IMG/VR virus record: IMGVR_UViG_3300031715_000026
Coordinates: 1-21,848 of that record
Origin: a virus
Reading direction: 5' to 3' (one strand)
Length of the DNA stretch: 21,848 bases
Shown here: positions 1 through 21,848 of the stretch, one piece after another
Layout of the letters: each line of letters opens with the position of its first letter
Numbering within the stretch: the first letter of the stretch is position 1
Notes under the pieces: generated by a model
What the model saw: the letters and a program-made list of their open reading frames with translations, nothing else
Databases searched by the model: none
What the model was told of the DNA's origin: nothing
Made by a program: the position numbers and the translations under genes

Positions 1-262
1 GCCAAATGGGGGACAGGACATTGGTCTGATCCTGCCAGAATATGCACTCGCTACCGAGCCAGTCGGTCGGCATCGGGTAGGTTAACTGCCCAGCAATCGT
101 GGAGGTGAAGGCTGCGCTCTGAAGGCACCGCGTCTTCCTCACGTACTCCTGCTGGGCGAGGTTCACGAGAGCCAGCATCCGCGCGGTAGAGAAGAATGCT
201 GGATTAGGCTCTATTACCTCGGAGCGGCAGTCACTTACTAATTGAGCCCCAGTTGTACTCAT
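1..262 (-). CDS. Adaptor-like virion protein, N-terminal part (runs off the window)
   Basis: An open frame starts at the ATG at 262 and reads leftward 87 codons without a stop, so only the N-terminus is seen. It has an N-terminal segment (GAQLVSDCRSEV), then a helix with LALVNLAQQEYVRKT, then a strand pair around AGQLTYPMPTDWLGSE. This layout (short helix, helix with an L-N-x-x-Q core, then a G-x-x-x-Y-P-x-P-x-D turn) resembles phage head-tail adaptor or neck proteins; that is an impression from pattern, not a confirmed family. GGTGAG lies upstream as a weak ribosome site, and the preceding gene stops 3 bases before the start, so translation is probably coupled. Confidence 0.72.
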   Translation of the reverse strand, partial: MSTTGAQLVSDCRSEVIEPNPAFFSTARMLALVNLAQQEYVRKTRCLQSAAFTSTIAGQLTYPMPTDWLGSECIFWQDQTNVLSPIW

Positions 263-265
263 GTA

Positions 266-535
266 TTATCTCACCGCTGTTAGACGGTACGCGGGTGTTC
301 CGACAGCCGCCTTTAAATAAATCTGCTCATAGTTCGAGGACTTGAGATCACGGGTCTCTCCGTGCAGAAGCTGCCCGTGGTTATGGACGCCGTCCCAACT
401 GAAGTAGATAGCGTTCGTCCCGTCATCATTCTGGATGATGAGCTGGGTCGCCTCGATCCCAAAAGCGAATTGTTGGTACGAGGTGGTGAGTGCCGTTACG
501 GTCTGATCTGAATAGAAACCTTGCACAAATGCCAT
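266..535 (-). CDS. Small virion beta protein, paralogue of the 2944-3552 C-terminus
   Basis: An 89-residue protein with a clear AAGGAG ribosome site 8 bases before its ATG. Almost all of it is a beta-rich domain with the landmarks QGFYSD, LTTSYQ, SWDG, NHG and a final PAYRL strand. The same landmarks occur in the same order in the last ~90 residues of the protein at 2944-3552, so the two are paralogues. Its position between the fibre-like gene and the adaptor-like gene suggests a virion decoration, head-fibre or tail part. It has no signal peptide, Cys pair or catalytic motif. The function is inferred only from position and the paralogy. Confidence 0.8.
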   Translation of the reverse strand: MAFVQGFYSDQTVTALTTSYQQFAFGIEATQLIIQNDDGTNAIYFSWDGVHNHGQLLHGETRDLKSSNYEQIYLKAAVGTPAYRLTAVR

Positions 536-571
536 ATTAAGCTCCTTTGTTCATGTGAGAATGTTTGTGTG

Positions 572-841
572 TCATTGCGGTGCTTGCTGGGGCGTGGAAG
601 ACGCCGACAGCGGTGGTTGTGGCTGTGTCAGTGACTGCCAAGCACCAATCAGTAGTGGGTTTGCCACATAAAAGTTGACTATGGCATCCGCTATAACGGC
701 CTCTGAAGCATCTTTTCTCGCCAATAGACCCAGCAAATCAAACGACTCTATACCATTCGGTCCTAGTATCTGAAAGGCCGGATTGCCGTTATATCCTAGG
801 AGGTATTTCATCCGCTTGTCATCCGCGTCAGAGAATGCCAT
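572..841 (-). CDS. Small hypothetical protein of the virion operon
   Basis: An 89-residue frame with no recognised family. The N-terminal two thirds look helical (DADDKRMKYLLGYNG, then a hydrophobic helix IADAIVNFYVANPLLIGAW). The last 20 residues are Pro/Gln/Ser-rich and probably disordered. It starts 13 bases after the fibre-like gene ends. No good Shine-Dalgarno site is seen before the ATG, so it probably depends on coupling to the gene upstream. The adjacent fibre gene and tail adaptor suggest a minor virion or assembly protein, but nothing in the sequence proves it. Confidence 0.7.
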   Translation of the reverse strand: MAFSDADDKRMKYLLGYNGNPAFQILGPNGIESFDLLGLLARKDASEAVIADAIVNFYVANPLLIGAWQSLTQPQPPLSASSTPQQAPQ

Positions 842-854
842 GGTAATGGGTATA

Positions 855-2537
855 CTAGCTTGCTTTCTGTAATACTGCCACTATAGTGATATGGTTTGTC
901 GGTGTCGTAGTGCTATTTGTAATCGTCCATGCCGTGTTCGCGGTAGCCGCTGGAAGCGGAGGGTTGAAGTTTATGTTCACTTGGTCCTCTCCAGCGGCGG
1001 TAGCCAATCCCTGTGTCAAGTCGAATATGTAGCTATTTGTCCCATCCGACAGCGTCACAGTGTACGCGGTGGAGGTGGTGGCCGCAGGCGTTGTAGTTAC
1101 CATCAGATTTGAGATGTCTGCGAATATCCCAGCGCCTTGGGCCGCTAAGACCGTCGTCGCAGCAGTAGAGGCGGCGATAGTCGTGGCCTTAGAGACAACC
1201 TGGCTTCGGCGGTAGGGCTTAACAAATGCGCTTCCGGCATAGTCGCATTGAACGGCTACGGATTGTCCGGCTGTAAGAGAAGGGGCCGTAGTCTGGGCTA
1301 CCGTTAGGATAGCCAGGCCGTTGGCTGGCGCCGTAGCGGCAGTAATAACAGCATCCAGCACACCTGCGGAACTGCCAGTAACACCCACCTTTAGCGTACC
1401 GGCAGCGGCGGTAGCAGTTGCAGACCCGCCAACTTGGGTTATATTTTGAGTCCAGGGTGTGGCGTTTGCCGTGCCTTGGTTGACGGTTCCTGATATTGGT
1501 TGAGTTGTAGCACTTCCATCCACTTTAACTGAAACGCCACCAGCTGTCAGTGGCAGGGGTTGATATTGGGCCGTCGCATCAGCCGTCTCTCCGCCAATCA
1601 CCAACAATGGAACTTCAGCCGTAGACCCGTCGACTATCGTACCGATCACGTTGACGGTATTCGTAATAGTCGTGCTGGCTAGTGTGGTAGGCACAGCGGA
1701 CTGGTCTGAGGCGATTACCACAGGCGAGGAGTTCGCCATGGTCTTCTGGCCAACAGAGGGTGTGTTCGTAACAAGGGTGGAAAGCGAAGCTATCTCAGTT
1801 GCCTGATTGGCCGATGTGGCTGCTCCCGAGGGGAGCGGTAGAGCAGCTGCTGAAACAGCAAATGTTCCTGTTCCTGCATTTGCTATAATAGTACCTGAGT
1901 CTACAACAGTATGAAGATTGGTCCCTGTAGGCTGGACAACCATGGTCGTAGGTGCGGTATCAACAACCACGTGTAAATTAGTTCCAGTGGGCTGAACAAC
2001 TGTCACCGTGTCAGCCGACGTGAGCGCCCTTATAGCGCGAGGGTCTACCTGTATGCCAGCGACATCGATGCCCACGTCCAAGGCCCTTTGAGCGCCGTTG
2101 GCCTGCGAGGTGATGTCATTTCCAACCCCATCGCCGAGCTGAACGTCTATCGTGCTCGCAGTGGTTAGGGGGTTGATCGTGACCGTTCCAGAGTCGATCA
2201 CAGCGTGTAAATTTGTTCCTATCGGTTGTATGACGGTGACGCTTCCTGGCAAGGACACCGGCTGTGTGGTGGCAAGCTGCGTGGTGTTGGTCTTGATCGT
2301 GTCCAGGTCGGCTTTGATGCTGTCCAAGTTTCCGCCTGTCTCCTTGGCAGCATTCGGGGCAAGGGCCTTTGGGTTCACAGACAAACCTAATGTTGGATCG
2401 ACGGTGGCCGTTCCGCCAGTGACACTGGGGTCAGCCACAACCATGGCTTGCCGATGTTGACCGGCAGTTGCCTCGGTAAACGTGTCTATCTTCTTTCCAG
2501 GTCCGTCGTTGTTAAGTTGTACGAATGATTCAGCCAT
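855..2537 (-). CDS. Fibre-like virion protein with internal repeats
   Basis: A 560-residue protein rich in Thr, Ala, Val, Ser and Gly, and poor in Cys and aromatic residues, the composition expected of a fibrous beta-structured phage protein. After an N-terminal head (about 1-65) there is a short helical linker (LDSIKADLDTIKTNTTQ, ~71-87). Three copies of a V/I-Q-P-x-G-T-N-L-H-x-V-V/I-D unit follow, near residues 103-115, 181-193 and 201-213. Degenerate SGTV/NPL strands lie between them, and a second Thr/Ala-rich half runs to the end. GAGGAT precedes the ATG. It follows the capsid accessory genes and is the longest gene in this part of the operon. A head fibre, tail fibre or appendage protein is likely; no receptor-binding or depolymerase domain can be seen. 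Confidence 0.8.
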   Translation of the reverse strand: MAESFVQLNNDGPGKKIDTFTEATAGQHRQAMVVADPSVTGGTATVDPTLGLSVNPKALAPNAAKETGGNLDSIKADLDTIKTNTTQLATTQPVSLPGSVTVIQPIGTNLHAVIDSGTVTINPLTTASTIDVQLGDGVGNDITSQANGAQRALDVGIDVAGIQVDPRAIRALTSADTVTVVQPTGTNLHVVVDTAPTTMVVQPTGTNLHTVVDSGTIIANAGTGTFAVSAAALPLPSGAATSANQATEIASLSTLVTNTPSVGQKTMANSSPVVIASDQSAVPTTLASTTITNTVNVIGTIVDGSTAEVPLLVIGGETADATAQYQPLPLTAGGVSVKVDGSATTQPISGTVNQGTANATPWTQNITQVGGSATATAAAGTLKVGVTGSSAGVLDAVITAATAPANGLAILTVAQTTAPSLTAGQSVAVQCDYAGSAFVKPYRRSQVVSKATTIAASTAATTVLAAQGAGIFADISNLMVTTTPAATTSTAYTVTLSDGTNSYIFDLTQGLATAAGEDQVNINFNPPLPAATANTAWTITNSTTTPTNHITIVAVLQKAS

Positions 2538-2548
2538 GATTTATCCTC

Positions 2549-2947
2549 TTATATGTGCGATATTCCCAGTGACATTCCCAAGTCCGCAACGGTCGGAGGC
2601 AATGCACCCTCCACTTCCATGAACACATCGATTGACCCTGAGAACCAGTCTATTGTGGGGTTTAGCAGCTCGCCTTGTGGAATGTGGTAGAAAATCTGAT
2701 TGGCGCGAAGGTTGATCGGCGTTCCCCCGCTTATAGCAAACTTTGAATCAGCTCCTGCTGCGAATACCCTGATCCCTCGACAGTTGCCAAACCCTATGAC
2801 AGACCCAGGAGCACTCAATGATCCCGCTACATAGTCAAAGTCGGTTGTCGGCACATCGGAGGTCAGCCATGGGGACGTGGACTGGCTTACCGGCTGTATG
2901 GCTGGTAGGTTGTCAACGTCAACTTGGCCGTCTTGAAAACTACTCAT
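2549..2947 (-). CDS. Small beta-rich virion protein
   Basis: A 132-residue protein whose start codon overlaps the stop of the upstream gene (ATGA), which indicates translational coupling. It begins with a Gln/Ser/Asp-rich arm (about 1-35). A beta-rich core follows with GIRVFAAGADSKFAISGG, a NQIFYHIP turn and a final strand SGSIDVFMEVEG. The order of strands loosely recalls the SWDG/NHG domain of its neighbours, so it may be a distant relative, but I cannot align it convincingly. A role in the head or tail surface is inferred from the operon. Confidence 0.75.
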   Translation of the reverse strand: MSSFQDGQVDVDNLPAIQPVSQSTSPWLTSDVPTTDFDYVAGSLSAPGSVIGFGNCRGIRVFAAGADSKFAISGGTPINLRANQIFYHIPQGELLNPTIDWFSGSIDVFMEVEGALPPTVADLGMSLGISHI

Positions 2948-3552
2948 GTGGTCGTCTTTACCATCAACTTATATGATGGCGCTCCATTGATATATTTTAA
3001 CCAGATAAAGGAAACGTTTGTCTTGTCCAAGATAGTTGATTGAAGGACCTCAACAAAGCCATGGTTGTTGATACCATCCCAGCTGTACATAATCCCAAAG
3101 TTGCCGCTGGTATTGCGATTCTGTATGGTGATGTGACGTGATACCATTGGAAATTGGAACGGTTGGTAGCTCGCGGTCAAAGGAGTAATCGTATCATCCG
3201 AGTAGAATCCTTGGAAGTTTGGCGCCACGGCCCCAGTCATGGCAGGACTTGACCCAGGCACATTTGTGTCCGTCGAATGACCGGCTGCGATCATGACAGA
3301 CACGTAATCTCCAGCGCTCATTCCTGTTCCTGACGGAATCGTCGCATCAATCGCTGCTTTGATCTGCGCATTCGTGGACACACCATTCTGAATCTGCACG
3401 AAGATGTTGTGGCTAGGGTCGGTCATGACCACTTCATGTCCGGCAAACCCACCACCTGTGTAGGTTATTGTAGGAGCATATCCCCAGCGCTTCGCGGTGT
3501 ATGTTACGAAGTTAAGTGTTGAGGACGGAAAAATGTAGGTAAGTACACCCAT
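2944..3552 (-). CDS. Two-domain virion protein with QGFYSD-SWDG C-terminal domain
   Basis: A 202-residue protein with a TTGGAG ribosome site. The N-terminal domain (about 1-105) contains ITYTGGGFAGHEVVMTD and an amphipathic helix NAQIKAAIDATI, then a Gly/Ser/Pro linker. The C-terminal domain (about 112-202) shares QGFYSD, LTASYQ, IQN, SWDG, NHG, LK and a final PSYKL strand with the separate 89-residue protein at 266-535. So one module occurs both free-standing and fused within 3 kb. This suggests duplication of a surface or attachment domain. No enzymatic motif is seen. Confidence 0.78.
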   Translation of the reverse strand: MGVLTYIFPSSTLNFVTYTAKRWGYAPTITYTGGGFAGHEVVMTDPSHNIFVQIQNGVSTNAQIKAAIDATIPSGTGMSAGDYVSVMIAAGHSTDTNVPGSSPAMTGAVAPNFQGFYSDDTITPLTASYQPFQFPMVSRHITIQNRNTSGNFGIMYSWDGINNHGFVEVLQSTILDKTNVSFIWLKYINGAPSYKLMVKTTT

Positions 3553-3567
3553 GCTAGCTCCAAGTTA

Positions 3568-4101
3568 TCAATAGATTTTGTTCTTGCCGGTCGCCTGGTC
3601 TAGGTCGAACTTGGCCTTGTCACGCTCCAACTTCTGTGCTTCCGTGTCCTTTCTGTGAATGTCCTCAGACACGTCTAAAATCTGCTCGTCCGTCAACCTC
3701 TGATCGCCCTTGCGTGCCTCGGCCTCAGTGACATAGCTCTTCACTTTGCTCAAGATCGGGTCCACGTTCGAGAACTCCGCCGCTGGAATCCGAGACAGGA
3801 AAAAGTTTGGCCAGACCTTCTGCACTTTGCGCGGCATAGTGAGCCCGCGGGCCATAAGGATGTTTACTACCCGATACCATCCACTCTTCAGGATATGACC
3901 TACCGCATCCACACTCGTGCAGACCGGAACAAAACCCTTATCAACTCCACAAATGGAAACGTAACCCTCCACTGGGTCAATGTAGTAGATACCGGCTGCA
4001 TGGCTGCTGTTCTCCAAGCAACATATCCGTAGCTTCGGATTGAGTTGCCGTAAACACCTCTGGAAGTCTCCCCCGTACATCCCGACCAGTGCTCGTCCCA
4101 T
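3568..4101 (-). CDS. Hypothetical virion-operon protein with C-terminal coiled coil
   Basis: A 177-residue protein beginning within a TAATG overlap with the gene upstream. Residues 1-~115 form a compact, Cys-containing region (CLRQLNPKLRICCLENS, then VEGYVSICGVDKGFVPVC, then a basic MPRKVQKVWPNFFLSRIP). Residues ~120-177 are highly charged and helical (ILDVSEDIHRKDTEAQKLERDKAKFDLD), a likely coiled coil. I do not recognise the family. Its place among small capsid-accessory genes suggests a virion or assembly role. The five Cys residues in the first 65 residues are unusual for this block and could bind metal or be chance. Confidence 0.75.
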   Translation of the reverse strand: MGRALVGMYGGDFQRCLRQLNPKLRICCLENSSHAAGIYYIDPVEGYVSICGVDKGFVPVCTSVDAVGHILKSGWYRVVNILMARGLTMPRKVQKVWPNFFLSRIPAAEFSNVDPILSKVKSYVTEAEARKGDQRLTDEQILDVSEDIHRKDTEAQKLERDKAKFDLDQATGKNKIY

Positions 4102-4493
4102 TAGTCGTTGTGTGCGTCCTTCCCCACCTCATCATTGCCCTGCTCTTTCACTCCGTGCTCTGAGTGGCCTTCCATGTCCTTGTCGTTAGCGGTCAGGTCC
4201 TCGATGTGCTTCTTCAGCTCGTCCATGCGGGCCTGGCTCCAATTCGGCTTTTTGACGGGCTTCTGCCCGTCCTGCTCAACATAGGGTTCCATGGAGTGGA
4301 CGTGAATCTCGGCATGTCCTGGGCCGAACTCGTCCTTCCCTAGGTTGGCATGCACGTGTCCCTTGATTACCAGCTTAACGCGGTCCCCAGGGGCCAGCTT
4401 GTCAGAGTCGTGAAGCATGTCGTGGTCAAAGTCAAGTTTCGCTGGCCTCTTGTTCTCGGTGGGTCCAATTTTAGGTTCGTCTTTGTATCCCAT
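4101..4493 (-). CDS. Charged small protein, possible capsid accessory protein
   Basis: A 130-residue acidic and His-rich protein with a clean AAGGAG site. The central part (about 32-75) has beta strands with the phrase APGDRVKLVIKGHVHANLG and EIHVHSMEP. The last third is a charged helix and tail with many Glu, Lys, Asp and His (ARMDELKKHIEDLTANDKD). The P-G-D/Q-R-x-x-L-x-x-x-G phrase recurs in the next protein (4506-4892, TPGQRISLTVTGV), so the two may share a small beta fold. Abundant His could bind metal, but no fixed motif is seen. The function is unknown. Confidence 0.75.
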   Translation of the reverse strand: MGYKDEPKIGPTENKRPAKLDFDHDMLHDSDKLAPGDRVKLVIKGHVHANLGKDEFGPGHAEIHVHSMEPYVEQDGQKPVKKPNWSQARMDELKKHIEDLTANDKDMEGHSEHGVKEQGNDEVGKDAHND

Positions 4494-4505
4494 TTCTATT
4501 TCTCC

Positions 4506-4892
4506 TTACTGCTGATTTTCGGGCTGGTCCTGCGTCTGCTGGAACAAGAATGAGCGGAATGCGTCCATCGGTCCCATCGTTATCGACTTGTCTACTGCAT
4601 CGGGTTTCACTGTAGAGGCATTTACAGGAGCCGGTGCTACGGCGTTCTGCACAGCATCTGGGACCACAGTTGCCATCCCCGCGACCCCATCTACACCAGT
4701 TACCGTTAGGCTAATACGTTGGCCAGGGGTGATCCCAGCCGGAAGGAGTGCCAATGGAATCTTGGCGGTCCCTTGGTCGGCTTTGTTTGGCTGTTGCTGC
4801 TTGATTATATTAGCCAAGCCGGTCAGTGTACCGAGTCCTTGATCGTCCATTGATTTGACGTAATTCTGGTGGATACTGTCTAAGTCCGCCAT
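4506..4892 (-). CDS. Small virion-operon protein
   Basis: A 128-residue protein starting 1 base after its upstream neighbour stops, so it is probably translationally coupled, as no strong ribosome site is seen. It has an N-terminal helix with GLGTLTGLANIIKQQQ, then strands around IPLALLPAGITPGQRISLTVTGVDG, then an Ala/Pro/Val-rich linker and a Gln-rich tail. The TPGQRISLTVTG segment matches the pattern APGDRVKLVIKG of the protein at 4101-4493, which suggests a shared small fold. No family is recognised. Confidence 0.72.
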   Translation of the reverse strand: MADLDSIHQNYVKSMDDQGLGTLTGLANIIKQQQPNKADQGTAKIPLALLPAGITPGQRISLTVTGVDGVAGMATVVPDAVQNAVAPAPVNASTVKPDAVDKSITMGPMDAFRSFLFQQTQDQPENQQ

Positions 4893-4893
4893 G

Positions 4894-5187
4894 TTAGTAG
4901 GTATTCAGGTTAGGAGCAGCCGGAGGCGGCTGGAACATGCCTGGGGTCGAAGAACCTACGACCTTGTTCCTCAGCTTGTCCATGGGCATGTTTGCGGCGT
5001 TCTGCTTTTTAGGCTTCCCGCTTTGCATCGCAGCGTGCTCGTCGTCTGATGTACCCTTGGTTTCCACGGTGAGCATGTCACCGCAGGACGGACATTTGAA
5101 CGATACATCCTTGGGTGTGTCCATCATCTTGGTTGCTCCTGGGTTGTCATCCATCATCTGAGGCATTCCGATCTTCTGGAATTCCAT
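4894..5187 (-). CDS. Small protein with a Cys-x2-Cys motif
   Basis: A 97-residue, Met- and Pro-rich protein. Its one recognisable element is FKCPSCGDMLTVET near residues 31-44, a half zinc-ribbon (CPSCG) without an obvious second Cys pair. The rest is low-complexity and probably flexible, ending in PQPPPAAP-like proline-rich sequence. It follows the 71-residue protein by 5 bases. It may be a small structural or assembly cofactor; nothing fixes its role. Confidence 0.68.
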   Translation of the reverse strand: MEFQKIGMPQMMDDNPGATKMMDTPKDVSFKCPSCGDMLTVETKGTSDDEHAAMQSGKPKKQNAANMPMDKLRNKVVGSSTPGMFQPPPAAPNLNTY

Positions 5188-5192
5188 CTAGA

Positions 5193-5408
5193 TTACATCT
5201 TTTCGCCGTTGCCGTAGTTCTCAACGCCGGACGGTCCGTCGATGCCTTCTTCTTCCGAGTTCATCGCGTCATAGGCAGAGCCTTGATCGAATCCTTTGGG
5301 AGAGGGGCCAACGGTGAGTTTTCCACTCCGCAGAGAGAACGCGTCCTTCGTTTGGCTGGGGCTCGTTTCACCTGTTGAGTCTTTCTCACTTGGTTTCTTT
5401 TTGTCCAT
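5193..5408 (-). CDS. Small hydrophilic protein downstream of the capsid gene
   Basis: A 71-residue protein with a strong AAAGGAG ribosome site 7 bases before ATG. It is almost entirely polar (Lys, Ser, Asp, Gly, Glu), with no hydrophobic core, and is probably intrinsically disordered. It is the first gene after the major capsid protein in the operon. A head-decoration or assembly role is possible but not shown. Confidence 0.68.
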   Translation of the reverse strand: MDKKKPSEKDSTGETSPSQTKDAFSLRSGKLTVGPSPKGFDQGSAYDAMNSEEEGIDGPSGVENYGNGEKM

Positions 5409-5508
5409 TTTAGTCTCCTTTCTTTCATTTTACATCTGCTGCAAATCGTGAGGATTTTTGACCCGCTACGCAGATCAGGATGATCCTCAAACCTTGGGTT
5501 TTTAAAGC

Positions 5509-6453
5509 TTACCCGTTGCTGGTTCCGATGACTTCGACGGCTCGGTTGGAGTCTAGGATCGGATAGACCGCATAGCACTTCCAGCCAATTGTTCCGTTTA
5601 AGTTCAACGGATCGGCCACGCCTGAATCACCAGGTTGGTGAACGATTTTCTGAATCCCTTGGTTGGCAACGTCTACCGCGCCAAAGGCTTCTTTCCCGAA
5701 CACCCAGCTGTGATACGTAACCGCAGACATCGCGCCTACGCCAGTGAAGATGTTCTGGGACTCTTGGAATCGGATGTTGGACATCTTTCCGAGTTCCCCA
5801 GCAAGTGCACCTTCGTGCACTTTTTCGATGCTCACGTATTTGTTCAGTTCGATCCAGCTGGCAGAGTTGCTGTCAGACTGAAGGTCGAAAGACGTATTCG
5901 GATGCACCAATCCGTGATACGTCCCATCCTCGAACGGCAGGACGGCTAACCCGCGCAGGTACGCGGAGGCTTTTCGGAAGTCGATGGCGAGGGCAACCTG
6001 AGAGACGGTCGCTTCGCTGACTGCCGTGCCCGTATACTGGATCGTCATATTGCCGGTGAGGGCGTTACGAGCGATGGTATCCAGGGACAACCCAGCCTGA
6101 TAGCCAAGTACATCATGGATAGCTTCAGTGATGTTGTCATACGCTTCCAGCATGAGCCGGTCCGAGTACGCAACATACGCGCCGTATTGCACGGGCGTCG
6201 CCAGAATCTTGGTTGACTGCCAGACTTGGCCGTTGGGGTTTACACCTTCGCCCAGGGGCGTGGTGACCGCAGCCTGGTTTACAGGGCGGAGGAACTGAAT
6301 CTGAGTACCCGTCTGACGGGGAAGGGTTCTCTTCTCAGCATTCTCTTGAAAAAACAAGGAGAACATGAGGCGGGTAAGAAGTTTGCGATCGTAGAAGATC
6401 GCTGACGCGTCATTCAGCCCGCTTGTGCTAGTTAAGTTGGGATTTAATGCCAT
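5509..6453 (-). CDS. Major capsid protein, N4-gp56 type
   Basis: A 314-residue protein that should form the icosahedral shell. The features fit the N4-gp56/P22-coat-like HK97-fold capsid family: an N-terminal arm with IFYDRKLLTRLMFSLFFQ, the TLPRQTGTQIQFLRP segment (the usual basic 'K/R-x-G-x-x-V/I-x-F-R/L-R' strand), GEGVNPNG, a helical spine (DRLMLEAYDNITEAIHDVLGYQAGLSLD) and a beta-rich C-terminus. The start has an AAAGGAAAT site. It follows the scaffold gene, as is usual, but the two are separated by an HNH endonuclease and a tRNA-like array. Its ~190-base leader of its own suggests separate, strong expression. Family assignment is by recognition of motif order. Confidence 0.88.
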   Translation of the reverse strand: MALNPNLTSTSGLNDASAIFYDRKLLTRLMFSLFFQENAEKRTLPRQTGTQIQFLRPVNQAAVTTPLGEGVNPNGQVWQSTKILATPVQYGAYVAYSDRLMLEAYDNITEAIHDVLGYQAGLSLDTIARNALTGNMTIQYTGTAVSEATVSQVALAIDFRKASAYLRGLAVLPFEDGTYHGLVHPNTSFDLQSDSNSASWIELNKYVSIEKVHEGALAGELGKMSNIRFQESQNIFTGVGAMSAVTYHSWVFGKEAFGAVDVANQGIQKIVHQPGDSGVADPLNLNGTIGWKCYAVYPILDSNRAVEVIGTSNG

Positions 6454-6644
6454 CTTAATTTCCTTTGAAACTAAAGTCTATACCTCATCAAAGTGAGCTA
6501 TAGTTGTGTGACACAATAAGTCCTTCAAGCTCCATAACGATTGTTTTAGTCATCGTCCACTTATGTTTTCACAGGGCTTATGCTTGTCTGTTATTTTTAA
6601 GTGCTCACCGTGTCCAGTCACAACTGGGGGTTTAACTGTAGTGT
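6454..6644 (-). promoter_or_regulatory. Capsid-gene leader with possible promoter, hairpin and palindrome
   Basis: These 191 bases separate the HNH gene from the capsid gene. On the minus strand TTGTGA (6618-6623) is followed after 17 bases by TTAAAA (6595-6600), a possible sigma70-type promoter. The -35 overlaps a perfect hairpin (CCAGT/ACTGG at 6614-6618 and 6623-6627). Nearer the gene is a perfect 13-base palindrome TTGTGTGACACAA (6504-6516), a possible operator. The elements are direct sequence; their activity is inferred. Confidence 0.35.
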
Positions 6645-6995
6645 TTATTTCTTATCCGTATTGACGGGGAAATTAGACTGAAAATTGTTTAAATACTGAC
6701 TAGCTAGACAATTCCACTTACTGTCTTCTTTCATACCAAGCAATGTATTACAACGAGTGCATAATAAACCACGAATAGTTCCATTTGTATGATCGTGATC
6801 AGCAGCAAGAGATTTTGTTAACTCAGTTTGATGTCGTTTACATATAGCACAACAACCCGACTGAACTTGATACAAACGATCATAGTCATATCTCATAAAT
6901 AATGAACCGTCAGTATTTTTAATACCCAGCTTTTTCCAACTTTTGTTTTGCCAGCTGATCCATCGTTTCGATTGATGATCTAAATTAATGTTCAT
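6645..6995 (-). CDS. Endonuclease VII-like HNH homing endonuclease (copy 1)
   Basis: A 116-residue protein of the recombination endonuclease VII (HNH) type, which cuts DNA. It shows C49-x2-C52, DHDH (66-69) and RGLLC-x2-CN (75-83): the two Cys pairs would hold one zinc and the His/Asn form the beta-beta-alpha-metal catalytic site. The N-terminus is basic and aromatic (KRWISWQNKSWKKLG), typical of DNA-binding arms. GAGGAG lies about 10 bases before ATG. The gene is clearly more AT-rich than the scaffold and capsid genes beside it, which suggests later acquisition. It lies between scaffold and capsid and disrupts neither. Freestanding homing endonuclease is the likeliest role; Holliday-junction resolution is an alternative. 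Confidence 0.9.
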   Translation of the reverse strand: MNINLDHQSKRWISWQNKSWKKLGIKNTDGSLFMRYDYDRLYQVQSGCCAICKRHQTELTKSLAADHDHTNGTIRGLLCTRCNTLLGMKEDSKWNCLASQYLNNFQSNFPVNTDKK

Positions 6996-7042
6996 TACCT
7001 AACACTCCTCACTATTAACTAATTTGATTAGTAACTTTAAAT

Positions 7043-7109
7043 TGGTTTGTGCGGGAGCGGCTCCTATTCCAAGGAGCACTTTCAGGCATCTATCTGGATT
7101 GCCGCACAA
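7043..7109 (-). ncRNA. tRNA-like structure with encoded CCA but no T-arm
   Basis: On the minus strand a perfect 7-base acceptor TTGTGCG/CGCACAA (7109-7103 with 7053-7047) is followed by A and CCA (7046-7043), exactly as at a tRNA 3' end. Inside are a D-like arm GGCA/TGCC (7103-7100 with 7088-7085) and a 6-base stem GCTCCT/AGGAGC (7077-7072 with 7065-7060). The loop of that stem, read with its flanks, is TTGGAAT. No T-arm with TTCRA is present, and the length with CCA is 67 bases. It could be a decayed tRNA or a specialised minimal tRNA-like RNA. Confidence 0.45.
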
Positions 7110-7123
7110 GTGACTGAACTAAA

Positions 7124-7198
7124 TGGTTGCTCGCCATGGATTTGAACCACGCCCTCTAGCTTATGAAACTAGAATGATCACCAGATCACTTGCGTGCG
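7124..7198 (-). tRNA. tRNA-Met-like gene, anticodon CAU
   Basis: On the minus strand this shows a T-arm CGTGG-TTCAAAT-CCATG, an anticodon arm CTAGT-TTCATAA-GCTAG with anticodon CAT, and a D-arm GTGA-TCTGGTGA-TCAT with the conserved GG. A 3' acceptor strand GCGAGCA is followed by A and encoded CCA. The weak point is the acceptor: the 5' strand CGCACGC pairs at only 5 of 7 positions, and positions 8-9 are AA rather than TA. CAU could mean initiator or elongator Met, or Ile if lysidine-modified. It may be functional or starting to decay. Confidence 0.62.
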
Positions 7199-7203
7199 AA
7201 ATT

Positions 7204-7285
7204 TTGCCTGGAAGGCGGGACTGACCACTACCCGCAACCTCGCTAATAAAAGAAGCGACTCTTAGGGTTTAGAGTTACTTCCAGG
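7204..7285 (-). ncRNA. tRNA-Lys(UUU)-like cloverleaf with abnormal loops
   Basis: On the minus strand the stems form a full cloverleaf. The acceptor is CCTGGAAG/CTTCCAGG (7285-7278 with 7214-7207, perfect); TA follows at positions 8-9. The D-stem is ACTC/GAGT. The anticodon stem CGCT/AGCG carries a loop whose centre is CTTTTAT (anticodon UUU followed by A). The T-stem is GCGGG/CCCGC. But the D-loop lacks GG, the T-loop is 11 bases with no TTCRA, and the 3' end reads CAA rather than CCA. The stems are kept and the loops are lost. It could be a decayed tRNA or a structural mimic. Confidence 0.45.
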
Positions 7286-7295
7286 ACTTTAATCT

Positions 7296-8321
7296 TTATT
7301 GGTTATTCTGCTGTTGCGCGATGAGCCAGTCGCGCTGCTCAGACAGAGACATTTTCTTGAACGCCAACAGGTGGTCGGTGGGAACGCGTCCAGCGCCCTT
7401 TCCTGCGCTCGCCACCGTGCCGCCAGCCGTCTCGCGGCGGAGGGCTTCCTGCGCTTCCTTGGCCGCGTCTTCACGTGCCGCCTTGGAGATGGACTCCCTT
7501 TCCTTGGACACCATGTCTGCCACCATCGCCTTCACATCGGCTTCGGTGAACGTCTTGGCGCCGTCATTGGGTTGTCCGTTCTTGGTGTCATCAGTCGCCT
7601 TGGGATTCTCCTGCATAGCGATCTCATAGAGCTGATCAAGCACCTCGCTCGCTGGCTTCGTGAAGTCAACGCGGGGGTCGCCCGTGCCTGTGGGCCCCAT
7701 CGCGATCTTCACGATGTGGGGGTATAAGCGCTTCCACTCTGGGTAGTTCTCCGTGTCCTGTTCTCTGCGCATGCGTTCGATCAAAGTATCTTTGGCTTTC
7801 GCTTCGGTGGACGACCGTTCCAACTCTTCCTGGAACTCTGATGCTATCGCCTCGCGCTCTTCGTTCACAAATTTTTCAAGCGCCTCGGGGTTCTTGGCGA
7901 GCTCCTTGTAGTCCACCGGCTTCTTTGACAAGCTGGCCAGGAGCTTGTAGGTCTTCTCCTGGGCTTCCTTGAGCTCCGCCATCTCCTTTCGGAGCTTGGC
8001 GTTCTCCTGCGAGGTCCGCACGTTCCACTTGCGAAGCTCCTCTGGGTCGTTGGGCTCCTTCTTTTCCTTGGCTGGCTTCTTGCCTGTTTCCGCAGCCTTC
8101 TTGTCTGCCTCGGCTTTCTCGGCAGCCGCTTTGTCTGAGGATTCTTTATCGGCCTTCGCCTTTGCAGCAGCGGCCTCGGCTTCATCGCCCTCGGTGCCCG
8201 TCTTGCTTTCCGTACCTTCTTGTTCTTTGCCTTTCTCAGCTTCCAGCTTCTCAAGTGCTTCCGCGCGGGTGTTGATTGTTGCTTGGCTCACGCTTGACTC
8301 ACTGCTATGCTTGATTTCCAT
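7296..8321 (-). CDS. Head scaffolding protein (probable)
   Basis: A 341-residue protein that should act inside the prohead to guide capsid assembly and then leave. Residues ~20-100 are almost pure Ala/Glu/Lys/Asp, and ~105-190 form a long charged coiled coil (ENAKLRKEMAELKEAQEKTYKLLASL). A less charged segment (YPEWKRLYPHIVKIAMGPTGTG) follows, and a final helix KKMSLSEQRDWLIAQQQNNQ could be the capsid-binding end. Composition, length, a strong AAGGAG start and a place just before the capsid gene fit a scaffold. No protease motif is seen. Family assignment is by pattern, since scaffold sequences are poorly conserved. Confidence 0.8.
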   Translation of the reverse strand: MEIKHSSESSVSQATINTRAEALEKLEAEKGKEQEGTESKTGTEGDEAEAAAAKAKADKESSDKAAAEKAEADKKAAETGKKPAKEKKEPNDPEELRKWNVRTSQENAKLRKEMAELKEAQEKTYKLLASLSKKPVDYKELAKNPEALEKFVNEEREAIASEFQEELERSSTEAKAKDTLIERMRREQDTENYPEWKRLYPHIVKIAMGPTGTGDPRVDFTKPASEVLDQLYEIAMQENPKATDDTKNGQPNDGAKTFTEADVKAMVADMVSKERESISKAAREDAAKEAQEALRRETAGGTVASAGKGAGRVPTDHLLAFKKMSLSEQRDWLIAQQQNNQ

Positions 8322-8379
8322 TTTAAGTCTCCTTGTTCGTTATCCCATTTAAGGGGCGAGGGGTACTGTCTCCTCACAT

Positions 8380-8742
8380 CTATTCTAAGCCAAGCGCCTT
8401 CTTCTCGTCTGCAATGGCCCTAAAGTGTTCAGCGATTCCCTTGGCCGCGATGTGACCCGCGAGCTTCTGGGCATTTATCCAGTTGCGCAGCATCACCACG
8501 CCCTGCACCTGGAATATCGCCTTTCGGTGGTCGCCGTCTGGCTCGGAAAAAATCTTGTTCTGGGACTCCTTGATGAAGTTGTCGATGTACTCCTCAACCT
8601 TCCTCCACGCGGGGTGGCGCTGCAAGTCCTCAAACAGCGCGCCTGCGTGGGCCTGGCGCTCGAAGCTGTCGAGCTGCAATAGAATCTTGGTCTCCTCTTC
8701 GGTGTTGTACTCGTCCTTTGCAGCATCAGCAAATGAATCCAT
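8380..8742 (-). CDS. Helical hypothetical protein between portal and scaffold
   Basis: A 120-residue, mostly helical protein with the phrase DLQRHPAWRKVEEYIDNFIKESQNKIF and a second helix VQGVVMLRNWINAQKLAGHIA. Small helical proteins with an H-P-x-W segment commonly sit between portal and scaffold genes in podovirus-like phages; their role is unclear. The ribosome site AGGAGG lies inside the last codons of the preceding HNH gene (its terminal Leu-Arg-Arg), 10 bases before this ATG. So the inserted endonuclease gene carries the translation signal of this one. Confidence 0.78.
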   Translation of the reverse strand: MDSFADAAKDEYNTEEETKILLQLDSFERQAHAGALFEDLQRHPAWRKVEEYIDNFIKESQNKIFSEPDGDHRKAIFQVQGVVMLRNWINAQKLAGHIAAKGIAEHFRAIADEKKALGLE

Positions 8743-8747
8743 AGTTC

Positions 8748-8763
8748 TTACCTCCTCAAGTAA
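8748..8763. repeat. 16-base direct repeat, copy A
   Basis: TTACCTCCTCAAGTAA (minus-strand reading TTACTTGAGGAGGTAA). It spans the stop codon and last codons of HNH copy 2 and supplies the ribosome site of the 120-residue gene. An identical copy is at 9324-9339, before the 57-residue gene. Confidence 0.7.
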
Positions 8764-9152
8764 GATACTGCATTCAACAATATTTCAGGACTATCATTTG
8801 ACATCCCAAGAAGTGTATTACACTTTTGGCAAAGGATGCCTCGAACTAATCCTGTTACATGATCATGATCTATCTCATTGCGAAGGTTTATAAATAAACG
8901 TTTACAAATTGCGCATTTCCCGCTCTGGGAAGTCAATAAGGCATCAAATTGTTCAATTGAAAGACCATAATCTTTCTGCATCTGATATGCCCTAATCTTA
9001 CTGCGATTGGATTTCATCCAGTCGCGGTGCCAAGTACGTAGCTTTTCTTTATTCTTTGCAGAGTAAGCTTTCCGAGCTTTGTCTATCTTTGCTTTACGTT
9101 TATCTTTGGTTCTATGGTAATATGCACGTGAATAAGCATTTCTATCAGTCAT
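8748..9152 (-). CDS. Endonuclease VII-like HNH homing endonuclease (copy 2)
   Basis: A 134-residue nuclease. A long basic N-terminal arm (SRAYYHRTKDKRKAKIDKAR, about 8-60) is followed by C80-x2-C83, DHDH (95-98) and RGILC-x2-CN (104-112), the full zinc and catalytic set of endonuclease VII-like HNH proteins. Its ATG overlaps the stop of the upstream 57-residue gene (ATGA). Its stop lies 6 bases before the next gene, and its last codons form that gene's Shine-Dalgarno. It is AT-rich compared with its neighbours. It differs from the other copies outside the core, so the copies are not recent duplicates. Confidence 0.9.
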   Translation of the reverse strand: MTDRNAYSRAYYHRTKDKRKAKIDKARKAYSAKNKEKLRTWHRDWMKSNRSKIRAYQMQKDYGLSIEQFDALLTSQSGKCAICKRLFINLRNEIDHDHVTGLVRGILCQKCNTLLGMSNDSPEILLNAVSYLRR

Positions 9153-9322
9153 AAAGCATTACGCTTCTTGAGCTCGTCCCGAAGCAGGCTGTAGTCCCTG
9201 TCCACAATCTCCTCGGCATTAGGCAAATTCTTGAAAGCCTGAATCATGTCGAGGCGAAGCTTTTTCAGCGTCTCCGTCGGCTCAGCGCGTATGATCTTCT
9301 CAGCTAGACTCATATCTGCCAT
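9149..9322 (-). CDS. 57-residue helical protein
   Basis: A small gene with a very good GAGGAGGT ribosome site 5 bases before ATG. The product is MADMSLAEKIIRAEP, then a charged helix with LKKLRLDMIQAF, an NLPNAEEIV turn and a last helix YSLLRDELKKRN. The frame, ribosome site and overlap with the HNH gene (ATGA) support it as real. The family is not recognised. It belongs to the set of small genes usually found between portal and scaffold. Confidence 0.68.
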   Translation of the reverse strand: MADMSLAEKIIRAEPTETLKKLRLDMIQAFKNLPNAEEIVDRDYSLLRDELKKRNAL

Positions 9323-9323
9323 G

Positions 9324-9339
9324 TTACCTCCTCAAGTAA
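9324..9339. repeat. 16-base direct repeat, copy B
   Basis: Identical to 8748-8763. It supplies the ribosome site of the 57-residue gene. The two copies bracket the 57-residue gene plus HNH copy 2, as expected if a unit was duplicated or inserted at a ribosome site. Confidence 0.7.
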
Positions 9340-9340
9340 C

Positions 9341-9550
9341 TTACTTAGACAAACCTTTTATCACTGCTTTGTGCAAGCGTTCTTTCTTGGATGACTTCTT
9401 GTGCTTCGGTAAGTTCTTTTGCCCAGGAAATTCATGGGCCCACCGTTTTGCAATATCGGGATGCTTAAGCCACAAGAATCGGCGCTGAGCTTCACTTTGA
9501 AAAGGGATTGGAGTATACCTCTGAAAGATAGTCCTGTGCTCGTTTAACAA
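9341..9550 (-). CDS. Small conserved phage protein (PFxSxAQRRFLW...LPKH type), start altered by HNH gene
   Basis: A 69-residue frame. From about residue 15 it contains PFQSEAQRRFLW, HPDIAKRWAHEFPG and KNLPKHK, a small basic protein type common in phages near portal genes, whose members normally begin at or just before the 'M-P-F-x-S-x-A-Q' segment. Here the codon before PFQS is ATC, not ATG, and this point lies within the last codons of the HNH gene in another frame. The only ATG is 15 residues upstream, inside the HNH gene (9550). So either this start is used or the gene now starts abnormally. The C-terminus is very basic (KHKKSSKKERLHK). The function of the family is unknown. Confidence 0.68.
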   Translation of the reverse strand: MLNEHRTIFQRYTPIPFQSEAQRRFLWLKHPDIAKRWAHEFPGQKNLPKHKKSSKKERLHKAVIKGLSK

Positions 9551-9884
9551 ATCCTCGTTTTTCTATAATGCCTAAACCAGTATTACAACCGGAGCACAGT
9601 AACCCACGAATTTTATTTGTTTGATGATCATGATCAACATCAGTCCATGGCTTCTCTTTGCACATGTGACACATTCCAGAATATCGAACAACTAAAACAT
9701 TCAACTCTGGGGCCGAAACATTAAAGCGTCTCAGATAGGTTCGCGATCTTCGATCAGGAGCACAGGTGCTGCACCATTTTTGATGTGGTGAAGTACTATA
9801 GAATGATTGGTGACAATGACGACAATTTGTAAGACGATTATTAACAATTTCTCTCATCTTAAGTGCAGATAATGAACGATCCAT
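9492..9884 (-). CDS. Endonuclease VII-like HNH homing endonuclease with extra N-terminal zinc pairs (copy 3)
   Basis: A 130-residue nuclease whose ATG directly follows the portal stop codon (TAG then ATG, no gap). It carries an extra N-terminal zinc-finger-like unit, C21-x2-C24 and C38-x2-C41, then C72-x2-C75, DHDH (84-87) and RGLLC-x2-CN (93-101). The N-terminal unit (CRHCHQSFYS and KWCSTC) is not present in the other copies and probably helps in target recognition. Its 3' end overlaps the small gene at 9341-9550 by 59 bases in a different frame. It is AT-rich compared with the portal gene. Homing endonuclease is the most likely role. Confidence 0.9.
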   Translation of the reverse strand: MDRSLSALKMREIVNNRLTNCRHCHQSFYSTSPHQKWCSTCAPDRRSRTYLRRFNVSAPELNVLVVRYSGMCHMCKEKPWTDVDHDHQTNKIRGLLCSGCNTGLGIIEKRGFVKRAQDYLSEVYSNPFSK

Positions 9885-11996
9885 CTATTTGGCACCCATT
9901 GGCATAGATGCTACACCTGGCACATTAGTATGAACTTGACCTGCCGGACTTGTTACCTGCGGAATAATAGAATTCATCGGAGAGGCGGTAGGACTTCCAC
10001 CGTTTCCAGCCGCTACGTGTTGCGCTAAAATTGCTTTGCCAGCCACTGCCGTCTGTGCTGAAGGCGCACCAGGAGACGGAGCGCCAGGAGTGGGAAGCAC
10101 GCCAGGGGCTGCTCCACCAGGACCAGGAGGTGGCGCTCCACTGCCAGCACCGGCTGCCGATTGAGGATTAAGACCGGCTGCACGGATGTCTTTAGAATCA
10201 AATCCCATAAGTTCCCAGATTTGTTTAAGAATTACATCTATTGAATTTGGGTCTAACTGCTGTTGAGCCATTGTGAAAAAATTAGTCATCTGCATTACTT
10301 TCTGGTCCCTGTTCACCATTTCAGACAACACGGTCATCTTGAAGTTGACGCCAGCTGCCGTCCTGATCATGGCCGGAGACACGATCTCTGGCTCAGGAAA
10401 TATATGGCCGTAGAATGCACGGATCACAGCAGAATTCGTCAGGTATTGCAAGTCAAGCATGTAAAACAACTGAAGCACCTTCTTGATGCCTTTCGTCTCA
10501 ATGGCTTTGGCTGCTGTGGCAAATTTTTCTAGGGCCTGCGATACGGCGACCTTAGCGACGCCGACGCCGACTGCGCCCTTGTTGGACTGCATGTCATCGA
10601 TGTTTCCAGTGAGGGAGGCTGGCACGGTAGCATTGAACATGTCCTGCTGGATCATCTGGGCATCCTGGTATGCGGAGCCAGTTACGTCCTTGCGCTCGAG
10701 CCCCTGGACGTTCTCCATAGCATCAACGAGAACGACTCCGCTTGGTGTGGCTGTCAGCTTGTCAATGTCCACGCTCGTGTCCGTGGCTAGGACCTTGTAC
10801 ATTTGGTTGATCAAAAGGTTCACATTATCTAGGCGCTGCCTGCGAACGAGGTTCGTCTCGTTCTGCAAGCTGAGGACCGGCTCAACGAGGCCGATCCCGT
10901 ACCACTCCAATGGCACCTTGCAGAAGTTCACCTTGACCAGCGGAATTTCCTGATGGTCGAAGGGGTTAGGCACGGCGCGAACCACAACCTGGCGGTTGGC
11001 GATGACGATCTGGCAGGGCTCTTCCTTGCCGTCACCATCCAGGTCCCAATGGCCCCAGATTTCCATCAGCTCGATGTCCTTGGACTGTGTGGTGGATATT
11101 TCGCCACGGGCAGTCTTCCTCCACTGGCGGGTCTCCTGGTACTTCATGGAAGTTCCCGTTGCCAGGGCCATGTCCTTGTTGCCGAAGTATGGCTGAGGGG
11201 AGTCGCAGATTCTTCCGAACTCCTTGCGGTCTAAAAATTTTCTTATGAATACGTACGGGGTGTCCTTCACGTCCGCCTTGTCCTGCTGCGGATACACGTC
11301 AAGGACGTCAAGCACGGTGAGCTTGGGTCGGCGTCCCACAATCTCATATCGCTTGGAGGTCTCATAGGTGACCTTCTCCTGGTTTATCCCTTGGTCATCC
11401 ACGTACTGAAGCTTCTTGGCCTGGCGGTTGACGCGCCATTGCCACTCCACCTCCCAGTCCACCCAGAAGTAGGATGTCCCGTACATCAGGAGCTGCTTCA
11501 AAAAGGTCTCGTACTTGTCGTTGAACTCGTTCTTGTCCATCTGGTCGGAGAGCAGCCGCTCGATGTTCTTGGCCACCTCCTCCTCCTGGATGTCATTTGG
11601 CACCACGTCGAACATGTTCTCGGTGCCGTTCGTGAAGCTGATGAGCTTAGGCGTGGCGATCTCGATGATCTGGAACACGAGGGGGATGAAGACCTTTGAT
11701 CGGGTCGGGGTTCGAGTCGTCACGTTGCCATTCATGTACGCTACATATATCTGCCACCAAAGAATTTCATAGGCCTTGCGCCAGTTCTCGCGGATGGTGA
11801 GCTCGCCCATGAGCTGGGACACGATCTCCTTCTGCATCCCCAAGCTGTAGCCGTCGGCGCTGTCGCCCTCGGGCTTTGCGAAGCCTTCTGGCGTCATGAT
11901 CTGAATGGGACTGTCGTCCTGCATCTGATCGATCTGTTCCGAGCCCTCTCGGTCCTCGATCTCTTGCAGTTGATCCTTGTTCTCGGTCAGGTCCAT
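9885..11996 (-). CDS. Portal protein
   Basis: A 703-residue protein that should form the dodecameric ring at one capsid vertex through which DNA enters and leaves. After an acidic N-terminal ~40 residues come helical regions typical of podovirus portals (RENWRKAYEILWWQIYVAYMN, then SKVFIPLVFQIIEIATPKL), the LLMYGTSYFWVDWEVEW strand region and the core LVKVNFCKVPLEWYGIGLVEPVLSLQNETN. A long helical wing follows, then a Pro/Gly/Ala-rich flexible tail (about 640-703). Length and position right after the terminase fit. The start follows the HNH stop without a gap, and GGGG in the HNH's last codons acts as the ribosome site. Confidence 0.87.
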   Translation of the reverse strand: MDLTENKDQLQEIEDREGSEQIDQMQDDSPIQIMTPEGFAKPEGDSADGYSLGMQKEIVSQLMGELTIRENWRKAYEILWWQIYVAYMNGNVTTRTPTRSKVFIPLVFQIIEIATPKLISFTNGTENMFDVVPNDIQEEEVAKNIERLLSDQMDKNEFNDKYETFLKQLLMYGTSYFWVDWEVEWQWRVNRQAKKLQYVDDQGINQEKVTYETSKRYEIVGRRPKLTVLDVLDVYPQQDKADVKDTPYVFIRKFLDRKEFGRICDSPQPYFGNKDMALATGTSMKYQETRQWRKTARGEISTTQSKDIELMEIWGHWDLDGDGKEEPCQIVIANRQVVVRAVPNPFDHQEIPLVKVNFCKVPLEWYGIGLVEPVLSLQNETNLVRRQRLDNVNLLINQMYKVLATDTSVDIDKLTATPSGVVLVDAMENVQGLERKDVTGSAYQDAQMIQQDMFNATVPASLTGNIDDMQSNKGAVGVGVAKVAVSQALEKFATAAKAIETKGIKKVLQLFYMLDLQYLTNSAVIRAFYGHIFPEPEIVSPAMIRTAAGVNFKMTVLSEMVNRDQKVMQMTNFFTMAQQQLDPNSIDVILKQIWELMGFDSKDIRAAGLNPQSAAGAGSGAPPPGPGGAAPGVLPTPGAPSPGAPSAQTAVAGKAILAQHVAAGNGGSPTASPMNSIIPQVTSPAGQVHTNVPGVASMPMGAK

Positions 11997-12383
11997 TTAT
12001 TTCCCCGTTATATAGTGCAGAGCACTAAGAAAGTTTTCTTCGTTTTCTTTGAATAAACCTAATCCACGATTGCAGTTACCGCACAAGAGCCCACGAACTC
12101 GTTTCGTCGCATGATTATGATCAATATCTAGCGGTTTAAAGGGCTTTTCATGACAAATTGCACATAAACCTTTTTGTTGCTCAACCATTAAGACATATTG
12201 AGCTTGGGTAATTCCGTAGTGTTTGCGTAAATGAGACTCGCGATTATAGTTGTCAAATTTTGCTTCATACTTCTTTTGGTTCTTAGTTTGCCTACTTTTG
12301 TAGTATTTTTTATACCGTAAGCGATTTTGTTCCCGTTGATATGCAGCCATCAGTACTTCACGGTCCATCAATTTAGCTGGCAT
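11997..12383 (-). CDS. Endonuclease VII-like HNH homing endonuclease (copy 4)
   Basis: A 128-residue nuclease with a basic, Tyr/Lys/Arg-rich arm (QREQNRLRYKKYYKSRQTKNQKK, about 16-40), then C74-x2-C77, DHNH (88-91; the third position is Asn rather than Asp) and RGLLC-x2-CN (97-105). Its ATG shares a base with the stop codon of the terminase gene (TGATG), and its stop touches the portal ATG (TAAATG). It therefore fits exactly between two essential genes. The terminase's last codons (GGAGATGAC) give it a ribosome site. It is AT-rich relative to its neighbours. Confidence 0.9.
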   Translation of the reverse strand: MPAKLMDREVLMAAYQREQNRLRYKKYYKSRQTKNQKKYEAKFDNYNRESHLRKHYGITQAQYVLMVEQQKGLCAICHEKPFKPLDIDHNHATKRVRGLLCGNCNRGLGLFKENEENFLSALHYITGK

Positions 12384-13741
12384 CAGTCATCTCCAAGATT
12401 TAATTCAATTTCAGGATATGGGAGTAATTCATTGACAGAACGCATGGCTTTTTTCCTGCTCTTGCTCGGCTTCCCGTAAATCTCGAGGGGGTCAAACCTC
12501 GCTTCGCTCGCTCTCTTTCTTGAAACACCACCCACCCTAACCAGGTCATACACTCCGGCGAGGTTCTTAGAGAAACCATAGCGAAGAGCGTCGGGACTAT
12601 GAGAGTTGTCATGAGCAGGTTTAGTAGAGCCGTTCTTGTCATAGCAGTACCCCTCCATCTCACGAACCAGGTCCTCGCACGTGTCGAAGAATGCTATCCG
12701 CTTCTCCTTCAGCAGCTTAGTGATGCGCTGGATGCCGATGTCGACCGAGTGGTCCGCCTGTATCATGTTGAGCTTGCACACGGAGCGCACTTCGTTCATG
12801 ACGGCCACAGCGGCTGGGTCCCAGAGCGTATACCGAAACTGGTGGGAGTTCAGATATAGGCCGATCTTCTCAGCCAGTTGGCGGTTCTTGTAAAACTGGG
12901 TGTAGATGTAGAACTTCTTGCCTTCTGGGTCATACGTGATCCCAAGGACAGACGTGGGGTCAGACCACCCATAGTCCAGGCCCGCCCACTTCGGCCAGTG
13001 GCTTGGAATCTCGAACGGCTCGCAGATATGGTCGGCCCTGCTGAACTCTGGGTAGATCAGGCCCTCGATCTGCACGAACCGGCCCTCGAAGTCCCGTTGG
13101 AATATGGACTCGTTCATCGTGGCTTTCGCGCGGTCGTAAATTGAGCGGTCGATGTATGGGTTATCAGCCATCGAGAAATTGATAAAAAATAGCCAGGGTA
13201 GGAACTTCCGCTGCTCAATCAGGCGGATGTTCATCCAGCTCGCTGGGCTGCCATAGGGCGTCGTTGTCATCAGGAGGCGGCCATGCGGCTGGCCTTGCTT
13301 CTGGACTAGGCGCTGGCAGACCTTGTCATAGGTCGTTTCATTACAGAGCGCGGCCTCATCCATCCAGCAGCGCCGCGCGAACAAGCCCTCAACTGCATCC
13401 GGCTTGTCAGCGGAGCGTATCCACACGACGCCGCCGTTCGCCAGCTCGATGATACTGTCCTGCTTCTTGTAGGTCCCCAACCCCCTCGGCCAGTACGTGA
13501 ATAAGGTCCTCAAGGTGGACTGGTTCAAAATTCGGTATGTTGGTCCGAGGATCAGGTAGTCGGACTTGACGCCTGCCTTGATGTCGGCGGCTATCTCGCG
13601 GATGAGCCACACAGCCCCGACGGAGGTCTTGCCAGACCTGTGCCCAGCGACGGCCAGTATCTGCTCAGCCTCGGAATCCAGAATCTGCTGCTGTGCCTCG
13701 TGCGGCGTGAATTCAGTCTGGCGCGACTCTTGGTCGACCAT
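12383..13741 (-). CDS. terL: Terminase large subunit (packaging ATPase-nuclease)
   Basis: A 452-residue motor that cuts concatemeric phage DNA and drives it into the prohead with ATP. The ATPase domain has Walker A GHRSGKTS (33-40), Walker B RCWMDEA (124-130, catalytic Glu129) and a coupling motif TTTPYG (159-164). The RNase H-like nuclease domain has GLDYGWSDP (254-262, Asp256), WDPA (307-310, Asp308) and HSPDALRYG (381-389, Asp384), the three metal-binding Asp residues expected. Length and motif spacing are normal, so the enzyme is probably intact. A purine-rich AGGACAAG precedes ATG. An HNH gene follows immediately, then the portal. Confidence 0.95.
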   Translation of the reverse strand: MVDQESRQTEFTPHEAQQQILDSEAEQILAVAGHRSGKTSVGAVWLIREIAADIKAGVKSDYLILGPTYRILNQSTLRTLFTYWPRGLGTYKKQDSIIELANGGVVWIRSADKPDAVEGLFARRCWMDEAALCNETTYDKVCQRLVQKQGQPHGRLLMTTTPYGSPASWMNIRLIEQRKFLPWLFFINFSMADNPYIDRSIYDRAKATMNESIFQRDFEGRFVQIEGLIYPEFSRADHICEPFEIPSHWPKWAGLDYGWSDPTSVLGITYDPEGKKFYIYTQFYKNRQLAEKIGLYLNSHQFRYTLWDPAAVAVMNEVRSVCKLNMIQADHSVDIGIQRITKLLKEKRIAFFDTCEDLVREMEGYCYDKNGSTKPAHDNSHSPDALRYGFSKNLAGVYDLVRVGGVSRKRASEARFDPLEIYGKPSKSRKKAMRSVNELLPYPEIELNLGDD

Positions 13742-13742
13742 C

Positions 13743-14030
13743 TCAGTTCTTGTCCTGGCTCTCCCCCATAATGTGAGTCCTGGGTTTGAAGCACAACTGG
13801 GCCAGAGTGGTCAGGCCGGTCTCCAAGTTGACGAAATTGTAGTTGCACACGTCCTGATGCAGCTTTATGGCCTTGCACACCTCTATGACGGCCACCTCTA
13901 GACCCAGGATGCGGCCCTCTAGCTCCGATATCTTCAGGTCCGTGGGGTCTCCAAGTGGCTGTGTTCCTAGTCTCGGAACTGATAGTTCTGCCGGTATCTG
14001 GCTTTGAGGCTCATCGAAAGGCCACATCAC
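13743..14030 (-). CDS. Small protein upstream of terminase
   Basis: A 95-residue protein starting within a 4-base ATGA overlap with the gene upstream and ending 1 base before the terminase start, so the three genes are coupled. It has a Pro-rich N-terminus (MMWPFDEPQSQIPAEL), then a helix with LKISELEGRILGLEVAVIEVCKAI that could form a coiled coil, then a shorter helical segment. It has no HTH or metal motif. Position makes a packaging accessory role possible; the sequence alone does not prove it. Confidence 0.72.
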   Translation of the reverse strand: MMWPFDEPQSQIPAELSVPRLGTQPLGDPTDLKISELEGRILGLEVAVIEVCKAIKLHQDVCNYNFVNLETGLTTLAQLCFKPRTHIMGESQDKN

Positions 14031-14251
14031 GCATTACCCGCCGTGGAGCCATCGGTCCACGTGACGCCTTGGACGAAGGCGCCATCACTGGGTGTGGAGT
14101 TGACAGTCAAGACCGGCTGGTTCCAACTACACCACGGGCCGTAATACTGGACGGGCCATGAAGGGCCCCTGCCACACGTCGGGCAGTGGCCGCAGGACGG
14201 GCACGGCTGCGGGGTGAAAGAGGATGATATTGGGTTGAAGTTGTCGGTCAT
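14027..14251 (-). CDS. Small Cys-rich protein (CPSCGHCPTCGRGP)
   Basis: A 74-residue protein with a strong AAGGAG ribosome site. Near residues 17-30 it has C-P-S-C-G-H-C-P-T-C-G-R-G-P, four Cys in a tight knuckle that could bind one zinc or form a rubredoxin-like loop. The rest is Ser/Thr/Pro/Gly-rich with several Trp. It is the first gene after the structured leader and the best minus-strand promoter (14420-14447), so it opens the packaging and structural operon. Family unknown. Confidence 0.75.
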   Translation of the reverse strand: MTDNFNPISSSFTPQPCPSCGHCPTCGRGPSWPVQYYGPWCSWNQPVLTVNSTPSDGAFVQGVTWTDGSTAGNA

Positions 14252-14300
14252 CTGAATCTCCTTGGTTTTTGGTGATTTTTTAAAAATTGACCCTGCCTAA

Positions 14301-14366
14301 AGTGCGCCTTTCGATCGCCATCTGTCACTTATCAAAACAGCTATAGATGGCGACGTAAACCGCACT
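14301..14366 (-). promoter_or_regulatory. Nested hairpin in the operon leader RNA
   Basis: An outer stem AGTGCG/CGCACT (14301-14306 with 14361-14366) encloses a perfect 9-base inner stem TCGCCATCT/AGATGGCGA (14315-14323 with 14345-14353) around a 21-base loop. It lies between the predicted start of transcription (~14413) and the first gene (start 14251), so it would be in the 5' leader of the operon mRNA. There is no T-run after it, so it is not a simple terminator. A protein- or ligand-binding leader is possible. Confidence 0.45.
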
Positions 14367-14419
14367 GAGTAGGATGAATAAAACAAACAGCTGAGTGGGG
14401 ATATCACAATCCATATTGA

Positions 14420-14447
14420 TTTATAGAGCTTATTCACATAGGGTCAA
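14420..14447 (-). promoter_or_regulatory. Sigma70-type promoter for the packaging/structural operon
   Basis: On the minus strand TTGACC (14447-14442) is followed after 16 bases by TATAAA (14425-14420), near the ideal sigma70 pattern. It points to the Cys-rich gene at 14251 and the terminase operon with a leader of about 160 bases. Activity is inferred. Confidence 0.5.
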
Positions 14448-14521
14448 TTGGGCGATTTGTAGCTGTCACGGTATTTCGCCTAACCCTAGCGTTCCGTACC
14501 CAAGAGGCTCCCCCTACCCAG

Positions 14522-14567
14522 GTTAACATTAAGTTAACAAAGCTTAACCATATAAACTATTGTTAAC
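14522..14567. repeat. Cluster of GTTAAC motifs with GTTAA-N6-TTAAC dyad
   Basis: GTTAAC occurs at 14522-14527, 14533-14538 and 14562-14567. Between them GTTAACAAAGCTTAAC (14533-14548) is a dyad of GTTAA and TTAAC with a 6-base spacer. An almost identical dyad, GTTAACAAATCTTAAC, is at 15139-15154. The repeats flank the 112-residue gene and are likely binding sites for a phage regulator or replication protein. Confidence 0.45.
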
Positions 14568-14585
14568 TCAATACAAAATTGTCAA

Positions 14586-14924
14586 TTAACTTTGCTTTTT
14601 CTGTGAGGATTCGGGATGGTCACCATCCGTGAGTGGAGGGTAACCCTCCGCAGTGGTATCTATTGATTGTGGCACTGCCGGATGCTCTAGCCTGTTAATC
14701 ACCAGCGTCTCTATCTGCAACGTGCCCATGTCGGTCTTTGGCATGTTCGCCAGGTACGGTATCATCTTGACTAATAGCTGTGCCATGGCGTAGTAGCGTT
14801 GGTTGCCCTTGGCGGCCCCGTCCAGGAACTTGACCAGGAGCCGCTCATAGTCATAGCCATTAGCGGCAAGTGATTGCAGGAGCCAAAGACTCTTACGGTT
14901 CTTGGAACCCAAGGGACGGCCCAT
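14586..14924 (-). CDS. Small basic-headed protein, possible small terminase subunit
   Basis: A 112-residue protein starting MGRPLGSKNRKS, an AT-hook-like G-R-P-x-G-S-K-N arm often seen at the N-terminus of small phage terminase and DNA-binding proteins. A helical region (LWLLQSLAANGYDYERLLVKFLDGAAKGNQRYYAMAQLLVKMIPYL) and an acidic polar tail follow. GGAGAG lies upstream of the ATG. Its place upstream of the terminase operon fits TerS, which recognises the packaging site, but it has its own transcription unit and is shorter than usual. A transcription regulator is the main alternative. Confidence 0.65.
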   Translation of the reverse strand: MGRPLGSKNRKSLWLLQSLAANGYDYERLLVKFLDGAAKGNQRYYAMAQLLVKMIPYLANMPKTDMGTLQIETLVINRLEHPAVPQSIDTTAEGYPPLTDGDHPESSQKKQS

Positions 14925-14968
14925 AATGAAATCTCTCCGTTATATCACGAGTATGTGAGGTGATGGTG

Positions 14969-14996
14969 ATATTATTTTGGTGTTAAGGTATGTTAA
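14969..14996 (-). promoter_or_regulatory. Possible promoter of the TerS-like gene with overlapping operator repeats
   Basis: On the minus strand TTAACA (14996-14991) is followed after 16 bases by TAATAT (14974-14969). The -35 lies in one of two GTTAAG words spaced 10 bases (14982-14987 and 14992-14997), one helical turn apart. A regulator bound there would cover the promoter. The leader to the ATG at 14924 would be about 38 bases. Confidence 0.38.
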
Positions 14997-15138
14997 GAAT
15001 AGGCCTTTACAGCCCTGACAAAGCCATGCTTAACTAAAGGATGGCGATATGACAAATCGTGACCCTCCTCTGCAATATATCACGGCCTTATGACAAAAAA
15101 CAATGAAACACATTAATAACACGACAAATGAGCATTTC

Positions 15139-15154
15139 GTTAACAAATCTTAAC
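15139..15154. repeat. GTTAA-N6-TTAAC dyad (second copy)
   Basis: GTTAACAAATCTTAAC differs at one base from the dyad at 14533-14548. A degenerate third version, GTTAA-N6-TTAAG, is at 20526-20541. A symmetric 16-base site repeated in intergenic DNA is typical of an operator. Confidence 0.45.
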
Positions 15155-15245
15155 ATGCCACATTATAAGCATTGGCTACCGCACAATGCGATTGCTACTA
15201 ACGGTCTTTGGGTATAGCCCCATGTTGATGAGGTGACAGGTTACG

Positions 15246-15296
15246 CGAACTTAGGGATTTCATCCCCGTTCGCTCTCGGCTCGGCGTTTCGACGCC
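15246..15296. other. Pair of hairpins, one with a UUCG-type tetraloop
   Basis: CGAAC...GTTCG (15246-15250 with 15268-15272) encloses GGGAT-TTC-ATCCC (15254-15266). Eleven bases on, GGCGT-TTCG-ACGCC (15283-15296) is a 5-base stem with a TTCG loop, a very stable RNA hairpin. There is no clear T-run, so these are not standard terminators in either direction. Confidence 0.4.
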
Positions 15297-15434
15297 TTGC
15301 CTTACAGCCTCGCTTTACGCTCGAAAGGTTGTCCGTCCTCTTACACCTATGCCCGTTCATACGACAAGAATGGCAATAATGATGCGTAAAGACAATAAAT
15401 CCTCATGACGAAAGATAATTAGCCAAAGGACCCA

Positions 15435-15463
15435 TTGACAATGGGGTGTTTTGGGGCTATAAG
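15435..15463 (+). promoter_or_regulatory. Strong sigma70-type promoter of the plus-strand operon
   Basis: TTGACA (15435-15440), a 17-base spacer and TATAAG (15458-15463): a perfect -35, ideal spacing and a 5-of-6 -10. The expected start of transcription, 6-8 bases downstream, falls on or next to the ATG at 15469, so the first mRNA may be leaderless or nearly so. Confidence 0.65.
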
Positions 15464-15468
15464 AGGGC

Positions 15469-15657
15469 ATGACTAACGAGGGCTTGCACCATATAATCCG
15501 TCTGCCTAAGACGTTGCGTAAGCGACGGGCCGGAATTGGCCCGACGTTAAAGGATGCGTGCGAGCGGTGCGGGCATGCGATCCACCCGCTCTGCAATAAC
15601 GCTAACTGCCAGGACACGCCGCATCCCGCGCCTGATGCGGACATAGAAAGGGGATAA
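15469..15657 (+). CDS. 62-residue Cys-rich protein, first gene of the plus operon
   Basis: A small basic protein. Its N-terminal half (TNEGLHHIIRLPKTLRKRRAG) is positively charged. The second half has a possible zinc knuckle, C-E-R-C-G-H then C-N-N-A-N-C (about residues 31-48). The ATG lies 6 bases after the -10 element, with GAGGG just before it; if transcription starts at the usual distance, that ribosome site is hardly transcribed. The first bases are nearly the same as those at 16164-16178, before a second gene with a TN-K-GL start. Early regulatory or host-takeover proteins often look like this, but no function can be assigned. Confidence 0.62.
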   Translation: MTNEGLHHIIRLPKTLRKRRAGIGPTLKDACERCGHAIHPLCNNANCQDTPHPAPDADIERG

Positions 15658-15660
15658 CGC

Positions 15661-15906
15661 ATGTTTAATCTGTTCATATGGCTAAGAAGTCGATTCAATG
15701 ACTGGTTATTCTACAGGGCCTTTGACCGCGTGCCCGTCACTCACTTAGGAGCCATGCTGGTAAAGGATTTCAGAGGCGCGTTGTACTGCGTAGGGTTCGA
15801 CGAGGTGCGCTTGCGGACGCTCGAAGTGCTGAGGAACCTACCCCGCGACGGCCAATACTTGCCAGTGTTGGCATTGATCGAGCAAATAGAAGCTGCGCAT
15901 GACTGA
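15661..15906 (+). CDS. 81-residue hypothetical protein
   Basis: It starts 3 bases after the upstream stop with a GAAAGGGGA ribosome site. The N-terminus is hydrophobic and aromatic with basic residues (MFNLFIWLRSRFNDWLFYRAF), and could be an amphipathic membrane-touching helix. It is followed by AMLVKDFRGALYCVGFDEV and a helix RLRTLEVLRNL. No family is recognised. Its stop overlaps the next ATG (ATGACTGA), consistent with one coupled operon. Confidence 0.68.
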   Translation: MFNLFIWLRSRFNDWLFYRAFDRVPVTHLGAMLVKDFRGALYCVGFDEVRLRTLEVLRNLPRDGQYLPVLALIEQIEAAHD

Positions 15907-16039
15907 ACATCGGCGCAACATCTGGGTGACGAATTGTATGGAAGCTAACGCGTGGTACCACCCTCAAGCAAACCCACACTATACGCATGAGCGGGGACCG
16001 ATGTACGCCGTGATAGCTGAGGCCTACCTGATGCGGTAG
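15899..16039 (+). CDS. 46-residue hypothetical protein
   Basis: A short frame overlapping the previous gene by 8 bases. The product is polar and aromatic: MTEHRRNIWVTNCMEANAW, an HPQANPHYTHERGP segment and a final helix AVIAEAYLMR. The tight overlap supports translation by coupling, but there is no strong ribosome site. It ends with TAG. Function unknown. Confidence 0.5.
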   Translation: MTEHRRNIWVTNCMEANAWYHPQANPHYTHERGPMYAVIAEAYLMR

Positions 16040-16044
16040 GTGAC

Positions 16045-16137
16045 ATGTACGTGAAGGAAATCGACGGCAACTTATACGCTGTAGATATCGAAGAGATTGC
16101 ACCCAGAGATTTAACAAAAGTTGACACGGAAAAATAG
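16045..16137 (+). CDS. 30-residue acidic mini-protein
   Basis: AGGTGAC precedes the ATG by about 3 bases, and the frame begins 5 bases after the previous stop. The product starts MYVKEIDGNLYAVDIEEIAP, two short strands followed by a polar tail, and ends with TAG. The tight packing with neighbours makes it credible, but it is too short to judge by sequence alone. Confidence 0.4.
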   Translation: MYVKEIDGNLYAVDIEEIAPRDLTKVDTEK

Positions 16138-16140
16138 GCC

Positions 16141-16169
16141 TTGCGGCCTTGCCGTTTAGGAGGTATAAG
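16141..16169 (+). promoter_or_regulatory. Weak second copy of the operon promoter
   Basis: TTGCGG (16141-16146), 17 bases and TATAAG (16164-16169). The -10 and the next bases, TATAAGAGGGCATGA (16164-16178), are identical to 15458-15472 at the first gene. The -35 is poor (3 of 6), so it may be an internal promoter or only a duplicated gene start. Confidence 0.3.
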
Positions 16170-16174
16170 AGGGC

Positions 16175-16450
16175 ATGAGAGAGATAACAAACAAAGGCTT
16201 GCGGGCACTGACCACGAGTAGGGAGCGTCAGGAGATACGGGCCGCTTTAAACGGCAAGGAGGACACCATGAAAAACGTTAAGCTACAATATATCGGAAAG
16301 ATGGAATGGGGCGACAAGTACGGGATTGATTCGCGCATGTGGAACGTGCTCAGTCCGGCCTTGGAAGGGTATCCAACGGGGCCGTTGGCCGGAAAGCCGA
16401 CATTGACGCTGCAGGGACTGAAAGAGAAAGGACTACTAAGATGGTTTTAA
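16175..16450 (+). CDS. 91-residue hypothetical protein (or 60 residues from 16268)
   Basis: The long version starts at 16175 with ITNKGLRALTTSRERQEI, a basic helix. In the same frame a second ATG at 16268 has an ideal AAGGAGG ribosome site 6 bases before it and gives a 60-residue product MKNVKLQYIGKMEWGDKYG ... LRWF. I think the internal start is the main one; both forms may be made. The C-terminal part has TLTLQGLKEKGLLRW. Its last bases overlap the next gene's ATG. No family is recognised. Confidence 0.58.
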   Translation: MREITNKGLRALTTSRERQEIRAALNGKEDTMKNVKLQYIGKMEWGDKYGIDSRMWNVLSPALEGYPTGPLAGKPTLTLQGLKEKGLLRWF

Positions 16451-16635
16451 CGGGGCTTAGTAAAAACGATCCTTACGTCCTCAAGCCCACGCTGACGGCA
16501 GATGGCAGACCCTGGGTACAACGTTGCTTCCTTTGCGCCAAGGGCGTTGATTTCCAGAAATTGACTTCCTGGCAATGGGTGAGGGTAGGGGAGCTTGTGA
16601 GGCACGCCAAGTGCCTTCCTGCGCCTTGTAGATGA
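16441..16635 (+). CDS. 64-residue putative zinc-binding protein
   Basis: The ATG at 16441 lies in another frame inside the end of the previous gene, with GAGAAAGGA upstream. The product has C-F-L-C-A-K-G (about residues 30-36) and later H-A-K-C and a final C, a plausible Cys3-His type zinc site (CFLC ... RHAKC). It is one of several small Cys-pair proteins in this operon. No enzyme motif is seen; a DNA-, RNA- or protein-binding role is possible. Confidence 0.62.
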   Translation: MVLTGLSKNDPYVLKPTLTADGRPWVQRCFLCAKGVDFQKLTSWQWVRVGELVRHAKCLPAPCR

Positions 16636-16669
16636 GGTGTTCAAGTATCACGAAAGAGAAAGGCTAATC

Positions 16670-16906
16670 ATGAATAAATGCGTGTATTGTGGCGAGGAGT
16701 TTACAAACTGGGTAGAATACCAGGAACACGAATCACTTAGCCACTGGAACAGAGAGATTCCGTCGCAGAGCCCGTTTGCGGAAGCGGTGGAGACCATACC
16801 GGCTTTCCAGGTCGTCGCTAGCGGGCGGCTAGACCTGGCAAGACGCACTTATCCAGGTCCTATGGACGCAATTCCGTCTATGGATTCAAGTTTGTGGTTA
16901 AATTAG
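16670..16906 (+). CDS. 78-residue protein with a C2H2-like zinc finger
   Basis: I chose the ATG at 16670 (after GAGAAAGG) rather than the GTG at 16637, because the finger begins directly with it: MNKCVYCGEEFTNWVEYQEH, then E-S-L-S-H. The Cys-x2-Cys and His spacing is that of a C2H2 finger (Cys at 4 and 7, His near 20 and 25), unusual but known in phage proteins. The rest is a polar, Pro-rich tail. It may bind DNA or a partner protein. Next to other Cys-pair proteins it supports a zinc-rich operon. Confidence 0.65.
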   Translation: MNKCVYCGEEFTNWVEYQEHESLSHWNREIPSQSPFAEAVETIPAFQVVASGRLDLARRTYPGPMDAIPSMDSSLWLN

Positions 16907-16992
16907 GTAAGTCATACGAGGAAAAACTACTGGAAAAGCAAGCAAGAGACATTAAGGCCCTTGAAGCGGCCTTGTCGCGCTTGCAAGACTAG
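16894..16992 (+). CDS. 32-residue helical mini-protein (tentative)
   Basis: A frame from GTG at 16894 to TAG, overlapping the previous gene by 13 bases. It encodes a single charged helix, YEEKLLEKQARDIKALEAAL, like a short coiled coil. There is no good ribosome site and the start is GTG. It could be real by coupling or be chance. Confidence 0.3.
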   Translation: MVKLGKSYEEKLLEKQARDIKALEAALSRLQD

Positions 16993-17002
16993 CCCTATCC
17001 TT

Positions 17003-17021
17003 CGCTCGTCACTGACGGGCG
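17003..17021 (+). other. Hairpin before the amidoligase gene
   Basis: CGCTCGTC/GACGGGCG (17003-17010 with 17014-17021) forms an 8-base stem (one G-T pair) with a 3-base loop, about 35 bases before the amidoligase ATG. There is no T-run, so it is not an ordinary terminator. It could protect or control the downstream mRNA. Confidence 0.4.
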
Positions 17022-17055
17022 GGGATGTAGGACTATCAACTAAGGAGGATAGACA

Positions 17056-18540
17056 ATGCCTAGGACACGAAGCGTAGACCCGTACCTCGATCACATAGAC
17101 TCGTTAAACACGGTTAATTCTGTTGGAGTGCCACGGCCTAGGCCCTCCATAAGTGTGCTTAGCCCTAACCATCCGGCTAACCAAGGTCAACGAAATGACA
17201 GCCGTAACTCCGTTACATATCAAGTCAGAGTGCCCGCATACAAGTTCTCTTTAGGATGGGAGCTAGAGGCTAACCGCTGCGCGACAAGAGTGCCAGTCGG
17301 AGTAAACCAGATAAAGGACCGTAGTGTAAACGGGGATAGTGCGGAGTACGTGGTTTTGCCGTCCGTCACGAAAGCACCTACATTTGTGCTAGGGCTGTTA
17401 AAGGATTTAGTACACGCCCCAAAGCTCAATACTGACAAGTCATGTGGGTTTCATATCCATGTAGGTATGCAAGGCGCAAAGATAGCGACGCTCAAACAGT
17501 GGGCCATTGCCACGGAGTCATTGGCCCTAGACATCGAAGACCTAGCGTTTAAGGCCGTGCCGAACGCGCGACATGCTAACCAGTATTGCAGGCGCATTGT
17601 CCCCCTTCAAGCGGGCACGCGATTTGTCCAGTTCAAGTCCAATAACGAGAGACGTTACCACTGGCTAAACACTGTCGAGATTTTCCGCCCTGGCGGTATC
17701 CGCACAATAGAGATACGCTTGCTAGGCAATACGCATAGATGGAAATACCTATTAGCATGGACGGCCTTCAGCTTGTCCCTTGCGCGTGAAGGCTGGAAAT
17801 TGGCGCATAAGCCTTTTGACAGCCGAAAAGAGTCAATCAGCCAACTATCAGACTTGCTAAAAGCTATTGCGTCTGACATCAGGCCGCTAGAAAAAAGATA
17901 TGAGCCTGTACCTACATGGCTGTATAGCCAGCTCAAAAACCTAGGTATTGAGTTTTCAGCCTTCGATAGGCCGCTAAAGACGCTAACGAAAATGGAAAGC
18001 AGAATCAAGGGCTGTTATGTCGTGCCGTATTCCGACGATCAAAGAGACGTGCCTAACGTCAATGAGGATGAGGACTACTGCGCGTGCGGCTGCGGGACTG
18101 AGGGACGCTGTGACTCGCAAATGCACGATGACGGGGACTGTGAGTCTAACTCCTGCTATAATTGCCATGAAAACGGGGACTGTAACTCTAGGTGTTGCGA
18201 GAATTGCCGAGAGTCGGCCCATAGCGACGGTGAACTATGTAGCTGGAATGATTGCCGACGCTGTGACCAGATACGCGCTGAGCAAGAGGGAGAGGAAGAG
18301 GCCGCGAGTGTTCCGGTTATATTCAGTGACCTAGAAATGAATAGACGCGCTGGCCTGACGTGCGACACACACGAAACAGCCCTAAGTGCCGAACGTGATC
18401 ATAGAATCCGGCAAGTTCTAAACAGTCCGGACCTTTCAATAGACGATGTATTGCAAATGCAACGTGCAGCAGAAAGCCGTTTAACAGAGGATGAAAATAC
18501 AATGAGTCTTGACCGCTCATCATTTCGAGGGGGGCACTAA
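17056..18540 (+). CDS. COOH-NH2 ligase-type amidoligase with Cys-rich tail
   Basis: A 494-residue protein whose family (amidoligase, glutamine-synthetase/gamma-glutamyl-cysteine-ligase fold) uses ATP to join a carboxyl to an amine through an amide bond. Seen motifs: GWELEA (67-72, metal-binding Glu), NGDSAEYV (92-99), CGFHIHV (130-136, family C-G-x-H-x-H-V), RYHWLN (200-205) and TIEIRLLGNT (217-226), i.e. the main family motifs in order. Residues ~1-60 are a Pro/Ser/Asn-rich arm. Residues 342-403 hold 14 Cys (CACGCG ... CCENC), probably zinc sites, which the core enzyme does not need. GGAGGA precedes ATG, and the amidotransferase gene follows by 3 bases. The substrate is unknown; peptide, cell-wall or protein-tag modification are options. 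Confidence 0.85.
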   Translation: MPRTRSVDPYLDHIDSLNTVNSVGVPRPRPSISVLSPNHPANQGQRNDSRNSVTYQVRVPAYKFSLGWELEANRCATRVPVGVNQIKDRSVNGDSAEYVVLPSVTKAPTFVLGLLKDLVHAPKLNTDKSCGFHIHVGMQGAKIATLKQWAIATESLALDIEDLAFKAVPNARHANQYCRRIVPLQAGTRFVQFKSNNERRYHWLNTVEIFRPGGIRTIEIRLLGNTHRWKYLLAWTAFSLSLAREGWKLAHKPFDSRKESISQLSDLLKAIASDIRPLEKRYEPVPTWLYSQLKNLGIEFSAFDRPLKTLTKMESRIKGCYVVPYSDDQRDVPNVNEDEDYCACGCGTEGRCDSQMHDDGDCESNSCYNCHENGDCNSRCCENCRESAHSDGELCSWNDCRRCDQIRAEQEGEEEAASVPVIFSDLEMNRRAGLTCDTHETALSAERDHRIRQVLNSPDLSIDDVLQMQRAAESRLTEDENTMSLDRSSFRGGH

Positions 18541-18543
18541 CCT

Positions 18544-19503
18544 ATGTGTGGACTGGTGGCAGGAATCGGCAAGCTAAACAGTAACCGAATTAAAGCTTTG
18601 CTCTCAATGAATGAGGACAGAGGAACCGACAGCGTTGGCATTGGATACATTATGGACCATAAAATCCGAGTGGCAAAGGTGGCCGAACGCCCATGTGTAG
18701 CGGTTAATCTTACGATTGCTAAGGAAATTACAGAAGCAGCGGTATCAGGTCTTTTTATCGGACACACGCGACAAGCGACGAAAGGAGAAGTATGCACGGA
18801 AAATGCCCACCCATTCTTGATGGACGGCATAGCGTTCGCGCATAATGGGATTATTATAAATTATGCCGACTTCGGGGACTACAAGGTAGACAGTCAGTCC
18901 CTTATCCACGGTATCAAGGCAAAAGACTTTAGCAAGTATAAGGGCGGCATTGCGCTTATATGGATTGAGGACGGGAAGCTAAAGGCCTATCGTTGTGGCA
19001 ATCCCCTCTATCGGGGGAAGCACAACGGGGTCACATACCTTGCCAGCGAGGATGACCAGCTAGAGGCGATCGGATGCAATCATATCAAGTCGTTAGCTGA
19101 GGGAATGATTTATACTTTCCTCAGTCCGACTCAACTTATGACGGAACGCGTCAAGAAAAATGAAAAAGGTTTTGCCTACAAGGGCATGTCATGGGAAGAC
19201 TACAACTATACGGGACACAAGACCCTAGCCCTCAGCACGCCTAGCAAGGATATAACGGCCTACTGTGATCACGGTATACACTACTCGCAAAAGTGCTTTA
19301 CGTGTGACGAGTTTCCGGCCCTGAGGGAGGACTTCCACACATGGAAGGACGAGAAGAAAAAGCAGGAGTACGTTGACTTCTGTGACATGTGTGGAAAGAA
19401 AGCAGAGTTAACCGAGGGCTATTGCTTAGAATGCATTACATACCTTGATGATAGCACGAGCAAAGACTTACCGCCTATGCCGTCACGCCGAGAGGTGCAA
19501 TAA
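18544..19503 (+). CDS. Class II glutamine amidotransferase with C-terminal zinc motifs
   Basis: A 319-residue Ntn-type glutaminase that should release ammonia from glutamine. Cys2 is exposed as nucleophile after Met removal. The family motifs are RGTDSVG (26-32), GHTRQATKG (73-81), NAHPF (87-91), HNG (100-102) and DSQSL (116-120). The catalytic domain ends near ~200. Beyond it are CDHG and C251-x2-C254, then C280-x2-C283 and C294-x2-C297, a zinc-ribbon-like tail not usual in this family. There is no synthetase domain on this chain; the adjacent amidoligase is the obvious partner. The ribosome site is the G6 run 9 bases upstream, in the end of the amidoligase gene. Protein and gene look intact. 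Confidence 0.88.
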   Translation: MCGLVAGIGKLNSNRIKALLSMNEDRGTDSVGIGYIMDHKIRVAKVAERPCVAVNLTIAKEITEAAVSGLFIGHTRQATKGEVCTENAHPFLMDGIAFAHNGIIINYADFGDYKVDSQSLIHGIKAKDFSKYKGGIALIWIEDGKLKAYRCGNPLYRGKHNGVTYLASEDDQLEAIGCNHIKSLAEGMIYTFLSPTQLMTERVKKNEKGFAYKGMSWEDYNYTGHKTLALSTPSKDITAYCDHGIHYSQKCFTCDEFPALREDFHTWKDEKKKQEYVDFCDMCGKKAELTEGYCLECITYLDDSTSKDLPPMPSRREVQ

Positions 19504-19628
19504 TGTGTCCGCCTGACGAGCATCGCTGGCAATGGTTCCGAGAACGGGAAGGCGTGATAGAGTACGTTTGCATGAACGCGAACTGTGGGGAAGTTATGAC
19601 GCAATATATAGACACGCAAGGCGGCTAA
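19503..19628 (+). CDS. 41-residue Cys-pair mini-protein ending in Gly-Gly
   Basis: Its ATG shares a base with the amidotransferase stop (TAATG), so it is coupled to it. The product starts MCPPDEHRWQWFREREG, has a C-x4-C (CMNANC) site and ends DTQGG. A small protein with a C-terminal Gly-Gly straight after an amidoligase pair recalls tag proteins, but the GGCGG bases could equally be a ribosome site for the next frame. Function unknown. Confidence 0.5.
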   Translation: MCPPDEHRWQWFREREGVIEYVCMNANCGEVMTQYIDTQGG

Positions 19629-19706
19629 ATGGCTAAGCCATTCATCTTAAGCGATAGAAGGCTAACACAAGCGGAAAAAGTTTACTCATGCTGTTACGGA
19701 GGGTAG
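19629..19706 (+). CDS. 25-residue mini-frame ending in Cys-Cys-Tyr-Gly-Gly (tentative)
   Basis: The ATG follows the preceding stop directly (TAA then ATG). The product starts MAKPFILSDRRLTQAEKVYS and ends CCYGG then TAG. The frame stays open for a further ~20 codons past the TAG (SLISQRKKTRLESKKLNEGG), so the frame may be cut by a nonsense codon. Too short to be sure it is translated. Confidence 0.3.
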   Translation: MAKPFILSDRRLTQAEKVYSCCYGG

Positions 19707-19777
19707 TCTGATATCACAAAGAAAAAAGACACGGCTAGAATCGAAAGCAAAAAACTAAACGAAGGAGGATAAACGAA

Positions 19778-20056
19778 ATGCGCAACATTGATGCTGTCAT
19801 TGAAGCGAACAAAGCGGCGGGCGGGGCGTTCTTTGACCACCGGACTGTGCTGTACTTTAAAAACAAGGTGCTTCCGACAATGTACGGAGAGAAGTATTTC
19901 ATCTCCTACGACCTGACAGAAGACGGGCAAAAACTGTACACGGTGCGCCAAGTGCTGTCGCACGGCCTTATCGGTCACGTCGGCGAGCGGCACGCCTACA
20001 CCTCGAAGGACGGGGCACGCGCAGCAATCGCCAACCTCATGGGTGCGCGGTTATAG
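19778..20056 (+). CDS. Conserved phage hypothetical protein (ANKxxGxxFFD type)
   Basis: A 92-residue protein with an excellent GAAGGAGGA ribosome site. It begins with IDAVIEANKAAGGAFFDHRT, followed by YFKNKVLPTMYGEKYFISYD, a YTVRQV strand and a final helix DGARAAIANLM. Small proteins with this order (I-x-x-A-N-x-x-x-G-x-x-F-F-D, an R/K-F-F/Y-x-x-x-V strand and a C-terminal helix) are common in phage early regions. Their function is unknown to me. The assignment is by recalled pattern. Confidence 0.72.
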   Translation: MRNIDAVIEANKAAGGAFFDHRTVLYFKNKVLPTMYGEKYFISYDLTEDGQKLYTVRQVLSHGLIGHVGERHAYTSKDGARAAIANLMGARL

Positions 20057-20096
20057 CCTAACCACCAAGAGGTCACGAGCAGGGGGGGTGGAACCA

Positions 20097-20255
20097 ATGG
20101 AGCAGGAGGCAGTTTCAACAGGGGATGATAGGCAACCGTACCATATTGTGGATGGGAACATATTAACGCAAGCAGAATGGCGGCAAAAGTTGAGGGACGC
20201 AACAGAACTGTTTGAACTATTCAAACGTGCGGCATACCTTGACCACGAGCTGTAA
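20097..20255 (+). CDS. 52-residue hypothetical protein, last of the plus operon
   Basis: The start ATG at 20097 follows a G-rich ribosome site (GGGGGGGTGG). A longer frame opens at 20043 but overlaps the preceding gene without a ribosome site. The product has a polar N-terminus with YHIVDGNILTQAEWRQK and a helix DATELFELFKRAAYLDHEL. No family is recognised. The spacer with a strong hairpin follows, so this probably ends the operon. Confidence 0.6.
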   Translation: MEQEAVSTGDDRQPYHIVDGNILTQAEWRQKLRDATELFELFKRAAYLDHEL

Positions 20256-20289
20256 GAAGTAGAACCCACAACCATAGAGCCGAACTACT

Positions 20290-20323
20290 GATAGGCTAAG
20301 TCTGATACTAGACTTAGCCTGTC
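20290..20323 (+). terminator. Long hairpin at the end of the plus operon
   Basis: AGGCTAAGTCT (20293-20303) pairs perfectly with AGACTTAGCCT (20310-20320) around GATACT, and three more pairs extend the stem to 14. It lies 35 bases after the last gene's stop. No T-run follows on either strand, so it is not a canonical Rho-independent terminator; it may end transcription with other factors or protect the mRNA 3' end. Confidence 0.4.
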
Positions 20324-20329
20324 GGCATT

Positions 20330-20505
20330 ATGGTTAAACATCGACTGTCAAAAATCAATCCTGTCACCGCCCCTATGACTGGCGGCACGCCCTGACCATC
20401 GACCATATACAGCCCATAAACAGGGGCGGGGCCGTTCGAGATATACAGAACATGGCCTTAATGTGCTTAGAGTGCAACCGACGAAAAGGTAGCACGTCGG
20501 AGTGA
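20330..20505 (+). pseudogene. HNH endonuclease remnant, frameshifted
   Basis: The frame ending at TGA 20503-20505 reads LTIDHIQPINRGG, then NMALMCLECNRRKGSTSE, the second half of a classical HNH nuclease (D-H, N, C-x2-C). It has no start codon. In another frame, ATG at 20330 reads MVKHRLSKINPVT, typical of an HNH N-terminus, then stops at 20392-20395. A +1/-1 shift between about 20370 and 20390 would join them, but the N-terminal Cys pair would be missing. This is a different HNH type from the four endonuclease VII-like copies. Confidence 0.6.
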
Positions 20506-20571
20506 CGCGCTAGTACGCAACGGCTGTTAAGATTTATTAAGCTCATCAAGAGGTCGAATCCGTGCGCCTCA
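20503..20571 (+). other. tRNA-like segment (very tentative)
   Basis: TGACGCGC (20503-20510) pairs with GCGCCTCA (20564-20571) at 7 of 8 positions, and GAGGTCGAATCC just before resembles a tRNA T-arm lacking one T. An AACGG stretch fits a D-loop. The anticodon arm is poor. It may be a decayed tRNA, the 3' end of a host tRNA captured at an attachment site, or chance. Confidence 0.22.
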
Positions 20572-20697
20572 ACGCAATCTAACGGAGAAAAATAGGTTAA
20601 AAATGTCCGGTATCCGATTTTAGGTGGAAATCAGTTGATCGATTTTTCACTGAGGAGATAGAAAATGCCGTGGGTGTCAACGCAGTAAAATTAGGCC

Positions 20698-20726
20698 TTG
20701 ACAAAACCAGTTTCTAATGGTAGATT
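20698..20726 (+). promoter_or_regulatory. Sigma70-type promoter of the right-hand operon
   Basis: TTGACA (20698-20703), a 17-base spacer and TAGATT (20721-20726). The expected start is only ~5 bases before the ATG at 20739, so the leader would be very short, as at 15435-15463. Confidence 0.5.
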
Positions 20727-20738
20727 CGAAAGGACCTT

Positions 20739-20927
20739 ATGAAAAGAAACTACTCGTTGCAGGACGGCGTCCAGCAGGAAGTCATATCAATGATAAAAAG
20801 GAGGGTCGCGCCTGGCACCCCCGTCAGCAAGAGGGACTTGCAGATTGCGTATAAAGCTGTGCGGGCCAACGCCATTGCCGATACCTTGTTCTGGAAGCGC
20901 CTGTATATCACCATTGAGGAGGTATAG
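20739..20927 (+). CDS. 62-residue hypothetical protein
   Basis: The AAAGGA ribosome site lies 5-10 bases before ATG. The product is basic and helical: MKRNYSLQDGVQQEVISMIK, a short SKRDLQIAYKAVRANA segment that could be a helix-turn-helix-like pair, and a final strand LYITIEEV. It ends in TAG, one base before the next ATG (TAGAATG). No family is recognised. Confidence 0.62.
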   Translation: MKRNYSLQDGVQQEVISMIKRRVAPGTPVSKRDLQIAYKAVRANAIADTLFWKRLYITIEEV

Positions 20928-20928
20928 A

Positions 20929-21246
20929 ATGAAAAGATTACTGCCGTTCTTGTTCGCGGCGTATTTCACGATCGGACAGAACCACAACTTCCAGCTCGGG
21001 AACGGGGAGAGCTACGCCTTCTAGATCGACCAGCCCCTCGTGGGCTCGTTGAGCCTGAACCCGTCCGTGTCGTTGGACAACAACACGGGATTCAAGGACA
21101 AGGCCGCCAACGTCGACCTTAGCTGGGAGGCCACGAAGGTCCTGACGTTCACGATGGGCGCGGGGTATGACAAGTACACGTTGACCGGTGTCGCGCCAAC
21201 AGAGGACGGCAACGTCCACACTTCCATCAAGATAAAAGTGTGGTAA
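20929..21246 (+). pseudogene. Secreted beta-strand protein interrupted by an in-frame amber codon
   Basis: GAGGAGG precedes ATG. The frame reads a signal-peptide-like MKRLLPFLFAAYFTIGQ, then reaches TAG at 21022-21024 after 31 codons. It continues open in the same frame for 73 more codons to TAA, with alternating strands GSLSLNPSVSLD, NVDLSWEA, LTFTMGAGYDKYTL and a final HTSIKIKVW. Alternating hydrophobic strands and a terminal aromatic residue are like the end of an outer-membrane beta barrel. Without readthrough only a 31-residue peptide is made. It may be nonsense-mutated, or read through. TAG ends neighbouring genes too, so genome-wide recoding is unlikely. Confidence 0.6.
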
Positions 21247-21256
21247 AGGAGGCCTA

Positions 21257-21619
21257 ATGATAACCAAATTGATCTTGCTGGGTACGTTACAAGTGACAAG
21301 TTACTGCCCCAGGCCGCAGGAGACGAAGCCGGAGTGTACGTCCAGGAACCATTGCCGCACCTCGATAGACGATGGGGTCACGCGCTTCGGCGTGGCGGTT
21401 TCGCAGGACATGCTCAAGGACGGTCGCGTCCACTACGGCGACCCGATATACATCGACGGGTACGGCTGGAAGATTGTGAACGATTGCATGAATGCGCGGT
21501 ACAGGAACAGCGTGGACATAATGGTCATGAGCCACGACGAAGAAAAGTATGTCGGTGTACGGCATTTGTATGTTTACACTATCACTCCACCAAAAGCTGT
21601 GCCAGGAATGGAAAGATAA
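21257..21619 (+). CDS. 3D-domain (double-psi beta-barrel) protein, probable cell-wall role
   Basis: A 120-residue protein with GGAGG before ATG. It matches the 3D domain of MltA/RlpA-like and Bacillus YocH/YabE-type proteins: VTSYCP near 13-18, DDGVTRFGVAVSQDML (38-53), GDPIYIDGYG (61-70, Asp62), VNDCMNARYRNSVDIMV (74-90, Asp76 and Asp87). The three Asp residues give the family its name. Members bind or cut peptidoglycan, so a lysis or entry role is likely. Only a short hydrophobic N-terminus (KLILLG) is present and no clear signal peptide, which fits a short-domain phage protein. Two extra Cys (27, 33) could form a disulfide. Confidence 0.78.
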   Translation: MITKLILLGTLQVTSYCPRPQETKPECTSRNHCRTSIDDGVTRFGVAVSQDMLKDGRVHYGDPIYIDGYGWKIVNDCMNARYRNSVDIMVMSHDEEKYVGVRHLYVYTITPPKAVPGMER

Positions 21620-21637
21620 CCAGAAAGGAAAGCTATA

Positions 21638-21790
21638 ATGAACTGGAAAAGTTACTCGAAGAAAAAGACGACCCCAAGCCGACGGTCGCGCAAGGGCCAG
21701 CGCAACACTGTATTTCAGTATAACTACAAGCTGCGATCGCGGCTGAACCGCGAGAAGAGGTCATTGCGAGAGGACCTTAACAATGGTTAA
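21638..21790 (+). CDS. 50-residue strongly basic protein
   Basis: AGAAAGGAAAG lies 5-15 bases before ATG. The product has MNWKSYSKKKTTPSRRSRKG, then TVFQYNYKLRSRLNREKRSLRED, giving a very high Lys/Arg content throughout. It could bind nucleic acid or be a small virion-linked protein. No family is recognised. Confidence 0.55.
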   Translation: MNWKSYSKKKTTPSRRSRKGQRNTVFQYNYKLRSRLNREKRSLREDLNNG

Positions 21791-21804
21791 CAAGCGAAGA
21801 TTTT

Positions 21805-21848
21805 ATGAAGAAATCATACCAAAAACGTCCTATTTGTCATAAATCTCC
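21805..21848 (+). CDS. Start of a basic protein running off the window (tentative)
   Basis: ATG at 21805 opens MKKSYQKRPICHKS and runs off the end. A rival frame from 21783 gives only 19 codons. The ribosome site is weak (GAAG). Real but very short evidence, so low confidence. Confidence 0.25.
   Translation, partial: MKKSYQKRPICHKS

Follow-up and report, generated by a model that had tools for sequence, protein, structure and literature searches.

What would tRNA-like RNAs do in the spacer between the scaffold and capsid genes of a phage? The question is raised by the window, i.e. the whole 21.8-kb stretch of DNA analysed here, which is an IMG/VR virus record and only a fragment. Its late operon lies on the minus strand and comprises terminase (12383-13741), portal (9885-11996), a probable scaffold gene (7296-8321), the spacer, an HNH gene and the major capsid gene (5509-6453; PHROG 1357, major head protein). 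The scaffold gene was assigned from its position and from tblastn conservation in relatives, and part of it gave a short DNA match to Rhizobium phage RHph_N37, at a ‘putative capsid assembly protein’. An earlier note on this DNA described three tandem tRNA-like units in the spacer, a near-normal tRNA-Met(CAU), a Lys(UUU)-like cloverleaf and a T-arm-less unit with encoded CCA. Strand and span of the units were correct, and the tandem arrangement between scaffold and capsid holds for the Lys-like unit 1 and the Met unit 2, but not for unit 3, which is not recognisable as tRNA.

As relatives we used 15 IMG/VR contigs carrying a close capsid relative (82–100% identity), and a capsid alignment search added none. 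Capsids of isolated phages are only ∼35% identical to that of the window, and in Bacillus phage Pony, the sole isolate examined, the corresponding genes are separated by 22 bases with no spacer RNA. Comparison of the terminase with bacterial and archaeal genomes gave a single weak match, in a MAG labelled archaeon, and no host clue. Elsewhere in the window, four free-standing endonuclease VII/HNH genes stand among the structural genes of the late operon (6645-6995, 8748-9152, 9492-9884 and 11997-12383), and two neighbouring plus-strand genes (17056-18540 and 18544-19503) encode an amidoligase-like enzyme and a class II glutamine amidotransferase-like protein.

Unit 2 was called by ARAGORN as tRNA-Met(CAU) at 7124-7198 (-), scored 36.1 bits against the Rfam tRNA model (cut-off 29), and none of its 1000 shuffles was called as a tRNA. 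It has an encoded CCA and a C1.A72 mismatch. A CAU tRNA occupies the same spot in all 15 related contigs, including L012, in which ARAGORN gives a tRNA-Ala instead and the CAU tRNA was also found by Rfam. Among 13 distinct sequences, window included, pairing of the D, anticodon and T stems was kept in 180/180 pair cells, with shuffle maxima of 45/51, 50/65 and 48/64. Compensatory stem changes among relatives, which had been set beforehand as a test, are strongly present in unit 2, with as many as five kinds of pair at one position. Judged from these comparisons, unit 2 is a real tRNA under selection.

Position 1-72 is unpaired in 12 of the 13 distinct sequences, again including the window, and the anticodon CAU and the pair G30-C40 are present in all of them. 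Unit 2 thus shares CAU, the 1-72 mismatch, G30-C40 and the encoded CCA with bacterial initiator tRNA-fMet(CAU), and its copy in L008, the closest to Escherichia coli fMet, is far nearer to that tRNA than to elongator Met. In contrast to bacterial fMet, the phage pairs 31-39 and 29-41 are not the usual G-C, and the D-stem pair 11-24 is variable. Three consecutive anticodon-stem G-C pairs mark the initiator, and of these the central one, 30-40, is the only pair that is G-C in all 13 sequences; because the full signature is not kept, we use the term ‘initiator-type’. The enteric VapC cleavage site in fMet lies between A38 and C39 (PMC4105405), and bases 38-39, which are A-C in E. coli fMet, the only reference used for this site, are A-C in 0/13 phage copies. 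The strictly kept CAU together with the initiator-type acceptor mismatch shows selection for tRNA identity, for which a pure cutting signal would have no need.

Unit 1 (7208-7284, minus strand) is a Lys(UUU)-like cloverleaf in normal 5′–3′ order. The cloverleaf is its MFE fold (equally stable in 4/200 shuffles), and in mitochondrial mode ARAGORN called Lys(UUU) at 7206-7284, with any call in 7/1000 dinucleotide shuffles. The anticodon loop is CUUUUAU, the D loop is atypical, the T loop has 11 nt and there is no CCA; the general tRNA model gave no match to unit 1 even at E 10. By loops, model and CCA alike, unit 1 falls outside the canonical tRNAs, and direct comparison with E. coli tRNA-Lys revealed no similarity.

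Its affiliation became visible through the relatives. In eight of them (L003, L005 and L007-L012), a circularly permuted tRNA-Lys(UUU)-like RNA lies in the stretch before fMet, at 5514-5590 in L003, 4534-4610 in L005, 2478-2554 in L007, 5618-5694 in L008, 2781-2858 in L010 and 5518-5594 in L012. The order is TTTTAGCA, T arm and acceptor 3′ strand, then a loop of 3–4 nt, followed by the acceptor 5′ strand, D arm and GCTTT. Among the six distinct forms, acceptor stems range from GGGGGAG/CTCCTCC to GAGTCAG/CTGACTC, and there is covariation in the T and anticodon stems as well, from which we conclude that the 5′ and 3′ halves do pair. A pattern scan for this permuted RNA found nothing beyond the eight known contigs, and the Lys RNA is absent in L004, L006 and L013-L016. 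In L003, L005 and L007, a further insert separates the permuted Lys RNA from fMet; the one in L007 (2555-2867) holds an HNH-like gene and a run of G, and what appears to be the start of another fMet copy precedes the HNH-like gene.

When the relatives' Lys RNAs were restored to normal order and made into a covariance model (R3), its best match in the window was unit 1 (35.3 bits, E 1.2e-7), >20 bits above the next, and its best matches outside were the tRNA-Lys(UUU) genes of E. coli. The score of unit 1 aligned to the de-permuted forms of L005 and L012 was reached by 0/1000 shuffles, and for all six relatives' forms the de-permuted order scored higher than the permuted one. Alternatively, the unit might have nothing to do with tRNA-Lys, its three arms capping by mere coincidence the hairpin found ahead of the tRNA in relatives, and its outer stem GTCCTGG..CCAGGCAAAATTT does align with the relatives' hairpin plus CACAATTT; given the R3 match and the shuffle result for L005 and L012, we consider this very improbable. 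Thus, by way of the relatives' Lys model, unit 1 is classed as a homologue of tRNA-Lys, and the R3 match and alignments place one Lys RNA at this locus in two topologies. The Lys-like cloverleaf of the earlier note is borne out. A pattern scan with the unit 1 core added three exact matches of 18 bases (L054-L056), roughly as many as chance would give.

The 3′-half-first order with pairing halves, which defines a permuted tRNA gene, is found in the relatives and not in the window. With the permuted tRNA genes of algae and archaea, the relatives' Lys RNA shares this order and the break in the anticodon loop, whereas its linker is only 3–4 nt long and lacks CCA, and a sealed product is putative. 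A second likeness is to the bacterial Y RNA YrlA (Rfam RF02553), which also has a permuted tRNA layout with a closed acceptor stem, and which is matched by the permuted unit over its tRNA-mimic part (positions 25–83 of 114, 35–41 bits). These matches fall below the gathering score of 69; unlike YrlA, the folds of the permuted Lys RNA showed no Ro-binding stem, no Ro60/TROVE gene was found in seven partial records, and the Lys copy in the window is itself not permuted. We also considered a permuted group I intron-exon arrangement formed by the Lys halves and the structured capsid leader RNA described below, and rejected it, since Rfam Intron_gpI gave no match up to E 1 and the leader RNA occurs both with and without the Lys halves.

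Unit 3 (7043-7109, minus strand) is a stable, lineage-specific hairpin. Its folding stability was matched by 1/200 shuffles, and the sole other contig that has it is L002, whose sequence at this place is identical to that of the window. The claim of a T-armless tRNA found no support in tRNA calls or alignments: the lenient search that called unit 1 in mitochondrial mode called unit 3 in no ARAGORN mode, no covariance model called it either, and its likeness to the 17 tRNAs tested was at chance level, except for a marginal 15/1000 against one. The terminal ACCA lies in the linker, and L013 and L014 have a related linker without CCA. In four relatives (L007, L012, L013 and L014), the place of unit 3 is taken by a tRNA-Ala-like gene, and alignments did not support unit 3 as a remnant of it. 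The tRNA-Ala-like gene itself, at ∼5665-5775 in L012 and with homologues in L013, L014 and L007, has its CCA end within an extra flanking helix, TTTGTCTT..AAGACAAA in L012.

Such turnover would be expected if the fMet were a normal phage tRNA gene that came to lie in the late operon by chance, and the Lys-like, permuted and hairpin units were debris of tRNA genes at an insertion hot spot. The absence from unit 1 of CCA and of canonical D and T loops, the varying presence of tRNA-Ala-like and HNH genes at the site and the lineage specificity of unit 3 are consistent with ordinary tRNA supply followed by decay. Against it, eight contigs retain the permuted Lys RNA and show compensatory changes in it, the fMet is present in every relative, and an initiator tRNA brings no codon-supply gain for internal codons, so we regard supply with decay as distinctly unlikely.

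The sequences around the RNAs bear on how they might be made. Directly before the unit 2 tRNA lies the box CAAAATTT (7199-7206, minus strand); in relatives, the corresponding place is taken by CACAATTT or another T-rich box like it. In most relatives, a GC hairpin and an AATTT-type box stand upstream of the tRNA-like RNAs. Neither a promoter-like site nor a terminator was found on the transcribed strand of the spacer; with no promoter-like site there, the RNAs probably derive from the late transcript. Downstream, the relatives have a highly conserved structured RNA of ∼220 nt that links the tRNA with the capsid start (e.g. L003 5767-6000 and its homologues), with no family match in Rfam. The structure model of this leader (R1) identified a diverged copy in the window at 6454-6684 (-) (30.8 bits, E 1.8e-8), which a sequence-only model did not find, and also matched the first hairpin of the leader at 6962-7041 (-) (18.9 bits). 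Between the copy and its first hairpin, an HNH/endonuclease VII-type gene (6645-6995, minus strand; Pfam PF02945, 64.7 bits) sits inside the leader RNA, the hairpin holding the start region of this gene. A pattern scan for more leader RNAs gave L023 as the sole extra match, a chance one that lies inside an unrelated gene. In L016, an insert of 645 nt (5356-6000) that carries an HNH gene interrupts the capsid gene itself, and the ends of the insert resemble a group I intron (AAGATGTACTCC, possible P7 GAGTA/TACTC); Rfam made no intron call.

This layout agrees with the idea of mRNA processing in the earlier note, and would suit a cassette that is mainly a cutting signal, splitting the late mRNA between scaffold and capsid by RNase P and 3′ tRNA nucleases. 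The upstream hairpin would then cap the scaffold mRNA and the structured leader would shield the capsid mRNA, leaving capsid in excess. The constant position in 15 relatives, the hairpin and AATTT-type box ahead of the RNAs in most of them, the strongly conserved leader and the lack of a promoter-like site on the transcribed strand all fit with such punctuation. However, L013, L014 and L016 lack the hairpin, and the conserved anticodon, 1-72 mismatch and G30-C40 exceed the needs of a processing signal. We hold punctuation to be possible but doubtful, as a rival or as a companion role.

A different role is suggested by the RNA repair genes of these phages. The three longest relatives, which are phages with the permuted Lys RNA, all have a gene for an Rnl-type RNA ligase (G001:C1:1965-2465, G003:C1:19706-20167 and G005:C1:49428-49883), and two have one for RtcB as well (G001:C1:47462-48562 and G003:C1:8595-9689). 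RNA ligase and RtcB are enzymes that mend cleaved tRNAs (PMC7824862). In bacterial RNA-repair operons a Y RNA is paired with RtcB, and a decoy role has been suggested for the tRNA-like part of YrlA (PMC7790460); the pairing of YrlA with RtcB is paralleled in two of the phages here. PrrC cleaves tRNA-Lys(UUU), and it has been proposed that phages counter this with altered tRNAs (PMC10264068). With the T4-type counter-measures to anticodon nucleases, the cassette shares fMet and Lys(UUU), both known targets, and the relatives likewise encode an Rnl-type ligase and RtcB. It differs from them in that the Lys RNA looks like a mimic and not a chargeable tRNA, and an AAA_33 kinase-type domain was not found.

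Because the tRNA identities are targets of VapC and PrrC, because relatives carry the ligases and because a decoy role has been suggested for YrlA, we favour the reading of the cassette as replacement or decoy tRNAs (fMet and Lys-UUU) against tRNA-cutting host defences, excised from the late transcript, and give it about an even chance of being right. The spacer would then be a small phage tRNA cassette within the late operon, from whose transcript both RNAs are presumably cut by host tRNA enzymes, and it would keep translation going while the host destroys tRNAs. The fMet may serve as a substitute initiator whose anticodon-stem junction is altered, initiator function being putative, and the Lys-like RNA, uncharged, may act as a decoy or mimic together with the phage RNA ligases. 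Several observations weigh against replacement or decoy tRNAs: the three-G-C initiator signature is incomplete, six of the relatives lack the Lys RNA, no RNA ligase was found in the window fragment, and the A38-C39 argument takes E. coli fMet as its sole reference.

The permuted form allows a more specific proposal. An RNase P cut at the fMet and a cut in the AATTT box would leave 3′-OH and 5′-phosphate ends in the open anticodon loop, where a phage RNA ligase could seal them. The sealed Lys halves would be a circular tRNA-Lys decoy, or a tRNA after further cutting, that counters anticodon nucleases; we regard this version as unlikely.

The more interesting fact thus lies outside the window, in the permuted Lys RNA of the relatives, of which the window holds an unpermuted homologue. 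The papers found here on permuted tRNA genes concern algae and archaea, and in bacteria the known permuted tRNA fold is that of Y RNA. A phage family with a permuted tRNA-Lys mimic, a selected initiator tRNA and RNA ligases offers a testable case of decoy or replacement. The cassette likewise lends itself to a test of tRNA punctuation between the scaffold and capsid genes, and for defences that shut down translation, it would provide a test case for tRNA decoys or replacements.

Follow-up and report, generated by a model that had tools for sequence, protein, structure and literature searches.

A phage amidoligase and class II glutamine amidotransferase gene pair with putative metal-binding C-terminal tails

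Overview

The window analysed here, a 21,848-base fragment of an uncultivated phage, contains two adjacent genes whose products, proteins A and B, probably form a glutamine-fed amidation system, with zinc-binding tails as add-on recruitment or docking modules that take no part in catalysis. We put the probability of this reading at about 0.6. The two-enzyme system is real and conserved, belongs to a known kind and has minimal gene content; its novelty lies in the putative four-site Cys/His array at the end of protein A.

Gene layout and genomic context

Protein A (494 residues; positions 17056 to 18540 of the window, plus strand) is an apparent amidoligase of family PF12224 with its catalytic domain at about residues 60 to 300, and protein B (319 residues; 18544 to 19503, plus strand) an apparent class II (Ntn) glutamine amidotransferase (GATase). 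A ribosome-binding site, AAGGAGGA, can be read directly from the sequence 5' of A (17041 to 17055, plus strand). The first-pass annotation had described two intact enzymes 3 bases apart; coordinates and reading frames were verified on the plus strand, and 3 bases indeed separate the stop codon of A from the ATG of B. A small third open reading frame of 41 residues (19503 to 19628, plus strand), containing the CxxC-like motif CMNANC, overlaps the stop codon of B and is a possible member of the same operon. Counterparts are located directly 3' of B in the related contigs G002 (E-value 8 × 10−6) and G003 (identified by eye), and none was seen in G004 and G006.

The minus strand of the window carries SU10-type portal, terminase and capsid genes, and the plus strand carries short genes. 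All four related contigs (G002, G003, G004 and G006) contain the A/B pair. The capsid (73–87%), portal and terminase genes are common to the window and G002, G003 and G006, while small neighbouring genes are common to the window and G002, G003 and G004.

Just 5' of A, a small open reading frame (16671 to 16906, plus strand) encodes a C2H2-like finger (MNKCVYCGEEF...; PF00096, E-value 0.003, below the cut-off), to which no match was found within the related contigs. On the other side of the pair, a secreted-type open reading frame (20929 to 21247, plus strand; MKRLLPFLFAAYF...) contains one in-frame TAG at about 21022 to 21024 and is then open to 21247. It has no homologue in the four related contigs; decay, error and recoding are candidate readings. 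The next gene (21257 to 21619, plus strand) encodes a protein of 120 residues, weakly similar to cell-wall peptidases of phages (phrog_2307 and phrog_20590) in their C-terminal parts, and is conserved near the A/B pair in G003, G004 and a further contig, L137. On the minus strand, a tRNA-Met (CAT) gene (7124 to 7198) is present within the head-gene module, between the capsid and putative scaffold genes, and an Endonuclease VII-like gene (12000 to 12383; phrog_2914, E-value 4 × 10−31) separates the portal gene from the large terminase gene. A PADLOC run returned no defence-system match.

Catalytic domains

Protein A matches Amidoligase_2 (PF12224) with an E-value of 2 × 10−5 and a score of 25.1 bits, the curated cut-off being 22, and also matches the phage amidoligase families phrog_2443 and phrog_7469. 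In alignments with 36–44 relatives, Glu69, Glu71, Asp88, Ser90, Glu97, His133, His135, Glu219 and Arg221 are invariant, and Gly67 is also listed as invariant; the acidic, His and Arg residues of the active site of the glutamine synthetase (GS)-like fold are all present, as expected for a member of PF12224. The AlphaFold2 model of the core is confident and can be aligned with YbdK-type carboxylate-amine ligases and glutamine synthetases (Z-scores of about 10–11, with 10.9 for the YbdK/GS match), which resemble the catalytic domain of A in fold, share about 8–17% identity with it and have no tail. Glutamate-cysteine ligases are found among the fold matches too.

Protein B matches GATase_4 (PF13230, E-value 1 × 10−7) and class II GATase families. 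The nucleophile Cys2 is conserved in the alignments, as are Arg26, Gly27, Arg76, His89-Pro90, His100-Asn101-Gly102 and Asp116. The core is modelled by AlphaFold2 as an Ntn-hydrolase fold, with pLDDT values mostly between 85 and 97 for residues 1–200, and matches the GlmS glutaminase domain (1xff) with an E-value of 6 × 10−14. Both by profile and by fold, the best matches are GlmS glutaminase and PurF, and EgtC is also among the fold matches. B shares the Ntn fold and the catalytic residues with these three proteins; unlike them, it is a stand-alone protein with a putative ribbon tail and without a synthase domain.

Judged by sequence and predicted structure, the assignments hold: A belongs to the PF12224 amidoligases and has a GS/YbdK-type fold, and B is a class II (Ntn) GATase. 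Families, catalytic residues and fold matches also lend support to the earlier proposal of a glutamine-fed, amide-forming pair, in which the donation of ammonia itself is presumed.

The Cys/His tail of protein A

The tail of A (residues 342–403; 18079 to 18264, plus strand) contains 14 Cys residues, at positions 342, 344, 346, 352, 362, 367, 370, 376, 380, 381, 384, 395, 400 and 403. Its Cys and His residues are conserved in five phages: in the window, L093, L094, L096 and L137, 16 of the 17 (13 Cys and three His) are invariant, Cys380 being the exception, versus 8 of the 45 other residues (Fisher p = 4 × 10−8, a value that ignores phylogeny). Between L093 and L094, pN in the tail is lower than pS (0.234 versus 0.676). 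The tail is laid out as one CxCxCx5C element and three units of around 14 residues (14–15) with the pattern H-x4/5-C-x4/5-C-x2-C.

From the 16 invariant ligands four zinc sites are predicted, each probably small and tetrahedral. The putative ligand sets are Cys342, Cys344, Cys346 and Cys352; His357, Cys362, Cys367 and Cys370; His371, Cys376, Cys381 and Cys384; and His389, Cys395, Cys400 and Cys403, with overlapping CCHC groupings also possible. The first two H-x4-C-x4-C-x2-C units are encoded by a 42-nucleotide tandem direct repeat (18124 to 18207, plus strand; two copies, 74% identical), so duplication probably accounts for the growth of the array. Many of the tail residues are Asp or Glu, and the tail is not basic. 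When modelled with AlphaFold2, without metal and with few close relatives, residues 322–375 are of low confidence (pLDDT below 50 at 347–375), and the last unit is helical, with a pLDDT of around 80, and does not resemble a clear metal site.

The A tails of the five phages do not match any of the Pfam zinc families (LIM, zinc ribbon, zinc knuckle), even at an E-value of 10, and comparison of the tail profile with PDB sequences gave no match. In the viral collection, the CxCGCG..GRC pattern is confined to the A subfamily, and the exact two-unit pattern (H4C4C2C, twice) retrieved, besides the subfamily (L112), just low-complexity or off-frame matches. The putative four-site array on A, lacking a match in the families searched, appears to be new.

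The putative C-terminal ribbon of protein B

Three CxxC pairs are present in the C-terminal region of B (251/254, 280/283 and 294/297). Both the three pairs between residues 251 and 297 and the 14 Cys residues of A had been counted correctly in the first-pass annotation. Only the pairs 280/283 and 294/297 are conserved; Cys251 and Cys254 occur in none of the relatives compared with the window. The conserved pairs make up a Cys4 motif, C-x2-C-x10-C-x2-C (residues 280–297; 19381 to 19434, plus strand), which is retained in L093, L094, L096 and L137 and whose sequence is consistent with a single zinc ribbon. The tail gives a sub-threshold match to DZR (E-value 0.017), and in the AlphaFold2 model residues 276–303 form short strands and a helix (pLDDT about 66). 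Inspection by eye revealed comparable C-terminal Cys4 motifs in GATases from four Zobellviridae phages, PA11 and RIO-1 among them, as well as in those of contigs L045 and L048; therefore, the Cys4 tail of B is a recurring feature of the family.

The description of the tails as zinc-type is supported by the ligand conservation in A and by the ribbon-like CxxC-x10-CxxC of B, as far as sequence can tell; it finds no backing from a Pfam zinc family in the case of A.

Relatives and loss of the tails

Scans of IMG/VR placed L093, L094 (to which L095 is near-identical), L096, L097 and L137 in the A/B subfamily, together with two fragments, L128 and L129, and also L001, a contig of 4.9 kb that covers only the first 56 residues. 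L013 is a more distant relative (40% in A). As in the window, B is located immediately 3' of A in L093, L094, L096, L137 and L013, wherever the contig extends far enough. In L097, the tail of A keeps the later units and lacks the CxCxCx5C element as well as one ligand from the unit that follows it, and in the syntenic L013 both the array of A and the tail of B are absent. The tails therefore appear accessory to catalysis, in line with the initial suggestion that neither core reaction needs them. L013 also encodes a tyrosine integrase (PF00589; 15437 to 16612 of that contig, minus strand), so the A/B lineage may include temperate phages.

A tblastn search with A as query, covering 50,697 phage records, found nothing at an E-value of 10−5 and, at E-values up to 10, the amidoligase domain alone. 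Genome contigs scanned with the B alignment contained GATases on contigs named Microbacteriaceae and similar actinobacteria, and the A/B pair was not found in that scan.

Comparison with other phage amidoligase cassettes

Amidoligase and GATase genes adjoin each other in many other phage contigs. That the two families are linked in phages had been stated from the outset, and the pair does occur in many phages (LUZ24-like, Zobellviridae and OM43), mostly inside larger cassettes; such a larger amidoligase cassette is listed for a LUZ24-like phage (PMC3890496). The Zobellviridae and LUZ24-like cassettes (PA11 gp004-gp008, RIO-1 gp9-14 and UFV-P2 ORF21-29; PMC3890496) have PF12224 and class II GATase genes together on the early strand, as here, and the Zobellviridae GATases have a putative C-terminal Cys4 ribbon like that of B. 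Unlike the window, these cassettes also contain a COOH.NH2 ligase, a small partner protein, an ATP-grasp protein and often a gamma-glutamylcyclotransferase (GGCT), in a different gene order, and the Zobellviridae amidoligases examined lack the Cys/His tail of A. In the window, G002, G003, G004 and G006, no ATP-grasp, COOH.NH2 ligase, small partner, GGCT, class I GAT or GNAT gene was detected at an E-value below 1, using small, local HMMs from Zobellviridae and other phages, which diverged partners could escape, and contigs that may be incomplete. The A/B lineage has a minimal, two-gene version of the cassette; just two genes were found.

In the OM43 phages MEP401 and MEP402, PF12224 and GATase are auxiliary genes, widespread in the lineage, according to the passages of PMC10580990 used here; these also attribute to Iyer and colleagues (2009) the idea that genes of this kind in phiEco32 modify the cell wall and prevent superinfection. 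The OM43 phages belong to another lineage than the window, and the same passages make no mention of gene adjacency or tails.

In the uncultivated phages L014, L015, L016, L020, L026, L029, L038, L045 and L048, the GATase gene adjoins that of an amidoligase with a Cys-rich extension, which is N-terminal, whereas that of A is C-terminal. The L048 extension scores as a LIM domain (27 bits, cut-off 22.9), and that of L045 scores just under the cut-off. In both L045 (7044 to 11694) and L048 (6831 to 11238), the GATase gene is flanked by two different Cys-rich amidoligase genes, one on each side; the L045 GATase has 15 Cys residues in its C-terminal part. Homology between the A tail and the extension of the L014 group was not supported by profile comparison (probability 0.5%). 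Since the L014-type extension is unlike the A tail, metal-type modules seem to have been added to the enzyme pair more than once, judging from a limited sample. The tails had also been called unusual: this is upheld for A, the array of which is unmatched, and not for B, as its Cys4 motif recurs in Zobellviridae; other amidoligases, too, have N-terminal Cys-rich or LIM extensions.

Proposed mechanism and alternatives

In the general chemistry of the amidoligase and GATase families, ammonia from glutamine is ligated to an ATP-activated carboxylate, and this is the simplest reading of the pair. The tailed phage would express A and B from its non-structural strand. The N-terminal Cys of B, exposed once the Met is removed, would hydrolyse glutamine to yield ammonia; A, with its GS fold, would activate a carboxylate with ATP and join the ammonia to it, leaving the carboxylate capped as an amide. 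The tail of A, as four zinc sites, and that of B, as one Cys4 ribbon, would act as recruitment or docking modules. The first-pass annotation had suggested that the tails could secure the complex or bind a substrate. We infer ammonia as the nitrogen donor, zinc as the metal and recruitment as the role of the tails.

GATase-like Ntn enzymes are able to act as gamma-glutamyl hydrolases instead of ammonia donors. A could accordingly link the side-chain carboxylate of glutamate to an amine and an EgtC-like B later remove the gamma-glutamyl group, which would be a tag or protecting group, with no transfer of ammonia. EgtC is indeed among the fold matches of B, glutamate-cysteine ligases and YbdK are among those of A, and GGCT genes adjoin amidoligases in other phages; however, B is best matched by GlmS glutaminase and PurF in both profile and fold searches, the HMM search detected no GGCT gene in the A/B lineage (window, G002, G003, G004 and G006), and we consider this chemistry unlikely here.

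Other alternatives concern the tail of A. The low model confidence at residues 322–375 and the slight variation in length and spacing among relatives would fit a segment that has no defined zinc sites and is instead disordered, disulfide-bonded or redox/metal-buffering. Such a segment is improbable, given that the invariant positions are ligand-like Cys and His residues, His included, that the regular 14-residue units and the exact four-by-four ligand count fit tetrahedral metal sites, and that A is presumably a cytoplasmic protein, in which stable disulfides are improbable. Also improbable is a substrate among phage or host nucleic acids or nucleotide-linked metabolites, for which the tail would serve as a zinc-knuckle-like array that binds nucleic acid: Cys381, Cys384, His389 and Cys395 form a C-x2-C-x4-H-x5-C motif, close to a CCHC knuckle with one residue extra, but the tail does not match the Pfam zinc knuckle, is rich in Asp and Glu rather than basic, and no base-modification genes were noticed next to the pair.

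For the glutamine-fed amidation system, a carboxylate on host peptidoglycan or on an envelope peptide is, by analogy, the most likely candidate target, with somewhat less than an even chance, on the basis of the published suggestion and the weak peptidase-tail similarity of the neighbouring gene at 21257 to 21619. Otherwise, a host or phage protein would be the target. A more specific joint reading, which we regard as doubtful, sees in the A tail a previously undescribed tandem module with four zinc sites, its three His-containing units derived from tandem duplication, which with the putative ribbon of B would form a docking scaffold that couples the glutaminase to the amidoligase or recruits the target, phages having repeatedly added unrelated zinc modules.

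Phage amidoligase and GATase genes have long been noted, and the relevant parts of PMC3890496 and PMC10580990 contain no demonstrated substrate. The lineage described here offers a minimal pair whose relatives differ in the number of putative metal sites, from four through fewer to none. With such a natural series of tail states, experiments can address directly what the tails do and what the product is.
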